Shown piece by piece: positions 1-61,861 of a DNA stretch of 61,861 nt; position 1 is the stretch's first letter; the number at the start of each line of letters is the position of its first letter. This DNA is from a virus. The stretch lies in IMG/VR virus record IMGVR_UViG_3300020405_000676, positions 1 to 61,861 of that record; one strand, given 5' to 3'. The notes under the pieces were generated by a model, which saw only the letters and a program-made list of their open reading frames with translations, ran no database searches and was not told the origin of the DNA. The translations under genes were made by a program, and so were the position numbers.

Positions 1-328
1 CAAGAACTCCCTTAGCATTCTTTTTAACATCGTCATCAGCAACTTCTTTTGAACGACCATCATCTACTGTAGGTTCGTATTGTGCAACTTCACCTGGTGA
101 CCTTTCTGAATCTATAGCACGTTCGGCACTACTTGTAGAATTTTTGTTATAGTCAGGTGAATCGTATGCAACTTCTTGTCCTGCAACACCTGGTGATGCT
201 GTTGCTAAACTTCCGATTGCTCCTATTGTAGCCATTGCTTTACCTAGTTTACCTAATTTCTTTTCTGCTAGAAGTTCAGCAATCAATTGCTGTTCTTCAA
301 TTAAGTCTATAAGTTCTCTCATTTCCAT
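1..328 (-). CDS. Putative packaged/virion protein, truncated at window edge
   Basis: An open reading frame runs from an ATG at 328 off the left edge, so only about 109 N-terminal residues are visible; a second in-frame ATG lies at 322. The protein starts MEMRELIDLIEE, closely matching the N-terminus of the gene at 51867-52562 (MRELKDIINE), and resembles the T4 capsid-targeting sequence. A short Ala/Gly-rich, weakly hydrophobic stretch (about residues 28-48) is followed by a polar region rich in D, S and E. A late promoter core lies at 358-365. No family is recognised. A virion or internal head role is inferred from the promoter and the N-terminus. Confidence 0.6.
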   Translation of the reverse strand, partial: MEMRELIDLIEEQQLIAELLAEKKLGKLGKAMATIGAIGSLATASPGVAGQEVAYDSPDYNKNSTSSAERAIDSERSPGEVAQYEPTVDDGRSKEVADDDVKKNAKGVL

Positions 329-357
329 AATATTGTTTCCATAAAATGTTTACTATG

Positions 358-365
358 TATTTATC
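358..365 (-). promoter_or_regulatory. T4-type late promoter core
   Basis: The minus strand reads GATAAATA, 29 nt before the ATG at 328. The same core recurs before most virion genes in the window. Confidence 0.6.
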
Positions 366-379
366 TATTTACTCAAAAG

Positions 380-403
380 AAAAGGGTCGTTGCCGACCCT
401 TTT
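380..403 (-). terminator. Rho-independent terminator after the DUF4278 gene
   Basis: A 10-bp perfect stem (380-389 with 394-403, AAAAGGGTCG/CGACCCTTTT) closes a 4-nt loop. On the minus strand it is followed by a T-rich tract. It lies just beyond the stop codon of the DUF4278 gene and separates it from the left-edge gene. Confidence 0.85.
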
Positions 404-419
404 CGTGTTTGGTGATCCA

Positions 420-587
420 TTATGCAGAATAAGATACACCGCGGTATGTGCCGCTTACTGGTGACTTAGACTTTTCTGCAACTATAGGATCGTGCTTGAT
501 GCCTCTGTAAATACCAGGCTGAGGTTGTACTTTCTCGGCTTTGATATTTTTAGGATCGTATGCGATACCTCTATATACTTTAGTCAT
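420..587 (-). CDS. DUF4278-type small peptide under riboswitch control (55 aa)
   Basis: This short gene encodes 55 residues beginning MTKVYRGIAYDP. The YRG(I/V)xY unit occurs three times (YRGIAYDP, YRGIKHDP, YRGVSYSA), typical of the DUF4278 family found in cyanobacteria and their phages. A strong ribosome binding site (AGGAGG, 592-597) precedes the ATG at 587. The gene is monocistronic: a late promoter at 815-822, a riboswitch at 618-744 and a terminator at 380-403 bracket it. Cyanobacterial glutamine riboswitches of this class control small regulators of nitrogen metabolism. I recall, without being able to check, that the PII-interacting peptide PirA also carries a DUF4278-like segment. A role in reprogramming host nitrogen metabolism is therefore plausible but inferred. 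Confidence 0.85.
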   Translation of the reverse strand: MTKVYRGIAYDPKNIKAEKVQPQPGIYRGIKHDPIVAEKSKSPVSGTYRGVSYSA

Positions 588-617
588 ATCATCCTCCTCA
601 ATTAATTAAGTTAGATG

Positions 618-744
618 CGTTCCTTCGGTAACTGTCGGTCTCGTTCCCCAGGATGGGTACTTGCTTGCCTTTGTTTTTGTGAAAAACAAAGAGGTTTTCA
701 GGTTACTTACTTCCGTTCACTGCTACATTTAGAGTGAATGAACG
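618..744 (-). promoter_or_regulatory. Glutamine riboswitch (glnA / Downstream-peptide RNA type)
   Basis: The minus strand carries the hallmarks of the glnA/Downstream-peptide class. P1 pairs CGTTC (744-740) with GAACG (622-618). P2 pairs TTCACT (738-733) with AGTGAA (721-716). Next comes the conserved CGGAAGTAAG (715-706). P3 pairs GTAAC (706-702) with GTTAC (632-628), and CCGAAGGAACGC closes the three-way junction. The P3 loop is unusually long (about 68 nt) and contains a separate perfect 10-bp hairpin (669-678 with 682-691). The element lies in the leader of the DUF4278 gene, about 20 nt before its ribosome binding site, so translational control is likely. Whether glutamine turns it on or off cannot be read from the sequence. 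Confidence 0.85.
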
Positions 745-814
745 ATTGTAAATAGACTTTTAAACCATGTCTTATGGTGTGCAACTTACATAATATGTGC
801 AAATTGTACACATT

Positions 815-822
815 TATTTATC
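815..822 (-). promoter_or_regulatory. T4-type late promoter driving the riboswitch transcript
   Basis: GATAAATA on the minus strand abuts the nrdB stop codon. The expected start site (about 809) would place the whole riboswitch in the leader of the DUF4278 mRNA. Confidence 0.6.
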
Positions 823-1920
823 TTAAAGACTAAATCCTTTAAAGGAATCCTTGTCTACGTCTTGTTTTGTGCCGCCAATAACGTAACTGCTGATTTCTGT
901 TTCTTGAGGTGCTACTTGTACTTCTCCTCCGCTTATCCACTTTTGTGTCCAAGGTAAAGGATTTGTACCAGTATTAAATGGTGAATCTAATTTTACGGCA
1001 TGCATACGTTTGCCTGCAATAAATTCAATGTATTGTTTGAGCAGTTCTGCATTTAGTCCTATAATACTTCCGTCTTTGAACAAATAGTCTGCCCATTGTT
1101 TTTCTTGTTCAACTGCATCTAAGAACATTTGAGTACATTCCTCTTTTAGTTCTTTGGCAATTTTTTCATAATCTTTGTCATCTTGTGGTAAGATTTTTAG
1201 CATTTGTTGTGTACTTGCTAAATGTACATTTTCATCTCTAGCAATGAATTTAATAATTTTAGCATTGCCTTCCATTTTCTTTAATTCTGCAAATGCCCAA
1301 CTACATGCAAAACTTACATAAAAACGTACTCCTTCTAAAATGTTTACACTCATTATGCATTTATACAATGCTTTTTTATGCTCGTATTCATCATAACTTT
1401 GTAAGCCACGTTCTCTTGCTTGATTTTGTTCTATAAGTTTATCATAGTTTTCTGTGATAGCATCTGAACAATCAGTAATTTCTTTGATGTTTAACATTTC
1501 ATCAAACACTTTGCTAGGATCTGGATACACATTTCTAATAATATGTGTATAACTTCTGCTGTGAATTGTTTCTGAGAATGCCCAAGTTTCAATCCATGTT
1601 TCTAATTCAGGAACACTTACCACAGGTAATAATGCTAGATTAGGTGAACGTCCTTGTACACTATCTAATAGTATTTGTCTTTTTAAATTTGATGTAAAGA
1701 TATGCTTTTCAAAGTCTGTAAGGTCTTTGAAGTCTTTTGCATCTTTTAGAATATCAACTTCTTCAGGTCTCCAAAAGAAACCAAGTTGCTTTTCAGTTAA
1801 TTTTTCAAACTGCTTGTATTTAACCACATCAAATCTCTGGACATTAACTCCGCCGTTAGGGTCCAAAAACATTTTTGCTTTAGTATGATGTTTTTTATTT
1901 TTTGCATTAAATACTGTCAT
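823..1920 (-). CDS. nrdB: Class I ribonucleotide reductase, small (beta) subunit
   Basis: NrdB holds the diiron/tyrosyl radical cofactor used by NrdA to reduce ribonucleotides and supplies dNTPs for phage replication. The 365-residue length is normal. Ferritin-like helices carry the expected ligands, including the ETIHSRSY segment and IARDENVHLAS with its E/H pair. The gene follows nrdA and the two overlap as TAATG, so translation is coupled. Both are probably expressed from the sigma70 promoter at 4262-4290. NrdB ends in GFSL, suitable for docking to the large subunit. Identification is secure. Confidence 0.97.
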   Translation of the reverse strand: MTVFNAKNKKHHTKAKMFLDPNGGVNVQRFDVVKYKQFEKLTEKQLGFFWRPEEVDILKDAKDFKDLTDFEKHIFTSNLKRQILLDSVQGRSPNLALLPVVSVPELETWIETWAFSETIHSRSYTHIIRNVYPDPSKVFDEMLNIKEITDCSDAITENYDKLIEQNQARERGLQSYDEYEHKKALYKCIMSVNILEGVRFYVSFACSWAFAELKKMEGNAKIIKFIARDENVHLASTQQMLKILPQDDKDYEKIAKELKEECTQMFLDAVEQEKQWADYLFKDGSIIGLNAELLKQYIEFIAGKRMHAVKLDSPFNTGTNPLPWTQKWISGGEVQVAPQETEISSYVIGGTKQDVDKDSFKGFSL

Positions 1921-4229
1921 TATATTTTACAACTGTCGCAATCGTCCTCGTCTTCAAAAGTATCCACTGTAGAAACCATATTTACTTCTAATACTTTTCT
2001 ACCTTCTTCTTTCTCGATATCTATTTCACCTTGTCCATCATGTGTGTTATTGTAATACAACTGCTTACCACCATATTTATAAAACATGATGAGATGTTGC
2101 AACAACAAACTCATAGGAACTTTTTCATCGTCAAAGTGTTCTGGATTATAAGATGTATTTACCGAAATACCCTGGTCTATGTACTTTTGTAGGACCGACA
2201 TAATCTTAAGATATCCTTCTGGGGACTTTTGGTCCCATAGTAAATCGTACTTGTTTTTTAATCTTGGATAACCCGGTACTACTTGTTTTAATACGCCATG
2301 TTTACTTTGCTTAACACTTACATAACTTCTAGGAGGTTCTATGCCGTTTGTACTGTTACTAATTTGTGCTGACGTTTCTGCTGGCATAAGTGCCATCAAT
2401 GTACTGTTTCTAATACCTGTTTCTTTTAATTGTTTTCTTAATCCTTCCCAATCAGCACGTTCTTGATGTTTTACTAACTCGTCTACATCTTTCTTGTATG
2501 TTTGATTAGGTGTAATACCTAAACTGTATTTTGTTTCGTTGCTCTTAGGACAAGCACCTTTCTCTACTGCCAAGTCTGCACTTGCTTTAATTAAGTAGTA
2601 ACTCCATGCTTCTGTCCATGTATCAACCATTTCTAAATTTGGTTCTTGATATGTACTATCATTTTTAGCCATCCAATATGCAAAATTAATAATACCAATT
2701 CCTAGTGGACGTCTGTTCATTGTGCTTTTATATGCCGCTGTAATTGGATACTCTTGATAGTCAAGTAATTCGTCTAATGCTCTAACAGCCAAATCACAAA
2801 CTTTTTCCATTTGTTCTAAACTTTTTATGGCACCCCAATTAATTGCACTTAAAGTACAAAGGCTTATTTCCCCTTCTGGATCTTCTATATTGTTTAAAGG
2901 TTTTGTTGGCAAATCAATTTCACAACACAAATTGCTTTGTTTAATTGGAGCAACATCTTCAATAAATGAGCCGTGTGTATTAGCATGGTCAACGTTCATT
3001 AAATATATTCTACCAGTATCTTTTCTTTCTTGTACAAAATTACTAAACAATTCTACTGCTGGTATAGACTTTTTCCTAATGCTAGTTTTTCTTTCTGCCG
3101 CTTCATATAGTTCTTTAAATTTGTCTTGGTCAGTAAAGAAAGCATCATAAACTTCTGGTACATCATTAGGAGAGAACAATGTAATATTACCGCCCTCAAT
3201 CAATCTTTCATACATAAGTTTATTAAACTGTACACCATAATCCATATGACGTACTCTATTATCTTCTGTGCCTTTGTTGTTCTTTAACACTAGCATATCT
3301 TCGATTTCTAAATGCCAAATAGGATAGTATAATGTAGCCGCTCCGCCTCTTACACCACCTTGACTGCAAGACTTAACTGCAGATTGGAATAATTTATAGA
3401 AAGGGATAACGCCTGTATGTGTTGCATCTCCACTCCTAATTTTGGAACCAATTGCTCTAATTCTTCCTGCACCAATGCCAATGCCTGCCTTTTGACTAAC
3501 ATACTTTACGATACTGCTACTGGTTGCGTTGATACTGTCTAAACTGTCATCTGTTTCAATTAGTACACAACTACTGAACTGTCTTTGTGGTGTACGCACA
3601 CCAGCCATAACAGGAGTAGGCAAACTAATTAAAAACTTACTAATAGCATCATAATAATCTTTGATGTATTTCATTCTTTTGTCTGCAGGATACTTTGCAA
3701 ACAATGTTGCGGCAATCATCATATATGCAACTTGTGGTGTTTCAAATATTTCACCTGTTGCTCTATTCTGTACTAGATACTTGCCACGGAATTGTTCCAT
3801 AGCCGCATAGGTCAGGTATTCGTCCCTACTGTGGTCTATAAAACTTTGTAATTCATTAATTTCATCTTTAGTGTATAGGTCTGTAAATTCAGGATCATAA
3901 AATCCTGCATCGATATTTTTTTGTACAATGTCACATAAACAAGGTGGTTCAAATACACCATAAACCATTTTACGCAGATGGTAGTTAATTAATCTACCTG
4001 CTACATATTGATAGTTTGGTGTTTCTTCTGATATAAGGTCAGCCGCACTTTTAATAAGTGTTTCTTGAATATCCTCTGTTTTGATTTTTTCGAAAAATTG
4101 AATTTGTGAATTAATTTCTACTTCACTGGCACTTACGCCTGTTATGCCTTCAACGGCATACATTACGACTTTGTGTAACTTGTCTATGTTTAAGTCTTCT
4201 AGTCGTCCGTCTCGTTTCTGTACTTGCAT
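1920..4229 (-). CDS. nrdA: Class I ribonucleotide reductase, large (alpha) subunit
   Basis: NrdA is the catalytic subunit of aerobic ribonucleotide reductase (769 aa). An ATP-cone-like N-terminus (MQVQKRDGRLEDLN) precedes the barrel. The barrel contains the redox and radical cysteine segments (QFSSCVLIETDD, NLCCEIDLP, SLCTLSAINWGA), and the protein ends in the shuttle pair CDSCKI. The start follows a consensus sigma70 promoter by about 25 nt, with AGGA upstream of the ATG. It is the first gene of the nrdA-nrdB unit. No intein or intron is visible. Confidence 0.97.
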   Translation of the reverse strand: MQVQKRDGRLEDLNIDKLHKVVMYAVEGITGVSASEVEINSQIQFFEKIKTEDIQETLIKSAADLISEETPNYQYVAGRLINYHLRKMVYGVFEPPCLCDIVQKNIDAGFYDPEFTDLYTKDEINELQSFIDHSRDEYLTYAAMEQFRGKYLVQNRATGEIFETPQVAYMMIAATLFAKYPADKRMKYIKDYYDAISKFLISLPTPVMAGVRTPQRQFSSCVLIETDDSLDSINATSSSIVKYVSQKAGIGIGAGRIRAIGSKIRSGDATHTGVIPFYKLFQSAVKSCSQGGVRGGAATLYYPIWHLEIEDMLVLKNNKGTEDNRVRHMDYGVQFNKLMYERLIEGGNITLFSPNDVPEVYDAFFTDQDKFKELYEAAERKTSIRKKSIPAVELFSNFVQERKDTGRIYLMNVDHANTHGSFIEDVAPIKQSNLCCEIDLPTKPLNNIEDPEGEISLCTLSAINWGAIKSLEQMEKVCDLAVRALDELLDYQEYPITAAYKSTMNRRPLGIGIINFAYWMAKNDSTYQEPNLEMVDTWTEAWSYYLIKASADLAVEKGACPKSNETKYSLGITPNQTYKKDVDELVKHQERADWEGLRKQLKETGIRNSTLMALMPAETSAQISNSTNGIEPPRSYVSVKQSKHGVLKQVVPGYPRLKNKYDLLWDQKSPEGYLKIMSVLQKYIDQGISVNTSYNPEHFDDEKVPMSLLLQHLIMFYKYGGKQLYYNNTHDGQGEIDIEKEEGRKVLEVNMVSTVDTFEDEDDCDSCKI

Positions 4230-4261
4230 TGTCTATCCTGTATAATGTATGTAGAATTCCT

Positions 4262-4290
4262 ATTATAACATCATACAAAAAGACTGTCAA
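4262..4290 (-). promoter_or_regulatory. Consensus sigma70 promoter of nrdA-nrdB
   Basis: The minus strand reads TTGACA (4290-4285), a 17-nt spacer, then TATAAT (4267-4262), a perfect bacterial consensus. This suggests early expression by unmodified host polymerase. Confidence 0.85.
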
Positions 4291-4293
4291 TGA

Positions 4294-4716
4294 TTATATT
4301 ATAGGAATCGTGATATCTTTTAAATCCTGAAGAACAATATAATCATTACTCTTCTCAAATAAAACCTTTTCCCCAGGTATAAGATTGTATGCAAAACCAT
4401 CGAAAATAAAAATTGCTCCATCTTTTCCTGTAACATGATTACTTATCACTTTCCACGATGTTCGACATGGTTCTATGAACTTTAAATTCGATAATATGTT
4501 GTACATCAAAATAGAAATACCAGTGGTACAAAAATATCCATTTTCAATAATTTCAAAAGGCTTCATCCAACTCTTTGGAGAATAATAATCTAGATAACGA
4601 CTGTGAATTTTTACAGTAGAAAATGCTTCCAGAACATCTTTTTCTGTGTTTGCATTCTTACGAATTGACCTGAACTGTACTAGGCGTCTATCGACGTCTG
4701 TGTGTTTTTCGAACAT
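4294..4716 (-). CDS. Hypothetical protein (140 aa)
   Basis: I do not recognise this 140-residue protein. It has a charged N-terminus (MFEKHTDVDRRLVQF) and a mixed alpha/beta-like composition with no signal peptide or membrane segment. It lies just beyond the tail-fibre-like gene (9-nt gap) and its stop codon overlaps the nrdA promoter region. It probably belongs to the late transcript starting at 7429. The neighbouring tail-fibre gene suggests a fibre chaperone or accessory protein, but nothing in the sequence demonstrates that. Confidence 0.7.
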   Translation of the reverse strand: MFEKHTDVDRRLVQFRSIRKNANTEKDVLEAFSTVKIHSRYLDYYSPKSWMKPFEIIENGYFCTTGISILMYNILSNLKFIEPCRTSWKVISNHVTGKDGAIFIFDGFAYNLIPGEKVLFEKSNDYIVLQDLKDITIPII

Positions 4717-4725
4717 TGTTTATTA

Positions 4726-7401
4726 CTATTGTGATTTCCACTTACGCACAATGTATTTCATTACTACATTGCTTGTTGGAGGAGTAACATTGTTGTCTGC
4801 TGTAATACTCACAGTACCATTTGCCATTGAACCGTTAAATTCAACCGCACCCGAATAGTAAACATTTCCATTTGCATGATAATCATGAGACGAAGAACTA
4901 ACATCTTGTAACGTTACAGAACCTGAAACATTACCATTAGCATCTGTTTGAGATAATGGATTAGCATTATAAATTAATGTACCTACTTGATTGTAATATC
5001 TTGTAATAGAACTATTACCACTATCTAATGCTTGACCTACTAAAGAGTAATCTATAAAGAATGTATCAATAGCAGTAGAGTCTGTTCCTAAATCAGGTAG
5101 AGCAATACCTGTACCTGATCCAATTGTTAATTGCTTAGGCTGTGAATAGAATGTATCTGCTGTTCCAGATTGTAATGCTTGAGTAGTAAGTACTTCAATA
5201 TTAGTTTTAATTGTAACTAAACCTCTTTTATCAGGACTATTTGTTTTGAAGTATAATTTGTTTATTACTTCTGCAAAGTGCCCTGCTTCGTCACTACTTG
5301 CAAAATCTATTTCACCGTTTGTAGTATCTACATCTATTTTCCATGTACCTAAACTTTGTACGTCTGCATTATCACTGAACTTATCATTTATGAATACGTC
5401 AGAAACAATATTGACTTTATTATCACTTAAAACTTTTGTCAACCAAACTTCTAATTTTGCTTTTACTGTGTTGCCGCTTCTTGTTGCGTATGATCCTGAA
5501 GTTAAACCTAATGCACCTAAACTGTCAACGGTGTCTTGTGGGTCATTGAATAATCTATACTGAGTTTGGTCATCACTAATAACATATATTTCATCATTTG
5601 TATCTGGTTTCAAATTAAATGAGAACCATTGATTTTTGCCGTTTACTAAAGACATTATTCCATTTAATGTTGTTTGACTAGATGTGTTTAGTAAGTATGC
5701 TGGTTTAATTGTAAGACCATCTGCTGTAGTAAGATTTGATACATTTGGATTAAAATTACCTGTTACATTGGCATCTACAGCCGCATTAGATTGTATAAAG
5801 AATGTATTGTTTGTAATATTACTAGTATCTGCTAAACTGAAATTTGCATTATTTATTAATGTAGTATTGGAACTACCTGTTACAATAATGCCTGTAGTTG
5901 TATTTGAAACGTATCCATGTTCTGCACTAAATACCTGTATAATATTTGCAGTACCTGTTTGTCCTACGTTTACAAAATCTAGCCCACTTGTTATACCACC
6001 TGTAAGTGCGGCTTCTGTAATTGTAAATGTTCCAGAGCCACTATTAACACTTGCTACAGTATATGGACTTCCAGAAACTAAAGTAGTGTTACCTATAAAT
6101 GTAACGTTGTCTCCATTTCTTAAACCTTCCACGTTTGCTGTAAGTGTAACAGTATTACTAGAATCAACTGCCGCTGTTACACTTCTACCTGTTGACCAAC
6201 TATTAGAAGGTAACGTTACTGTAAAAGTATTTGCTACACTATTTGCTGATATAGGTAAAAGTTTTTTATGGTAGTAACTGTTAGTGGATGCTGTAACTGT
6301 TCCATCTGTTGAACCACCTTCTGTCCAAACATAGCCATTATATCCGCCATCTGCATTTGCTAATTCTGTAAATGCAATATTTTCAGAACCTGTATCAAAT
6401 GTTATTGTTGAATTGGCAAAATCTACTGAACTTGTAACATTACCAATACCACTATAAATTGTGTTATTAGCATTTGCAGAATCTACAGTTGTAAGTGAAG
6501 GATCTTTTGGATCTTTAGCAAAAATAATATTACCTGTTGTGATGTTGCTTACATTTGCAATACCTGAACCTTCTGTAACAACGTCTATGTGTTTTTTCTC
6601 TAATCCAATAAATCCTGTTCCTACTTCTGGATTGACTAAAACTAAATCACTATCAATATATCTATATGAAGGAATATTCATATTAGCATGGAACCCTGTT
6701 AAAGTAGAACCACTTGCTATAGTTGTGTTTGATAAAATGTGATTTACATGTGAATTGCCATAGTATGTAATTGCAACATCATCTGAATTAGTTGGTGCAT
6801 ATCTTAAATATAATGAATGGTCACTAGTACTTAAATTACCACTTACAAAATTATAATCGAATGCTGTATTTACAGTTGCACCTGTTCCACTAGAATCACC
6901 GTGTTGTGGTTTGTTATTTACTAGAACTGTAATATCGTCTGCATTAAAAACTCTTGTTGTTTGGTTTTGAGTAATGAAGTTATTGCCTGAAACTGTGTCA
7001 TCAAATACTGTTCTTGCTACAGAAGTACCATTTGATAATGTTAAGTTTGCTGAAGATACTAAAGTTGTATTTGCTTTCCAAGATTTTGCTTTTGTTACGC
7101 CATCAAAAGATCCTGAACCTTTTGGGTATCTAATATGTGGAACAGTAAATTTAATTATTTGTGCATTTGCTAAACTTAATGTAGATGCAGAAGCACCTAA
7201 TGTATTTTCAAATGATACAGTTTTATTGTATGTTGAACTAATTAAATCATCTGTATCAGCACCTATATAAATTTGTTTGCTATCTGTAGCAAAACCTATT
7301 TCTCCAGGTCTAAGAGGTTGAGGTAAATCTTGCTTTAATCCTCTTCTCTGCTGGATTCTGCTGATTATTATTTTTAAATTTGCATCGTCTTGGTGTGACA
7401 T
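4726..7401 (-). CDS. Tail-fibre/adhesin-like structural protein (891 aa)
   Basis: Residues about 15-50 contain an RRG...LRPGEIGFATDSKQIYIG segment typical of the N-terminal attachment module of phage tail fibres and tropism determinants. The rest is low-complexity beta-structured sequence very rich in N, T, S, G and V, consistent with a trimeric fibre with many repeats. There is no catalytic motif. A late promoter (7429-7436) lies 28 nt before the start, as expected for a virion gene. It likely contributes to host recognition, but its exact position in the tail (long or short fibre, or baseplate decoration) cannot be told. Confidence 0.7.
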   Translation of the reverse strand: MSHQDDANLKIIISRIQQRRGLKQDLPQPLRPGEIGFATDSKQIYIGADTDDLISSTYNKTVSFENTLGASASTLSLANAQIIKFTVPHIRYPKGSGSFDGVTKAKSWKANTTLVSSANLTLSNGTSVARTVFDDTVSGNNFITQNQTTRVFNADDITVLVNNKPQHGDSSGTGATVNTAFDYNFVSGNLSTSDHSLYLRYAPTNSDDVAITYYGNSHVNHILSNTTIASGSTLTGFHANMNIPSYRYIDSDLVLVNPEVGTGFIGLEKKHIDVVTEGSGIANVSNITTGNIIFAKDPKDPSLTTVDSANANNTIYSGIGNVTSSVDFANSTITFDTGSENIAFTELANADGGYNGYVWTEGGSTDGTVTASTNSYYHKKLLPISANSVANTFTVTLPSNSWSTGRSVTAAVDSSNTVTLTANVEGLRNGDNVTFIGNTTLVSGSPYTVASVNSGSGTFTITEAALTGGITSGLDFVNVGQTGTANIIQVFSAEHGYVSNTTTGIIVTGSSNTTLINNANFSLADTSNITNNTFFIQSNAAVDANVTGNFNPNVSNLTTADGLTIKPAYLLNTSSQTTLNGIMSLVNGKNQWFSFNLKPDTNDEIYVISDDQTQYRLFNDPQDTVDSLGALGLTSGSYATRSGNTVKAKLEVWLTKVLSDNKVNIVSDVFINDKFSDNADVQSLGTWKIDVDTTNGEIDFASSDEAGHFAEVINKLYFKTNSPDKRGLVTIKTNIEVLTTQALQSGTADTFYSQPKQLTIGSGTGIALPDLGTDSTAIDTFFIDYSLVGQALDSGNSSITRYYNQVGTLIYNANPLSQTDANGNVSGSVTLQDVSSSSHDYHANGNVYYSGAVEFNGSMANGTVSITADNNVTPPTSNVVMKYIVRKWKSQ

Positions 7402-7428
7402 GTAAACTCCAATTACTTTTAATAATTG

Positions 7429-7436
7429 TATTTATC
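7429..7436 (-). promoter_or_regulatory. T4-type late promoter of the tail-fibre-like gene
   Basis: GATAAATA on the minus strand, in the short gap between the reductase gene and the fibre gene. Confidence 0.65.
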
Positions 7437-7453
7437 ACTTTCAGCAAATATAG

Positions 7454-8494
7454 TTAATTCAACTCGCACAAAGATTTTCCAGATCCTGGGTCTTTTGGAG
7501 TAAAATGGTCAACAAATTGTTCTGGCATTGCTTCTATGCCTTTATATGTAGAGTTTATACACAATAAATTGTCAATATTTTTATTTACAAACTCCTCAAA
7601 TTCACTTATCCAGTTAAATTGTTGTTTCCATTCTTCGGAACCATACACATAATCTTTGGTCATATTACAACCTCTTATGGTAACATCTTTAACTGTGAGA
7701 GCAAATAAATTAGGTCCTGGTGTTGGCATAACATTTTGATACAAAGACATTACACCACAATAAGACATTCTGCCTGAATAAGACATATTCTGTAATGCAG
7801 AAAAGAAATAGTCGTTGCCTACGTTTTCATGATATGCATCAAATGGTCCATACTTATTTAAAATTTTTTGTATTCCTGCTATGTTTGTTTTTCTAGGTAC
7901 AACTATACCTGTACCACCTAATTGTTCAACAAGTTTTGCTTTTTCTTCTGTACTTGTAATACCATATACTTTTGCACCCATTAAATTTGCAAATTGCACA
8001 ACTAAATTACCTACACCACCTGTTGCTCCACTAACACAAACAACATCACCTTCTTTTATTTTAAGCACTCTAGTTAGAGAGTAATATGCTGTTTTACTTA
8101 CTAAACTAAACAATGTAAGATAACGTTTTGCAAACTCTACACGGTCGCCGTCTATATCAAGTTTAAAATGTTCTGTATCAGAATTTCCTACTGCATGTGT
8201 TCTCCAACCTAATTTGTGCCACAAGTAAGTGCCAACAGGAAAGTCTTTATTTTTACTTTCCACAACCATGCCAACTGTTTCACCTGGTATGCCTTCTCCA
8301 AGTTCTACCATAGGATAATTAGGAAATGTTTCAACAGGGTTCATTGAAATTCGCATGTAAGGATCTGTTCCACACACAAAATTTTGTATGTAAAATTCTC
8401 CGTCTTCTATTTTAGGTATTGGTTTTGTAACAACTTCAAAATTGTCTGTAGAAATTTCTCCTACTGCATGTTGTTTTAAAACTACTTGTTTCAT
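7454..8494 (-). CDS. MDR-family NAD(P)H-dependent reductase (CurA-like)
   Basis: This 346-residue protein belongs to the zinc-free medium-chain dehydrogenase/reductase superfamily, close to bacterial CurA and leukotriene/prostaglandin reductases that reduce activated double bonds with NADPH. The N-terminal catalytic fold includes NFVCGTDPYMRISM and GEGIPGETVGMV. The Rossmann motif SGATGGVGNLVVQFANLMGA follows near residue 160. No structural or catalytic zinc cysteine cluster is present. The start was set at 8494, not the further upstream ATG, because CTATGA couples it to the nuclease gene stop by a 4-nt overlap. It shares the early promoter at 9181-9209. Such enzymes are unusual in phages; its substrate is unknown. 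Confidence 0.88.
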   Translation of the reverse strand: MKQVVLKQHAVGEISTDNFEVVTKPIPKIEDGEFYIQNFVCGTDPYMRISMNPVETFPNYPMVELGEGIPGETVGMVVESKNKDFPVGTYLWHKLGWRTHAVGNSDTEHFKLDIDGDRVEFAKRYLTLFSLVSKTAYYSLTRVLKIKEGDVVCVSGATGGVGNLVVQFANLMGAKVYGITSTEEKAKLVEQLGGTGIVVPRKTNIAGIQKILNKYGPFDAYHENVGNDYFFSALQNMSYSGRMSYCGVMSLYQNVMPTPGPNLFALTVKDVTIRGCNMTKDYVYGSEEWKQQFNWISEFEEFVNKNIDNLLCINSTYKGIEAMPEQFVDHFTPKDPGSGKSLCELN

Positions 8495-9162
8495 AGTGAT
8501 GCATAATAATCTGTAAGTCTTGTTTCCCAAAGGTCACAATACATTTCAAACCTTGCACCTTCTATAACAAACTCTTTAAATTTATTATCTCTACTGACCA
8601 TAAGTATAACACCTTTTTTAATATTTGTGTCATACATTTCATTATGTGCCATTGCATAAGCACAACATTGTAAATAATAGTCTTCAATCCATTCTTCTTT
8701 TTTAATTTTTTTAGATGTTTTAAAGTCTATAATTGCTTCTTCGCCTTTATGTATTCCAACACAATCTGTTGTCCCAGCATATAATCCAGGTGCAATTAAT
8801 CCTATTTCTGTTCCCCAAACTTCATCTATATTTGTAAATCCTTCATTTATAACTAAGTCCGACATTTGTTTTGCCATAACACTAACCATATTAGTACCAA
8901 ACTCAACTGTCTCGCCCAGAATATATTTTTCTATTGCATTATGTACTTTTGTTCCTAGTCCTGCACTTTCTTTACTTACTCGATTTGCTTCTTCTTCGCC
9001 TACACGTTTACGCCATGCAATTAAGGCTGTTTTGTCTGAAGTCTTGTCTAATACTGTTGTTACACTAGGCACAGGTACATTGTCATCTCCGACATACTGT
9101 CTTCCTTGCGGAGTGCTTTTGCGTTCTAGTATTTTGTAATCGAATTTAGGTTTTAAAAGCAT
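8491..9162 (-). CDS. PD-(D/E)XK exonuclease-like protein
   Basis: The 223-residue protein carries a RecB/Cas4-like nuclease core. GTKVHNAIE supplies the helical histidine/glutamate region. GTTDCVG and AIIDFKTSKK give the D and (D/E)XK residues, followed by the conserved YYLQCCAYA helix. It is likely a DNA exonuclease active in recombination or host DNA breakdown. It is the first gene behind a sigma70 promoter (9181-9209), has a usable ribosome binding site (AAGGAA), and its stop overlaps the start of the reductase gene. Confidence 0.85.
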   Translation of the reverse strand: MLLKPKFDYKILERKSTPQGRQYVGDDNVPVPSVTTVLDKTSDKTALIAWRKRVGEEEANRVSKESAGLGTKVHNAIEKYILGETVEFGTNMVSVMAKQMSDLVINEGFTNIDEVWGTEIGLIAPGLYAGTTDCVGIHKGEEAIIDFKTSKKIKKEEWIEDYYLQCCAYAMAHNEMYDTNIKKGVILMVSRDNKFKEFVIEGARFEMYCDLWETRLTDYYASL

Positions 9163-9180
9163 GTTTTTTCCTTAAGTTGT

Positions 9181-9209
9181 ATTATAGCATTTTCTAGTAT
9201 TTTAGTCAA
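9181..9209 (-). promoter_or_regulatory. Sigma70 promoter of the nuclease-reductase unit
   Basis: TTGACT (9209-9204), 17-nt spacer, TATAAT (9186-9181). It overlaps the stop codon of the gene upstream. Confidence 0.8.
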
Positions 9210-10291
9210 CCTGTCATATATTCAGCAATTTTATCGTGCCAATTTACGCCATAATGAATAAGGTCTCTAGCACATGCATTCTTAATTTGTTCAGGTGTAT
9301 GTATATTTGGATCTACAATTTGTAATTCTTTTCCTAATATAGGTATATACATTTTTGTTAATGGAGGTGCAATTATATCCCAATTTATAAAATCTTTTAT
9401 TCCTTGAAATGTATTCTTTGCATACATTTTTAGTTCAATATCATGTGCTTTACAAAAATCTTCTATAGCAGATATTGTAATAGATGTGTACATATTTTTA
9501 GTTTCCATATTAATTGCAGTATGAATATGCTCAAATTCTTTCAAAAATACTTGTTGATAATGTACACCGCCTTCTATGATTCTTCTGTTACTAATGTGTG
9601 CTGTACGTTCACTATGTGGCACACAGACATAAGTTTTTTCAAACGGTTTTTGTTCATATAGTTGTCTTAATAAAAGATAAACTTCCATAGGACCACTTGC
9701 ACTTAGTCCACAATTAAAAATAGGTAAATTTTCTCCTATTTTATTCCACCATATATCCTTTTCTGCTGTACCTACTCCTTGTGTATGGCTACAACCAAAC
9801 ACAGGTATAAATTCATTTGGTACTAAATCTTCAAACTCCAAATCACTACGCAAACCAAGAGAGTTTATATTGTAAGTGATTGGATTTCCTTTATCATATG
9901 TTGACCACCATTCTTCTTCAGACATTCCTATATCTGTAAAGTTTCTAACAACTCTGTCTCTTATCTTTGCGTTGTTAGGTTCTTTTACTTCATCTCTTAC
10001 ATCTGAAAATGCTTCTAGCCATTTTTTTGTTGTAAAAGGAGTATCTAAAGAAAGATGTTTGTATTGTTTTGGTAAATCTTCTAAATGTATAGAGTAGTCT
10101 CTATGTCCAATAAGGTCATCCTTGTAAAATTGCCAAGAAGCAGGAACAAAATCCTCTTCTGTATAAATGTAATCTCCTATATGCATTCTTGTGATACCCG
10201 CTGTAAAGGCTTTCACAAAATCAGGAAAATCCATTCTTCTTTTTTCTAAAAATGGTGTTAGCAGTTTTTCGTATAATTCACTTTTTCTCAT
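9206..10291 (-). CDS. SGNH-hydrolase-like protein, copy 2 of tandem pair
   Basis: The 361-residue protein has a C-terminal half resembling SGNH/GDSL esterases. FGCSHTQGVG is in the position of the nucleophile block. A Gly/Asn block may be represented by NCGLSASG. ARDLIHYGVNWHD resembles block V with its D-x-x-H pair. The first half (about residues 1-140) is specific to this family. It is a paralogue of the next gene (10288-11415), sharing N-terminal and catalytic segments such as INSxGLRSxLEFEDLxPN. The start overlaps the upstream stop by 4 nt (ATGA), so the two are coupled. Possible roles are polysaccharide deacetylation or glycan modification on the virion. Confidence 0.7.
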   Translation of the reverse strand: MRKSELYEKLLTPFLEKRRMDFPDFVKAFTAGITRMHIGDYIYTEEDFVPASWQFYKDDLIGHRDYSIHLEDLPKQYKHLSLDTPFTTKKWLEAFSDVRDEVKEPNNAKIRDRVVRNFTDIGMSEEEWWSTYDKGNPITYNINSLGLRSDLEFEDLVPNEFIPVFGCSHTQGVGTAEKDIWWNKIGENLPIFNCGLSASGPMEVYLLLRQLYEQKPFEKTYVCVPHSERTAHISNRRIIEGGVHYQQVFLKEFEHIHTAINMETKNMYTSITISAIEDFCKAHDIELKMYAKNTFQGIKDFINWDIIAPPLTKMYIPILGKELQIVDPNIHTPEQIKNACARDLIHYGVNWHDKIAEYMTG

Positions 10292-11415
10292 AGTACAACT
10301 CTATCCAAGTATTTATTTCCAGGCTCTTTAAATAAATTAGCGATATGGCTATGCCATGTTACACCGAAATGAACACAATCTCTGGCTACATGTTTTTGCA
10401 TTTCTGAGAGAGAATGTTTCTTAGGGTCAATAAACTTAATATTTTTTAATTCAAATGTGGCTGTACGCATTGAGTTTGGCACAGGCATTTCCCACTCTAT
10501 ACAATGTTTGAGATGTCCGTATGTAAAAGTTGCATAAATGTTTAACTCTATATCATTTATTTTACAAAAATCTAATAATGCACTATAACAAATACTTATA
10601 TACATGTGCCTTGATTCTGAATTAAAACATTGATTTAAGTGAAGCCACTCATCTAATGTGCTTTGATAAAACGATCCACCTTCGTGCCATCCTTTATTGC
10701 TTATGTGTGCTGTTCTTTCACAATGAGGTAAAACAGCATACGCCTTCTTGAAAGGTTTTTCTTTGTAAAGTTTTTTTAATGTAAGTAGTGTTTCTACAAC
10801 ACCATTAGATGACATTCCCATATTAAACCTAGGCAAGTCCTCATCAAGTTGATTGAACCATAAATTTTCATATCTAGTACCAAGTCCAAATGTATTACTG
10901 CAACCAAAAACAGGAATAAATTTATTTGGTTCCAAATCTTCAAATTCTAAATGACTACGCAAACCTATGGAATTTATTTGATAAGTTACATCCTCATAAT
11001 TTTTTCTCCAATTTTCTATACTCATTCCTACATTTAAAAGTTTGTCTAATGTTCGAAATTTTCTTTGTAAATAATCATGGTCTTTTAAATATTTTGAACG
11101 TGTTGCACTTTCTTCACGTAATGGTCTTCGGTAATCATAAATCATAGGAAGGTATGCTGAAGAATCCATATTTAATTGTGAATATGTTTTTGGGCAGTCT
11201 GCTAAATTAATACTGTATGCTTCATATTCTTCTTTGAACTCAGAAGAGGAGTACCTTTCTCTAATGTCTTCATGTAAATCTTCTACATCGTAAGGAGTAC
11301 TCCATGCATGTAAATGGCTTATCGAGCCTGTAAAAGTTTTCATATACTCAACAAAAGATAAATCTTCTTTCTTTTTGTACGGATTGGTAAGATTTTCTAG
11401 CAGAGAGGTTTTCAT
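10288..11415 (-). CDS. SGNH-hydrolase-like protein, copy 1 of tandem pair
   Basis: The 375-residue paralogue of the gene at 9206-10291 contains FGCSNTFGLG (nucleophile block), NMGMSSNG and ARDCVHFGVTWHSH (D-x-x-H block). The late promoter-like core AATAAATA ends exactly 5 nt before the ATG at 11415, leaving no room for a ribosome binding site, so the late mRNA is predicted to be leaderless. The two copies probably act together or form a hetero-oligomer. Enzyme activity is inferred from motifs only. Confidence 0.7.
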   Translation of the reverse strand: MKTSLLENLTNPYKKKEDLSFVEYMKTFTGSISHLHAWSTPYDVEDLHEDIRERYSSSEFKEEYEAYSINLADCPKTYSQLNMDSSAYLPMIYDYRRPLREESATRSKYLKDHDYLQRKFRTLDKLLNVGMSIENWRKNYEDVTYQINSIGLRSHLEFEDLEPNKFIPVFGCSNTFGLGTRYENLWFNQLDEDLPRFNMGMSSNGVVETLLTLKKLYKEKPFKKAYAVLPHCERTAHISNKGWHEGGSFYQSTLDEWLHLNQCFNSESRHMYISICYSALLDFCKINDIELNIYATFTYGHLKHCIEWEMPVPNSMRTATFELKNIKFIDPKKHSLSEMQKHVARDCVHFGVTWHSHIANLFKEPGNKYLDRVVL

Positions 11416-11420
11416 ACTAG

Positions 11421-11428
11421 TATTTATT
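11421..11428 (-). promoter_or_regulatory. Late promoter abutting a start codon (AATAAATA)
   Basis: The minus strand reads AATAAATA, 5 nt, ATG. The usual T4 late start site falls on the A of the start codon. Confidence 0.6.
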
Positions 11429-11434
11429 TTTGAA

Positions 11435-11782
11435 TTATGTAGGTAGGTCTGCTTTTACGTCTTGCATTGCCTGGTCACCTGCCATAGAAGCAACATCTAC
11501 TTCAGGTTCTTCTTCAGCATCTGGCTCTGCCATATCATTTGGGATTTTGCCTTTAGGTGTAATTACTTCATCATCTACACTTTGTACAACATCCATGTCA
11601 TTTAATGTTTGTTTTAATTCGTCGGTGCTCAACAGAAAACCATCTTTTCCCATAAGGTCTCTAAAAACTTCTGTGGGGATTTCGTCCATATCACCGCCAA
11701 CTACTTGTGCAAGTCTATCTCTGATAGCAATTTGCAAGTCGTCGAAGTAACTTTCGAAAAGTATTACTTCACGGATTTTCAT
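11435..11782 (-). CDS. Putative packaged protein with capsid-targeting-like N-terminus (115 aa)
   Basis: The protein begins MKIREVILFE-SYFDD, matching the proposed capsid-targeting signal with an LFE cleavage site. The body is acidic, and the C-terminal part is disordered and rich in D, E, P and A. No family is recognised. It follows the 424-aa gene with a 1-nt gap and has a good ribosome binding site (GAGGT), so both are translated from the late transcript that starts at 13091. Confidence 0.65.
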   Translation of the reverse strand: MKIREVILFESYFDDLQIAIRDRLAQVVGGDMDEIPTEVFRDLMGKDGFLLSTDELKQTLNDMDVVQSVDDEVITPKGKIPNDMAEPDAEEEPEVDVASMAGDQAMQDVKADLPT

Positions 11783-11783
11783 G

Positions 11784-13058
11784 TTACACCTCAGGTGCTT
11801 CTACAGGTGCTCTACCTAGTGGCTCTTCTTCAGGTCCTGCCGCGGCTGGAACATTATCAACAGGTGCATCCATTGGTTCTTCAGCACCAAGTCCTGCATC
11901 CATCGGCTCGCTCATCATTGGAGATTCAACACCAGTTAGTTGTCCTATTACGGCATCCATTTGTTCTTTACTGCCTTTGTTAGCAACAAGTAATGCATCT
12001 AAGGCTGACTCAGCCTCTAATTTAATGCTTTGTGCCTGTTGGGCTCCGAACTCTGCACTTAATTGGTCTGCTATTGCAGGTAAGTCTTCGTTAATCATTC
12101 TGCCAATTCTTTCAATGTGACCTTGTACATCATCACTTAATGCTCTAAGTGCCATTACAACTTCTGCTTGTTCAACTTCAACTTCTTCTGCAATCATGTC
12201 GTTGATGATATCGTCAAACATACTTTCTTTTTTGGCTTGTTTTTCTTCATCGGAAGTGTCGCCAGTAATTTTATATGTTTTACCATCTACTTCAAATTCA
12301 TCTTTACCTGCCGCAATAGCATCTTTTCTAGCACCAGTAAATTTATTCTGTTCAGCAACTTTTTTACCAAACATTTGAATTCCACCTGCTACTGCTTCTT
12401 CTTCTAAACCGTTTAAGAAACCAACAACTGCATCTCTGCTTTTGCCACTGACTTCTGCAAACATATCTAATTTTTCTTCTATTGCTTTAAGGGTATCAAC
12501 ATCTTCAATTTCCATTCCAACTTCTTTCGCTAATTCTTTTAAGAGGTATTCATTTAGTTCAGTATCGGTAATTGCTCCTAAATTTTCTACTTCTTCACGT
12601 GTTCCGCATGAGGATTCCATGTAATCTTTTGCGGCTTTTAAAACTATCGGTAATACAAATTCATCATCATATGCATATCTAGAATCTTTTCTAAATCTAT
12701 TCATGCATTCTTTACTTGCTTCGTCCATTGTGTATCCACTGTCCATAAGTGATTGCACTTCTTGTACAAGATTGTCTTTCATTTCTTGCATTGCTGGACT
12801 TTCTGCATACATGCCTTCGTTAATCATAACGTTGATAACATCTCTAACGCCTAAAAACTTAGCATAGTCTGGATCTAAGTTGAATTTTTTATTTGTATTT
12901 CTGAGTCTAATAATATGTGACTCTGCTTTTTCTTTCACAGTTTCAAGTTTTTGCTTGGAATGGAAGCCTGCAACTTTTACACCATGATTTTCCTTAAGAT
13001 AAGAATTTATTTGCTTAATTCTTTCCTGAGGAGTTTGATTAAAATTTGTAATTTTCAT
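11784..13058 (-). CDS. Marine myovirus late protein, probably virion-associated (424 aa)
   Basis: This protein is mostly alpha-helical with an acidic, Pro/Ala/Glu-rich C-terminus (last about 60 residues). The N-terminus (MKITNFNQTPQERIKQ) differs from the capsid-targeting pattern. A segment near residues 240-275 (KDEFEVDGKTYKITGDTSDE) resembles one I recall from marine T4-like structural proteins. It sits behind a late promoter (13091-13098). A scaffold or internal head role would fit the composition, but I cannot identify it. Confidence 0.65.
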   Translation of the reverse strand: MKITNFNQTPQERIKQINSYLKENHGVKVAGFHSKQKLETVKEKAESHIIRLRNTNKKFNLDPDYAKFLGVRDVINVMINEGMYAESPAMQEMKDNLVQEVQSLMDSGYTMDEASKECMNRFRKDSRYAYDDEFVLPIVLKAAKDYMESSCGTREEVENLGAITDTELNEYLLKELAKEVGMEIEDVDTLKAIEEKLDMFAEVSGKSRDAVVGFLNGLEEEAVAGGIQMFGKKVAEQNKFTGARKDAIAAGKDEFEVDGKTYKITGDTSDEEKQAKKESMFDDIINDMIAEEVEVEQAEVVMALRALSDDVQGHIERIGRMINEDLPAIADQLSAEFGAQQAQSIKLEAESALDALLVANKGSKEQMDAVIGQLTGVESPMMSEPMDAGLGAEEPMDAPVDNVPAAAGPEEEPLGRAPVEAPEV

Positions 13059-13090
13059 GTCTTATCCCGATAAAGTTAAAATTATAAATG

Positions 13091-13098
13091 TATTTATC
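13091..13098 (-). promoter_or_regulatory. T4-type late promoter
   Basis: GATAAATA on the minus strand, 33 nt before the 424-aa gene. Confidence 0.6.
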
Positions 13099-13130
13099 AA
13101 AAAGAACAAAAATGATGTAGAAAAAAATTA

Positions 13131-13598
13131 CTAGTAAGAGGTGTGTATGTGTGAATGTAAAGATTCTTTTGCATTTCTCAAAGACATAATGGCTATCTCT
13201 GCTCTACTTTCAGTAGAATAAAATTTTGTAGTGTCTTTTGTAGTTTTCATTGTGTGCTTGTAAAAGATTAAATCGTTGTAATGCTTAGTAACATGACGTT
13301 GATATCTATGCAATGCTTTTTCTATGATTAAAACAGTATTTGGTATCTTCTTTTTAGGTGTTGTAGATAATGTTTTAACAATTCTTCTAGCAGTTTCAGG
13401 TAACATTACGTCTTTGAAAACAGGTTGCCTAGAACTTGCTTCTACTATATCGTATAATCCTGTTTTTTTCTTTACAGAGAAGAATAAATTTTTAGATAAA
13501 ACTTTTTTAGTTGCTTGTTCTAACTTTTGTGCTACTTTGGATTTATCTATTTTATTTTTGTTGCGGGTAGATTTTAAATTTCGCTTTGCCATTGTCAT
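13131..13598 (-). CDS. Basic hypothetical protein (155 aa)
   Basis: A lysine/arginine-rich N-terminus (MTMAKRNLKSTRNKNKIDKSK) is followed by a helical region and the segment VLIIEKALHRYQRHV. The charge suggests nucleic acid binding. The start overlaps the end of the upstream small gene by about 47 nt; a second ATG at 13592 shortens the overlap only slightly. Similar small basic proteins occur in marine T4-like phages, but the function is unknown. Confidence 0.65.
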   Translation of the reverse strand: MTMAKRNLKSTRNKNKIDKSKVAQKLEQATKKVLSKNLFFSVKKKTGLYDIVEASSRQPVFKDVMLPETARRIVKTLSTTPKKKIPNTVLIIEKALHRYQRHVTKHYNDLIFYKHTMKTTKDTTKFYSTESRAEIAIMSLRNAKESLHSHIHTSY

Positions 13599-13764
13599 TT
13601 ACTCTTAATACTAACCCACGTTGTCTTAATTGTTGAGCAGTATGTAACTCATTTTCATTGAGCTCATACTCATATATACCTTTTTCATGAGATAATTTAT
13701 CAAAGAATTGAAATTCTTTTGAACTTACTACTGTGGGACCGTTTTTTGTAGATAATACTCTCAT
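13552..13764 (-). CDS. Hypothetical protein (70 aa)
   Basis: A small soluble protein starting MRVLSTKNGPTVVSS, with the helical segment ELNENELHTAQQLRQRG. A ribosome binding site-like AAGAGA precedes the ATG. It is the second gene of a late unit beginning at 13957 and overlaps the next gene in another frame. No family is recognised. Confidence 0.6.
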   Translation of the reverse strand: MRVLSTKNGPTVVSSKEFQFFDKLSHEKGIYEYELNENELHTAQQLRQRGLVLRVNDNGKAKFKIYPQQK

Positions 13765-13765
13765 A

Positions 13766-13957
13766 TTATCTCTTAATTAATTTCGATTTTGTTTTTGGAC
13801 CTGGCTTCTTGTGTGCGTGTTTAGTCTTTTTAGGCTTTTTTGGTTTCTGTACAACACGTTGAACATCGTTAGCAATAGGTTTTACTACTGTCGCAACTGC
13901 TCCTGCACTCATTCCACCTACGGATGCTGTTTCATATATAATATCTGAAATCTTCAT
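13766..13957 (-). CDS. Small putative packaged protein with capsid-targeting-like N-terminus (63 aa)
   Basis: The protein begins MKISDIIYE-TASVGG, one of the best matches to the T4 capsid-targeting sequence. It continues with a Gly/Ala stretch and ends in a strongly basic tail (KPKKPKKTKHAHKKPGPK), as expected for a peptide packaged with DNA. The late promoter GATAAATA (13963-13970) lies 5 nt before the ATG with no ribosome binding site, predicting a leaderless mRNA. Confidence 0.65.
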   Translation of the reverse strand: MKISDIIYETASVGGMSAGAVATVVKPIANDVQRVVQKPKKPKKTKHAHKKPGPKTKSKLIKR

Positions 13958-13962
13958 ACTTG

Positions 13963-13970
13963 TATTTATC
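13963..13970 (-). promoter_or_regulatory. Late promoter abutting a start codon
   Basis: GATAAATA, 5 nt, ATG on the minus strand. It overlaps the stop codon of the upstream gene. Confidence 0.65.
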
Positions 13971-15186
13971 CATTTTTAAAAATTTTATCAAATTCCGGAT
14001 ACACTTTCAACCAAGAATCTAAATCTGCTTTTATATTATTCAAAATAAATTCTGAATTTTTATGAAATACCTCAAAATTGTGTTCTGCAATTTCTTTATT
14101 TAAGGAAATTATGTTATCCCATATAGCAGAATTATCTTTTTTAATGTATAATACTTCTAAATTATCAATTAAAATATCTATTTTTTGTAATAAATTTTTT
14201 TCTGTGTCAAATAATTCTACATTATCAAACAAATGATTGTATGTTTGATATCCCATCTGTTGTAAATGTTTATAAATTCTATCTGGTCCAACAATCATAA
14301 ACGGTTGTTTCATCATAATAGGTTTGAATACTTTTTCCGTAAAGAATAATTCTTTACCTATACTTGATTCTGTGATAATTTGTATATCACAGTCAAATAA
14401 TCCTTCAGTATCTCCTACACTTTTCATATGTACAACGTCATCATTTCTGTTGTCATACACTAAAGGATAAACATCTCGTAACTTTTCCAGATATGTAGTA
14501 CCTTTTTTAATATCATCTAAGTTAGTAAGATACTGTATTGCATTTGTTACAACTTCATCGAAAGGTACATCAGGCGAACTGAGAACATTATCATGTAAAT
14601 TATTATGTAATATTGCTCCTAGTAATAGTGTTCTGTGGGGTCTTGGAGCATTATTTAAACAGTTAAACAAATACTTTTTATTATTGTTAAATTCGTATTT
14701 TGTACCAATATCTAACTGCAACATGGTGTCTTCTTTGTAATTTCTTGTGTATAGAACGTCATATGTGTCGTATGCAAACGTTTTAAATATATCTGATATA
14801 TTGACACAACTATTGCCATAAAACACGTTAGATAGGGCGTAATGCGTTGTAACTTGGTGTATAAACTCAAATATGTTTTTGTCGCAATGACCTTCAGCAC
14901 TATTTTCAAACAATATTGTTGCATTTGGATTATCTGCTATGTAGTCAGGAAGAAGTGTGTGTATTAAATTAAATTGTTGCCAAGTATTAAAAATAACATC
15001 AGAAGCAAAACCATCCAATGAAATTACATGTAAAACAGGTAAATTATTATGTAGGTCTTCTGTCCACTCGAAAAAATCACTCATTCCAAAAAGTGTATCC
15101 ACAGAACTATCAGGAACATGTGATACATCATGTCCACATGCACTCATAAATTCTTTAAAAGGATTTTGTATTTTGGATATTTTCAC
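13966..15186 (-). CDS. Glycosyltransferase-like protein (406 aa, GTG start)
   Basis: The C-terminal half contains a segment common in marine phage glycosyltransferases: ESSIGKELFFTEKVFKPIM followed by PFMIVGPDRIYKHLQQMGY (about residues 275-315). The conserved TEK-x-x-KP pattern recalls fucosyltransferase-like donor-binding sites. The N-terminal half is divergent. The start codon is GTG at 15186, 5 nt after a variant late core (GTTAAATA). It may glycosylate virion proteins or alter host surface glycans. The donor and acceptor are unknown and the fold assignment is tentative. Confidence 0.6.
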   Translation of the reverse strand: MKISKIQNPFKEFMSACGHDVSHVPDSSVDTLFGMSDFFEWTEDLHNNLPVLHVISLDGFASDVIFNTWQQFNLIHTLLPDYIADNPNATILFENSAEGHCDKNIFEFIHQVTTHYALSNVFYGNSCVNISDIFKTFAYDTYDVLYTRNYKEDTMLQLDIGTKYEFNNNKKYLFNCLNNAPRPHRTLLLGAILHNNLHDNVLSSPDVPFDEVVTNAIQYLTNLDDIKKGTTYLEKLRDVYPLVYDNRNDDVVHMKSVGDTEGLFDCDIQIITESSIGKELFFTEKVFKPIMMKQPFMIVGPDRIYKHLQQMGYQTYNHLFDNVELFDTEKNLLQKIDILIDNLEVLYIKKDNSAIWDNIISLNKEIAEHNFEVFHKNSEFILNNIKADLDSWLKVYPEFDKIFKNG

Positions 15187-15191
15187 AGTAG

Positions 15192-15199
15192 TATTTAAC
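15192..15199 (-). promoter_or_regulatory. Variant late promoter abutting a GTG start
   Basis: The minus strand reads GTTAAATA, 5 nt, GTG. The core deviates from the consensus; position and spacing are the main support. Confidence 0.4.
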
Positions 15200-16887
15200 T
15201 ACTTTTTCTTACGTCCGGACTTCATGTTGGCACACCAGTGATACATTTTTGACTTCTCACCACTGCTGTCTTTTGCTTTTTTGCGTAGACTTGTTACTGA
15301 ACCTTTACAACTTGCACCTGCACGTTTTACTCTGCCTGGACGACTTTTGCCTTTCTTTTTGCCGTCAGCAAAATTTTCTATAATCTCTGCTGGAATTACA
15401 TCTCTGCCAACACGTTTTGCTTGATACACTCTGTGAAAACCATCAAGTATTGTTTTGCCATCTACATCTAACAGTATTGGTTCATCTAAATCAACACCTA
15501 CATCTGGATCAACATCTATTACTCTACTAAAACGGTCATCATGTGCTTCGTCATCTAAGTCTGCTACTTTGACTTTGATTAGTTTGGTCTTTTTGCCTTT
15601 GATATAATCTTTAACAGCAGGATTTAGATTTCTTTCATCTAATTGTTCCAGTTCATCTATAAATGGTTGTGGGTCCATGTCTTGATTTTCAAACTCATCT
15701 ATAAAGTTTCTTAATTCAACTTGGTATGCTTTTTTTAAAATTCTTGGATCTTCGTTGCCAGTAAAGTTGCTAATCTTTTTTTTAACTGTATTCATATTGT
15801 CATCAAAGCCATGCTCTTCTTCTCTGTCTTGGCTCATATAGTCCCAAACATCTTTAAGCATTTTAACACCATTTATATTTACATACTCTCTTTTTACATA
15901 AGTGCCTGGAAAATTAATAACTTCTGCTTCTGACATTTTAGATTTAAGTAAATCTTTAAAATAGTTTTCCTGCATTACTGCTCTATCACTTGTTTTATCT
16001 TTGAATACATCCATTACTTTTTCTATGTCTGCGTCAACTATAATTGCAGGAACACGTTTAATACCTAGTATATTAGCGGCATCATATCTATGATGACCAT
16101 TTATCAAGTATCCTCTTCTATCTAAAATAAAAGGTCTGTCTACTTTTTTAAGAAATACGTCTTCTGCTTTTTTACTTAATCCATCTACACGTTGAGATTG
16201 TACAGGTTTTATTTTGTCTATACTAATTGTACCTTCTTTGTATTTTAAATCTGATTTATCTAAATGTTTTCTTCTAATTTGTGGCAATTGGTTTCTATCA
16301 AAATGTTTATCACTAACACCTCTATTATAACTTTCTTCTATACCTTTTCTTAAACGTATAACACCACAGGCAAGTCTTTCTCCTGCATTACCTGTTTTTA
16401 AACTTTCTTCATCTCCACCCAAACCTAAGTCATCTTCGTCTGCATGTATAACCATTGCTCTGCCTACAACACTTCGGTCACCACTCAAATCAACACGTCT
16501 TGCAACAATTTTGAATCTAGCAATACCTTGTTCATCTGCTACAATATTGCCTAAGTCGCCTACATGTCCTTGCATTAAGTCACCATGGTCAACTCCGTCT
16601 GGATTGTAATGACCTCCAGCACTATCACAACCATCACTAAGGTCGCCAAACTCATGTATATGTATTCCGTGTTTGCCAGGTTTAAGTCCTTTAATTTGTC
16701 CTCTGATTATTGTAGGTTTGTTTGGTTCTTGTTTTAAAACAATACCGCCTGATATATCGCCTTCAACATGTTCTAGTTGAACTACTGCTTTTACTATTTC
16801 TTCTGCTTCACTGATTGTGTTTAAAGATTCGCATTGGCAACTTTTTTCTTTTGTTCTAGGACAACTTTTGAATTCTGATGCTCTCAT
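15199..16887 (-). CDS. Cu/Zn superoxide dismutase fused to two ParB-like domains (562 aa)
   Basis: Residues about 31-179 form a complete Cu/Zn superoxide dismutase, which converts superoxide to hydrogen peroxide. The ligands H76, H78, H93, H101, H108, D111 and H148, the disulphide pair C87/C174 and the guiding R171 (GNAGERLACGVI) are all visible. Two ParB/Srx-like domains follow, with LINGHHRYDAA (about 260) and LDGFHRVYQAKRVG (about 490), of the kind that bind or cut DNA or hydrolyse nucleotides. A Lys/Cys-rich tail ends the protein. The N-terminus has no ordinary signal peptide, but SLNTISE-AEE gives an I-x-E protease site directly before the SOD domain. It overlaps the giant gene upstream by 1 nt and is likely late. 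Packaging in the head is inferred. Confidence 0.92.
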   Translation of the reverse strand: MRASEFKSCPRTKEKSCQCESLNTISEAEEIVKAVVQLEHVEGDISGGIVLKQEPNKPTIIRGQIKGLKPGKHGIHIHEFGDLSDGCDSAGGHYNPDGVDHGDLMQGHVGDLGNIVADEQGIARFKIVARRVDLSGDRSVVGRAMVIHADEDDLGLGGDEESLKTGNAGERLACGVIRLRKGIEESYNRGVSDKHFDRNQLPQIRRKHLDKSDLKYKEGTISIDKIKPVQSQRVDGLSKKAEDVFLKKVDRPFILDRRGYLINGHHRYDAANILGIKRVPAIIVDADIEKVMDVFKDKTSDRAVMQENYFKDLLKSKMSEAEVINFPGTYVKREYVNINGVKMLKDVWDYMSQDREEEHGFDDNMNTVKKKISNFTGNEDPRILKKAYQVELRNFIDEFENQDMDPQPFIDELEQLDERNLNPAVKDYIKGKKTKLIKVKVADLDDEAHDDRFSRVIDVDPDVGVDLDEPILLDVDGKTILDGFHRVYQAKRVGRDVIPAEIIENFADGKKKGKSRPGRVKRAGASCKGSVTSLRKKAKDSSGEKSKMYHWCANMKSGRKKK

Positions 16888-19800
16888 TATAACGTACCTT
16901 TCTTAAGACTCAATTGAGCCCATTGCTCTCTACCAGCACCAGCCTGTGTAGGTATTATACTTATAGATGTTGCCATTGCATGACCACTACGTCTAAATGC
17001 AATTAAATCATTTTCATTTTTAATCATAGCAGTTTTTTGATTAGGAATACTTATCAAAAGCAATCCATCAAAATCATCTCTATCTTTATACCATAGGAAA
17101 TTTTGTTTGAGATATACATTCTCAATTTCTTCTGCGTTAGTATTGTTTGCTATTACATCTGCAATAGGACCAGCATAGTTTTCCATATCCATAGAAAATA
17201 AATCTAATGCAAGTTGTCTTCTAATTTTTTGATTGTCTGAATCTGTAGTTGGTAAATCTTGATTTATTCCATTTATAAATTTTGAAAATCCTAAACTTCC
17301 TCCAACGGAACCAATACTATCAACTACAGTTGGAATACGGTCTGCATATTTTTCTATTATGGCTCTTTTTGCTTTTTGGCTTCCGCCACCATAACCAATT
17401 CTTCCACCAGTACTACTAGTAGCCGCTTTTAATTCTACTTTACCAATACCTTCAATTTCTAAATCACCTTCACCAGATGCTAACCTTATCTTATTACTTA
17501 AACAGGCAAGTCCATATTCTCCTGGTCCTTTTTGATTTACACCAACACCGTATGCTGTTAATGAAACAAATGCTTTGGTGCTTATGTCATCACCGAATAC
17601 ATTTGCAAATGTGTTTAATGGCTTATCTAATTCTTGTATGTTTACAACTGTACCAGTCTTTTCTAATCTATCTATAAACTTGCTCATAGTACCATAATCA
17701 CTGTCTATGCTACCAATAATTTTTGTTACATCTTGTATAACTTTTGCTTTTTGTTTATCCGATAAAGGTTCATCCATCAAAGGAAAACTAAATGCTTTGT
17801 CTAATGTTTTACCTATATGTTCACTGTTGAGCAGTTTATAAATTCTATCTAACAAATTTGCATGTTGCTCATTTGTAGCATCTAATCCACTTATAGTTTT
17901 TATTATATTGTCTTTCTCGGTACTTAAATCTGTATATTCATTTAAAAGTTTAGTTATATGTTGTTTGCTCCATTCTTGCAAATTTACTTTTTTCTTTTCT
18001 TCTTCTGGCAAAGCATCAACATAAAATCTTAAAATGTTTCTAGCACATGCATCATCTCCTGCATCTGCTCTTAATTGTCTAAATGCATCTAGCATAGAAG
18101 GTAAAGGTATTGCCTGATATGCCAACATTTGTTTTTTCAAATCACCAACAGGAAAATGGTCTGCTAAAAGTTTGTTTATAATTTCAATTCTGTTAAAATC
18201 ATTAACACTTTCTTTTGCCATTTTAGTTGCTGTTGCGTACATAACTGCTTTGGCATCTTTACCATAACGTTTTTCAAAATCACCTTTAGACTTCTTCATG
18301 CCTTTTACATATTTTTCTTTGTCTTTCTTTTCGTCTTTTGTTAAAGGTCTTTCATTTACTTTGCTTTCTTTTTTCTTTTTGCCAGCACAATGAGCCTTTT
18401 GACTAAAGCCTTTTGGATTACTGCAATTGATACTTGCTTTGTATTTCTTACTCCACTTTTCTAATACTGTTGATTCATTTATAATACGCACCTGTTCTTC
18501 TAATGGTAATTTGTCAAACTTATCAAAAGCACTTTCTCTTCCAAGCATTCTTGCTCTGGCTTCTTGAGGATCAGGATTTTGACGTCGCAACGTCTCACGT
18601 TGCATTAATTGTCTACCTAAGGCTAAATGACCTTGGAAGTCATTTGGTGCTGAACCTTCTAATTTTTCTTTCATCATGCTTTTTAAAACAGCCTTTTTGA
18701 AATTTTCATCATTGTCTGGATTTTTAAGAAAATCTACTAATCTGTTTACGTCGGGTCTGACCATATAATTTTGCATACCCGCATTCATCATCCTATCAAA
18801 TTCAATATATTTGGATCTGACTGCTTCGTAATCTGCTTCTGTGGTGTTTTCGCCATCATTTCTGCCTCTTCTACTTGGTGGAGGTTGAGAGCCCGTATCA
18901 CCGTAAATAGCACCTACATCATCTCCAGGACTGCCGTCTGGATTTTTTCTAAAATAGTTGCCAGCACTTACTGTATAATTCATTTTGATATATTCTGCCG
19001 CGGCTTTTACAGATGCTACCCATCTTGGTAAACAACAAACTGTTGGATCTGGCTGTGGTCTCCATTCGTGGTCACCGTCAAATGTTCTAGCAACTTTCTC
19101 CAACATGTTTGGGCCTTGGTTGTCTATACCCTTTTCTATTTTAAGGAAGTTTGCCAAGTTGTTCCAATTTGCGGCATCTTGAATGCTGTTAGATGCTTGA
19201 CCATCCATGTGTTCAACGCCAGCGGCATCTATAATTTTTTGGTCTGCTATTACTTGTACACCTTTTGGTGTGCTTTCCATTACTTCTCTAATTGCTTTAT
19301 AGAAACCATTATTATTTTTTTCCATGTTTTGAACAACCATAGACTTAATCTTTTCTGATTCTGCACCATGGTACTTTTTAAAATCATATGCCGCAAGTGC
19401 TTTGGCTTCATTGCCTTCATCTAATATCCAATTAATAGCACTACTTCTATTTAAAGGCTCACCTGAATATTCATTTGCTAATTTTTTAGAAGGGATAAGT
19501 TCTTCGACATCTCCCATTCCTGCTCTGCCGTCTAATTTACCAGTGAATTCGATTTGCATTGATTCTGCAATGATGTTTCTATCTCTGCCATCTAGCATCT
19601 CATATTTTTCTTCATTTCTTAATGTTTTATAATGTATTTTATATGTATCACCAAACTTATCCATAAGTTTCACATAATTTTTTAATCGCCAGTTTTGACT
19701 CATATCACCAGTTTTTTGTCTTTTTTGGATTTGGTCCATTCCTTCTATAGCATCTTGCAATGGTCCCCAATGTGCGGATGGTACAACATAAAAGACTCCT

Positions 19801-22800
19801 CGACTTTGTTGGTTAACTCTTTGTGCTCCTTCTATTACTTCTCTTTGCGTTCTAGAATCTACATTTCCGTTTACTATAGTATCAAATAATTCTTTTTCCA
19901 TAAACGAAAGTGAATGTGCAGGAATATTAATTGTTGCAAATGAACTGTTTCTGACATTTTTCTTAAAGTTATCTCTGTCTTTTGTTAATTGTTGTTTACG
20001 TTTGATAGCATCATCCTGACTGTCAAATCCATTGTCTACAAAAATTTTGTCTAAACCACGCATGAAGTCTCTAATTCCTTCGAATCTAGACTTTATAGTA
20101 TTTTTTATTTCATCAAATTTATAATAATAAGGATAACGTTCTTTGTTTCTATAATAAGAACCCAACATTTCTCTTAATGTGTCTGTTACATAATCATTGA
20201 TATTGTGAACAGTTCTACTGTCTGTGGTATTCCTAACAATATCATCTAACGTGCCTTGTATATTTTCATATTTGTAAGTTCTAACACCTAGGAATTGGTC
20301 TCCATCTCTTTCGCCTAATAAATCCATGTACTCTTCTTTTTCTTCATCTGACATATTAGGTAAGTCTCGTACTTCATCTCTACTGATTCCTAATATGTTT
20401 GACCATTCATCATCATCTGATTTATTTGTATCATAAAATTTAGCAATTATAGGTGCCATTTTTTGCAATGTTTCAACTGCTTTGGATTTATCTGTTTCAT
20501 ATTGTTGTTCTAAAAACGCGAATCTTCTTCTCAACAACATTGTGTAATTGCTTAATGCTACATCTTCGTAAGAATCGTCACTATAGATGTTTGGATTATG
20601 ATTCCTACTAACAGGTTCATTGTAAGAATCAAATTGTTTTACATACTGAAGCAATTTAGTATAACTTGGTCTATCAAAAATCATTCCTGTTTGCAAGAAT
20701 AATGGTTTACTGCTATATCCTGAAGTTGTCAATTTGTTATAAAAATCGTTAAACTGTCTTTTTTCACTTGCGTCTTTTATTAAAGATGAAATTTCACTTT
20801 CAATATCAGCAGTATCACCTAGCCTATCTGGACCTAAACGAACATCAATTGCCATTTGTGTAAGTTTTTTCAATACCTTTGAATCAAACTCTTTATTGTT
20901 GGCAACATTCCACATGCCTTTTGCTATTGCTTCTACTTCTGGTGCTGAAACAAAGTCTGGTTTTCTTATAATGTCTTTTTGAAGTAATTTATTAATACCA
21001 TCTTTAACAATTTGTACTTTTGTTTGTTGATTTAATTTTACAGAACCTGTTTTTCTGTGGTCCCAAACTAAAGATTCTATTGCTGTTATTACATTAAATT
21101 CAATTTCTCTTTCTGTGATTTCATTTTTCTTTATGAAACTTCTTAAGGCACCTATACTTTTTGCATTAGGCTGTTGCCTTGCTAATCCAGATGATACATC
21201 TATTGCCAACATACCCAATGCTTCACTGAATTTTGATAAACTTTCACCTCTCAATTCTATTGCTGTTTCACTAGGTGGATTCATTGCTGGTCTAAAGTAT
21301 GCTTTTATTGACCGGTCTTGTTTAACTTCTTTTACTCCGCCTCTTTTTGAATATTTTATTTTGTCTAATTTTCTTTTCAAAGAACTGTCGAAATCGTCTA
21401 AACTATCTGAAGTGTTTTCAAGATATTCCATCCATTGTTTTTTCCACTTGATGTCTGCTTTTGGATCTAAACTGTCAGTTGCTCTTTGCAATCCTTCCAT
21501 TGCACTCAACATAAGTTTAGTAAATTCTAAGTATTTTCTAGAACTTATCATTGCTTTTGATGTGTCTAACAAAGGATCTGCAGAAACATCTGAATACTGT
21601 CCTTTTAGATTTTCAACTTCTTCAACATCTCCTTGACTGATATCACTTGCTTTTCTTAGTAATCTTGATAATGCTTTTACATAATCGCCTTGATATTGGT
21701 CTGTGTGCCCAGCAACCATTGTGGTAGCATATCTTACTACTGCCTTAAATACTTTATCAAAGTCTTGTTCGTAGTCTTCGCCACCACCTATTCTAAACTC
21801 TATAAGATTTGTGTTAGTTTTAGAATCAGTTTGATTCTTAAAATGTATAGAACGGAATTTGTCTTGGCTTATAGCCTTTTCTAAAAATGCTTCTGCTTTT
21901 TTTATTCCTTCTGAGCCACCTTCTTGTTGCAAAGTTTTTACAGCATCTTCTAATTCTCTGTATTGGCTTTTTGTATAAGTGTTACTGCCTCTAAAAAATG
22001 TGCCTAATAGATATTGGTCGCCTAATAATACAGCCATTTTAACTTTATTTGCTATTACTTTGCTTGAACCTGGTTTATAGTTTACAGTTTCACCATCTTG
22101 TGGATTGTAACTCATTGTGACGTGTAATCCAGTACTGCTGTTTGTAAGTGCTCCTTCACTTTGCAGGAACTCAAAAAACTTTTTCATTTCTGCTAACATT
22201 CTTCTTGGAGTACTAAACACTGGTGATATGATTTCTGCACCTGTTCCATATCCGTCAATACTACTGTCTGACTCTACTGCATAATTTTTTGTACTACCAC
22301 TAGTGTTACCATAGTCGCCATGTTCCACAGAGTCATCTGAAAAAGCACTATTATTTCTAACAAATGCTGAAACAAGTTCGGCAACTTCACCTAGATTGTT
22401 TCCTGTGCTGTAATCAATACCATAATCATCACAAAATGAACTCATGCTGTACCAATTGTCATTGATCCAATCGTCATAATCATGATTTTCACTGGCTTCT
22501 TCATATGCATTTTGTCTTACATCGTCATCTTCTACTGCTAATTCTCTTAAATATTCTCTAAAGTCTGACCCTCTGTATTCATCAACATATTCTCTTGCCC
22601 AATTTTCATCTTCATATCCGTACAATTCTGACAGTTCTTCAGCACCTTCTTCTTCAAATCTTTCATCACCGTATTCTTGTCTCAGTACGCCTTCTCTGTA
22701 ATCATCCCAATCTGCTTCTTCTATACCTGAATCGTCTATATAATCGTTGATGTAATCTTCGTCATCTTCACGTTCGTTGACCCACTCAGCAATGGCATCC

Positions 22801-23564
22801 TCTATGTAATCATCTACTTTGTAATCATAAAGCCACTCTGTATATTGTTCTGATATGCTATCCCAATCAACACCTCCGAACTCTTCATCGACTTGATTAA
22901 GAGTCATATTGTCTACATCATCATCTACACCTTCTATATTTTCCCAAACAGTTTCTGCCTCCCAGCCACAACGTATTTGTGCATCTAGTGAACTGTTTAT
23001 TACTTCTTTTCTATTAAAGTTTATTTCGAATAATTTTTCTTCTGCTTCTTTTAAACCCAATCTAGCAAGTCTTTTAATTTTCTTCTTGCCGTCTTTTACA
23101 AGTGAAGATAATTTGTTTGCATTTTTCTGTGATAATTTTTTAACTTTTTTATTTTCCTCTAAATCTACAAACACCTCATCTTTAGGATCTAGTAATTGAT
23201 ATTCGCCCTTTTTATCTTGTACAACAACTTTGTCTGGTTGTGGTTTGTCTCCAACTTTACTGACAACTTTTCCTAATACTTCGCCTTTTTCATCTTTGTA
23301 TTCTGCATCTACTTCTAATTCTCCTGTTTTAATAGGAGTAAATTTTGGTTGTTCTTGTTCTGGTTCTTTAACATCAAGTCCGGGTGTTGTTGTTGGACTG
23401 CCTAAGTCTTTTTGTGGAGGCGTTTTCTTATCTACTGTTGGACTCTTAGCATTTGCTTTTGCATTTGCTCCTGTTGATTGTTGAGATGTTGGAGTACTTG
23501 AACCAGGCTTCATACCATATTCAGTTAGTATAGACTCTATAGTTCTAACGTCTTTAAACTTCAT
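16887..23564 (-). CDS. Giant multidomain protein with amidoligase and nuclease-like domains (2,225 aa)
   Basis: The protein begins MKFKDVRTIESILTE-YGM, a capsid-targeting-like N-terminus, then a Pro/Thr/Lys linker to about residue 110. An amidoligase-family (ATP-grasp-like) domain is split by a very acidic insert (about 200-380). Its parts are GWEAE (about 200), YGTGAEIISPVF (about 435), GLHVTMSY (about 481) and NLIEFRIGGG (about 587). A long helical region follows. SINCSNPKGFSQKAHCAG (about 1710) and a YGKDAKAVMYATATKMAKE module are motifs I recall from marine myovirus virion proteins. Near the C-terminus GPGEYGLA, GDLEIEG and VELKA (about 2013-2044) resemble a PD-(D/E)XK nuclease. It is transcribed with the SOD fusion and a basic protein. 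Injection into the host is inferred. Confidence 0.8.
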   Translation of the reverse strand: MKFKDVRTIESILTEYGMKPGSSTPTSQQSTGANAKANAKSPTVDKKTPPQKDLGSPTTTPGLDVKEPEQEQPKFTPIKTGELEVDAEYKDEKGEVLGKVVSKVGDKPQPDKVVVQDKKGEYQLLDPKDEVFVDLEENKKVKKLSQKNANKLSSLVKDGKKKIKRLARLGLKEAEEKLFEINFNRKEVINSSLDAQIRCGWEAETVWENIEGVDDDVDNMTLNQVDEEFGGVDWDSISEQYTEWLYDYKVDDYIEDAIAEWVNEREDDEDYINDYIDDSGIEEADWDDYREGVLRQEYGDERFEEEGAEELSELYGYEDENWAREYVDEYRGSDFREYLRELAVEDDDVRQNAYEEASENHDYDDWINDNWYSMSSFCDDYGIDYSTGNNLGEVAELVSAFVRNNSAFSDDSVEHGDYGNTSGSTKNYAVESDSSIDGYGTGAEIISPVFSTPRRMLAEMKKFFEFLQSEGALTNSSTGLHVTMSYNPQDGETVNYKPGSSKVIANKVKMAVLLGDQYLLGTFFRGSNTYTKSQYRELEDAVKTLQQEGGSEGIKKAEAFLEKAISQDKFRSIHFKNQTDSKTNTNLIEFRIGGGEDYEQDFDKVFKAVVRYATTMVAGHTDQYQGDYVKALSRLLRKASDISQGDVEEVENLKGQYSDVSADPLLDTSKAMISSRKYLEFTKLMLSAMEGLQRATDSLDPKADIKWKKQWMEYLENTSDSLDDFDSSLKRKLDKIKYSKRGGVKEVKQDRSIKAYFRPAMNPPSETAIELRGESLSKFSEALGMLAIDVSSGLARQQPNAKSIGALRSFIKKNEITEREIEFNVITAIESLVWDHRKTGSVKLNQQTKVQIVKDGINKLLQKDIIRKPDFVSAPEVEAIAKGMWNVANNKEFDSKVLKKLTQMAIDVRLGPDRLGDTADIESEISSLIKDASEKRQFNDFYNKLTTSGYSSKPLFLQTGMIFDRPSYTKLLQYVKQFDSYNEPVSRNHNPNIYSDDSYEDVALSNYTMLLRRRFAFLEQQYETDKSKAVETLQKMAPIIAKFYDTNKSDDDEWSNILGISRDEVRDLPNMSDEEKEEYMDLLGERDGDQFLGVRTYKYENIQGTLDDIVRNTTDSRTVHNINDYVTDTLREMLGSYYRNKERYPYYYKFDEIKNTIKSRFEGIRDFMRGLDKIFVDNGFDSQDDAIKRKQQLTKDRDNFKKNVRNSSFATINIPAHSLSFMEKELFDTIVNGNVDSRTQREVIEGAQRVNQQSRGVFYVVPSAHWGPLQDAIEGMDQIQKRQKTGDMSQNWRLKNYVKLMDKFGDTYKIHYKTLRNEEKYEMLDGRDRNIIAESMQIEFTGKLDGRAGMGDVEELIPSKKLANEYSGEPLNRSSAINWILDEGNEAKALAAYDFKKYHGAESEKIKSMVVQNMEKNNNGFYKAIREVMESTPKGVQVIADQKIIDAAGVEHMDGQASNSIQDAANWNNLANFLKIEKGIDNQGPNMLEKVARTFDGDHEWRPQPDPTVCCLPRWVASVKAAAEYIKMNYTVSAGNYFRKNPDGSPGDDVGAIYGDTGSQPPPSRRGRNDGENTTEADYEAVRSKYIEFDRMMNAGMQNYMVRPDVNRLVDFLKNPDNDENFKKAVLKSMMKEKLEGSAPNDFQGHLALGRQLMQRETLRRQNPDPQEARARMLGRESAFDKFDKLPLEEQVRIINESTVLEKWSKKYKASINCSNPKGFSQKAHCAGKKKKESKVNERPLTKDEKKDKEKYVKGMKKSKGDFEKRYGKDAKAVMYATATKMAKESVNDFNRIEIINKLLADHFPVGDLKKQMLAYQAIPLPSMLDAFRQLRADAGDDACARNILRFYVDALPEEEKKKVNLQEWSKQHITKLLNEYTDLSTEKDNIIKTISGLDATNEQHANLLDRIYKLLNSEHIGKTLDKAFSFPLMDEPLSDKQKAKVIQDVTKIIGSIDSDYGTMSKFIDRLEKTGTVVNIQELDKPLNTFANVFGDDISTKAFVSLTAYGVGVNQKGPGEYGLACLSNKIRLASGEGDLEIEGIGKVELKAATSSTGGRIGYGGGSQKAKRAIIEKYADRIPTVVDSIGSVGGSLGFSKFINGINQDLPTTDSDNQKIRRQLALDLFSMDMENYAGPIADVIANNTNAEEIENVYLKQNFLWYKDRDDFDGLLLISIPNQKTAMIKNENDLIAFRRSGHAMATSISIIPTQAGAGREQWAQLSLKKGTL

Positions 23565-23869
23565 TATCTTCTGCCACGCCTTAAATTTGTACTTCTATTT
23601 AGACTTCTTAATCTTCTTGATGCTGGATTTAGTCTTTTTGTTCTGTTTGCTTTTCTGCTAATACGTTTACCCATTCTTGCTTTTGTTCTTTTTAAGGTCA
23701 TACGTTTTTTCATATTAATAGGTGCTGAACATTGTGAAGGTTTGCTCACAACCCTACCTTTACGTCTACCGCTAGTACATCTAACGGCACGTTTAATTTT
23801 TTTGCCCATCCTACGCCAGACCATTCTGGACTCAAGAATATCTTCGTCACTAATATCTTCGTATCTCAT
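23564..23869 (-). CDS. Arg/Lys-rich putative DNA-packaging or core protein (101 aa)
   Basis: After a capsid-targeting-like N-terminus (MRYEDISDEDILE-SRMV) the protein is extremely basic, with VRCTSGRRKGRVVSKPSQC and a long R/K tail. Two cysteines could bind metal or form a disulphide. Related Cys-Gly-Arg-Arg modules occur in other marine T4-like phage proteins. It overlaps the giant gene by 1 nt (TAATG-type junction), so expression is coupled. It likely binds DNA in the head, comparable in role to T4 internal proteins. Confidence 0.75.
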   Translation of the reverse strand: MRYEDISDEDILESRMVWRRMGKKIKRAVRCTSGRRKGRVVSKPSQCSAPINMKKRMTLKRTKARMGKRISRKANRTKRLNPASRRLRSLNRSTNLRRGRR

Positions 23870-23870
23870 A

Positions 23871-24119
23871 CTAACCTAAAAAATTAACTAATAAACCAAT
23901 AACTAATGCTACCAATGTTGTAAAACTTGTTCCAACAATAGCAACTAACCAATTTTCCATTTTGTTCAGTCTGTGCTTGGTATCTTCTTTAAATTCTCTA
24001 AGTTCTGTTGTAATACTTTCAATACGCAACATATCCGCAATGATGTGTGCTTCTAAATTATCTTTGTTAGCATAAACTTGTTGTTCAACTGGTTTTGTTT
24101 CTGGTTGTTTGTTCTTCAT
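23871..24119 (-). CDS. XhlA-like / holin-accessory membrane protein (82 aa)
   Basis: Starting at the ATG at 24119 (TAATATG junction with the upstream gene), the protein has a charged coiled-coil region followed by LNKMENWLVAIVGTSFTTLV and one transmembrane segment to the C-terminus. This layout matches haemolysin XhlA-like or small holin-associated proteins. An upstream in-frame ATG at 24185 lies inside the preceding gene and is less likely. A lysis role is plausible but not shown. No endolysin is adjacent. Confidence 0.6.
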   Translation of the reverse strand: MKNKQPETKPVEQQVYANKDNLEAHIIADMLRIESITTELREFKEDTKHRLNKMENWLVAIVGTSFTTLVALVIGLLVNFLG

Positions 24120-24120
24120 A

Positions 24121-24525
24121 TTACAGTAAATCCTGTTTTGTAAATTCCATATTAATACTGCTTTTTGTATCAACAGTACCGGCATTTAGTACAACGCCGT
24201 TTAACTCATCTTGTAGTGTCTCTACTGTGTGAGAACCAGGTTGCTCTGTAGCAAATTTAAAAATATATCCTGCACCTGTTAATGTTGGTGCTCCATAATT
24301 TTCTAATACATTTGCACCTACACCATTTAGATATACAGGATTATTCATCACAGTGGGCATTGCCCTTAATCCTATTACTTGTACTACACTTTCAAAGTCT
24401 TTTTGACTATTATTACTGTAGTCTCCTGTAACGGTGATATCTAGTGTTGTAAAAAGTGTAAAAAATTCGATGTTTCCTGTAAGGACTTCTACCGAACCCA
24501 TTGCACCTGCTCTCTGTAAACTCAT
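24121..24525 (-). CDS. Small virion structural protein (134 aa)
   Basis: A Gly/Asn/Thr/Val-rich beta-type protein beginning MSLQRAGAMGSVEVLTGNIE. It has its own late promoter (24547-24554) and a GGAG ribosome binding site. Together with the next two genes it forms a run of small, separately transcribed late genes, as expected for abundant decoration or tail proteins. No named family is recognised. Confidence 0.65.
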   Translation of the reverse strand: MSLQRAGAMGSVEVLTGNIEFFTLFTTLDITVTGDYSNNSQKDFESVVQVIGLRAMPTVMNNPVYLNGVGANVLENYGAPTLTGAGYIFKFATEQPGSHTVETLQDELNGVVLNAGTVDTKSSINMEFTKQDLL

Positions 24526-24546
24526 GTGTGTCTCCGTATATTGTAC

Positions 24547-24554
24547 TATTTATC
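24547..24554 (-). promoter_or_regulatory. T4-type late promoter
   Basis: GATAAATA on the minus strand, 22 nt before the 134-aa structural gene. Confidence 0.65.
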
Positions 24555-24590
24555 ACTAATACGAAATTTTGGGCATAGGAACGACAGCCA

Positions 24591-24620
24591 AAAAAAAGCA
24601 CACCCGAAGGTGTGCTTTTT
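24591..24620 (-). terminator. Terminator hairpin, copy A
   Basis: GCACACC (598-604) pairs with GGTGTGC (609-615) around CGAA, flanked by A and T runs that extend the stem. It follows the stop codon of the gene at 24640 and is nearly identical to the hairpin at 25103-25130. Confidence 0.85.
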
Positions 24621-24639
24621 AAAAGTTTGTACTTTTAGG

Positions 24640-24972
24640 TTACACTACTCTGTATTCACCTGCTGTTACAGTTGCGTTTGCACCGTTACCAGTAAGAACT
24701 GGTTGGATAGCCGCTAGTAAGTCAGCCGCTGAAGGTTGTCCTTCAACACCAACATGCATGACTGTAGCAGAAATGCTGTTAATTAAAACTGGAGTACATC
24801 TTGTAGATAATGCTTGAACAACTAATTCACCTTTTAATGCGTTACCACTTGAGTAACCAAATTGGCTAATGTTGTCAGTTCCGTCTACTTCGTCAATGAT
24901 GAAATGACTTAGTGATCCAATTAATAATTGACTGTTATCAAGTACTGCACCGTTTACTCTTTGTTGTGCCAT
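24640..24972 (-). CDS. Small virion structural protein (110 aa)
   Basis: The start is placed at the ATG at 24972 because AGGAG (24980-24984) lies 7 nt upstream; the earlier ATG at 24981 has none. The protein starts MAQQRVNGAVLDNSQ and is small, neutral and rich in A, G, V and S. It is monocistronic, with a perfect TATAAATA late promoter (25054-25061) and a downstream terminator. Likely an abundant capsid or tail decoration protein; family unknown. Confidence 0.65.
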   Translation of the reverse strand: MAQQRVNGAVLDNSQLLIGSLSHFIIDEVDGTDNISQFGYSSGNALKGELVVQALSTRCTPVLINSISATVMHVGVEGQPSAADLLAAIQPVLTGNGANATVTAGEYRVV

Positions 24973-25053
24973 GATAAACACTCCTAATCTTTAAGTATAT
25001 CGTGGTCTAGTAACCACCGCCGTTATTTTGTGTGATATACTATTGGTTACTTT

Positions 25054-25061
25054 TATTTATA
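25054..25061 (-). promoter_or_regulatory. T4-type late promoter (perfect TATAAATA)
   Basis: Exact T4 late consensus on the minus strand. The leader of about 75 nt contains one arm of an inverted repeat (25009-25016 with 25044-25051, AGTAACCA/TGGTTACT). Confidence 0.75.
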
Positions 25062-25102
25062 CAAAATTTAGTGAAATATAATACTTTGAAAAAGTTAAAG
25101 TC

Positions 25103-25130
25103 AAAAAAAAGCACACCCTAAGGTGTGCTT
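25103..25130 (-). terminator. Terminator hairpin, copy B
   Basis: GCACACC (111-117) pairs with GGTGTGC (122-128) around CTAA, preceded by A8. It lies just after the stop codon of the gene at 25154. Confidence 0.85.
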
Positions 25131-25153
25131 CTTTCTGTTTAATAAGTTAAAAC

Positions 25154-25522
25154 TTATAGGACAAATGCGGCAACTGTTGCTGATGCTAAGTTTACACCGT
25201 CAACTGTTCCTAATGCTTGTACTACGTCTTCTAAGTGAGCCGCTAAGGTTTCACTGTTAGATCCGTCATAAGTGTCAGTTCCGTGTTCGCCTTCAAATAT
25301 AATTTTAAGACCTTGTCCTGTTCCACCAGTGTCATCTACTGCACCGATAGCCAAAGGTGTTAAACCTTCGTTTTGGATTGCCTTCATAACTACATCTACT
25401 GTGCTACCAACAGCCAATTTTGCTGAAACGTCAGCACCAAAGTCTAATTGGATTCCTGCGAATACCTTTCCACCTACGTGTCCTGCGGCAACTGCCGCGC
25501 CTGCGTTTTGAGTCTGTGCCAT
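25154..25522 (-). CDS. Small virion structural protein (122 aa)
   Basis: The protein begins MAQTQNAGAAVAAGHVGG and ends VDGVNLASATVAAFVL, a composition and C-terminus typical of small structural proteins of marine T4-like phages. It is monocistronic, with an AGGAG ribosome binding site, a late promoter at 25569-25576 and a terminator at 25103-25130. Function in the particle is unknown. Confidence 0.7.
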   Translation of the reverse strand: MAQTQNAGAAVAAGHVGGKVFAGIQLDFGADVSAKLAVGSTVDVVMKAIQNEGLTPLAIGAVDDTGGTGQGLKIIFEGEHGTDTYDGSNSETLAAHLEDVVQALGTVDGVNLASATVAAFVL

Positions 25523-25568
25523 TTTAATTCTCCTAATAATGGTGAGGCGTATGCCTCTTCGTTAATAT

Positions 25569-25576
25569 TATTTATC
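25569..25576 (-). promoter_or_regulatory. T4-type late promoter
   Basis: GATAAATA on the minus strand, 47 nt before the start of the 122-aa gene. Confidence 0.65.
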
Positions 25577-25615
25577 TAAAAGGGAGTTTTTTTGATGTTT
25601 TATTTGTGAAAAATA

Positions 25616-26158
25616 TTAGCCTAATCGACCTTTTCTATCTGGCAAACCTCTGCCTGCAATAATATTTCCTACTGATTGACCTATTTTACTGCCCATTTGT
25701 CTGCCTGATTTTGCTTGTTTTACGCCTGGAATTTTGTTTACAATATCTGGAATGTCAATTTTTATATCAGAATCTGCTTTGTTTCTATGAGTAGATTGAT
25801 TCCACCCTCTTTTTAATTTAGTTTCAGGTCGTTCATATCCCATGTTAGCACTTGAAAAGTTTCTACCTGTATCGTCGTCATCACTGTCTTTGCTTTTAAC
25901 TTTGCCGTCAGTCCATTGCTTTAATGCGTCTTTAACTGCTTTACCTATTGTCATACTAGGAGGTCCGGATAGATATAACCCTCTAGCAATCATTTGAATT
26001 TGTGCAGTAGGTACGTTTACGAACTGAGGTATCCTAGATCCAACAGGTCCTATTTCGTCATCAAGTTCTTGTGCGACTTCATCGTTAAGTTCTTGGCCTC
26101 TAATTTTTCTAGGCTTACCGTCATCTTGAACTTCATTTATGATATCATTTATTAACAT
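25616..26158 (-). CDS. Putative packaged protein with capsid-targeting-like N-terminus (180 aa)
   Basis: MLINDIINE-VQDDG matches the proposed capsid-targeting signal. The remainder is hydrophilic, with an acidic first half, a DSDDDD cluster and a basic Gly/Arg-rich C-terminus (SGRQMGSKIGQSVGN). The late promoter TATAAATA ends 5 nt before the ATG, so the mRNA should be leaderless. No enzyme motif is visible. Confidence 0.65.
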   Translation of the reverse strand: MLINDIINEVQDDGKPRKIRGQELNDEVAQELDDEIGPVGSRIPQFVNVPTAQIQMIARGLYLSGPPSMTIGKAVKDALKQWTDGKVKSKDSDDDDTGRNFSSANMGYERPETKLKRGWNQSTHRNKADSDIKIDIPDIVNKIPGVKQAKSGRQMGSKIGQSVGNIIAGRGLPDRKGRLG

Positions 26159-26163
26159 AACTG

Positions 26164-26171
26164 TATTTATA
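26164..26171 (-). promoter_or_regulatory. Perfect late promoter abutting a start codon
   Basis: TATAAATA, 5 nt, ATG on the minus strand. The core overlaps the end of the upstream gene. Confidence 0.7.
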
Positions 26172-26955
26172 CCTGTTTACGTCTACCACTAGCCCAATAA
26201 CCTGCTATTGCGCCTATGCCTGCTCCTGTTCTACTACTTAATTTGTTCCTAGTAAGTTTAGGAATAACTTTACTTCCAACATAAGCACCGGCGGCAGTAC
26301 CAACGGCTGTTTTAGCCAAACTTCTATCTGACTTAGGAGCATTACTAAACTTTCTTTCTCGTTTCATTGCAACTAAATGCTGATAATTTTCACTACCTCT
26401 GCCTTTTATTCTTAACTGTTGTAATAATTTTGATACAACTAATTGCTTTTGGCTGTATTTTAAATCTTTCCAATCAATAATCAAACGTCTTAACTGCTTG
26501 TACAATGCAGTTTTTATTTGTAATTGGTTTTCCAAACGTATAAAGAAAGCAGATGCTTCACTTTTGCCTGGCTCTATTGTAGCCATCTTCTTTAAAAAGT
26601 TATAGTATCTTCTATTTTGAAAATTTAAACTGTTTAAAAATGCTTCATCTTTCTTTTTGATGTTTAAACTTTTATAATCAGGATGGTCAACTGCAAATGC
26701 CAACATGTATAAATCTGTTGAAGTGGTTCTAAATACTGCAAAAGGTCCAAACTGTACTGTTTTTCTTGCAACTGCTACTGCATAATCTCTTTGCTCTTTA
26801 TCATACACAAACATCAACAACATTAAAGTATTCAAATACAATAAGTCTGCAATAGTTCTGCCTGTTAAATTTCCAAATTGACTTGTATATCTAAAAAGTC
26901 TACTTTCACTTATCTCTTGGTCAATTAATTGAAAATCAAATTCGTACTGTGACAC
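26167..26955 (-). CDS. Hypothetical late protein with Gly-rich C-terminal hydrophobic segments (GTG start)
   Basis: The start is set at GTG 26955 (MSQYEFDFQL) because AGGAG lies 6 nt upstream and the codon follows the previous stop by 1 nt; a TTG at 26982 is the alternative. The body is helical and basic (YNFLKKM, KQLRRLIIDWKDL). The C-terminus has Gly/Ala-rich stretches (TAVGTAAGAYVGSKV, GAGIGAIAGYWASG) like glycine-zipper membrane-active peptides. No family is recognised. A membrane-interacting virion protein is possible. Confidence 0.6.
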   Translation of the reverse strand: MSQYEFDFQLIDQEISESRLFRYTSQFGNLTGRTIADLLYLNTLMLLMFVYDKEQRDYAVAVARKTVQFGPFAVFRTTSTDLYMLAFAVDHPDYKSLNIKKKDEAFLNSLNFQNRRYYNFLKKMATIEPGKSEASAFFIRLENQLQIKTALYKQLRRLIIDWKDLKYSQKQLVVSKLLQQLRIKGRGSENYQHLVAMKRERKFSNAPKSDRSLAKTAVGTAAGAYVGSKVIPKLTRNKLSSRTGAGIGAIAGYWASGRRKQV

Positions 26956-26956
26956 T

Positions 26957-28240
26957 TTATGCTCCTGGTCTTCCTGTTCCAAAGTTTAATCTACTAAACT
27001 CTAATCTATCTACAAGTTTGAGTGCGTTGCCCATTCTGTCTACAGCAACAAATCCTTCTTCGCCTGTAACTTCGAAACCTTTTTCTGTTTCTACAAATGT
27101 ACCTATTTGTCTAATCTGTTCTAGTTTTTTAACTAATTTTACTTTTGCTTCTATAATTTTTAAATACAAATCATATACAGCAACAATTCCAGGTACATGT
27201 TCTTTTATAAATTTTACACCTGCAACCATATCTCCTGTTGCTTGGTCTATTTTGTTTTGTGTTTTATAATTATCTATCTTTTTAGTCATAAATTCAATAT
27301 ATTTTTGCACAAAGCCTGAAGCAAATTTTGTAGGCTCATCAAATTGTCCTGCTCTAACTTGATTGTTCACATGTGCTTTTAATTGTTGTAAAAAATCTTT
27401 ACCGATTAAATCATTGCCTTTTTCTAACCAACTAAATGTTTCTGCATCTATGCTTTTCATGTAATTACTTGCTTCTGTAATTGCACTCATTATGTCTTGA
27501 CTTTCTGATTTTGTTAGTGTTACAGTACCACTTAAATCTTTAATAATTGCATCTCTGTGCCAAACACCATTTGCTTGTCCTAACACACTACTATCAAAAC
27601 CAAACTTGGCTTCTGTGTCAGCAAGTGTAGGGCCTCCTACATATTCTGTGTGCCAAACTATGCCAAAGCCTGCACTACTAATTTGTTTACCCATATCGCT
27701 GTCTTTGGGTACTGCATAAGTTATTGTGTTTGGTTTGAAGACAATATGTTCTTCTCCATCTATGGTTGCTGTTCTAATATCATCGCCTGTAAACAACATA
27801 TCACCTTGTGCAACTGTGTCCCAATTCAATCTCTTTAAAAAGTTTAATGCAAGTTTTAATTTTTCTCTTAAACCACTACCGTCTTTGTCGCCTACATCTG
27901 CATGATTTATATCGATGTCTTTATTTGTAAAATTAATTTTAGGTTTTTTTGCAAATACTCCTTTAGTACCTACAAAAAATTTCTTTGTTTCAGGATCTTT
28001 ACCTGCTATAATGGCTGGAGCACCATCCCATTTTGTTGTCATTGATACTGGAGTACTTGTATTGCCTTCAAGCATTTCATGTAGACTGTATAGATAATCT
28101 ACTGCTTCTTTGGCTCCATCAAAACCTTTATTGAAAATATTATCTTCTAAATGTTCTAAATGTGTATTCTTTGCTTCGTCAAGTACACTTTCGGTTAGCA
28201 GTTGAGTTACCAAAGGTTTTGATATCTCTAGGAACTTCAT
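26957..28240 (-). CDS. KxDG nucleotidyltransferase / ligase-like protein with capsid-targeting-like N-terminus (427 aa)
   Basis: After an N-terminus ending LLTE-SVLDEAKN, the protein contains TTKWDGAPAIIAG with a motif I lysine K70 (KWDG), then FFVGTKGVF, QGDMLFTGDD, HIVFKPNTITYAVP and HTEYVGG. These occur in the order expected for motifs of the covalent nucleotidyltransferase (DNA/RNA ligase and capping enzyme) fold. The C-terminal third is helical. Related proteins occur in marine myoviruses under a domain-of-unknown-function name. The enzyme activity (ligase or other AMP/GMP transfer) is inferred from motifs. The N-terminus suggests packaging in the head. Confidence 0.75.
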   Translation of the reverse strand: MKFLEISKPLVTQLLTESVLDEAKNTHLEHLEDNIFNKGFDGAKEAVDYLYSLHEMLEGNTSTPVSMTTKWDGAPAIIAGKDPETKKFFVGTKGVFAKKPKINFTNKDIDINHADVGDKDGSGLREKLKLALNFLKRLNWDTVAQGDMLFTGDDIRTATIDGEEHIVFKPNTITYAVPKDSDMGKQISSAGFGIVWHTEYVGGPTLADTEAKFGFDSSVLGQANGVWHRDAIIKDLSGTVTLTKSESQDIMSAITEASNYMKSIDAETFSWLEKGNDLIGKDFLQQLKAHVNNQVRAGQFDEPTKFASGFVQKYIEFMTKKIDNYKTQNKIDQATGDMVAGVKFIKEHVPGIVAVYDLYLKIIEAKVKLVKKLEQIRQIGTFVETEKGFEVTGEEGFVAVDRMGNALKLVDRLEFSRLNFGTGRPGA

Positions 28241-28241
28241 T

Positions 28242-29369
28242 TTAAATACCTGCTAAATTCTTTAAGTTCTCTATCTCTACTGCTTCGTTGATTACTTTTG
28301 TAGGTATAAGCAACACGTCATCACTTGCGTTTTCTGAAAGTACAACTTTGTATCCTAAATCTTCCCAAGTCATGTTCCAATATTCTAACACTTTGTTCAT
28401 AAATTCAAAGGCTTCCATTCTCATTGCTCTTGCCTTTTGAACAAACTGTGAATACCATTGTGGGTTTGCTTTGTTTAATCCACTTGCTTTTAGCATAGGT
28501 CCCATAGCATCCACATACACATCAACATTTACATTCTTGGCTTGTTGTGCCTGTAAGTTTTTAAGCAATTCTTCTGCCGCGGCAATCTTATCATCTACTG
28601 ATGCAGATTTATCTAAGATTTTCTTTTTATGGATATCTAAATCAAATGCTTTAGCCATTCTATTTACATCTTTTCTAGGCTCTGCTACTTTAGGTCTCAT
28701 AGCACCTAAGGCTTTTGAACCTAATCTACCTAATGCCGCTCCGGCTACTGCACCTGCTTTTTCTGTGCCTGTTGCTTCTGGGTCTGCCATAGTCTTACTT
28801 GCTAAAGGTCCGCCCATTGCCTGAACTGCTCTGTCTTTCATTTTATCCATTGTGCTTTGTGTTGGTGCAACACCTTTTGCGATTGCCATTAAGTCTTGTG
28901 AAAGTTGGTCTTTGTCTCTAAGTGGATATGTGCCAGGCATATTTGTAATGCCAGGTGTTTGACCTTTTTCATCAGCAATATCTTTAAATGGCAAAAATTG
29001 TCCTGGTTCAGGTTTTTTACCTGTTTTGATATCTACATTTTGCCAAGCCCATTTACCTGACTTTTCATCTTGTTGATATTGATAAAACATTCCTGTTGGA
29101 TCTGCAACAACACCCATGTTAATTCCTTTCATTTGGGCTTTGTCTTGTGCATACTGACCTATTACGCCAGTCTTTTTAGCACCAGCCTGTCTGCCTGCAG
29201 TTTGTTTATCAATTTGTGCCTGCCTTCTTTTTTGTCTTGCCATGTCGGCAAATCTACCGGACGCCATTTGGTCACTAGGAAGGACACCACCTGCGTCGGC
29301 TACACCTTTTTTGTATTGGTTTACGGCATCACGAGCAGGATTTTCTAATATAATATCATTAATAATCAT
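28242..29369 (-). CDS. Putative packaged/virion protein with capsid-targeting-like N-terminus (375 aa)
   Basis: MIINDIILE-NPARDAVNQ is a strong match to the proposed capsid-targeting pattern. The body is basic and helical, with Q/A/K-rich stretches (RQKRRQAQIDKQTAGRQAG) and an Ala/Gly-rich segment near residues 205-225. The C-terminus has EYWNMTWEDLGY. It lies 1 nt from the ligase-like gene and is in the late unit starting at 29651. No known family. Confidence 0.65.
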   Translation of the reverse strand: MIINDIILENPARDAVNQYKKGVADAGGVLPSDQMASGRFADMARQKRRQAQIDKQTAGRQAGAKKTGVIGQYAQDKAQMKGINMGVVADPTGMFYQYQQDEKSGKWAWQNVDIKTGKKPEPGQFLPFKDIADEKGQTPGITNMPGTYPLRDKDQLSQDLMAIAKGVAPTQSTMDKMKDRAVQAMGGPLASKTMADPEATGTEKAGAVAGAALGRLGSKALGAMRPKVAEPRKDVNRMAKAFDLDIHKKKILDKSASVDDKIAAAEELLKNLQAQQAKNVNVDVYVDAMGPMLKASGLNKANPQWYSQFVQKARAMRMEAFEFMNKVLEYWNMTWEDLGYKVVLSENASDDVLLIPTKVINEAVEIENLKNLAGI

Positions 29370-29370
29370 T

Positions 29371-29628
29371 TTAATTCTCTTTATTTTCCAGTACTTTTTT
29401 TATACCTCTAGAGAATTTTTTAGCATCTCCACTTTTAATGCTGTTTATTAATCTACGTTCTAAATCCAATGCATCTTCTGGACTGTAGGATTCATGTAGT
29501 ATGTCTTTTAAATTTTGTACACTTGTTACAACATGTTGTACTCTATTTTCTAGAACATGGTGCTTATCTCTGTCGACAGAAATTTGCTGAAGTTCTTCTA
29601 AAATTGTTCTAGATTTTTTAATAGACAT
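29371..29628 (-). CDS. Small helical late protein (85 aa)
   Basis: The protein is charged and almost fully helical, starting MSIKKSRTILE-ELQQ; the ILE site weakly fits the capsid-targeting pattern. Coiled-coil formation is likely. It is the first gene after the late promoter at 29651-29658 and is followed by the 375-aa and ligase-like genes. Unknown function. Confidence 0.6.
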   Translation of the reverse strand: MSIKKSRTILEELQQISVDRDKHHVLENRVQHVVTSVQNLKDILHESYSPEDALDLERRLINSIKSGDAKKFSRGIKKVLENKEN

Positions 29629-29650
29629 ATTTTTAATTCCCTATATCTTG

Positions 29651-29658
29651 TATTTATC
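29651..29658 (-). promoter_or_regulatory. T4-type late promoter
   Basis: GATAAATA on the minus strand, between the helicase gene end and the 85-aa gene. Confidence 0.65.
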
Positions 29659-29660
29659 AA

Positions 29661-31043
29661 TTATAGGTCATTTTTTTTCATAAACTCACGCATGTTTAAT
29701 GCCTGATTTACAACTTCAGTAGATTCTGGTTCATCAGATTTAATAGAGTTACTTCTTTTTAGTTGGTCTAACAACCCACTAGATGTAACACTAATTGCTC
29801 CTTCATCATCTTCATCTAAATCTTCTACTCTAAGTGTATCAGGATTAAATTTCAAGTCTACTTTACTACCTACACCACTGCTAGAACGTGTTTTCATAAA
29901 CTGTATTTGATATCTGCCACGTTCTCTCATTGCATTGCTAGTAAAAATACCAATAACATTATCTGCTGTTTGTATTTTACTAATACCACCTGCTATATGA
30001 TGGTGGTCAAATTCTATTTCTTCTACTGCACCCCTGTTCAACTGCGATGCTGTTACAAACAATGTGTTTGTTTCCATTGCTAAGTTTCTTAATTCTTCAG
30101 ACACATACTTGTCTTTGATAAACAAATCACCTGGACTTACTCTTGCACTTATAGGACTCATTAAATCTAAGTAGTCTACAAGTATTGCATCAACTTTTAT
30201 GTCTGCGTTTATTTCATATTCTCTCACAAATGCTCTAATATCATTTGCATTTACACCATTAGGCATTTGTTTTACTCTAAACTTACCAGCACCTTTACCT
30301 TTCATACGCACTTTTAAATCAACATCATCCATGTTACGCATAATTTCTTTTGTGCTGTATTGACTTACCATTGCATCAAGACGCATACTAATAAGTTGTT
30401 CGCTCAATTCTAAACTAATGTAAACAACATTAAGTCCTGCTAAACTCCAATTCACACCTAAGTTCTGCAAGAATAAACTTTTACCTGCGCCACTACCACC
30501 AGCAAAGATTGTAATCTCTCCTTTGTTAAGTCCGCCATACAGTTTTTGGTCAATGTGTTTCCAGCCTGTGCTGACTGCACCTGCTTGGCTTTTTATGTGT
30601 TGTAATCTTTCTTTAGGATTTTCAAAATAATCCAATCCTAAATCTTTTACAAGACCTACTTGACTTGCTTCTTTGATTTTAGTTTCAACAGAACCATAAT
30701 CCTGTTTCTCTAATAAATCAGTGCTGTCAAGTATTGCTTTCTCCAATGCTTTGTGTCTACAAAATTGTTCAAATGTATCTAAGAACCATTCAATGTGATT
30801 GTCTGTCAATCCATCTATTCGTTCTAACTCTAAATTTGTTGTAGCACTTATTTGGTCTATTGTAGGAATACTGCTATAATCTGTTGCATGTTCTTTTAAA
30901 AACTTTACTGCACTTTGAAACTTCCTATTAAACATATATGGTTCAATAATATTGTTTACCCTAACAAATAGTTCAGGATCTGTAATTAAAAAATTTAAAA
31001 ACAGTTGTTGTATCTCTTCTGTATATTCTTGTATATTATCCAT
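29661..31043 (-). CDS. 41: Replicative DNA helicase (T4 gp41, DnaB family)
   Basis: The 460-residue protein has a DnaB-like N-terminal helical domain and a RecA-type motor domain starting at GLNKGEITIFAGGSGAGKSL (Walker A near residue 178). It continues with VVYISLELSE and the Walker B region AILVDYLDLM, then a TASQLNRG sensor. It unwinds DNA at the phage fork with the gp61 primase. The start overlaps the SGNH gene stop by 8 nt within the primase-SGNH-helicase unit. Identification is secure. Confidence 0.95.
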   Translation of the reverse strand: MDNIQEYTEEIQQLFLNFLITDPELFVRVNNIIEPYMFNRKFQSAVKFLKEHATDYSSIPTIDQISATTNLELERIDGLTDNHIEWFLDTFEQFCRHKALEKAILDSTDLLEKQDYGSVETKIKEASQVGLVKDLGLDYFENPKERLQHIKSQAGAVSTGWKHIDQKLYGGLNKGEITIFAGGSGAGKSLFLQNLGVNWSLAGLNVVYISLELSEQLISMRLDAMVSQYSTKEIMRNMDDVDLKVRMKGKGAGKFRVKQMPNGVNANDIRAFVREYEINADIKVDAILVDYLDLMSPISARVSPGDLFIKDKYVSEELRNLAMETNTLFVTASQLNRGAVEEIEFDHHHIAGGISKIQTADNVIGIFTSNAMRERGRYQIQFMKTRSSSGVGSKVDLKFNPDTLRVEDLDEDDEGAISVTSSGLLDQLKRSNSIKSDEPESTEVVNQALNMREFMKKNDL

Positions 31044-31797
31044 ATAGTTTATTTAACTCACTTTGTACGTGATTGTATATTAATTTATGACCTTTTTCGT
31101 TTGGATGACCATCGTTTTGGCTAACGACATTCTGGTTCATCATGTGTGTCATAGGTGTTTTAGTCCATTTAGTTAGATCCATTTGGTTAAAAAGGCTTTT
31201 TTCAAAATCAGTTAAAGCAATCTCTAAGTCAAATGTATAGTTATTTTTCATATTAGGCAAATGATTTTCAAAAGACATACTAGTAAAAATATAGTCTATG
31301 TTTTTTGTTTCTAATAAATTTTGCAAGGACAGAACATTTTTAAAATAGTCTGTTCTATAGTCTTGCAAAGTTTTTGCATATAACACATCATAATTCAGCC
31401 CTTCACTAATTTTTTCATATGACTTGAGAATACTTTTCATTTTAGGATTATCTCTGTTCATATGTTCATAATTATCTGTGTGATATCCATAAAGGTTTTC
31501 GCCATCTTGGCAAAAGTTTACCCAATTTTTTATTCTGTCTGAATACCTTTCTTTTCTATGTATTGCTGTCCATTGTATAATAACTAAGTCATAAAAATTT
31601 TTATCTAGTTCTTCTACACTTGTTCTAAAAATTTTATCATTGCTATTTCCACCTATAGCAATATTGTTTACAGTATGTTGTTCTTCGAAATGGCTTGCCC
31701 AAGTTTTTTGACCATTGTTTGTAATCATACTTGTAAATTCATCGTGTATTACTTCTGAACCTCCTGTAAAACTACATCCGTTAATTAATATGTTCAT
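31036..31797 (-). CDS. SGNH-hydrolase-like protein inserted between primase and helicase (253 aa)
   Basis: The protein shows the SGNH blocks: NGCSFTGG at the N-terminus (nucleophile S8 or so), AIGGNSNDKI (Gly/Asn blocks) and a C-terminal DGHPNEKGHKLI (D-x-H). It is smaller than the tandem pair at 9206-11415 and lacks their N-terminal extension. It overlaps the primase stop by 4 nt (ATGA) and the helicase start by 8 nt, so it is co-expressed with the replisome from the sigma70 promoter at 32778. An esterase role in replication is not obvious. Confidence 0.75.
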   Translation of the reverse strand: MNILINGCSFTGGSEVIHDEFTSMITNNGQKTWASHFEEQHTVNNIAIGGNSNDKIFRTSVEELDKNFYDLVIIQWTAIHRKERYSDRIKNWVNFCQDGENLYGYHTDNYEHMNRDNPKMKSILKSYEKISEGLNYDVLYAKTLQDYRTDYFKNVLSLQNLLETKNIDYIFTSMSFENHLPNMKNNYTFDLEIALTDFEKSLFNQMDLTKWTKTPMTHMMNQNVVSQNDGHPNEKGHKLIYNHVQSELNKLYG

Positions 31798-32771
31798 AAC
31801 ATTTTAGCCTGTACTTGTATTTTTATTTTATTATCTGTTGCATATTTAATTATGCTATTTACAGTTAATAGTCTACCATAATGCTCTACTGCATCAGCGG
31901 CATCTTTGATACCATCTTTCCAAGGAGGAAAACTAACTTCCCATCCTAGTTCAATTGCTTTGTCAATTAAATCCTTACCTGCTTCATCTCTGTCAGGACA
32001 TAATATAACACGTTTGTTTAATTTGTCAATTAAATGTGCTTGTTCTGGAGTTACTCCATTTCCTAATACACTAACACCATCTATAAGTATTGCATCAAAT
32101 ACTCCTTCTGTAACAATTACAAAATCTCTTTCACTGTTTACAAACCTGTCAATGTTAAACACATATCCACTTTGTTGATTTTTTAGATACTTAGCAGTTT
32201 CTTTGTTTGGTGGATTTACATGTCTACCTGTCCACCCTACAAGTTTATTGTTATACAAAAACGGAACTACTAATCTAGCATTATACATGCTGTCTCCAAA
32301 ATGCATCAAAGGAAACTTTCCTAATAGTCCACGTTCTATTGCATATTGTTTTACTTTGTGATTGTCATCTAAGTCTTCGACTAAACTGCAATCATCTGGC
32401 AAATCAACTTGTTTGAAATCTGCCGCACTATAGACATAATCATCTACTTCTTCTATTTCTAATACTTCGCCATACTTCATTAGATTAAGAACAACTGAGT
32501 GTATATCTTTTGCACCAACACCCAATGCTTCTGCTAATGCTTTGTATTTTTGCCCTAGTCTAGGACTTGGAGACCAGCCTGTTGTAAAGTTACAATTAAA
32601 GCAATGATAACTTATTTTACTATTTGACTGTATTACGCCACCACGTTTACGTTTATCACTACACATGGGACAATTGAATGTAGTCCAACCACTAGGAGTT
32701 TTGCCACTACTTATAGGCAAATTATCCATTAGTAATCTATGTACTTGGTCAACTAATTCATGATGATGCAT
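31794..32771 (-). CDS. 61: DNA primase (T4 gp61)
   Basis: The primase makes RNA primers for lagging-strand synthesis with gp41. Two Cys pairs (CPMCSDKRKRGG, CFNC) form an N-terminal zinc finger. The TOPRIM domain shows VIVTEGVFDAILI and LCPDRDEAGKDLID with its D-x-D. The only in-frame ATG near the 5' end (32771) has no ribosome binding site and lies 6 nt after the TATAAT -10 box. The transcript is therefore predicted to start at or within 1-2 nt of the start codon. Confidence 0.93.
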   Translation of the reverse strand: MHHHELVDQVHRLLMDNLPISSGKTPSGWTTFNCPMCSDKRKRGGVIQSNSKISYHCFNCNFTTGWSPSPRLGQKYKALAEALGVGAKDIHSVVLNLMKYGEVLEIEEVDDYVYSAADFKQVDLPDDCSLVEDLDDNHKVKQYAIERGLLGKFPLMHFGDSMYNARLVVPFLYNNKLVGWTGRHVNPPNKETAKYLKNQQSGYVFNIDRFVNSERDFVIVTEGVFDAILIDGVSVLGNGVTPEQAHLIDKLNKRVILCPDRDEAGKDLIDKAIELGWEVSFPPWKDGIKDAADAVEHYGRLLTVNSIIKYATDNKIKIQVQAKML

Positions 32772-32777
32772 AAATTT

Positions 32778-32805
32778 ATTATAACATCTTGGACATAAAA
32801 GTCAA
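32778..32805 (-). promoter_or_regulatory. Sigma70 promoter of the primase-helicase unit
   Basis: TTGACT (32805-32800), 16-nt spacer, TATAAT (32783-32778), then 6 nt to the ATG. Confidence 0.8.
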
Positions 32806-33636
32806 CTAGTTTCTGAGTAAAACTTTGTCTACAGAACCTGATGTTTTATCAAATTTTACTCTTAACCAATTAGTGTTGATAACAAAGTTAAAAGGATCTA
32901 TGCCATTGTATGCTGTACTGTAAGGTACTGCGGCTGTTCCAGCATCTCCTTGTACGTTTATATCATACCAATCTGACTCTTGTGTAGGTGCTGATTCTAA
33001 TGCACTTCCTTGCATAGTAATATTGCCTACAAAGTCTGTCATATAAAATGCTACAGTATGTCTACTGTGCCTAAAGTTTTTGTCTTGGTTTCCGTACAAT
33101 GAAGATGATACAAATGTGTTTGCGGCATCTCCTAATTCTGTGTTACCTGTTTGAGTAAATGTTGTTGCACTTTGTGATGCAATAGGTTCATACTCTAAAC
33201 TGCTTCTGACTTCTAAATCTGTGATAATTCTATCATTTTGATTTGCATATAAAGGATTTTGAGACACACCACTATCAGAACTTTCTGTAATTGAAATATG
33301 ATAAAATCCAGGATTTAAATCTGTTAGGTCTCCAACAGTTAAATCTAACCTTGCTTCTCCTGATGTACCACTGTTTACTAAACTAAGTGGTTTGAAAACT
33401 ACTCTTCTGCTTGTGTTAGGATTTATAATACTTGCATATAGTGTTTTAGTGCTAAGATTTTGTAAAACTCTATCTCTATTTCTTACATAAAAGTTTAATT
33501 GATTTGTCAATCCTTTATGTACAACTAATTTTGTTTGATTCATTGGTCTATTATCCACGTTTATACCGTCCGAACTTAGAACTAAATCCACGGACTGGTT
33601 TCCTAAAATATAAATTGTATGTGCATTTCCTGACAT
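32806..33636 (-). CDS. Tail/baseplate-type structural protein (276 aa)
   Basis: A beta-rich protein with an N-terminal immunoglobulin-like region (VVHKGLTNQLNFYVRN ... FYHISITES) reminiscent of baseplate upper-protein modules. The C-terminus is NTNWLRVKFDKTSGSVDKVL, a common phage fibre or tail ending. It has a late promoter at 33660-33667. It probably sits in the tail, but the exact T4 counterpart is not recognised. Confidence 0.6.
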   Translation of the reverse strand: MSGNAHTIYILGNQSVDLVLSSDGINVDNRPMNQTKLVVHKGLTNQLNFYVRNRDRVLQNLSTKTLYASIINPNTSRRVVFKPLSLVNSGTSGEARLDLTVGDLTDLNPGFYHISITESSDSGVSQNPLYANQNDRIITDLEVRSSLEYEPIASQSATTFTQTGNTELGDAANTFVSSSLYGNQDKNFRHSRHTVAFYMTDFVGNITMQGSALESAPTQESDWYDINVQGDAGTAAVPYSTAYNGIDPFNFVINTNWLRVKFDKTSGSVDKVLLRN

Positions 33637-33659
33637 ATTCTATACCATTATTATTACAG

Positions 33660-33667
33660 TATTTATC
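33660..33667 (-). promoter_or_regulatory. T4-type late promoter (minus member of a divergent pair)
   Basis: GATAAATA on the minus strand, 10 bp from the plus-strand TATAAATA core. Confidence 0.65.
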
Positions 33668-33676
33668 TATATGAAC

Positions 33677-33684
33677 TATAAATA
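33677..33684 (+). promoter_or_regulatory. T4-type late promoter (plus member of a divergent pair)
   Basis: Perfect TATAAATA on the plus strand, 6 nt before the ATG at 33691 (3 nt before a TTG). Confidence 0.7.
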
Positions 33685-33690
33685 TCATTG

Positions 33691-34062
33691 ATGACTAAAG
33701 AAGAAGAACTCCAAGAGAAGTTTCCATTTTTAACTGGATTGTTGTTTGGCGAAAAAGAATTTGTAGGAATAGTTCAAAATCAAGACAAACAAATCATAAG
33801 TTTTTATGATATAGAAGGTTGTAAATCGGAAGAACACAAAAAATTAATGCTAGAGTATGGCGATTTATGGTGGTGGGAAAGCAATAGACAACTCCCTATA
33901 GACATTTTTTTATATCATGAAATGCAAGACTTACAATATACATTAAGAACGTTTATGTTAAAAGAAACAGAAGTATTATTTGGTCCTGTAACCAGTATGC
34001 AAAACATACTTAAAAAGAGAATAAAAAGAAGAAGTATCCAGTTGGTCAAAAAGGCAGACTAA
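33691..34062 (+). CDS. Conserved hypothetical protein, one of two plus-strand genes
   Basis: The 123-residue protein begins MTKEEELQEKFPFLTG and contains GDLWWWESNRQLPIDIFL and MLKETEVLFGPV, with a basic tail. I recall similar proteins in marine T4-like phages, without known function. A late promoter abuts the start, so the mRNA is nearly leaderless. A TTG immediately before the ATG could also start it. The stop codon overlaps the stop of the convergent minus-strand gene. Confidence 0.75.
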   Translation: MTKEEELQEKFPFLTGLLFGEKEFVGIVQNQDKQIISFYDIEGCKSEEHKKLMLEYGDLWWWESNRQLPIDIFLYHEMQDLQYTLRTFMLKETEVLFGPVTSMQNILKKRIKRRSIQLVKKAD

Positions 34063-34625
34063 ACCTTATCAACCAAAAGATTCAATTGAACAAGAATAAC
34101 CATTGCATAACCTATTGCATGGCTTCTCTTGAAAAAGTAGTCATCAGTCTTTTCCCATACTTCTTTTTCAATTACTTCCCAACTGTTTCCTACTAGATAT
34201 CTTTTACCTGGTCTAATCATTGCAAGTATCATTGCTAATTGTTCTACAGTTTTAGGTGGATGTTGTTTGATAATATCAAAATGATTACCTATATGAAATA
34301 GTTTTTCAACAACTTCTTTATGTTCAAACAATTCCCACATAGGTTCTTGTGCAAGTAATCTATCCAAATGTGCTTCACTTTCAATTTCAGAGTAAACACT
34401 ATTATTAAGAAAGTCTACTTTAAAATATCCCATCTCTTCTGCTTCTTTGTGGTCTATTGTGCTGAACTCTTCTAAAGGAAAAGAAGGAATAGGCTGAAAA
34501 TATACACCTGTGTTATGCTTTTCAAATGCATCTTCTCTTTTGATGCTGGCAGAAATATGGTCAACAAGATTTAAGAACTTGTCTCTATCTGCCATATCTA
34601 TATCAACATCAAAATTAATTTTCAT
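34059..34625 (-). CDS. Miniature DnaE (Pol III alpha)-like protein (188 aa)
   Basis: Short segments match, in order, the active core of bacterial DnaE. INFDVDIDMADRDK resembles the PDFDVDF palm motif with two catalytic aspartates. MGYFKVDFLN resembles the VKFDFLGL strand with the third aspartate. VEQLAMILAMIRPGK resembles the LAxxxALYRPG segment. FFKRSHAIGYAMVILVQ resembles FNKSHAxAYA. All three metal-binding aspartates appear kept, yet the protein is about one sixth of DnaE length and lacks PHP, thumb and most fingers. It may be a degenerate relic, a non-catalytic factor or a minimal polymerase-like enzyme. It sits with MazG, ThyX and gp62. Confidence 0.65.
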   Translation of the reverse strand: MKINFDVDIDMADRDKFLNLVDHISASIKREDAFEKHNTGVYFQPIPSFPLEEFSTIDHKEAEEMGYFKVDFLNNSVYSEIESEAHLDRLLAQEPMWELFEHKEVVEKLFHIGNHFDIIKQHPPKTVEQLAMILAMIRPGKRYLVGNSWEVIEKEVWEKTDDYFFKRSHAIGYAMVILVQLNLLVDKV

Positions 34626-34891
34626 TATTTGCCTTTAATTTTATCTAACATTATTTGTGCATTATAACATTCTTTTAGAGGATTGTCATCCTCTAAATCT
34701 TCTATTACTTTTAATAATGCTTCTAGTTTGTTAATTTTTTCTTTTGTAAGAACTGTTGGTTCTGGAATAACATCTGTAGTGATAGTTAAGGTTGTATCAT
34801 CTAATGTAAATGAATCCATTGTATAATCTGTAATTGTGATTGTGTCTGTTCCATCAATAGAAATATAATTTGTATCATTCATGTTCGTCAT
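34625..34891 (-). CDS. Hypothetical protein (88 aa)
   Basis: A small acidic protein with a Thr/Asp-rich beta-type first half (SIDGTDTITITDYTMDS) and a helical second half (INKLEALLKVIEDLEDDNP). It begins inside the end of the mazG-like gene; an ATG at 34882 is an equally possible start. Its stop overlaps the start of the DnaE-like gene by 1 nt. Family unknown. Confidence 0.6.
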   Translation of the reverse strand: MTNMNDTNYISIDGTDTITITDYTMDSFTLDDTTLTITTDVIPEPTVLTKEKINKLEALLKVIEDLEDDNPLKECYNAQIMLDKIKGK

Positions 34892-35135
34892 CGAAAAGTA
34901 TGCTCCATTTCATAAGTTTTTGTTTCTTTTCTTCCATTCTATCTGCAATTTGTTCATCAGTAACTAAACCACTAATTTTCATAATCTCAATCATGGTCAT
35001 AACGTCACCTACTTCATCTTGTAAATCTCGCAGATATTTTGTTTTGCCTTTACTACGAATCATTTTACTACATGCTTGAATTAATTCTCCACATTCTTCC
35101 ATAGTAATGACTAACATTTCTTCACGTTTTTTCAT
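34875..35135 (-). CDS. mazG: MazG-like nucleotide pyrophosphohydrolase (86 aa)
   Basis: The protein has the all-alpha NTP pyrophosphatase signature: EECGELIQACSK (ExxE) and LQDEVGDVMTMIE (ExxD). It would hydrolyse NTPs or dNTPs to monophosphates. Cyanophage MazG proteins are thought to adjust nucleotide pools. The start overlaps the stop of the small membrane peptide (ATGA), and ThyX lies immediately upstream, so this is a nucleotide-metabolism cluster. Confidence 0.8.
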   Translation of the reverse strand: MKKREEMLVITMEECGELIQACSKMIRSKGKTKYLRDLQDEVGDVMTMIEIMKISGLVTDEQIADRMEEKKQKLMKWSILFDDEHE

Positions 35136-35239
35136 AATGTAACTAATACTCCTAGAGGAATGCCAATACTAAGACAAAATAGTATAAAACAAATTGCATA
35201 GTAAAATCCTCCTATTGTGAGATATAAAAAATCTCTCAT
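35132..35239 (-). CDS. Single-pass membrane peptide between thyX and mazG (35 aa)
   Basis: The peptide begins MRDFLYLTIGGFYYAI and is hydrophobic along nearly all its length, with one predicted transmembrane helix. It is joined by ATGA overlaps on both sides (thyX stop at 35236; mazG start at 35135), and AAAGGA precedes the start, which supports real translation. It may be a membrane anchor, a holin-like or a superinfection peptide. No homologue is recognised. Confidence 0.7.
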   Translation of the reverse strand: MRDFLYLTIGGFYYAICFILFCLSIGIPLGVLVTL

Positions 35240-35940
35240 ATTTCTTTTCCTTTAAATTCTTCTGCAAGTGGAAATATATTAGCAATAACATCTGCTACTG
35301 CATGAGCAATTTTAATATGCTCTTTTTGTGTACCATTAGCACCACGTAATTCAATGTAGTGAATCCAACTACGCAACGTACCGTTCACATACATGCGGCT
35401 TACAGTATTGCCTTCAGGTAGTACTGCTCTTGCTTGTTCTTTGGCAATACCGTTACTTACAGCCCATTTGTATGCTTCTGTGGCGGCGTCTATAACTGCT
35501 CGTTGTTTGTCGTGCCACTTCTCTGCTAACAATTCGTGTTGTGTTTTGTTACCGCCTTTGCCCATATCAGCCAAGTCTAACTCAATGCTGTTTTGTCTGT
35601 TTTTAGGGTCTTGCAGTCTTGCTTCTCTAAATTCAAAACTTAGATCCTGTGTAGGGTCTGCATAACGTTGACTAAACTCTTGGAAACTAAAACTTCTATG
35701 TCTTAGAATCTGTCTAGCAATGTCTCTGGTTGTTTCAATTTCCAAACATGCACTCACCATTTCAAGTGGGCTCCAATGTTTGTGTTTCATCAAATACTTC
35801 ACAAGTTTTTCACTTGTTTCTTTATTATTCTGATTATCAGGATTACTTACCCTGGCACAATATGCCACTAGATCCAATGCCGATTCACTTCGACCAGGAA
35901 ATTGTGGTGATTGACTATAACTGATAATTTTTACGTTCAT
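35236..35940 (-). CDS. thyX: FAD-dependent thymidylate synthase ThyX
   Basis: ThyX makes dTMP from dUMP using FAD, NADPH and methylenetetrahydrofolate. The signature RHRSFSFQEFSQRY is intact, with LPEGNTVSRMYVNGTLRSW near the C-terminal active site; the length (234 aa) is normal. The start overlaps the zinc-finger gene stop by 4 nt. Together with NrdAB, MazG and gp1 it supplies DNA precursors. Confidence 0.95.
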   Translation of the reverse strand: MNVKIISYSQSPQFPGRSESALDLVAYCARVSNPDNQNNKETSEKLVKYLMKHKHWSPLEMVSACLEIETTRDIARQILRHRSFSFQEFSQRYADPTQDLSFEFREARLQDPKNRQNSIELDLADMGKGGNKTQHELLAEKWHDKQRAVIDAATEAYKWAVSNGIAKEQARAVLPEGNTVSRMYVNGTLRSWIHYIELRGANGTQKEHIKIAHAVADVIANIFPLAEEFKGKEI

Positions 35941-36611
35941 ATTTTTGCATCCTTACATGCTTGTTTGATTTCATTTACTTCTTCTTTATTAGCAGAAAAC
36001 AACTTTAGCCAAAATGGAGGCTCAATGATATCTTCTATCATTTTTACTTGTTCACTGTTAAATCTTTTTAATAAATTATCACCTGTACTGCTAAGATATA
36101 ATATCCAAGGACTTACTTTTGCACTTCTTAAATCATGTACTGCTCTTGAGGGCGAAACTTCTGTAAAGTAATTCTGCCAATCTGTTTCATTTTCTTTTCC
36201 CCATCCTGCAAGATATATTACAGTTCTTTCTAATGCTTTAAGACCAGGTTCTTTTCTAACATATTCTTTTAAATATTTGTCATACTGTTTATCTGTTGCC
36301 CATTGTTTAAGTTTTACACCTGTTCTAATCAAATGCTCTGTGTAACGTTCTGGTTCAAGCCATTCATTTACTTGACATGCTCTACCATATTTTACAAATG
36401 CTTCATAGTATTGACTTTTTATAAACTCTTCCATAGTCTTAGGATTTTTAGCAGTAGTGTTTATTTCATAAAACATTTGGAAGGCTCTATGTGCTAAACG
36501 TATGTGGCTCATTTCTCTATCTGCCCAACGTCTTTTCTTTACGCACATATGGGCCGCAAGAGTTCTTTCGCTCATAAAACTTTTACCGCACCATTTACAA
36601 TCCAAACTCAT
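35937..36611 (-). CDS. Zinc-finger protein of the replication cluster (224 aa)
   Basis: The N-terminus holds a C2HC/C2H2-like finger (C5, C8, H21, C23 in CKWCGKSFMSERTLAAHMC). The rest is helical and basic, with AHRAFQMFYEINT and VRKEPGLKALERTV. It overlaps gp62 and thyX by 4 nt each. Its place between clamp-loader and thymidylate genes suggests DNA binding in replication or transcription. Not assigned to a named T4 gene. Confidence 0.7.
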   Translation of the reverse strand: MSLDCKWCGKSFMSERTLAAHMCVKKRRWADREMSHIRLAHRAFQMFYEINTTAKNPKTMEEFIKSQYYEAFVKYGRACQVNEWLEPERYTEHLIRTGVKLKQWATDKQYDKYLKEYVRKEPGLKALERTVIYLAGWGKENETDWQNYFTEVSPSRAVHDLRSAKVSPWILYLSSTGDNLLKRFNSEQVKMIEDIIEPPFWLKLFSANKEEVNEIKQACKDAKI

Positions 36612-37078
36612 TTCTTAAATATTTCCTTTACTTCTTTATCATCATAACCATTAGCAAGTGCAAGTTCTTTCAAAGATTCATCATCGTTCAAACTTAAAAA
36701 TAATTCAATTTCATCTGCTTTTAAATGAGGAAGAACACTACTGACAAAGTCTCCTCTTTTACTTTTCTTTTTTCTACTGTTTGGTGGTTTTATATATGGG
36801 TGGTGTTGCACTTTACCACTGCCAGCCGCAGTCATTAATAACCATTGTAGTTCAGGATGTTTGCTAACATCAGTAAACTTATGATTTACTAATTCATTTA
36901 CCATCCAAACATAATCAGGTGCTGACTTTCCTTGTACACTACTAGCATATCTCATCATCATCCAAGGACTAAATGCTTTCTTTTGTTCAGCATTTAATTT
37001 GTTATACCAGTCTCTATCCTTTTTATCGATAGCCTTCATAACTTCTGCTAGTGGTATCTGTGGTTTTTTAGGCACCAA
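36608..37078 (-). CDS. 62: Clamp-loader small subunit (gp62-like, 156 aa)
   Basis: Residues such as FSPWMMMRYASSVQG, PELQWLLMTAAGSG and KADEIELFLSLND fit what I recall of gp62 from marine T4-like phages. With gp44 (not in this window) it would load the gp45 sliding clamp. The start overlaps the end of the MTAN gene by 11 nt. The assignment rests on remembered motifs and context. Confidence 0.6.
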   Translation of the reverse strand: MVPKKPQIPLAEVMKAIDKKDRDWYNKLNAEQKKAFSPWMMMRYASSVQGKSAPDYVWMVNELVNHKFTDVSKHPELQWLLMTAAGSGKVQHHPYIKPPNSRKKKSKRGDFVSSVLPHLKADEIELFLSLNDDESLKELALANGYDDKEVKEIFKK

Positions 37079-37598
37079 GTATCTCCATATAGTGCGGTTC
37101 TCCGTCTGCTACAGTCTCATGCCATTCTTTGCTGGCATTTTCATTTGCACTATCACTTATATATTTAAAACACTTAAAGTTTACATTGTGGTATTGGCAA
37201 GCCTTTGCAATAGCATAAGCCTCCATGTCTACCACATCAGCGACAATATCCAATAAGGAAGTATCAGTAACAAAATTATCACCAGTGCTACAACACATAC
37301 CATTATCTTCTCCAAAATTTATTACAATGTCTTTTTCAAAAGGTGTTTGTCCAACTTCAAAACCCATCTCACAACACTTCATATCACGTTGTACAAAGTT
37401 TGTTATTTCGTGTATTCCACTTTCAACTGTTATGCCACCTGCTGTACCAAAGTTCCATACTGTAGATGGTTTATATTTTTCTATAAGTGCTGATGCTTTT
37501 ATGGCGGCATTTACTTTTCCCACACCAGTAAAAAACACATTGTCCCATTTAGACATGTTAGGTGCTTCTTCTTTTAATGCAATTAAAATGATGTCCAT
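37068..37598 (-). CDS. Methylthioadenosine/S-adenosylhomocysteine nucleosidase-like protein
   Basis: The 176-residue protein is a short member of the PNP/MTAN family. It shows the nucleophile/phosphate-side segment GVGKVNAA, NFGTAGG, STGDNFVTD and the substrate segment VDMEAYAIAKAC, plus YISDSANENA with the usual catalytic aspartate. It would release adenine from methylthioadenosine or related nucleosides. The start codon directly follows the APRT stop (TAAATG) with GGAG inside the APRT end, so the two are tightly coupled. Confidence 0.85.
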   Translation of the reverse strand: MDIILIALKEEAPNMSKWDNVFFTGVGKVNAAIKASALIEKYKPSTVWNFGTAGGITVESGIHEITNFVQRDMKCCEMGFEVGQTPFEKDIVINFGEDNGMCCSTGDNFVTDTSLLDIVADVVDMEAYAIAKACQYHNVNFKCFKYISDSANENASKEWHETVADGEPHYMEILGA

Positions 37599-38132
37599 TT
37601 ATTCTCCTTCAAACTCCATTATGCATTTTACATCATATCCTTGTTCTTTTATTATAGCACTTCCTCCCAAGTTGGGCAAGTCTATTACTGCAACAATTAA
37701 AATATCTTCTTTAGGAATATTCCAATGTTCATGTATTAAATCGGCACAGGCTAGTGCTGTACCTCCTGTAGCAACCAAGTCATCTACAATAGCAACTTTG
37801 CCTTTTATGGGAGATATTTTTTGGATATGTAATTCTGTTTCGCCGTATTCTAATTTAAAAGATTTACTAACAGTAGGATTAGGTAATTTGCTTGGCTTTC
37901 TTGCTAATATAAAAGGCAAATCAAACTTTGTTGCAATGGGAGTTCCAAATACAAAACCTCTGCTTTCAATACCAACAATACAATCTGCATTAAATTTAGC
38001 AACATGAACACTAAGTTCTGTAATACTTTGTTTAAATGCAGTTGCGTTTTCTGTAATACTTGTAATATCTCTAAACTGTATTCCAGGGATAGGATAATCA
38101 GGTATTGTTCTTACAATATCTTTAAGAATCAT
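37599..38132 (-). CDS. apt: Adenine phosphoribosyltransferase
   Basis: APRT converts adenine and PRPP to AMP. Visible motifs are IQFRDIT, CIVGIESRGFVFG, the flexible loop region ARKPSKLPNP and the PRPP-binding VAIVDDLVATGGTA. The length (177 aa) is standard. It overlaps the acidic protein gene upstream by 11 nt and is followed without gap by the nucleosidase. The pair can recycle adenine freed from SAM-derived nucleosides into AMP. Confidence 0.93.
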   Translation of the reverse strand: MILKDIVRTIPDYPIPGIQFRDITSITENATAFKQSITELSVHVAKFNADCIVGIESRGFVFGTPIATKFDLPFILARKPSKLPNPTVSKSFKLEYGETELHIQKISPIKGKVAIVDDLVATGGTALACADLIHEHWNIPKEDILIVAVIDLPNLGGSAIIKEQGYDVKCIMEFEGE

Positions 38133-38868
38133 CTTCCATCTCTGCGTCGTAATCTTCCCAATATTCTGACAAGTCTTCTTCAGATGGATCTTTGTATTCG
38201 TCTCTCCATTTGTCTGTGCTCCAACCTACTGCGGCTTCGTAACTTTTGCCCATTGTGTCGTTCATATCATAGTTGGCTTCTAACCAAACTTTGTCGTATG
38301 CTAAATCCTCTACAAATTCTCCCATGTGCGTTTCGTTTACTGTCATAACAAGTTTCTTTTCATCAAAAGGTTCATCTGTATCCACAAACCAACTTGCAAA
38401 GCCACCTTTTTCCACACTCATAAAAATCATTACAGGCGTACAACCTTCCGGGCTTTCACCATTAGCATCAGTACTAATGTATGCACCTTCTCTGCCTTTG
38501 AGCCAATGTGCTTCTGCACTCACTTCATTTTCCCAATCTCCGCCCCAATCATCTGAGCCGTCAGTTGGTACAGGTGTTACTGTAAATCCACCATCTGCAA
38601 AAGCGGCATTGATATGCTCTTTGTCATCTACTTCATACCAACCAGGTATTTCATTGCCATCTTCAAAAATGTCAGGTGAATCAGAATCTAATCCTACATC
38701 ATCGTCCCATTCTGAAAGTGCTAACACATGGTCAATGAAACCACAACTGTGTGCTCCATCTTCTTCAATTTTAGGTGTCCAATATTGTGCAAAGTCTTCT
38801 GAGACTGTGCCTACAGCACATTCGCCTCCATATCTGCCACCATCTATTCTATATCTATATTTTGCCAT
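38122..38868 (-). CDS. Acidic hypothetical protein (248 aa)
   Basis: The protein is strongly acidic, rich in D, E, W and G, with SEWDDDVGLDSDSPD, DDWGGDWENE and an acidic tail DYDAEMEDDS. The N-terminus is MAKYRYRIDGGRYGGE. A strong AGGAGG ribosome binding site precedes it. DNA mimicry would suit the charge, but no family is recognised. Confidence 0.7.
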   Translation of the reverse strand: MAKYRYRIDGGRYGGECAVGTVSEDFAQYWTPKIEEDGAHSCGFIDHVLALSEWDDDVGLDSDSPDIFEDGNEIPGWYEVDDKEHINAAFADGGFTVTPVPTDGSDDWGGDWENEVSAEAHWLKGREGAYISTDANGESPEGCTPVMIFMSVEKGGFASWFVDTDEPFDEKKLVMTVNETHMGEFVEDLAYDKVWLEANYDMNDTMGKSYEAAVGWSTDKWRDEYKDPSEEDLSEYWEDYDAEMEDDS

Positions 38869-38877
38869 AATTTCCTC

Positions 38878-39381
38878 CTAATCTAGCAAATGCGAAACAT
38901 CGATTTCATTAGGAATCTTGTTTGCTTCTTTTACAAAAAATGCACACTTAGGATTAGGTTTATTCTCTAAAGGTGCAACCAACATGTGTCCGTTTTTTAA
39001 TTTAGGAAAGTACCACTTTACATCTTGATAGATGTTAGTAATTTTTACTTCTTCACATTCTATTAATTTTCTTCCTAAAGGATTTAATGTTGCAGTTAAA
39101 AATCCTCTATTGTTTAAACTTGTCAAAGGTATTACTTCTATTCCACTTAAATCTTCATCTGTTATTGCTATGCTCCAATCCATTGGCATTTGAATTGTTT
39201 TATCACCTATTTTTAAACAAATAGCAGGTGCATAAAAACTCTCCAAGAATATCAATGGCAAAAAGTAATAATCCATAAACTCAGGATCTGTTGTGTCAAA
39301 CACACAAAAACGTATGTCATCTATTACATCAGGCACATGGTCTATTTCATAAACGTCGTTGTCGACTGTTAATATTTTCAT
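38878..39381 (-). CDS. Conserved hypothetical protein next to uvsW (167 aa)
   Basis: A mixed alpha/beta soluble protein starting MKILTVDNDVYEID, with VKWYFPKLKNGHMLVAPL near the C-terminus. It overlaps the uvsW stop by 4 nt (ATGA), so it is expressed with the helicase. I recognise no domain. Confidence 0.65.
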   Translation of the reverse strand: MKILTVDNDVYEIDHVPDVIDDIRFCVFDTTDPEFMDYYFLPLIFLESFYAPAICLKIGDKTIQMPMDWSIAITDEDLSGIEVIPLTSLNNRGFLTATLNPLGRKLIECEEVKITNIYQDVKWYFPKLKNGHMLVAPLENKPNPKCAFFVKEANKIPNEIDVSHLLD

Positions 39382-40835
39382 TTATACTCCAATTTGGTTA
39401 CTTGAAAAGGAAAACCCTGCTCTTTATAAAATGCTTTTCTTTTTGTCAAGTGTCTTTTACTATATTTTAAATTACTCGTAATGTCAATTACATTCAAATA
39501 GTCTTTGTCCTCGGCTTTACGAATTCCTCTTCCGATACTTTGTATTACACGAACAAAACTTTTACCTGGCTCTAATAAAACCAAATTAAAAATTCTAGGT
39601 ATGTTAATACCAACTGCCGCTACACCATAAGTTGCAACTATAACTTTATTATCCATTTCACTAACTTCTCGGTATTCTTTTTGCCTATCAGCAACTTTCA
39701 TATCTCCACTTATGAATACCCATTCAGGAAACATATCAGATAATATTTCACCTGTTGCAATTCTGTCTATTAATACAAGTGTATTTCCAGAACCGCTTAT
39801 GCTAGTAATAATACTGCTAATTTCTTCGATTCTGTCTTTGTCAGTTACAAGCCATTTTAACTCTTGAGCATAATTGTTAAATCCTAATACGCCGTCTTGC
39901 AACTGAATTATATTGATATCTAAGTTTGCTAGTACACCTTTTTCTTGTAACTCTTTACTACTTAAATTACCAATCACTGGTCCTAAAGAACAAACACAAC
40001 CAACTGCTTCATGTTCATCTTTAGGTATTGTTCCTGTCAAACCCCATCTAACAGGAACATTTCTAAATGGTCCACCTAATAAATTTCTCAGTACATCTGC
40101 TTTTGCTTTGTGTACTTCATCGACCATTATACATACAACCCCATCTAAGAAATCATCTATGGGGAAATCTGCTTCATATTTTTTACTTTTCTTTTCTAGT
40201 ATTGCTAAACTTTGCCATGTGCAAATTGTATGTGTCTTATCATATTCTTTCCTATCTCCGAATAGTACACCAACATCAAGTCCTAAATTTTTATAGTCTT
40301 TTTCTGTTTGTAATACTAAGTCTTTGTTAGGAACAATTACTATTGTTCTACCATACTGTTCACACAAATCGCTTAAGGCGGCTGTTATGAGCGTCTTACC
40401 GGCACCTGTAGCCACCTCCTGCAAACTTTGTGGGTTTTTTAAAAAGTTGTTTATTACGTCAACTTGATAGTCTCTGAGTATAATAGGTTCACCTTCTGCT
40501 GGATGACCTTTGGGCCATGCAATATCATCATATTTGGTTTGTTCTATTTCCTCAAACTCAAATGACCAAACGTTTCTGTTGTCTTGTACTTCAACATCAT
40601 ATCCTGCTTGTTGTACAATAGGAAGTAATCTATCAAGTAGATTCATATATGTTCTACCGCCAACATCGCAGAATCGAACACAACCATCCCATCTACCTAA
40701 CTTGTAAGCAGGCATATGATATGCATACGGTAAAAAGTATTTTACTTCATCGGATATCTTGCGTCTAGTTTTAACGTCAAGTCCAACAAATTTTACATTT
40801 ACTTCATCTCGTATTTCTAAGATACATTTAGCCAT
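39378..40835 (-). CDS. uvsW: UvsW superfamily 2 helicase
   Basis: UvsW remodels branched recombination and replication intermediates. The 485-residue protein has an N-terminal UvsW-type domain (AYHMPAYKLGRWDG), the Q/Walker A motif EVATGAGKTL, VDEVHKAKAD, LTGTIPKDE and the SF2 motif VI QSIGRGIRK. It lies 11 nt from the end of the TonB-receptor gene and may be partly co-transcribed with it. Confidence 0.93.
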   Translation of the reverse strand: MAKCILEIRDEVNVKFVGLDVKTRRKISDEVKYFLPYAYHMPAYKLGRWDGCVRFCDVGGRTYMNLLDRLLPIVQQAGYDVEVQDNRNVWSFEFEEIEQTKYDDIAWPKGHPAEGEPIILRDYQVDVINNFLKNPQSLQEVATGAGKTLITAALSDLCEQYGRTIVIVPNKDLVLQTEKDYKNLGLDVGVLFGDRKEYDKTHTICTWQSLAILEKKSKKYEADFPIDDFLDGVVCIMVDEVHKAKADVLRNLLGGPFRNVPVRWGLTGTIPKDEHEAVGCVCSLGPVIGNLSSKELQEKGVLANLDINIIQLQDGVLGFNNYAQELKWLVTDKDRIEEISSIITSISGSGNTLVLIDRIATGEILSDMFPEWVFISGDMKVADRQKEYREVSEMDNKVIVATYGVAAVGINIPRIFNLVLLEPGKSFVRVIQSIGRGIRKAEDKDYLNVIDITSNLKYSKRHLTKRKAFYKEQGFPFQVTKLEYK

Positions 40836-40846
40836 ATGTAATTATA

Positions 40847-42592
40847 CTACCACTTCCTTTGCATTGTCAACATAAATTGTCTGCCACGGTTATTATAACC
40901 AGGAAGAACTTCAACTTCTTCATCTAGCATATTATCGATACTTAAAGCCAAGTCTACATCATTAGCAAAAGTCTTAATATATCTAAAAGATAAATTATGT
41001 AAATCTTCTAATTCATCACCATCATAAGGACCTGGTTTTCTATTAAACTGTCCTCTAAATGTAATATCAAATTCGTGACTACCAAAAGATTGATTCCAGC
41101 CAAGTACACCCATGTACTTAGGAACTCTTGCTTGGTCTGTATCAGTAACAGCAAGTGCAACTTTAAATGCTCCAAATTCTTGTGCATATCTTAAGCCTTG
41201 TGTTTCGTATGCACCTGTATTGTAATACTTAGGAGCATTCCAAACTTGCTCTGTTGTTGTAATAACTGTAGTCTCTCCTGTTTCAGGATCAGTTACAGTT
41301 TCAGATGTAGTAACATCTTCATAAAAACCAGGTGTGTATTCTATTGCTTGTTCAAATTCATATCTAAACAAACTTAATACACCAAATCCAATTTCATAAC
41401 CAATTGCTTCTTCAGGTAATAAATCTGCATTAGCACTTACATAGCCGTCGCCATTTAATTCATACAATGTAGGTCTTCTATAACTATTACCAACATTTAA
41501 AAAGAATGGTCCACGTTCTAACCCGAATCTCAATGCATTCTGGTCTTCATTACCAACTCTAAAACCAAAGTTATATTTCATGGCAAAGTCGGCATTTATG
41601 TTTAAGTAAGCACCATAATTATCTCTATCATAATCATCTGTGAGTGTTTTATACTGTTCATGACTTGCATCAACACCATAACCTACTTGCAGTTTGTTAG
41701 ATAGGTCCACTTGGTCTCCTACTCTCAAATAGTCTGTGCTACTTTCATTGTAATATGATAACCAATCACCTGTTGTGTAATTTGCTTTATCATGTGTTCT
41801 ACCTAGTGTAAAATATTCATTATTTACTGCAAAGTTATATTTTTCACCATCTTGTTTACAATCATTTGATGCTTCAAAATTAGAATCATAACAGTTATCA
41901 TAATCATATCTATAATCAGTATAATCTGCTGTTATAGTAAAGTCTTGGACATCAATATTAAATTTTGCATTCTTATTTGAATACAAATCTTTTTCCACAT
42001 TGTCATTTCTAACACTATCTTGATTAGTTTCCATTGCAGTATATTGAAACCAATTTGTTGGTGCTATACTAACAAAGCGGTGTGACTGCGTTCCAAATCT
42101 AGCAGTTACGCCTTGTTCAATATTATCTTTAATCAAAATTGTGCCAGCAATACTACCGCTACCATATACAACACTATTGGCACCTGAGATAACTTTAACC
42201 TTTTGCCCAGTTGCTAAATCTGTTCCAAAGTCATACCAAGCACTACCAGGTAAATTTGCTGGTATCCCATTTTTGTAAACTGCCGTGTGTACTGTTTGAG
42301 CACCACGTTCATTGTATCCTTGAAAAGCACCATCACCACCTGCTGTCCAAGTGTGTGCTGGAAGTAATACTCTTATAAAGGATGATTCTTTTAGTGGGTC
42401 TGCTTTCACAGTTTTTACTTGTTGTGCCACTACCACAACTTCTTCTATTTCTTCTGCCTTTGCTTGTGGGCTCAAACATACTGCTATTGCAAATATAATT
42501 GACCATGCAAACATGGCATACATAGGAGAGAAATTTAAATGAAAATTCCTTTTCCACTCTCTCTCCTGACGTTCCTTATCTATGATATTCAT
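40847..42592 (-). CDS. TonB-dependent outer-membrane receptor (581 aa)
   Basis: The protein has a bacterial signal peptide (hydrophobic FAWSIIFAIAVCLS, cleavage after AKA at about residue 46) and a TonB-box-like EEVVVVAQ (50-57). A plug domain (about 64-156) carries VYKNGIPANLPGS and the plug end motif GANSVVYGSGSIAGTILIKD. A 22-strand-type beta barrel follows, with aromatic-girdled strands, ending in the outer-membrane C-terminal aromatic signal MLTMQRKW. The size is near the lower limit (BtuB-like). Such receptors import B12, siderophores or glycans using TonB energy and are also common phage receptors. It has a near-consensus sigma70 promoter and GGAG binding site, and is flanked by phage genes on the same strand. 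Substrate unknown. Confidence 0.9.
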   Translation of the reverse strand: MNIIDKERQEREWKRNFHLNFSPMYAMFAWSIIFAIAVCLSPQAKAEEIEEVVVVAQQVKTVKADPLKESSFIRVLLPAHTWTAGGDGAFQGYNERGAQTVHTAVYKNGIPANLPGSAWYDFGTDLATGQKVKVISGANSVVYGSGSIAGTILIKDNIEQGVTARFGTQSHRFVSIAPTNWFQYTAMETNQDSVRNDNVEKDLYSNKNAKFNIDVQDFTITADYTDYRYDYDNCYDSNFEASNDCKQDGEKYNFAVNNEYFTLGRTHDKANYTTGDWLSYYNESSTDYLRVGDQVDLSNKLQVGYGVDASHEQYKTLTDDYDRDNYGAYLNINADFAMKYNFGFRVGNEDQNALRFGLERGPFFLNVGNSYRRPTLYELNGDGYVSANADLLPEEAIGYEIGFGVLSLFRYEFEQAIEYTPGFYEDVTTSETVTDPETGETTVITTTEQVWNAPKYYNTGAYETQGLRYAQEFGAFKVALAVTDTDQARVPKYMGVLGWNQSFGSHEFDITFRGQFNRKPGPYDGDELEDLHNLSFRYIKTFANDVDLALSIDNMLDEEVEVLPGYNNRGRQFMLTMQRKW

Positions 42593-42621
42593 AAATTCTC
42601 CAGGTTATAAGTTCTATTATA

Positions 42622-42649
42622 ATTATACGTCTTATACAGGAAAAGTCAA
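42622..42649 (-). promoter_or_regulatory. Sigma70 promoter of the TonB-dependent receptor gene
   Basis: TTGACT (42649-42644), 16-nt spacer, TATAAT (42627-42622), with a leader of about 25 nt containing GGAG. Confidence 0.85.
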
Positions 42650-42668
42650 GTGAAATATCAAATAAAGT

Positions 42669-42693
42669 GAAGCCCGGAAGAAATCCGGGCTTC
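42669..42693 (-). terminator. Terminator after the AAA+ ATPase gene
   Basis: A perfect 10-bp stem, GAAGCCCGGA (669-678) with TCCGGGCTTC (684-693), loop of 5. On the minus strand it is followed by an A/T-rich stretch with short T runs. It insulates the receptor promoter from upstream transcription. Confidence 0.8.
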
Positions 42694-42694
42694 T

Positions 42695-42745
42695 TGGTGC
42701 TCTGTGTGGGGGATGACTAACGTTTGAGCACCAGGGAATCGTTAG
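42695..42745 (-). other. Pseudoknot-like RNA element in the ATPase 3' region
   Basis: Two interleaved perfect helices are visible: TGGTGCTC (695-702) with GAGCACCA (726-733), and CTAACG (717-722) with CGTTAG (740-745). The order a-b-a'-b' is an H-type pseudoknot. It sits between the ATPase stop codon and the terminator. It may be a 3' stability element or the body of a small RNA; orientation is assumed from the transcript. Confidence 0.55.
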
Positions 42746-42759
42746 CAGTATTACTTATT

Positions 42760-43794
42760 TTAAATGACTCCTTTCATACAAGTAGTTCTGGCTAAAGCCT
42801 GCCAATTGTTTGGCTCCATTTTCCTAAGGTCGGAAATCTTAAGAACCATCCTTAAAGATATCTCTCTAAGTTTGTCAGTGTTCTCAATCATGAAGTCAAT
42901 AATTTCTTTATCGCCTTCTTCACCGAACTTGTATTCTTCAAGCATACCGTCTCTAACAATTTGCTTGATTCTAAGGAACTTATCTCTAGCAGAGTTCATT
43001 GTAAGATCCAAGTAATGACATCTTGACATAAGTGCTGACAAGTGGTCTTTTATCTTCTTAGAACGGACGTTTTCAAAATCAACGTTAGTAATAAAGATAC
43101 AACCACCTTTGAACTCAAACCTATCAGGTATTCCTTCTCTACGAAGTGCATTAGATTCTGACTTCCAAGTAATGTAACGTTTCTTACCCGAGTCAAGTGT
43201 AGCCTTAAGCATGTTCAAACATACTTCATCAAACAGTACACTATCACAGTCATCAAATACTAATATGTTACCTTTTTCTGAATTGTTGAAAAGTGTCTGG
43301 AACAAACCAATTGGCGTAACAGAACCTTTTACAACTTCAGTTCTTGCAGGTTTGCCAGCAACTTCTGTAAGCATGTCGTAATCTTCTAATACAGATTCAA
43401 CACCAAAAGACTTACCAACTCCTGGAGGGCCACTTACAATCATACCTCTAACAGTACCTTCTGCAACTGCATGAGTCATTCTGTCCAAAATATCAAACCT
43501 TTCACGAATACGTTCAATGGCTTGCTCATCGGACTCTTCCTTCTGCTCTGCAGGGGTATTGTCGATTTTAGGTTGCTCGGCATATATAGCCGGAGTTACA
43601 TATTCAAGGTCCTGTGTAGGATCTTCTATAAGTACTCGGATTTTGCTGAACTGGTCTCCAAGGACTTCAGTACCATCTACAGTAATGAAAGCACCTTTCT
43701 TACCAATGTTTAAAGGCTTAACAATAGGAAAAACCATGTTATCAACAGTATTCTTCCTGTATGTGCCTTGTTTAATTTTTACAAAGTTAGTCAT
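42760..43794 (-). CDS. AAA+ ATPase (344 aa)
   Basis: The start is set at the ATG at 43794 because GGGAG lies 5 nt upstream. The protein has an N-terminal accessory domain of about 120 residues, then SGPPGVGKSFGVE (Walker A), ILVFDDCDSVLF (Walker B), IFITNVDF (sensor 1) and a helical lid. It resembles single AAA+ ATPases found in T4-like and other marine phages near recombination genes. The substrate is unknown; remodelling of nucleoprotein complexes is likely. Confidence 0.85.
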   Translation of the reverse strand: MTNFVKIKQGTYRKNTVDNMVFPIVKPLNIGKKGAFITVDGTEVLGDQFSKIRVLIEDPTQDLEYVTPAIYAEQPKIDNTPAEQKEESDEQAIERIRERFDILDRMTHAVAEGTVRGMIVSGPPGVGKSFGVESVLEDYDMLTEVAGKPARTEVVKGSVTPIGLFQTLFNNSEKGNILVFDDCDSVLFDEVCLNMLKATLDSGKKRYITWKSESNALRREGIPDRFEFKGGCIFITNVDFENVRSKKIKDHLSALMSRCHYLDLTMNSARDKFLRIKQIVRDGMLEEYKFGEEGDKEIIDFMIENTDKLREISLRMVLKISDLRKMEPNNWQALARTTCMKGVI

Positions 43795-43827
43795 CTTTAC
43801 TCCCGTTTTGTTTAACTTATACATACT

Positions 43828-43855
43828 ATTATACTTCTTTTACGGGTGAAGTCAA
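43828..43855 (-). promoter_or_regulatory. Sigma70 promoter of the AAA+ ATPase gene
   Basis: TTGACT (43855-43850), 16-nt spacer, TATAAT (43833-43828). Confidence 0.8.
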
Positions 43856-43884
43856 CCTTTTTACCAAAAAAAGTGGCAAAAAAG

Positions 43885-44424
43885 TTAATCTTTTTTGATG
43901 TTTAGCATGAAAAAGCAGGTTTGTAAGCATTTTGCCTGCCATTTTGCATCGTCTACAGCACTATGTAGGTCTTCTTGTACGCCTTTTCTAGGGTCAACTT
44001 CCATCATGCTGAATACAGTTCTGCTATCTCTGATTTGCCAATATGCCCAATTTGTGTGGGTATTGTGCATTTTGTATAGATTCTCAATAATGACCATATC
44101 AAATTGTGGGCCTTGACACCATATTTCGTCACAGCCTACAAGCCATTTATTAAGAGATTTTGTGAATTCTGTTATATTAGTTCTATCTTCATCTGAAAAT
44201 GCTTTGTCTCTAATATGTGGTGGTTGCTTTGCCCACCATTGTAAAGTACCATTGTCAACATCGCGATTCATTGCAGTTTGCTCGTCAATGTCTAATTTAA
44301 AATCTAAAAAACTATGCGGTTCTTCGTTTGTGTAAGGATTAAACTTTACGCCACCCACACTGAGTATTACTGCTTCTGGCGTAGTTGCCAAAGTTTCAAT
44401 ATCTATCATTGCATGGGTGGGCAT
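43885..44424 (-). CDS. dexA: DexA-like 3'-5' exonuclease (179 aa)
   Basis: The DnaQ-fold exonuclease motifs are visible: MIDIETL (Exo I, D and E), CQGPQFDMVIIENLY (Exo II) and HSAVDDAKWQAKCLQ (Exo III with H and D). T4 DexA degrades DNA in a 3'-5' direction and its length is similar. AAGGA precedes the ATG. It is in the unit with the 60-aa protein starting at the promoter at 44638. Confidence 0.88.
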   Translation of the reverse strand: MPTHAMIDIETLATTPEAVILSVGGVKFNPYTNEEPHSFLDFKLDIDEQTAMNRDVDNGTLQWWAKQPPHIRDKAFSDEDRTNITEFTKSLNKWLVGCDEIWCQGPQFDMVIIENLYKMHNTHTNWAYWQIRDSRTVFSMMEVDPRKGVQEDLHSAVDDAKWQAKCLQTCFFMLNIKKD

Positions 44425-44426
44425 AA

Positions 44427-44609
44427 TTATTTTGTTCCTTGTAGTTTGTATTGTCCAAACAATTTGCTAAAAAGAATAGATGCTTCGTCATCAGTAAGTT
44501 GTGGCTCACTCCAAGCGGATCTTTCCTCAATATTCATTTGACGCCATTTAGTGTAATTAGTATCAAAAGATTCTTTGCTATCGTATTGGAATTGAAATTG
44601 GTCACTCAT
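44427..44609 (-). CDS. Small hypothetical protein upstream of dexA (60 aa)
   Basis: A small charged, aromatic-rich protein beginning MSDQFQFQYDSKESFD with AGGAG before the start. It is the first gene after the sigma70 promoter at 44638-44666 and lies 2 nt before dexA. Function unknown. Confidence 0.65.
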   Translation of the reverse strand: MSDQFQFQYDSKESFDTNYTKWRQMNIEERSAWSEPQLTDDEASILFSKLFGQYKLQGTK

Positions 44610-44637
44610 ATTTACTCCTAAAATTTATAATGTAATT

Positions 44638-44666
44638 ATTTTACTAAAAATTGGATACTATGTCAA
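44638..44666 (-). promoter_or_regulatory. Sigma70 promoter of the small ORF-dexA unit
   Basis: TTGACA (44666-44661), 17-nt spacer, TAAAAT (44643-44638). It overlaps the end of the zincin gene. Confidence 0.75.
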
Positions 44667-45068
44667 CCTTTTAAAAAACTCTTCAAATAAAGAATTTTCT
44701 AATCCATATGCTTCTTCTTCCCACGGAAGTTTATTGTAAGGTAAATTTTTAATTAATTCTTCTTGTAACTTGAATTCAAATTGCTTATTGATTAATTGTT
44801 TTGCATGAACTAATTCATGTGTTAAATTAAGTAAAAACTCTTCTCTGGTATATGTGTAATCGTTGCTTTTTCTTGCTAGTTCAATTTCTATGTGTTCTGA
44901 ATCTCCCCAACAATACCCTGCTAAATTTTCATCTACTTTTGTTAAAATTTCTATATTTACATCAACTGTAGCATTACAGTTTGGGCAAAGTGTATTAAGT
45001 AAAGATTCTGATGATAAAATGACATCTTGTTTTTTAGCAAGTCTGCCATTTATAAAAACATGTATCAT
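44658..45068 (-). CDS. Zincin-type metalloprotease-like protein (136 aa)
   Basis: The HExxH zinc motif is present as LTHELVHAKQL (about residue 85), followed by an acidic helix with a possible third ligand (PWEEEAYGLE). An N-terminal pair CPNC may bind structural zinc. The arrangement resembles small SprT/WLM-type or immunity-repressor-cleaving proteases. It directly follows uvsY (TAAATG). A role in repair or in cleaving host repressors is conjecture. Confidence 0.75.
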   Translation of the reverse strand: MIHVFINGRLAKKQDVILSSESLLNTLCPNCNATVDVNIEILTKVDENLAGYCWGDSEHIEIELARKSNDYTYTREEFLLNLTHELVHAKQLINKQFEFKLQEELIKNLPYNKLPWEEEAYGLENSLFEEFFKRLT

Positions 45069-45530
45069 TTAGCCAATAACGATATCTTCCATGCCTGCAG
45101 TTCTTAGTCTAGTAATATGACCTATCTGCCATTGCTTGGTATCGAGACCTTTCATTATTCCTAAATACTTATTACGCAACAATGCATATTGGTTGCAAAG
45201 GTGTGTTAGGTCTATAACACTATCTTCACTATCAACAAACTTTTCAGCATCTCTACTGCTCAATGCTCTATTGTAATTTTCTAAGTATTTACGAAATGTT
45301 TTAGAACGTTCTTTGCGAAGTTCTATATTTAAGTGTTCTAGTATTGCTTCAATTTCCTGAAGTTGATTAAAACGATGTTCTGTAATGCCAGGTAAGGCAG
45401 AACTAGATTTCTCTAGACTGCCTTTAATACTGCATTCGTATTTGGCTTCTTCTAATTCTTTTTCGTAGTATTCAATTGAGTCAACAATTTTGCCTAAATC
45501 TGCTACTACTGAATTATACCAACCTGCCAT
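45069..45530 (-). CDS. uvsY: Recombination mediator UvsY
   Basis: UvsY loads UvsX on gp32-coated DNA. The 153-residue helical protein shows SSRDAEKFVDSED, YALLRNKYLGIMKGLDTKQW and the C-terminal GHITRLRTAGMEDI typical of marine T4-like UvsY. It lies with uvsX and gp32, its functional partners. Confidence 0.88.
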   Translation of the reverse strand: MAGWYNSVVADLGKIVDSIEYYEKELEEAKYECSIKGSLEKSSSALPGITEHRFNQLQEIEAILEHLNIELRKERSKTFRKYLENYNRALSSRDAEKFVDSEDSVIDLTHLCNQYALLRNKYLGIMKGLDTKQWQIGHITRLRTAGMEDIVIG

Positions 45531-45533
45531 AAC

Positions 45534-45764
45534 TTAGTTCCACTCGTCTTCGTCTTCATCGTAATCATCTACACCATAATGACTTGCTACTGCTGTTTTA
45601 AGAGCAGTATCAAAAGTGTCAATATCTTCTTGTAGATTACCCATGTCGGCTTCTTCATCAAATACTCTGACTAGATGTTCTGCCGCTTCTATACGATCCT
45701 TCTTTGGAACATAATGTTTCATACTGTCCCAAACACTTACAAGTAATAAAATATCAGGATTCAT
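45534..45764 (-). CDS. Conserved small protein between uvsX and uvsY (76 aa)
   Basis: A small acidic helical protein starting MNPDILLLVSVWDSMKHYVP and ending DDYDEDEDEWN. It overlaps uvsX by 11 nt and precedes uvsY by 3 nt. The conserved position suggests an accessory role in recombination, but no domain is recognised. Confidence 0.7.
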   Translation of the reverse strand: MNPDILLLVSVWDSMKHYVPKKDRIEAAEHLVRVFDEEADMGNLQEDIDTFDTALKTAVASHYGVDDYDEDEDEWN

Positions 45765-46863
45765 CGATTAAGTCCTCTTCATTAAAATTGTCAAGTTCAC
45801 CGACATCAATGTCGTCTTCGGCATCATTATCCTTTTTAGGATTTTGTCCGAACTCTTGCATAATTATTTCAAGTTTATCGCCAGTCCATCCTTTTCTGAA
45901 CTCTTTTATTTCTTCACCTGTAATAGGCGAGACATAAGATAGTTTATTACCAACTTTCTCTAAGATACCTTTTGCTTCTAGCATTTCTACCATACCACTG
46001 TATGGGTCCATTCCAGTTTCATAAGGTATTTTAACTTGTACACTTTCAAAAGGTTTGCTGTAACGTGTTTTCATAACTTTACAAGCGGCACGAATTCCTT
46101 GTACCGTTGATACTTTATTACCGTCAGCATCTTCTTTAAGTTTAAGTTTTTTCATTGCAATAACAATACTACTTGCATATATAAAACCTTGTCCGCCTGA
46201 TATCTTATCATCAGGGTCAAACATGTCTTGTGATGCATAAGTATGGTTAGTTGCTATTAGACCAATTGGATGTGGTGCCAATGAATTTACTGTATTTCTA
46301 ACTAGGGCCGTTAATGCCTTTGGCTTTCTACCCATATCACCTTTCATATCACCTTTTTGGAATTGGTCAACATCTGTAGGTGTTAATAACATACCCAAAC
46401 TGTCAATTACAAATAACATTTTAGGTTGTTCTTCATATGGTAAATCACCATAGTTAGATTTATAGTCTTTTACAAAATCACTGATTGTTTTAGCAACGTC
46501 ATCAATCATGCTAACACTAATTTTGAGAAGTTTCTCAGGATTAGTATCAACATCTAATGCTTGTAGCCATTCTTCATCCAGTGCGTTTTCGCTATCAAAT
46601 AATACTACTTGACAGCCTTGATCCTGTGCGTTTTTCACAAGGTTACCAGAACAAATAAAACTTTTGCCCGAACCGGATTCTCCTGCAAATACACTCACCT
46701 TACCAAGGGGAACTCCTTTTTTGAAGTCCCCACTTATAAGATAATTTAAAGTGTAGTTACCAGTCGATACCCAATCCTGAGGGTCATGAAAGCCAGCACT
46801 AATACCGCTGATGCTTTTAGTCAAACCCGTTCTGAATTTGTTTAAGTCAAATGGTTTCTGCAT
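45754..46863 (-). CDS. uvsX: RecA-like recombinase UvsX
   Basis: UvsX catalyses strand invasion for recombination-dependent replication. Walker A is GESGSGKSF, Walker B region LFVIDSLGMLL, with DMFDPDDKISGGQGFIYASS in the L2 region. The 369-residue length is typical, and the acidic C-terminus (EDDIDVGELDNFNEEDL) could bind partners. AGGAG precedes the start. Confidence 0.95.
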   Translation of the reverse strand: MQKPFDLNKFRTGLTKSISGISAGFHDPQDWVSTGNYTLNYLISGDFKKGVPLGKVSVFAGESGSGKSFICSGNLVKNAQDQGCQVVLFDSENALDEEWLQALDVDTNPEKLLKISVSMIDDVAKTISDFVKDYKSNYGDLPYEEQPKMLFVIDSLGMLLTPTDVDQFQKGDMKGDMGRKPKALTALVRNTVNSLAPHPIGLIATNHTYASQDMFDPDDKISGGQGFIYASSIVIAMKKLKLKEDADGNKVSTVQGIRAACKVMKTRYSKPFESVQVKIPYETGMDPYSGMVEMLEAKGILEKVGNKLSYVSPITGEEIKEFRKGWTGDKLEIIMQEFGQNPKKDNDAEDDIDVGELDNFNEEDLIDES

Positions 46864-46873
46864 GTTAGTCTCC

Positions 46874-47890
46874 TTATGAACTACGGTTTCTAATCATGTT
46901 CAGAATATCATCTGCACTTGGTTTCTCGCCACTGGTTTCTGCTACTGGTTCAGCCTTAGGTTCAGCCGCAGTTGCTTGAGTTTCAACTGCTTCAGAAAGA
47001 GGGGCAGTTGGCTCTGCCTCTTTTTCAACTACCGGAGCCGGAGCCGGATTAGCCGCTGGTGCTTGTGCTGATTCTGTAGTTTTTTGCGTTGCTGTTTTAG
47101 GAACATCTACGCCGTAAGGCTTGTAGAAGTTACCCCATCTTTCAACATCATACAATTCACCGTCAACTGATGCTTGGAACATTTCAGCGATTGCTTGTAG
47201 TTCTTCTTCACCAGGTCTTTTTGGTAAAAAGTCAGATAAGTTGTAAAGACCATTTGAGTCAATAGCCGCAAGTTCATTTTCATCTAATGCTCTTTCTTTA
47301 CGAGCCCATTTAGATGTGCTGTAGTCTGCGTATTGACCTTTGGTTGTTTTAGTTACCCTAAAATCTGTACCATTCATATAATCAGTTGGCATGTTCTCCA
47401 TGTCTGGGTCCATCAATGCTGATTTAATAATGTTAAAGATTTGAGGTGAAATTACAAATCTCCTGATTGGATTTTCAGGTGATTCCTCTGAAAGAGGATT
47501 TTCTGTTACAAATCCTTGGAAAATGTATGAACGTTTTTTCCAATACTTTCTGCCCATATCTTCAAGACTTGAATCTTTAAACCAAGGACGAACCTCAGTT
47601 AATACAGGACATGTATCTCCATACATTTCTGCACAAGGTACTTGTACAGTTACGGGTTTCATATCGCCACCCTTAACACCTGGAAAAGTCAAACGTATCA
47701 TTTGTCTTTCAACCCAGAAAAATGTGTTATCTGGATCTTCATCAGGTAAGAACCTCAGTACTGCTGAAGTGCCTTCGTCGATATTCCAGTGTGGGTAAAT
47801 GGCGTTGTCTCCGCCGGATTGTGATTGGCTTCCGGAACTTTTACTTTCCATTGCCTGTAGTTTTGCTCTAATTTCTGCCAAAGATGCCAT
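46874..47890 (-). CDS. 32: Single-stranded DNA-binding protein gp32
   Basis: gp32 coats ssDNA during replication and recombination. The core begins with YPHWNIDEGTSAVLRFLPDE and includes FFWVERQMIRLTFPG and VPCAEMYGDTCPV, as in marine T4-like gp32. The C-terminus is Ala/Pro/Glu-rich and acidic, ending MIRNRSS. The first residues (MASLAEIRAKLQAMES) form the cooperativity helix. AAGGAG is placed well. The leader carries repeats that could mediate autoregulation. Confidence 0.95.
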   Translation of the reverse strand: MASLAEIRAKLQAMESKSSGSQSQSGGDNAIYPHWNIDEGTSAVLRFLPDEDPDNTFFWVERQMIRLTFPGVKGGDMKPVTVQVPCAEMYGDTCPVLTEVRPWFKDSSLEDMGRKYWKKRSYIFQGFVTENPLSEESPENPIRRFVISPQIFNIIKSALMDPDMENMPTDYMNGTDFRVTKTTKGQYADYSTSKWARKERALDENELAAIDSNGLYNLSDFLPKRPGEEELQAIAEMFQASVDGELYDVERWGNFYKPYGVDVPKTATQKTTESAQAPAANPAPAPVVEKEAEPTAPLSEAVETQATAAEPKAEPVAETSGEKPSADDILNMIRNRSS

Positions 47891-47908
47891 AATGTTTCTC
47901 CTTATATG

Positions 47909-47974
47909 TTTGTGCCATGTTTGTAAACGAATTGTGTTTACTATGTGCCTAGTTTACTTTCTTTGTGCCATGTT
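47909..47974 (-). repeat. Direct repeats and hairpin in the gp32 leader
   Basis: Two 13-nt direct repeats (TTTGTGCCATGTT on the printed strand) lie at 47909-47921 and 47962-47974. Between them GTAAAC (923-928) pairs with GTTTAC (936-941) around a 7-nt loop. In T4 the gp32 leader is an autogenous translational operator; a similar role here is inferred. Confidence 0.6.
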
Positions 47975-47979
47975 GTCAA
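47951..47979 (-). promoter_or_regulatory. Sigma70 promoter of gp32
   Basis: TTGACA (47979-47974), 17-nt spacer, TAAACT (47956-47951). The -10 box is imperfect. Confidence 0.65.
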
Positions 47980-48013
47980 CCTTTTTATACTACTGCTGAC
48001 AAGTAGTTAAAAA

Positions 48014-49282
48014 TTATTTATCAAAAATAACAAAACTGTCAATAAATTTTTCGTATTCTTTTGATTTGTTTTCTGCTAAATCTTCTGCCATTGCTACATT
48101 TGTAGGTTGTTGTGCAGATAATAAAGAAGCCTTAACTGCTCTATACTCCATAGGATCTAAACTTCCACCATCTGATAGTTTACTTCCAATGCTACCTAAG
48201 TAATTAGCAAGTCTTTGATTAGCAACTACAGTACTTAATTGACTTACTTGATAACCTAATTTGCTGTGTGGATTTGCAAACTCTAAAGGATCTTCTTCAA
48301 TAACTTCTTTTGCACCTTCAAATGTTTCAGATTCTATAGCATTCATAATATAACTTTCAAATGCTGATTTTTTATTAACTAATTTTGAAAGTGTTTCATG
48401 TGCATTACCAACTTTGTTATCAAAATGTGTTTCAGTGAAATGGTCTTCTAAATTTACTTCATTTACAATTTCAATATTGTCATATTCATTTAAACTTTCA
48501 ACTGCTTTACTGTATGACTTTGCACCAGCAACTCTTTTGAATGTAGTTTTTATACTTTCAATATGTTCTTTTGCAAGTGTTACATATTCACTGTTTGCTT
48601 CATTTATTAGTCCTTTTGTAGAGACATATCTAACAAACTCTCTTAAAGTTCTAATATCTTTACACATTTGTACAATGCTTTCTCCAACTGTGTCATGCAT
48701 TGCTCCACCATTGTAAATATGTCTTGCCATTGCTCTTGCACCTTGTAAATTTTTACTTGGGAACAAGAAACGTTCTTCATTTGCTTGAATAAAAATCTTG
48801 CTAATGTTTCTGCTTCTAGCACCACGTATTTCTTCATTTACAGGTTTTGAATGTTTAACAACTATCTTAACACTATCAAGTGGTTGATAACTTGTTTTAA
48901 TTGATCCATATGATGAACCTAAACTTGCTTCTGTAATTCCTTCCATTTCTATCTCTTTATCAATATTGATTTTTTCACTAGTTGGTTTTAATGTTTTTCC
49001 AAATACTCTAAAATCCATTGTCATTAAGTGAGCTCTAGCAATATTATTAAGTTGTGACCTAATTGTATCTGTGTCTTTTGTATTCTCAGACACACTAAAA
49101 CGTATTTCTTCGTTAGGTACGTTTAGTGTAACAAGTAAATTAGGACTATCAACGTAAAATCTAATTGCGTCTGCAGGGTTACCAACAACTTCACCTACTT
49201 TATCAAAAGTATCAATTTCGTAACCATAGCCTTTTAATAAATTAAAGACTTTGTCTGCTACTGTTTTTACACTTATTGCCAT
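48014..49282 (-). CDS. Late protein, probably virion-associated (422 aa)
   Basis: A soluble, mostly helical protein beginning MAISVKTVADKVFNLLKGYGYEIDTF, with a central region VKHSKPVNEEIRGARSRNI. It has a late promoter (49301-49308) and AGGAG at 49291-49295, and is next to terminase gp17. A family is not recognised. A structural or neck function would fit the promoter and position. Confidence 0.65.
   Translation of the reverse strand: MAISVKTVADKVFNLLKGYGYEIDTFDKVGEVVGNPADAIRFYVDSPNLLVTLNVPNEEIRFSVSENTKDTDTIRSQLNNIARAHLMTMDFRVFGKTLKPTSEKINIDKEIEMEGITEASLGSSYGSIKTSYQPLDSVKIVVKHSKPVNEEIRGARSRNISKIFIQANEERFLFPSKNLQGARAMARHIYNGGAMHDTVGESIVQMCKDIRTLREFVRYVSTKGLINEANSEYVTLAKEHIESIKTTFKRVAGAKSYSKAVESLNEYDNIEIVNEVNLEDHFTETHFDNKVGNAHETLSKLVNKKSAFESYIMNAIESETFEGAKEVIEEDPLEFANPHSKLGYQVSQLSTVVANQRLANYLGSIGSKLSDGGSLDPMEYRAVKASLLSAQQPTNVAMAEDLAENKSKEYEKFIDSFVIFDK
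48015..48022 (-). promoter_or_regulatory. Possible late promoter of gp32
   Basis: GATAAATA on the minus strand, overlapping the stop codon of the upstream gene. T4 gp32 also has a late promoter. Confidence 0.45.
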
Positions 49283-49300
49283 TTATTTATCTCCTACTTG

Positions 49301-49308
49301 TATTTATC
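49301..49308 (-). promoter_or_regulatory. T4-type late promoter
   Basis: GATAAATA on the minus strand at the end of gene 17, 18 nt before the 422-aa gene. Confidence 0.65.
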
Positions 49309-50909
49309 TAAAGTAGTCCAATTGGCATTGGTTCATCATATTCGTCAAACGGCTCATCATCAGAACGGTCAAGTTCTCCATCGCCTCTAATGTTCTGATT
49401 TACTACGTCAAATATGTCATCTTCAAATGTAGAAATATAATTTACCATTCTACATGCAATAACCATACTCATTACTAAGTCATCTGTTTCTCCAGGTTGT
49501 GCAGAAAAACTATTGCCTCTAGCAACAAAACATTTTAATTCTCTTAAAAATGCTTTACTATATACTTTTAATTTATTTTGTTCTATAAATCGTTTTAATG
49601 TTATACAACCATCCATTTTAGTTTTAGCACTTGTATGAAATCCTTTACGTCCACGTTTGCCTTGAACTTTTACAGGATCATGTAACATTTGACCTGGAAA
49701 ATTTTCTTCACCTGTGTCTCGTATAACAACAAGTGCGGCTTCACCAATTGTGTTATTTTCCACTGTCCAGTAAATTTCTCTCGGTTCATATGCTTCTATT
49801 TCTTTTAAAATTTCTCGTAATGTTCTAACTTGTCCTTCAACAGGTGTTTTATTGTGACACCATTCTCCTACTTGTTTCATAGTAGGTAATTCAACTACCT
49901 GTATTGCGGCATTATCTCCACCTGTACCTGCACAAGGATCTAATGTTACAACATACATATTATCTTTCTTGGGTCTAGAGTACCAACGAACTTCTCCTGT
50001 TCTATACAAGGTGTCTGTGTGCTTCATATTAGCCAAACATAAAGCATCAATTAATGTTTCGTTGTATATGATGAATTCACATTCATGTTCTCTTCTAAAA
50101 CGTTCTTCACCAATTCTGCCCATTTCTTCTTCGGCCCATTTATCATCTCTATCTGGATGTTGATGCCATTTAGCAAGATAACCTTTAAATCCATTTATAC
50201 CTACATCTTGTTCATTACCATATTCATCTACTGTTTTTTGAGACTGATGCCAAATACCAGCAAAAGTATCATCGTCACTATTTGGTGTTGAAGTAACAAT
50301 ACATTTACCACCTGTTGCTAATGTTGGTGAAAGAGATGTCCAAAACTCAGCCGCGATACGTGGCGGTACGAATGCAAACTCATCTAAGTAAACTAATGTA
50401 AGTGACATACCCCTACCAGTGTTTTCAGTTGTTGTACTACTAACTATACGTGAACCATTATCAAATGTAATACTTCCTTTGTTATATTCTACAACTCCTG
50501 CTCTAATATGATTAGGTATAGTTTCGTATGCATATCTAATACGTTGCATAATTTCACTGGCACCTGCCGCCTTATGAGCCGCTACTAATATTGTACTGTC
50601 TGGTTTAAACATAGCAAACCATAGTAAGTATCCTGCGGCTACAGTAGTTTTACCCATCTGTCTGCCCAGCATATTAATACTGTATCTATGTTCGTTGTAG
50701 TTTTTTACTAAGTCTTCTTGATAATCAAAAGGTACAAATTTGATTCCACCTCTTGTTGGGTGCTGTATTCTGACATACTGCTTCATAAAGAACATAGGAC
50801 CGTCAATAGGATCACAACATTGCTGAAACTCTCTCAGCATGTCTTGGTCATATAATTCTTTAGAGTAAGCAGATTTTACTAACTCAGTATTTACCGTTCC
50901 TTTTGGCAT
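49308..50909 (-). CDS. 17: Large terminase subunit gp17
   Basis: gp17 is the packaging motor ATPase and headful nuclease. The 533-residue protein shows Walker A MLGRQMGKTTVAAGYLL, Walker B LTLVYLDEFAFVP, the C-motif TSTPNSDDD and nuclease acidic residues VVTLDPCAGTGGDNAAIQ, with DDLVMSMVIAC near the end. The start (MPKGTVNTELV) lies 34 nt after the upstream gene. No clear late core abuts it, so it may depend on the 52586 promoter. Confidence 0.95.
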   Translation of the reverse strand: MPKGTVNTELVKSAYSKELYDQDMLREFQQCCDPIDGPMFFMKQYVRIQHPTRGGIKFVPFDYQEDLVKNYNEHRYSINMLGRQMGKTTVAAGYLLWFAMFKPDSTILVAAHKAAGASEIMQRIRYAYETIPNHIRAGVVEYNKGSITFDNGSRIVSSTTTENTGRGMSLTLVYLDEFAFVPPRIAAEFWTSLSPTLATGGKCIVTSTPNSDDDTFAGIWHQSQKTVDEYGNEQDVGINGFKGYLAKWHQHPDRDDKWAEEEMGRIGEERFRREHECEFIIYNETLIDALCLANMKHTDTLYRTGEVRWYSRPKKDNMYVVTLDPCAGTGGDNAAIQVVELPTMKQVGEWCHNKTPVEGQVRTLREILKEIEAYEPREIYWTVENNTIGEAALVVIRDTGEENFPGQMLHDPVKVQGKRGRKGFHTSAKTKMDGCITLKRFIEQNKLKVYSKAFLRELKCFVARGNSFSAQPGETDDLVMSMVIACRMVNYISTFEDDIFDVVNQNIRGDGELDRSDDEPFDEYDEPMPIGLL

Positions 50910-50943
50910 ACTGTTATTTAGTTATTTTTTGGGGGAAAAATGC

Positions 50944-51867
50944 TTAGGATTGACTATTGCGTAGATAATCTTTAAGTCTATCCCTAATAATATTAGTTAA
51001 AACTTGCTTTTCGTCTTTTGGTTGTTCACCACTATTGTATGGATTTACAGGTGCATCTGGCATATCTACTTTTACAATTTTCATAGGTTCTTTAGGCATG
51101 TCATCATGTTCTGGCTCACCGCTTGGCAATGTAATTCCAACTTTTCTTAACAATACTTTAAGTTCATCAATTGTTTCTGCACTTGCTTCTACTGAAACTG
51201 AGCCGGTGCTAGTTGAATGATGTTTTTCATATTTGTGGCTTTCTTGTTCATCTGCTTCTGGCTCATCACCACATACATCACAATGACCTTCTTCAATGGA
51301 TTCTTGTTGTTCATCGCCTACGCCATGTCCATGTTTAAACCAAGATTCTAATTCAGCCTGCATGTCTTGTTCTTCTGGTTCAAAGTATGTGAAGTCATCT
51401 GCTACTTTTTTGCTTTCACCTTCTGGTGATGTGATTGTAAGAATATGTTTTGTATAACCGCTTGGGCCTTCGCCATTGTATTCTAATGTATAAGAGTACT
51501 CGCCTACTGCTTCGTCAAGTTCTCCTGCATTTAATTTAGCAAGTAATTCTGATGTAATAGGCTCATCTTCTACTTTGGCTCTGTTTTCATCTGGTTTTGG
51601 AATCATTAATGCAACTGCTTTGTCAAACAATTCATGTGCATCGTCTTCGTTTGCAAAACCATATTCGTCAGCAAAGTCTACTGAACTAGAAGCATATAGG
51701 TCATCTAAATCTAAATCTTTTATTGTTTTTAGTTTACTAGCAACTTCTTCAGGTGTTTTACCTAATTCTATTGTTTCGTTGTCAATAAATAATTCTAGTC
51801 CACCATTTTCTGCACCAAGTACACCTCTGGCTTCCATTAATTTTATATGCTTCTTCAAGTTTGACAT
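50944..51867 (-). CDS. Acidic late protein, possible packaged protein (307 aa)
   Basis: The N-terminus MSNLKKHIKLME-ARGVLG fits the capsid-targeting-like pattern (LME-A) moderately. The body is acidic. A CDVCGDEPEADE segment followed by KYEKHH (about residues 200-220) may bind metal. It overlaps the next upstream gene by 1 nt (TAATG) and shares its late promoter. Family unknown. Confidence 0.65.
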   Translation of the reverse strand: MSNLKKHIKLMEARGVLGAENGGLELFIDNETIELGKTPEEVASKLKTIKDLDLDDLYASSSVDFADEYGFANEDDAHELFDKAVALMIPKPDENRAKVEDEPITSELLAKLNAGELDEAVGEYSYTLEYNGEGPSGYTKHILTITSPEGESKKVADDFTYFEPEEQDMQAELESWFKHGHGVGDEQQESIEEGHCDVCGDEPEADEQESHKYEKHHSTSTGSVSVEASAETIDELKVLLRKVGITLPSGEPEHDDMPKEPMKIVKVDMPDAPVNPYNSGEQPKDEKQVLTNIIRDRLKDYLRNSQS

Positions 51868-52562
51868 TAGTTTCTTCTTGCACTTTGACTAATTACATCA
51901 ACATGCTTAGGCTCTGGAGATTTACCACCACCTGCTGTGCCTGTAATTGTGTCATATAGTCCTTTAAGACTGTCTCCCATAATTTCATCTTTTGAAGGAT
52001 AATTACGGAAATAGTCTGCACCTTTTTCTGCTTTGATTTTTTCTAATTCTGCTAAAAACTTGGAGTTATATTCTTCGCCAAACAATGCTTCACTAAAATC
52101 GACATCAACATTTTCGTTTTCATAGTGGGCGAATTCTTCTTTGTTAAGTTCTGCATCTTCTTCAGATACAAATCTATCTTTATCCATTTCATGCCTTTCT
52201 GCGGCTAAATCTGATTCTATTTTTCTAGGCTCTTTAATACCATAACATAATACACGTTCATGGTCCACACCTAAGTTTACTGCAACGTAAACTTCTAATA
52301 TTCTATCGTTGACTGGATATTTTAGTACAACGTCTGTACTGCATACTTCACTTGTAAAATTAACACCTTTCAATCTTTGAAATTCCATTGGATTTTCTTG
52401 AATAGGTTGTCTATTCCAAGGAGTAGCACTAACAATATTGTACTTAGACAATATTGATTCTAATTTTGCTAAATCATCAGCGGAGCAATCTCTTGCGACT
52501 TTAATTTTATAGCCATACTCTTTGCTGAAAGATTCGTTAATGATGTCTTTAAGTTCTCTCAT
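51867..52562 (-). CDS. Putative packaged protein with capsid-targeting-like N-terminus (231 aa)
   Basis: The start is fixed at the ATG at 52562 by AGGAG at 52571-52575; a longer in-frame extension would run across the late promoter. The protein begins MRELKDIINE-SFSKEYG, the closest match to the left-edge gene. The first half resembles a small alpha/beta domain; the second is acidic (SEEDAELNKEEFAHYENEN) with a Gly-rich tail. Function unknown. Transcribed with the 307-aa gene and probably terminase. Confidence 0.7.
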   Translation of the reverse strand: MRELKDIINESFSKEYGYKIKVARDCSADDLAKLESILSKYNIVSATPWNRQPIQENPMEFQRLKGVNFTSEVCSTDVVLKYPVNDRILEVYVAVNLGVDHERVLCYGIKEPRKIESDLAAERHEMDKDRFVSEEDAELNKEEFAHYENENVDVDFSEALFGEEYNSKFLAELEKIKAEKGADYFRNYPSKDEIMGDSLKGLYDTITGTAGGGKSPEPKHVDVISQSARRN

Positions 52563-52585
52563 AGTATAAACTCCTGTTATGTACT

Positions 52586-52593
52586 TATTTATC
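52586..52593 (-). promoter_or_regulatory. T4-type late promoter (minus member of overlapping divergent pair)
   Basis: GATAAATA on the minus strand. It shares its last base with the plus-strand core, forming the palindrome-like ttatttatcataaataa. Confidence 0.65.
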
Positions 52594-52600
52594 ATAAATA
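52593..52600 (+). promoter_or_regulatory. T4-type late promoter (plus member of overlapping divergent pair)
   Basis: CATAAATA on the plus strand, 8 nt before the ATG at 52609. Confidence 0.5.
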
Positions 52601-52608
52601 ACAAAAGT

Positions 52609-53244
52609 ATGCAGTTTAAACTTAGCAAAAATAATTTCAACGGGTTCGCCACATGGGGAGTTGCCTTAGAAAATCAGGTATGTCCAAGTCCAGATATGCT
52701 AGATAGATTTGACCAAAGCGGTTATGATTTATGTAAATTAGAACAAGAATATGCAAAAGCAAATTTAGGTTCGCATGATTTAATGCGTTACAAAGCATGT
52801 ATTAAACAAGATTGGTTTACAAGTGAACAGTCTCACAAAGGTGTACACATTAATCATTCTGATTTATATGAGCGTAAAAGTTACCACGGATACGCTCTAG
52901 AACAACTTTGTAATTGGGTACCAGGAAACAATTTATTATGGAAAATGATTAAATTAAAACCTAAATGGGGAATTGATATGAGCATTGACTATGTAGACAA
53001 CAACGGACATGTTATGGAATTGTTTCATTATGAATGGGACGACACAGAATTAGATACTGTATTAGAAAAAAAAGAAATTATTGAATCAGTTGTTTTAAAT
53101 AATGATTGGGAAGATATTGCTAAAACTAAGTTGCAAAGAAAAGATGAATGGCAACATTTGGATTTTACAGGTCAAAGCGAATGGACTACAAACTTTTTAG
53201 GACTACCAAAAGAAAGATTTAAATTAGTACCTTGGAAAATTTAA
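52609..53244 (+). CDS. Hypothetical protein, second plus-strand gene (211 aa)
   Basis: The start is placed at the ATG at 52609 (MQFKLSKNNFNGFATWG), just after a late-promoter-like core. The protein is soluble, rich in W, D, H and K, with KLKPKWGIDMSIDYVDNNG and FHYEWDD in the middle. I recognise no family. Its stop codon overlaps the stop of gp16 on the other strand. Architecture mirrors the plus-strand gene at 33691. Confidence 0.7.
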   Translation: MQFKLSKNNFNGFATWGVALENQVCPSPDMLDRFDQSGYDLCKLEQEYAKANLGSHDLMRYKACIKQDWFTSEQSHKGVHINHSDLYERKSYHGYALEQLCNWVPGNNLLWKMIKLKPKWGIDMSIDYVDNNGHVMELFHYEWDDTELDTVLEKKEIIESVVLNNDWEDIAKTKLQRKDEWQHLDFTGQSEWTTNFLGLPKERFKLVPWKI

Positions 53245-53753
53245 TCGTCTTTATTGTTGATTATTTTAAGCAATTCATTTCTGTCTAGCATTTTATTACC
53301 ACCGTTTTCATTAGTAGTGTATTCTCCAGCATTATTATCAAGCCTTGCTTTTTTAATCATCATGTCTATTTGTCTTAATTTAGAATTTATTTTGCTGTCT
53401 TTGGCATCAAGAGCAGTTTTTAACATCTTTGCGGCACTATCAAAAATACTGCCGGCATCTCTATCACTTACATTCATACCTAAATTCATAAGTTGTTGAT
53501 AACTGTCTACTGCTTGTTGAGCCAAATCATCCATATCTACGTCATGGTCTTCTACGCCTTGTACGTTTCTTAATGCATGGTCAATTTTTTCTGCTGTACT
53601 AAGTGCTGTTTCAACTTCCGCAACATCTATTTCAGTAATTTGATTGTTTTCATAAACAACATCATCATGATCCGGCATGTCAAACTTTTTATCAGACTTT
53701 TTTGCTTCTTCAATAGGAGGCAAATTGAATTCTTCTTCTAACTTCTTAGTCAT
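53241..53753 (-). CDS. 16: Small terminase subunit gp16
   Basis: The 170-residue helical protein begins MTKKLEEEFNLPPIEEA and contains GSIFDSAAKMLKTALDAKD and KLRQIDMMIKKARLD, matching the small terminase of marine T4-like phages. gp16 recognises DNA and stimulates gp17. A late core (AATAAATA) lies 5 nt before its ATG, predicting a leaderless mRNA. It is separated from gp17 by three genes. Confidence 0.8.
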   Translation of the reverse strand: MTKKLEEEFNLPPIEEAKKSDKKFDMPDHDDVVYENNQITEIDVAEVETALSTAEKIDHALRNVQGVEDHDVDMDDLAQQAVDSYQQLMNLGMNVSDRDAGSIFDSAAKMLKTALDAKDSKINSKLRQIDMMIKKARLDNNAGEYTTNENGGNKMLDRNELLKIINNKDD

Positions 53754-53758
53754 AACAG

Positions 53759-53766
53759 TATTTATT
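53759..53766 (-). promoter_or_regulatory. Late promoter abutting the gp16 start codon
   Basis: AATAAATA, 5 nt, ATG on the minus strand. Confidence 0.55.
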
Positions 53767-53774
53767 CCGAAGAA

Positions 53775-54848
53775 TTATGCTTTTAAAGGTTTACTGAGTT
53801 CTTCCCAACTAGTTTCATAATCACTATCACCATCTGCATAACCCATTACTCCAAGTTTTTCATACTCTGGTATTAAGTCATCATGCAATAAACCGATTTT
53901 TTTGAGGTTAGGCATAATTCTACTAAACAAAACATCTTGAAATTGTGTTTGAAAAATGTTTTCTTTTTGATATTCGTCAGTATATTCTAAATCCATACCG
54001 TATTTTTCCCAAACATCGTATGCTCTCAGTCTATTTCTGCTTACAGTACAGGCTTCTAAGGCAAATTGTGCTCTATCCATTACATCTTCTTCACTTAATG
54101 TTGTTACAAACTCAGTTAGATAATTTATTCCAAATGTAACGTGCCTTGCTTCGTCTCTAATAATATATTCTAACATTTGTTTGTACACAGGATCGTTAGT
54201 TCCTTCTTTGGCGGCATTAAAGGCGGCTAATGCCAATCCTTCAATTACAACTTGCATACCAATAAACTTTAAATCCCATCTTGGATCTGTTAAAATTTTA
54301 TCTAATAAACCTTTTAATGCTCTACCTATGGGCCAACTACGTTTTAAACGTTGTTGTAAGTATTTGTTAAATGCTTCAACATGCCTTGCCTCGTCGAATG
54401 TTTGACTAGCGGCGTAAAGTTTTGCGTTATAAGTAGGCGCACAACTGGCTAACTGCGATGCTACCAATAATGCTCCTTGCTCTCCGTGTAAAAATTGACT
54501 TGTTGCCCAACTGTTTAAGTCTTTAAAGAACTCTAACCTAGTTTCCTTATCAAATGTTTTAAATGTTGTATGATTATCCCATTGAGTATTCTCAAATTCA
54601 AACTCTTCGTCACCAATTCCTGTGAACTTAGGAGTCCAATCAACATCAACTTCTACATTCCAATTTAATTGTTTGCCTAATTCATATAACTTTTTAATTC
54701 TGTTGTCTTGTACTGTGTAATCCCAATTAAATGAACCAGTCAAAGGTGTTTGAAAAATCTCTACAACATCTGTAGGATCTAAATCAGCCGGAACATCTTC
54801 GTCAAACTCGATTACGTTCCTTGGAGTTTTTGTATATTTTATTTTCAT
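53775..54848 (-). CDS. Ferritin-like diiron protein, possible oxygenase (357 aa)
   Basis: The central four-helix region has the six diiron ligands of the ferritin/R2-like superfamily: E123 (FLHGEQGALL), E153 and H156 (TFDEARHVEAF), E203 (VIEGLALAAF), and E233 and H236 (IRDEARHVTFG). The N-terminal 100 residues and C-terminus are distinct from NrdB, and the window has a separate true NrdB. Similar uncharacterised bacterial proteins are annotated only as ferritin-like. It may oxidise a small molecule or lipid, or handle iron. It sits oddly among terminase, neck and baseplate genes. Substrate unknown. Confidence 0.85.
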   Translation of the reverse strand: MKIKYTKTPRNVIEFDEDVPADLDPTDVVEIFQTPLTGSFNWDYTVQDNRIKKLYELGKQLNWNVEVDVDWTPKFTGIGDEEFEFENTQWDNHTTFKTFDKETRLEFFKDLNSWATSQFLHGEQGALLVASQLASCAPTYNAKLYAASQTFDEARHVEAFNKYLQQRLKRSWPIGRALKGLLDKILTDPRWDLKFIGMQVVIEGLALAAFNAAKEGTNDPVYKQMLEYIIRDEARHVTFGINYLTEFVTTLSEEDVMDRAQFALEACTVSRNRLRAYDVWEKYGMDLEYTDEYQKENIFQTQFQDVLFSRIMPNLKKIGLLHDDLIPEYEKLGVMGYADGDSDYETSWEELSKPLKA

Positions 54849-54855
54849 TATTCTC

Positions 54856-55317
54856 TTAACGCATTTTGCGTCTTGGCTTAGTTGTACGTTTAGGTTTTCT
54901 ATAAATTTGGTCTTCCGTAATTACTTTAAAGTGTATTCCTTTTGCTTTACACCAAGCATTTGCGGCTTCCCATTTTGCGGCATTTACTTGTGTTGCAAAC
55001 TTATCTCCTCTGCCTTTGGCATTTTCAACAATAGTTTGGCTTTTAGGTTTTATCTCTATAAGTTCAATTAACGTTTTACCATTTTTATCTTGATATTGTA
55101 CCATAAAGTCAGGTACATAATTTGTTATCTTTCCTGTAAAAGGGTGTCTGTATGGTATCTTGACATTCTCACTTGCCCATTTAAGTATATTTGGATGGCT
55201 ATCACAAAATCTCATGAATGCTGTTTCCCAACTGCTACGAGCAAATGGCATTTTACCACCAACATACTTGTCTGGATTCTGAACTACATATTGTCCTTGA
55301 GAGTATCGATTTGACAT
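54856..55317 (-). CDS. 4: Head completion protein gp4 (gp50/gp4 family)
   Basis: The 153-residue protein has the TnsA/endonuclease-like core of gp4: PFARSSWETAFMRFCD, VPDFMVQYQDKNG and IELIEIKPKSQT, followed by a basic tail (KPKRTTKPRRKMR). gp4 acts at the head vertex after packaging. It lies in the structural cluster next to baseplate genes. Confidence 0.8.
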   Translation of the reverse strand: MSNRYSQGQYVVQNPDKYVGGKMPFARSSWETAFMRFCDSHPNILKWASENVKIPYRHPFTGKITNYVPDFMVQYQDKNGKTLIELIEIKPKSQTIVENAKGRGDKFATQVNAAKWEAANAWCKAKGIHFKVITEDQIYRKPKRTTKPRRKMR

Positions 55318-55325
55318 AACTATCC

Positions 55326-55760
55326 TTACGGTCTAATTAGGTCTGAGATTTTACTATATTTGTTTTGTTTTTCTACACTCAAACCAACTAAATTACCTTT
55401 CGGTCTAATTTTATTTAGTGCTTTATAAGTGTTTTCTGCTAATTTTATGCTGTCTTCATTCAATTCAAAGTATGATATAGGATGTACACCTTGAATATCT
55501 GCAATTTTTATTAATGCTATTGCTAAAGTGTTTGCTGTGACTTTGTTAAACCCAACACTTTGCAAACGACCTTTAACCATATCTATTCTTGTAGCATCCA
55601 TTCCACGTGATGCATTTTCGTCTAGCATTCCTGTAAGCACATCTACACTTGCTTCAGGCAAAGGAAAATTTATTGTACTGTTTTGTAAAAATTGTACAAC
55701 CTTATTACGTCTTACTTCGTAACTTGGTTCATTACCAAATGTTTCGTATAAACTTTTCAT
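55326..55760 (-). CDS. Baseplate/tail structural protein, possibly gp53-like (144 aa)
   Basis: A helical protein with ANTLAIALIKIADIQGVHPISYFE and ENTYKALNKIRPKGN. In other marine T4-like genomes a baseplate wedge gene (gp53) occupies a comparable place, but the sequence match is uncertain. It overlaps the next upstream gene by 1 nt and is 8 nt from gp4. Confidence 0.55.
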   Translation of the reverse strand: MKSLYETFGNEPSYEVRRNKVVQFLQNSTINFPLPEASVDVLTGMLDENASRGMDATRIDMVKGRLQSVGFNKVTANTLAIALIKIADIQGVHPISYFELNEDSIKLAENTYKALNKIRPKGNLVGLSVEKQNKYSKISDLIRP

Positions 55761-56779
55761 TAATTACCACCTGCCGTTTTCCAAAAATCATTATCTTGAT
55801 TTGTTCCAAGTCTTGCAGTCTCTCCGCTGTTTTGGTCAACAGGAGCAAGAAATCCTAATTCACGTTTTCTTAATGCTGGTTGGTTCCTTGTATCTTTACT
55901 TGCATTCTGACTTACTGGTGAGTTTTCATCCAGTGGACCACCATCTCTTAATCGTTTATAACTATCTTGTGAACCATATGTAACAAATCGTTTCATATCT
56001 TCTTCTGCTATAAAACCATTTACTACAGGATTGATTGAAAAGTTTTCGTATTGGATATCCATATTAATCATAACAGGATCACTTGCGGCATGGTCAAAAC
56101 CTTCCACAGTAAAGTTTGTTACGATTGGATTAAACAATGTGTACTTCATGGCTCTTTGAGCATGATAGTAAACAATGTCTATGTGTGATACAAAATATTT
56201 TTCATTCCCAGGTCTAAGATTATAACCTTGATTGTTGTCTGAATATCCTAAATTAAATCCATATGTAGGACCATTTTGACTACCAGTTGGTATTTTATCA
56301 GGTACTACATCATAAGGAATTTTTCTAGGTGTTGCATTATTATTAACATCAATATCAAATTGTCCTAGAGGGTTTGAAAATAAATGTGCATACATTCTCA
56401 TCAATAAAATTACCCAAGCACTATCCACTGTGTCATAAGCCGCTAATGAAATAGGCTTATACTCAGCATGAGTTATAGTTACTCGCTTTTTATTGTACTG
56501 ATTTTTGACATCCGTCTGAATTTCTGCACTTGGTACTTCAGAGTTTTTAATCAAACTACTGAGTACAGTTGGAACACCTGCTTCTCTCATGTCGGAAATA
56601 CCGGGAATGTCAATATCACCATTAAAGTGAAAATTGACATACCCGTTAAATTTCTGTCTTACAGGGTTGTTTACTGGGCTAAAAGGTTTAGCATGGTTAA
56701 CATCAAATGCAAAATAATCTCCGTCCTTATATATTACATCGCCAATCAGTTTATTAACTAATATCTTATAAAGGTCCAT
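55760..56779 (-). CDS. Baseplate tail-tube-type protein (gp48/gp54-like, 339 aa)
   Basis: The C-terminal half carries a tube-like fold signature (YTLFNPIVTNFTVEGFDHA, INMDIQYENFSI) seen in baseplate tube-initiator proteins. An N-terminal region (NGYVNFHFNGDIDIPG) precedes it, and the last 60 residues are disordered. It lies directly downstream of gp19. Whether it is the gp48, gp54 or another counterpart cannot be decided. Confidence 0.6.
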   Translation of the reverse strand: MDLYKILVNKLIGDVIYKDGDYFAFDVNHAKPFSPVNNPVRQKFNGYVNFHFNGDIDIPGISDMREAGVPTVLSSLIKNSEVPSAEIQTDVKNQYNKKRVTITHAEYKPISLAAYDTVDSAWVILLMRMYAHLFSNPLGQFDIDVNNNATPRKIPYDVVPDKIPTGSQNGPTYGFNLGYSDNNQGYNLRPGNEKYFVSHIDIVYYHAQRAMKYTLFNPIVTNFTVEGFDHAASDPVMINMDIQYENFSINPVVNGFIAEEDMKRFVTYGSQDSYKRLRDGGPLDENSPVSQNASKDTRNQPALRKRELGFLAPVDQNSGETARLGTNQDNDFWKTAGGN

Positions 56780-56804
56780 ATTTTGCTCTTACGTTAATTA
56801 ACTA

Positions 56805-57446
56805 TTAAGTGCCGTCACTCGCTGTAGAACCAAAGACGTTAGTCTCAGGGAATACTTCACCTGAACCACCAGCAACTGTAGAGCCTGCACCATTACCATC
56901 ACCTGGAACATGTAAAGCATTATCAAATCTAATTGTTAATGTTACTGTAACTGGTTCGTTAGTAGTGTAGTCTGAATCACTGTAGTCTACGTTCTGCAAG
57001 AAACAACCTTCAAGTCCCCATGTTTCCATAGGTGCTGTAGTTTGACCATCAAGTATTTCAAGTCTAGTATTAAACTTATAATCTTCTCCAGCCAACGGTG
57101 ACTGTTGATTAAAGTGGTTTAACTGTCTTTGAACTTGTTTACCAGCAAGTCTTGACACAGTATTCTGAATGTCATCACGAATAACTATTTGTACAGTTTC
57201 CCATGTGTGCTTACCTTGTACATAAACTTTAGAGTTGTAAGAATGTATTTCTACTTCTTCAAAGTTAATCTTAGGTCTGCTGACGTTCATTACATTCTGC
57301 GTAAACTCTCTGGCATTACCTTGAGCGCCGAAATCTTCTACCTTAACTCTAAATCTAAATTTGAGTTTAGGCATTAAAATACCAGCGGTACCGGAATCAT
57401 CTACAGGAACACCGAACTTATTTTTGTTTCCAAATAAATCTGCCAT
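56805..57446 (-). CDS. 19: Tail tube protein gp19
   Basis: gp19 polymerises into the inner tube. The 213-residue protein has FRFRVKVEDFG, TQNVMNVSRPKINFEEVEIHSYNS (split over the tube fold) and VTVTLTIRFDNALHV. The start has AGGAG and a late promoter (57493-57500). It follows the sheath gene, the usual T4 order. Confidence 0.93.
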   Translation of the reverse strand: MADLFGNKNKFGVPVDDSGTAGILMPKLKFRFRVKVEDFGAQGNAREFTQNVMNVSRPKINFEEVEIHSYNSKVYVQGKHTWETVQIVIRDDIQNTVSRLAGKQVQRQLNHFNQQSPLAGEDYKFNTRLEILDGQTTAPMETWGLEGCFLQNVDYSDSDYTTNEPVTVTLTIRFDNALHVPGDGNGAGSTVAGGSGEVFPETNVFGSTASDGT

Positions 57447-57492
57447 TTGTTTTCTCCTAACTTATAAACCACTGTTGGGTTTACGTTACATT

Positions 57493-57500
57493 TATTTATC
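57493..57500 (-). promoter_or_regulatory. T4-type late promoter of gp19
   Basis: GATAAATA on the minus strand, 47 nt before the gp19 start and after the sheath terminator. Confidence 0.7.
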
Positions 57501-57540
57501 AAAATAACCAATTTTTCTTTATAGTGTGTTTTAATTCCAT

Positions 57541-57571
57541 AAAAAAAGGGCAGTAAAAACCGCCCTTTTTT
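57541..57571 (-). terminator. Terminator after the sheath gene
   Basis: GGGC (548-551) pairs with GCCC (562-565), extended by A7/T6 flanks. It lies 23 nt after the gp18 stop. Confidence 0.8.
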
Positions 57572-57593
57572 CATTAGTTTTATCTCAAACTTC

Positions 57594-60377
57594 TTAAGAT
57601 GCTGTTGATCCCAATGTGTTTTGGATTCTAATTGGTATATAGATAAACTCAATTGCTTTAACTGGTTGAATAGCAATATCAATATAAAGTTCATTTCTAT
57701 CGATTCTTGCTGGAGTGTTATTTGAGTTATCACAAACTGTAACATAGTCAAATAATCCTCTTTGGATAACCAAGTTTGAAAGGAATCCATCTACAACACC
57801 TTTAGCATTCTGTCTTGTGATGTCGTCATTTGGTTCAAATAAGAATGGCTTAACGATATCGTCAAGTCTTTCTCTGATGTAAACAACTAATCTAGCAACA
57901 TTGATTCTGTCCAACGCACTTGCAGTTGGGTTAAGTGTTTTTTGACCAAACACTACCAAACCTCTACCTGGGAACTGAGCAATAGGATTAACTTTGTTCA
58001 AGTATAATGTATCTCTCTGTCCTTCGTTAAGTGTTACTGGAACATATTCACCGTCTGTTGGATTAACAAATCCAACTGAAGTTGCGTTTTGTACAAGACC
58101 TCTTTGGAATCCTGCTGGTGCAAACCAAGGGAAAGCCACCTGGTCATTAAATGCAAGTGTTCTTAAAGCAATGTGACTTGGTGGTACAACAACGTTAGTA
58201 CCGTCTAAGTTAGTTGCTAAAGCACTTGGATAGTAAACTGCCGCATATGGAGAACTTGATAGTAATCCATCTTCGCCGTTTTCACTAGCATTGTTGGCGT
58301 TTGTTGCCCAGTTTTTTGTGCTTGTTGCATCTGCTTTAAGTCTAAATGGTGTATCTCCAATTACAAATGCTGTATTTCTTCTATCACCACTTAATGCAAT
58401 CATTTCATCTAACAATTCTGGATATCCTGGAGCGGCTATCAAGTTAAATGAATTTGTTTCTGCTCTAATGTCATCATTGCTGACAACTGCGGCTTGCATT
58501 TTTGTTTTAACCAAGTTGTGTACTGCTTTTCTTAAACCATACATTTTACCGTCTGGTTGATTTCCACTTGCGTCAACCCAAACATTACCAACGTTTGTTC
58601 CTGCAGGAGTGTAGTTAATTTTATATTCTTTAACATTACCACCTGAAGCACGTTTGTTGAATCCTAAGATTCCTGCTGGGTATGAAGTGTTTGCAGGGGC
58701 ATCTGCATCTAAACTAGATACACTTGATTGCCTAAAGTCTGCATAAACAATACCTTCGCTTGTTACTTGGTCAGTACCGTCAACTTTAACCCAAGCACTA
58801 CCACTGTATTTGTAAATACATGGGAAGGCTTCAGTTTCGTCGCTGTCTAACCATACATCTCCAGCCACTAGTGCTGTTCCATCACTTTGTGTTGATGGTT
58901 CACTTGCTGTGACTTGGAAGTCCTTACTAAATGATACCCAACCATTTGCTGAGTCATTTTCAAGTAAGTCTATATTTGTTTTAGATACACCTGCATCGTA
59001 CCAGAAAGTACCTTCTGCTAATGTACCTGTAATTGTTGTTTTACTTGCAACATAACTTAAATCTGCAAAGTTACTGTAAACAATGTTTGCTGTTGCGGCT
59101 CCGGATCCTAGTCCAATTGAACTTGGTCCAAAGTCACTGTGTAAACTGTTTACTGCAATGTCTCTACCTGTGCTTGAAGTAAGTACAACATTAGATGCTG
59201 AACCTTCACTAGCAACAACTTCAGTTACGCCTGCACTTGATAAACCTGCGTTAATATCAAATACAGCATCTTCCGCCGTAGAGTTTGTTGCGTTACCACT
59301 AATTGTATTAGCCAATGTAACGTTTACTGTTGTGCCGTTATAAACGATTTGGATTGAACTGTTACCGCTTACGTCAACACCTGCAGATATGTTTCCACCG
59401 TTTGCAACAACGGTGCTGTTACCGTTATGTCTTTTAAGTGTTAATTCTGCTGAACTTCCAGTAATTGCAACTACGTCGCCAACTTTAACATTAGCAAGAC
59501 CAATATCTGTAAATGCCGCATCTGTTGAAGCATATACAGGACTTGATACTGCACTAAAAGTTTTACTTGTAGCACTGAAAAGTTTTACTGAAAGACTTGC
59601 ACCTGTGTTAGGTGTAGTTCTTTGTACAAAGACGTCTCCACTTGTTAAAGCACTTACGCCATCGCTTTGCAATGTCGGAACTGATAAGTGTGATGCAAAT
59701 TGGAAGTCGCCACTTGTGGCACTTGCCCAACTTGTTGAACCAATTTCATACCAGTCATCACTGAATTTTTCATAGTATTTAATACTTGAAGAAGTGCCAC
59801 CAGCGGCTGTATTAGCCACTACTGCATAGTCTCCATTCAGTCCAAATGCTCTTTTTGGTCCGCCTGTACTACTGTTAATGTCTGATGAATCTACAACTTT
59901 TACGGATTTCTTAACCCACGCACTACCAGAGTATTCTCTAAGTCCAAAAGATGAACTTGCTGTGTCAAACCAGTATGAGCCGTCAGCAATCGCGCCAGTT
60001 GGTGCAACAGAAGTTGCTTCTAATTCACCAAGGTCGATGTCTGCTCTTACAACGTATGCTCTATTGGCAAGACCTAAGAAACTATGGGCCGCTAGTAAGC
60101 CGTATTCGTTGAGATCATAACCATTTAAGGCTGTACTACCACTGCTATAGAACAATGGATTACCAAAGTTTTGTAATAATTCTCTTTGGCTCGTAATTAA
60201 TTTTAATTTACCTGCTTCTGCTTTCTTAGTTAATGATGCTGTTCCTGTTCCATCTGGACTGCTCTTATCTTGAGCAGTTGCTATGATGATTAAAGGTACC
60301 GTTCCTGCACCTGCCGACGCATAAAACGATTCATCACTTACACTAATACTTACACCAGGTGATACTAATTCTGCCAT
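57594..60377 (-). CDS. 18: Tail sheath protein gp18 (927 aa)
   Basis: The contractile sheath protein begins MAELVSPGVSISVSDESFYA and ends with the sheath C-domain (PIAQFPGRGLVVFGQKTLN, NVARLVVYIRERLDDIVKPF, YIDIAIQPVKAIEFIYI). The middle is a long S/G/T/V-rich insert, making it larger than T4 gp18 (659 aa), common in marine relatives with surface-exposed domains. It is monocistronic, with a late promoter and terminator, as expected for an abundant protein. Confidence 0.95.
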   Translation of the reverse strand: MAELVSPGVSISVSDESFYASAGAGTVPLIIIATAQDKSSPDGTGTASLTKKAEAGKLKLITSQRELLQNFGNPLFYSSGSTALNGYDLNEYGLLAAHSFLGLANRAYVVRADIDLGELEATSVAPTGAIADGSYWFDTASSSFGLREYSGSAWVKKSVKVVDSSDINSSTGGPKRAFGLNGDYAVVANTAAGGTSSSIKYYEKFSDDWYEIGSTSWASATSGDFQFASHLSVPTLQSDGVSALTSGDVFVQRTTPNTGASLSVKLFSATSKTFSAVSSPVYASTDAAFTDIGLANVKVGDVVAITGSSAELTLKRHNGNSTVVANGGNISAGVDVSGNSSIQIVYNGTTVNVTLANTISGNATNSTAEDAVFDINAGLSSAGVTEVVASEGSASNVVLTSSTGRDIAVNSLHSDFGPSSIGLGSGAATANIVYSNFADLSYVASKTTITGTLAEGTFWYDAGVSKTNIDLLENDSANGWVSFSKDFQVTASEPSTQSDGTALVAGDVWLDSDETEAFPCIYKYSGSAWVKVDGTDQVTSEGIVYADFRQSSVSSLDADAPANTSYPAGILGFNKRASGGNVKEYKINYTPAGTNVGNVWVDASGNQPDGKMYGLRKAVHNLVKTKMQAAVVSNDDIRAETNSFNLIAAPGYPELLDEMIALSGDRRNTAFVIGDTPFRLKADATSTKNWATNANNASENGEDGLLSSSPYAAVYYPSALATNLDGTNVVVPPSHIALRTLAFNDQVAFPWFAPAGFQRGLVQNATSVGFVNPTDGEYVPVTLNEGQRDTLYLNKVNPIAQFPGRGLVVFGQKTLNPTASALDRINVARLVVYIRERLDDIVKPFLFEPNDDITRQNAKGVVDGFLSNLVIQRGLFDYVTVCDNSNNTPARIDRNELYIDIAIQPVKAIEFIYIPIRIQNTLGSTAS

Positions 60378-60423
60378 TATAATCTCCTAATTATTTCTAC
60401 ATAGTATTATATGTTAGTATGAA

Positions 60424-60431
60424 TATTTATC
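60424..60431 (-). promoter_or_regulatory. T4-type late promoter of gp18
   Basis: GATAAATA on the minus strand, 47 nt before the sheath start, the same distance as for gp19. Confidence 0.7.
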
Positions 60432-60505
60432 AAATAAACAGGTAAAAGGTATTATTACGCAGGGGCAGATAACGTTTTTTAAGGTGATTGATAAATACAG
60501 AAATT

Positions 60506-61168
60506 TTACTTAATAAGTCTAAGTTTGGTATTATCTTGTATTTCTTGCCAAATTTTGGATACTTTGACTTGCAGGTCTTCTAAAGTGCCAGTGTTTTCAA
60601 TTTCATAATCAAAATCATAGCCAACCCATTTCCATTCACTTGCATGTACAGAACGGAACCTTGTTTCCATTGTATGTTTAGCAGGCACACTACCTTGATT
60701 AGCGGCAACGGCTATATCATACCATTCCGGAAGGTCATCTCTTACAACATGCAACACAACACCACCTAAATCTTTGATTAAATCTAATTCATTTTTAAAC
60801 CTAGCATCGCTTACAACAATACAATTATTATTATTTGCTTGTTTTCTTATACGATATTCTAAACTGTCTAACCAAATGTTTTGATTAAAGTGAGTACGCA
60901 TTATTTCCGTGCCAATTAACTGTAAAGCCAATCTAGGAGTAAAGTTATCTATGTTTAACTTCCTTGTCCAGTATAAGTCAGGTGTTTCTCTAAAGTCTCT
61001 ACTATCTACAGTATCACCTACTAGTAGGTCTCTATCCCAACCAAAAATACTTGCACATAAATCTTTTAGGGGAGATGCAAAACTGTCTTGAACACATCCT
61101 TGTTCAACTAACATTCCTGCTACAGTATCTTTCCCTGATCCTATAAATCCTGTAATGCCTATTAACAT
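60506..61168 (-). CDS. 1: Deoxynucleoside monophosphate kinase gp1
   Basis: gp1 phosphorylates dNMPs, feeding dNTP synthesis. The P-loop is TGFIGSGKDTVAG at the N-terminus, with LIGTEIMRTHFNQNIW and IVVSDARFKNELDLI typical of the gp1 family. The length is 220 aa (T4 241). It works with NrdAB, ThyX and MazG. Confidence 0.92.
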   Translation of the reverse strand: MLIGITGFIGSGKDTVAGMLVEQGCVQDSFASPLKDLCASIFGWDRDLLVGDTVDSRDFRETPDLYWTRKLNIDNFTPRLALQLIGTEIMRTHFNQNIWLDSLEYRIRKQANNNNCIVVSDARFKNELDLIKDLGGVVLHVVRDDLPEWYDIAVAANQGSVPAKHTMETRFRSVHASEWKWVGYDFDYEIENTGTLEDLQVKVSKIWQEIQDNTKLRLIK

Positions 61169-61197
61169 ATCTGTACTTATCCTTATTATAAAATTTT

Positions 61198-61861
61198 TTA
61201 CCTTAAAAAGGTTCCTGCTTCAACCATTTCTTCCCAAACAGAAAAAGGTATATCTTTATCAGCCATTAATCTTAATGTAACTCTTGGTGTATTGTCTTCT
61301 ATTTCAACTTTGTGCCATCTTGCTAAATTTAATAAAAATGGATTATTGAATCCTTCTTTAACTGCTACTTCCGTTAAATGTGGTTCCCAAACCTCTGCTT
61401 TACAAAAATAATCATTTGGACTACTTGTCATTAAACTTTTGTCTTGTGTGTATGACCTAGGTTTGATGTTACTAAAGATATCTTTTGTGGTTGTAACATC
61501 TACCTCTTTATTAATGTAATCATTTACTATACTTTCAGTTGCTTCTTTTAATGCATCACTTCCTTCTGCAAATCTAATTCTAGAATTTACAGGATCTCCA
61601 ATTAATTTAAAGTTGCATACAGTACTAAAACGTTGCTCACTTATAATAGGATTATTGTGTGCTGGATATTGTAATCCTTCGCAATGCCAATCTGAAGGGT
61701 CATTCCATGCTAACAAGGTACAAGGAAAAAATTTGTGTCCTAAACTAGTTGTCCACATCTCTTTAATAAAATTTTCAGGAAAATTATCTCTGACAAATTC
61801 ATTCATCAAACGCATTGTTTTTTTATCAGTGATATAACCAACACCACTAAAATTTTGTTTG
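61198..61861 (-). CDS. Hypothetical protein, 5' end beyond window
   Basis: The reading frame stays open from the stop at 61198 through the right edge (visible residues before the first ATG include GVGYITDKKT), so the gene is probably truncated. Visible segments are SDWHCEGLQY, VCNFKLIGD and a C-terminal VTLRLMADKDIPFSVWEEM. The DWHCEG...NFKLIGD pattern might hint at a 2-oxoglutarate-oxygenase-like jelly roll, but the evidence is weak. Function unknown. Confidence 0.6.
   Translation of the reverse strand, partial: KQNFSGVGYITDKKTMRLMNEFVRDNFPENFIKEMWTTSLGHKFFPCTLLAWNDPSDWHCEGLQYPAHNNPIISEQRFSTVCNFKLIGDPVNSRIRFAEGSDALKEATESIVNDYINKEVDVTTTKDIFSNIKPRSYTQDKSLMTSSPNDYFCKAEVWEPHLTEVAVKEGFNNPFLLNLARWHKVEIEDNTPRVTLRLMADKDIPFSVWEEMVEAGTFLR

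Follow-up and report, generated by a model that had tools for sequence, protein, structure and literature searches.

Could the alpha subunit of DNA polymerase III be encoded as two separate proteins? For a minimal form of the enzyme this has already been reported by Iyer et al. (2021; PMC7824862), who described it as two standalone proteins, the products of distant genes, in the group 2.2 jumbo phages. In this system, found in T4-like phages with a family-B polymerase, an N-terminal unit binds the NTP and a C-terminal unit binds Mg2+ and the template. The authors considered that the split units likely reconstitute the enzyme and may cooperate with the family-B polymerase, and suggested that the split form resembles the ancestral enzyme. 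Elsewhere, one fragment was noticed: CBB_328 has been called a "truncated Pol III alpha" (PMC5259590), and gp316 of Atu_ph07 a truncated or predicted alpha subunit (PMC6102473). Both come from the same phage group and belong to the same two-part enzyme, but they are its N-terminal half and not relatives of the protein considered here. A survey of marine jumbo phages reports PF07733 in 51.9% of one large group, and the portion consulted here makes no mention of the C-terminal half (PMC9123017). The phage halves are like the intein-split DnaE of cyanobacteria in being encoded by two distant genes, but they have no intein and comprise the catalytic core only. In our literature search, whose coverage is incomplete, no experimental work on the split Pol III alpha was found.

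Here, we analyse a stretch of viral DNA of 61,861 nucleotides (the window), which encodes a protein corresponding to the C-terminal unit of the system of Iyer et al., with its Mg2+-binding aspartates and template-binding region. In contrast to their phages, the window belongs to a mostly marine clade that is uncultured, and this fragment does not include the N-terminal unit. The split minimal Pol III is thus already published, and the window protein adds a member from this clade. What is new is the exact position of the split, the structural superpositions, the near-complete co-occurrence of the two halves, their constant neighbours, a change at Arg390, and the presence of the system in a 141-kb phage below jumbo size.

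The gene for the C-terminal half (C-half) lies on the reverse strand at 34059..34625 and encodes 188 residues, and its ATG overlaps the stop codon of the preceding gene (TAATG). A sequence-only reading had described a DnaE-like protein with the motifs FDVDIDMADRD, YFKVDFLN, LAMILAMIRPG and RSHAIGYA; all four are found, in the order of DnaE, and the family matches agree with this description. PHROG 11778 ("DNA polymerase") matches the protein with an E-value of 2e-66, and the full-length DnaE family PHROG 405 matches residues 55-140 with an E-value of 6e-6, while the single protein gave no significant match against Pfam, NCBIfam and the PDB sequences. The profile-profile comparison with the Pol III alpha family that had been proposed as a check is significant. 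Against eight full-length DnaE proteins, the probabilities were 97-98% and the E-values 1e-11 to 2e-10 across alignments; the profile of 62 relatives gave 96.9% and 2.3e-10, and two further alignments gave 1.3e-11 and 5.1e-11. The reversed DnaE profile and ten column-shuffled ones, used as controls, all gave E-values of 0.37 or worse. The DnaE blocks aligned with the C-half are GKHAGG (509), KFDFLG (553), FRPGP (638) and NKSH (757). The N-terminal DxDxD block alone is not placed by the sequence profile (E-value 0.08 against DnaE), and was therefore assigned from the motif itself and the structural superposition. The pN/pS of the C-half against close relatives is 0.08-0.21, and therefore the gene is under strong purifying selection. 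We conclude that this ORF (34625-34059) is a genuine gene under strong selection and that its product is a homologue of the DnaE palm and fingers.

The AlphaFold2 model of the C-half (pLDDT 93.6, pTM 0.83) superposes over its whole length, residues 1-188, on residues 397-779 of E. coli Pol III alpha (Z 8.4, rmsd 3.4). It also superposes on Taq 459-837 (Z 9.6) and PolC 968-1294 (Z 9.2), and the best Z among unrelated chains, used as a control, was 2.9. A Foldseek search with the model gave weak E-values, the best of which (0.05) was again a Pol III alpha. Relative to DnaE, the thumb (about 433-510) is deleted and the fingers are shortened.

The retention of the three catalytic aspartates, also claimed from the sequence, holds. 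The segment D6-V7-D8-I9-D10 (34596..34610, reverse strand, as are the following three) corresponds to DnaE D401-D405 by conservation, superposition and DnaE numbering, where D6 (D401) and D8 (D403) are the first two catalytic aspartates. D10 is equivalent to D405, a position that is Asp in DnaE and Asn in PolC (PMC3919608), so the C-half is like E. coli DnaE here as well as in its palm and fingers motifs. The third catalytic aspartate is D71 (D555), within K69-V-D71-F-L73 (34407..34421; DnaE K553/D555). In the fingers, R138-P-G-K141 (34203..34214) corresponds to the FRPGP motif and K166-R-S-H169 (34119..34130) to the NKSH motif. An alignment of 65 relatives, which extends down to 42% identity, shows H37, G40, K69, D71, R138, P139, K141, K166 and H169 to be invariant. 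D6 and D8 are kept in every relative in which the residue is covered; the apparent exception, locus L180, reads DLDID with a shift of two residues. Judging from the superposition of the model, the three aspartates would lie close together in the fold.

The architecture of a full-length DnaE, with PHP domain, complete palm, thumb and clamp-binding region on one chain, is not that of the C-half. In its 188 residues the PHP domain, the thumb and other C-terminal parts of Pol III alpha are absent. The GRGS nucleotide-binding motif is missing too, and consequently the C-half alone does not have a complete active site. Of the proposed "stripped-down polymerase core", the homology with the DnaE palm and fingers therefore stands, but what is encoded here is just the C-terminal half of that core, and the GS motif resides in a separate N-terminal half (N-half). 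The other readings suggested fare worse. A relic is contradicted by the purifying selection and by the invariant active-site residues in distant proteins, most of the invariant positions remaining so in a set of 13 rows that reaches 34% identity. Adaptation to clamp binding has no support, since the protein lacks the region with which alpha binds the clamp and its C-terminal tail is not conserved. As for a decoy or inhibitor that mimics the host Pol III alpha, or again a decaying relic, the one point in its favour is the resemblance to a part of DnaE. However, the protein lacks every region through which alpha contacts epsilon, beta and tau, and it keeps catalytic residues that a decoy would not need. 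The low pN/pS and the occurrence of the C-half in phages of very different hosts are also against this explanation, which we consider very improbable.

The missing part was found on a second small ORF, matched by PF07733 in 13 of 15 records with a C-half and located far from it. This N-half is about 165-180 residues long and carries GRGS, which is invariant in its family, and its sequence terminates ...WGVGRGSSVASYVLYLIGVHKIDSIKYKLDWKEFLR-stop. Among 80 N-half ORFs on environmental contigs, 77 stop 33 residues from where GRGS begins. In the 52 aligned sequences (loci L182-L194 and L195-L274, for example L199:10001-10504), the final position is Arg or Lys without exception. The N-half profile matches DnaE 227-394 with an E-value of 4.5e-15 and clean controls, and the AlphaFold2 model (pLDDT 93.3) superposes on residues 276-393 of 2HNH (Z 10.4). 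From the limits of this match and superposition, the N-half ends at DnaE position 393 and the C-half begins at 397. The N-half thus carries exactly the part that is missing from the C-half, and the set of three metal-binding aspartates and GS motif is complete only with both proteins. Unlike E. coli DnaE, the core is divided between 393 and 397 and is without the PHP domain, thumb, beta-binding region, OB fold and tau-binding part. The two halves also differ from DnaE at Arg390, which is invariant in all eight DnaE proteins and gives way to Glu or Asp in each of the 52 aligned N-halves, where an alignment shift of one residue is possible; the active site is therefore not identical to that of DnaE. 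The thumb was not recovered on a third protein, as neither the gene convergent with the C-half gene (hhalign E-value 0.32) nor the gene after the N-half (0.036) matches DnaE.

Two proteins that complement each other in this way could be joined after translation by a split intein, for which the dnaE genes of cyanobacteria provide a precedent (PMC3919608). However, the N-half stops right past EFL-R/K and the C-half begins just ahead of DxDxD, so that neither has space for intein sequence, and we give this idea practically no credence. No natural fusion of the halves occurs at the 80 N-half loci, and the retrieved flanks contain no C-half. Assembly of the two chains, if it takes place, would then be expected to proceed with no covalent joining.

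The distribution of the two genes was compared with tblastn, using an N-half-specific query for the partner. The C-half is present in 63 phage records and the N-half in 62, and they occur together in 62 of the 63, as judged from the accessions and, for a few records, from organism tallies; the exception, PP728206, is a partial record of 109 kb. Every checked environmental contig of at least 270 kb has both halves, and contigs with both are G001, G002, G007, G008, G009, G026, G033 and G046. Only one half is found on most contigs under about 110 kb and on fragments of 157, 172 and 200 kb, which is expected because the halves lie far apart: 11 kb in Slicko01, about 34 kb in RaK2, about 105 kb in G046 and about 182 kb in Atu_ph07. 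In most genomes the two genes are unlinked. The divergence of the halves is nevertheless correlated across 16 genomes (Mantel r 0.71, with none of 5000 permutations as high), which is partly due to common descent.

These data bear on the alternative that the C-half has no catalytic activity and instead binds DNA or dNTP, as an accessory to the phage replisome or as its regulator, with the N-half acting separately. That each half is confidently predicted as a separate fold, and that the genes are usually far apart, would fit such a protein; the invariance of D6, D8, K69 and D71, the strict co-occurrence and the correlated divergence do not, and we regard it as improbable.

Among bacterial genomes the C-half was found on five contigs only, and no plasmid-borne homologues were found. 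Two of the loci, L178 (335 kb) and L180 (284 kb), which come from bacterial MAGs (Neomarinimicrobiota and an uncultured bacterium), have the C-half, the N-half and a family-B polymerase, and are probably phage DNA binned with bacteria.

The N-half was not found in the window, a 61.9-kb fragment, and no family-B (gp43-type) polymerase is among its ORFs; contigs of the same region of up to 110 kb also stop before reaching the partner. The 340-kb contig G046 is syntenic with the window and has both halves (N-half match, E-value 7e-47) and a family-B polymerase (1e-34). Every other record searched also has a family-B polymerase, apart from two contigs that measure about 100 kb or less. Between the window and G046, the identity is 80% for the helicase, 67% for the primase, 64% for the structural gene described below, 68% for the convergent gene, 63% for the C-half, 63% for MazG and 78% for ThyX, and further genes are syntenic too. 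MazG and ThyX had been named as neighbours of the gene, and PHROG matches support both, the Pfam match of MazG falling just under the cut-off. A third neighbour, called gp62 (36608-37078, reverse strand), matches PHROG 11758, of unknown function, which leaves that name unconfirmed.

On the other side of the C-half, a gene on the forward strand (33688..34062) converges with it and overlaps its end by 4 bases. It belongs to PHROG 11637 (E-value 2e-32), a family with no assigned function, and is present at 168 of 172 C-half loci, in antisense orientation at 166; a functional link with the C-half is possible. The gene order in most annotated relatives is the C-half, this convergent gene, a gene often labelled "structural", the primase gp61 and the helicase gp41. 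In the window, profile matches and synteny identify the gp61-type DNA primase at 31794..32771 and the gp41-type DnaB helicase at 29661..31043, both on the reverse strand, within this conserved replication neighbourhood. In XacN1, the convergent gene is kept by the C-half and the remaining neighbours are not nearby. After the N-half come a short protein, a GroES-like protein (its label in some records is "head morphogenesis") and, a few genes further along, the gp44 clamp loader, which some records label just as AAA- or P-loop ATPase, or as hypothetical.

A separate observation concerns the gene at 32806-33636 (reverse strand), which belongs to the head or virion structural family PHROG 14467 and stands between the C-half and the primase, as in most relatives. 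This is an odd location for a structural gene.

The homology of each piece to a different part of DnaE, the way the pieces complement each other, their co-occurrence, the invariant active-site residues and the synteny with replication genes make it likely, in our judgement, that large T4-type phages encode a minimal family-C core as two proteins, of which the C-half is the C-terminal one, and that the halves assemble and act beside the family-B replicase. The C-half would supply the metal-binding aspartates and the shortened fingers, and the N-half the GRGS nucleotide-binding motif, so that one active site of the Pol-beta type would be rebuilt across their interface. The predicted pair would extend DNA ends with nucleotides, assisting the family-B replicase. 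Such an enzyme, with no thumb and no parts for binding the clamp or epsilon, would probably be weakly processive and suited to short tasks, and templated synthesis by a thumbless pair may be poor.

The same features could be read otherwise. The halves might together be a nucleotidyltransferase other than a DNA polymerase, one that adds a single nucleotide or a few to the end of DNA, RNA or protein, the ancestry having been kept for the chemistry and not for templated synthesis. The loss of the thumb and most of the fingers, the acid in place of Arg390 and the family-B polymerase already present in the genomes are in favour of this, but the fingers motifs FRPG and KSH are invariant and both half genes adjoin replication genes. 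We consider it unlikely, though it deserves more weight than the other alternatives.

For the two-protein polymerase, the cellular role is the least certain part and our proposals are tentative: the pair could make short extensions, fill gaps or carry out one step in the synthesis of the lagging strand. It is conceivable, but we would not bet on it, that the forks of very common marine phages are served by a functional family-C polymerase made of two chains and about 355 residues, with no thumb, clamp-binding region or proofreading contacts and an active site only when both proteins meet, which would perform a dedicated step, such as the hand-over from primer to DNA, beside the family-B replicase.

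Should the pair prove active, family C would gain a remarkably small polymerase with a catalytic site built from two gene products, and with it a natural experiment on which regions of Pol III alpha the chemistry requires. Widespread large T4-like phages would then replicate with two polymerases, not one, and the idea of Iyer et al. about the ancestral form would be easier to judge once the activity is known. For annotation, the lesson is that proteins labelled "truncated Pol III alpha" or "hypothetical" are each an intact half of a single enzyme.

The system also extends to a smaller phage. Alishewanella phage Slicko01 (141 kb, below the jumbo threshold) has both halves (L528, OQ508956.1 62597-73148). 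Its clamp-loader gene is about 2 kb from the C-half, and its family-B polymerase appears as a pair of open frames, with 578 and 322 residues.

Follow-up and report, generated by a model that had tools for sequence, protein, structure and literature searches.

The window analyzed here, a 61.9 kb stretch of DNA that makes up a virus record, encodes TerL and UvsW proteins that have their nearest counterparts in jumbo phages such as PA5oct (54–57% identity). On its minus strand, an ORF of 581 aa (40847..42592) lies between the genes for a uvsW helicase downstream (39378..40835, minus strand) and an AAA+ ATPase upstream (phrog_1250; 42760..43824, minus strand), as an initial annotation made from the sequence had placed it. 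That annotation had further read in this ORF a signal peptide, a TonB-box-like stretch, a plug motif and an aromatic C-terminal end, all of which are present. The predicted signal peptide (residues 1–46; 42455..42592, minus strand), recognized from the sequence, the family alignment and signal-peptide classes, has a long n-region with the motif NFHLNFSP and terminates in AKA directly before EE. It is followed by the TonB box region EEIEEVVVVAQQ (residues 47–58; 42419..42454, minus strand), delimited by its conservation in 56 homologues, nearly all of which carry an IEEVVVxAQQ-type motif (mean entropy 0.77 bits). The plug domain (residues 72–157; 42122..42379, minus strand), supported by both the Pfam profile and the structural model, is matched by Plug (PF07715) with E=5.3e-7 and a score of 30.6 bits, above the gathering threshold of 23.9; the match spans profile positions 38–107 of 107, the first third of the profile having no counterpart in the window receptor, and all 21 members of family set A1 are matched by the same profile. 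The plug motif is YGSGSIAGTILIKD. The predicted β-barrel (residues 161–581; 40850..42112, minus strand) ends in a C-terminal tryptophan that is at least 90% conserved across the 56 homologues. Taken with the AlphaFold and Foldseek results below, the identification of this product as a TonB-dependent receptor that the phage encodes behind a sigma70-type promoter of its own is strongly supported.

An AlphaFold model computed on the 56 homologues (pLDDT 87.4, pTM 0.82) predicts a plug and a barrel, thereby yielding the plugged barrel that the initial annotation had put forward as a check; an earlier model from 21 sequences was poor (pTM 0.62), the alignment being too shallow. The 22 strands of the barrel were counted by hand from DSSP elements, with hairpins counted against BtuB. 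A Foldseek search of the PDB retrieved the BtuB:TonB complex as its top match (E=4e-22, TM 0.74, 19% identity). Further BtuB entries and additional TonB-dependent receptors rank next, and the best 50 matches listed are all TonB-dependent receptors. The TonB box and the plug rank among the most conserved parts of the protein. With loop borders drawn from DSSP and the BtuB alignment, most predicted outer loops (0.6–1.1 bits; L4 1.3) are more conserved across the 56 homologues than the barrel strands (1.38 bits) and the periplasmic turns, the only hypervariable ones being L5 and L8 (1.9–2.0 bits). Predicted extracellular loop 3 (residues 232–245; 41858..41899, minus strand) contains two cysteines, Cys234 and Cys245, invariant in all 56 homologues, and hhalign aligns it with one of the Ca2+-binding loops of BtuB. 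A weakly aligned stretch of the same comparison sets BtuB D179, D193, Y229 and D230 onto E200, D214, Y235 and D236 (numbered by hand), of which Y235 and D236 are not invariant among the homologues.

Upstream of the gene stands a predicted promoter, TTGACT-N16-TATAAT (42622..42649, minus strand), with 11 of 12 matches to the sigma70 consensus; the near-consensus promoter noted initially thus proves to be a conserved feature, scoring at least 11/12 in 42 of 45 representatives of the uvsW site as against 26 of 1120 shuffled regions. None of the 11 representatives of a second, baseplate-side context described below reaches this score. The same motif precedes the AAA+ ATPase gene (43828–43855) and a Toprim (primase-like) gene, and because it is common to these genes, early timing suggests itself; the arrangement is consistent with expression of the receptor early or in the middle of infection, together with the replication genes. 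A T4-type late promoter was also considered and rejected, as the window shows no enrichment of TATAAATA. Between this promoter and the AAA+ gene lies the predicted intrinsic terminator hairpin of the latter (42669..42693, minus strand).

A homology search, which the initial annotation had proposed among other marine myoviruses, recovered receptor homologues at the same site, between the AAA+ ATPase and uvsW, in dozens of contigs drawn from many IMG/VR samples, as well as in a second phage context, where the gene comes after a nucleoside-phosphorylase-like gene, with baseplate genes on one side and endolysin genes on the other. We then took the 80 nearest uvsW loci, found without regard to the receptor, and in 76 of these the receptor lies directly upstream of uvsW; it is absent from two (L274 and L275), and in the other two the upstream sequence is too short for its presence to be judged. 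The deleted site at L274 (3030–3545) retains tandem promoter copies and a signal-peptide stub, MNKMFTFAATMLLAF, which indicates that the receptor was lost there. No gene is annotated between the AAA+ ATPase and uvsW in the Pseudomonas phage Deifobo. Each of the ten records tested, including contigs of 217, 250 and 340 kb, encodes exactly one plug protein, and none of them has a TonB_C domain, as expected for a receptor that borrows the TonB of its host. Since genes of this class are typically bacterial, we also considered a host gene included in the contig by accident, or an assembly chimera; however, the synteny across many independent contigs, including the 76 of 80 uvsW loci, disposes of the chimerism raised at the outset. 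The GC content of the gene (34.7%) is close to that of the whole window (34.3%), and our searches turned up no close relative in bacteria, so that such an origin is exceedingly improbable.

Searches of deposited cultured phages found no relative of the receptor, and a loose-limit search of a phage collection returned as its only receptor the BtuB of Salmonella records lying there, which probably also explains the PHROG hit phrog_5687. We also considered recent capture from a bacterium and set it aside, since two bacterial genome scans gave no close relative, although such scans rely on conserved peptides and are therefore no proof. A profile search covering 395 genomes of one class, including a Flavobacteriia genome, with proteobacterial genomes lying outside its range, gave only weak, plug-level matches. 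With no cultured phage carrying it and no close bacterial relative found, the receptor looks phage-specific.

The receptor is under purifying selection, with dN/dS values of 0.09–0.29 as compared to 0.03–0.07 for uvsW. Its dS is often above that of its flanks (e.g., 0.71 versus 0.19–0.23 for the AAA+ ATPase and uvsW between the window and L003), and receptors of 49% identity occur beside neighbors that are 94% identical. The flanks of the window and L022 share 88–90% DNA identity up to 42653, where the terminator hairpin adjoins the edge of the swapped cassette, and again from the opposite edge at 40835, whereas their receptor proteins are 49% identical. In a uvsW tree the window, L003 and L022 group together; this grouping, named after the pairwise comparison, is rejected by the receptor tree (AU p about 4e-46). 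Moreover, receptors from the two genomic contexts are intermingled in their tree, which requires at least four changes. The conflict between the trees, the cassette edges and the interleaved contexts together indicate that a cassette comprising the promoter region and the gene has been exchanged between phages.

A further pattern concerns the signal peptide. Several pairs (e.g., L099/L161, L184/L185 and L024/L033) have mature receptors that are 96–99% identical behind two unrelated signal-peptide types, NFHxNFSP and FLYDNIVK; in the two pairs that were checked, the neighboring DNA is similar as well. The signal-peptide type does not fit either tree cleanly (5 and 6 changes on the receptor and uvsW trees, respectively), and the signal peptide alone seems to have been swapped between near-identical receptors.

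As to the ligand, the initial annotation had offered uptake of B12, iron or glycans, among which a B12-like ligand fits best by profile, fold and conserved loops. The family profile retrieves BtuB first among solved structures (2e-9), aligning nearly over its full length in one search, and hhalign of the receptor family to BtuB gives 97.6%. The TonB-B12 model TIGR01779 is the most frequent NCBIfam match of the family (39 of 56 members, best 1e-11), with no match to the window protein itself, and the score against the curated BtuB model (NF007926) is 21.3 bits, far from its cut-off of 836. The rank of BtuB may also be favored by length, since it is among the shortest TonB-dependent receptors. 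There is no match to the cobalamin riboswitch in the window, L022, L034, L105 or L116, and the ribonucleotide reductase of the window belongs to class I (NrdA/NrdB), which has no need of B12. A B12-binding domain scoring over the cut-off occurs in one protein each of the 340 kb and the 217 kb record, with a weaker relative in the 250 kb record. Radical-SAM proteins are encoded in the 340 kb (L311:708-2558) and 250 kb (L312:662-2731) records, their B12-binding domains falling over and below the Pfam cut-off, respectively; relatives of the former are encoded by ten viral contigs. The likeness to BtuB, the weakly aligned acidic residues and these B12-binding radical-SAM genes all point to a corrinoid, heme and other ligands being possible as well.

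We accordingly weighed a transporter for a corrinoid against one for another ligand, such as heme, a siderophore, a metal or a nucleoside-related compound. The latter draws on the heme-receptor models TIGR01786 and TIGR01785, which match 38 and 15 of the 56 members, respectively (best heme match 1e-8), on the presence of ShuA and ChuA-type receptors among the profile and fold matches, and on the position of the gene in its second context directly after the nucleoside-phosphorylase-like gene; yet B12 receptors score better in the sequence profile, the curated models and the fold, and we regard another ligand as rather unlikely. The main functional rival to transport is superinfection exclusion, also floated in the initial annotation, under which the phage receptor would compete for TonB or for outer-membrane insertion and so keep out competing phages or bacteriocins whose entry depends on receptors of this kind. 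A TonB competitor would likewise need the highly conserved TonB box, and the strong promoter beside replication genes, the exchange of alleles between close phages and the hypervariable loops L5 and L8 would all suit it, the swapped cassettes and these two loops being equally compatible with a role in immunity. However, a pure competitor for TonB would not need most of its outer loops to be more conserved than its barrel, a pattern more in keeping with a fixed ligand than with a pure decoy, and exclusion can be achieved with far smaller proteins, the Llp lipoprotein of T5 being a small exclusion protein. We found no positive evidence for exclusion, which we judge rather improbable.

The reading we prefer, while holding it slightly short of probable, is that the gene encodes a functional BtuB-type TonB-dependent outer-membrane transporter of a large marine myovirus lineage, with a corrinoid as its most likely ligand. 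Such a receptor would probably be made early, under the control of its strong sigma70-type promoter. Host machinery would export it and fold it into the outer membrane of the cell, where the TonB of the host would drive it through the conserved TonB box. Its cargo would be a small molecule in short supply, most likely a corrinoid (vitamin B12 or one of its precursors), with the infected cell gaining a limiting cofactor by a route outside host control. More tentatively, we propose that a phage-specific lineage of transporters runs corrinoid uptake in infected cells, its alleles and, separately, their signal peptides being traded among phages.

The closest known system, BtuB of Escherichia coli, has in common with the phage receptor the plug and 22-strand barrel, a similar size, the best fold and profile matches, and, in the weak alignment, acidic residues at positions of the Ca2+-binding loops. 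It differs in that identity is 19–24% and the score lies below the curated cut-off; the TonB box of the phage receptor is worded differently, the first part of the plug profile is unmatched, loop 3 bears an invariant cysteine pair, there is no cobalamin riboswitch, and the gene is phage-encoded. Another phage-encoded outer-membrane barrel in the host surface is the porin Lc of the lambdoid phage PA-2, a trimeric, prophage-made protein that replaces OmpC and, unlike the present receptor, has no TonB dependence. The initial annotation knew of no characterized phage-encoded TonB-dependent receptor. This stands with respect to characterization, the SusC-like receptors of megaphages being uncharacterized; however, such receptors were already annotated in the marine megaphages Mar_Mega_1 and LR745206, with a proposed role in raising carbohydrate uptake (PMC9723777), and they resemble the present case in being TonB-dependent receptors of very large marine phages for which uptake has been suggested. 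A viral SusC in BFVD (A0A8D9FQQ5, 805 aa, from an uncultured marine phage), probably the same as that of the latter study, shows 12% identity and a TM of 0.43–0.56 to the phage receptor, which thus belongs to a different family and is not of the SusC type. In the open-access literature we found no account of a BtuB-like receptor encoded by a phage.

The transport-related genes so far reported from phages mostly have products that work in the cell interior or at the inner membrane. The near-universal retention of the receptor in close relatives, together with its traded versions, suggests that these phages alter uptake by the infected cell. If so, a selected and exchanged outer-membrane receptor would mean that large marine phages change which scarce nutrients enter the cell that they infect, and perhaps also which other phages can enter it. 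The system lends itself to experiment, since it consists of a single protein of clear fold behind a single promoter, and natural lineages exist that have lost the gene.

Several other genes of the window, all on the minus strand, deserve mention. Downstream of uvsW, a gene for a 248 aa protein (38122–38868) with no Pfam match varies between close phages to roughly the same extent as the receptor does. At 37068–38132 a nucleoside-phosphorylase-like gene and a phosphoribosyltransferase stand side by side, and in the second context it is a relative of the former that lies immediately before the receptor. The 2225 aa ORF at 16887–23564 has one short PHROG match only, and no tRNA was found in the window. 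An 891 aa protein with an Mtd_N (major tropism determinant N-terminal) domain (4726–7401) is likely a tail-fibre protein, and a 562 aa protein (15199–16887) contains a Cu/Zn superoxide dismutase domain. Finally, a glutamine riboswitch (RF01739), which scores 43.9 bits where the gathering threshold is 35, lies at 614–746, upstream of whatever is cut by the end of the window.
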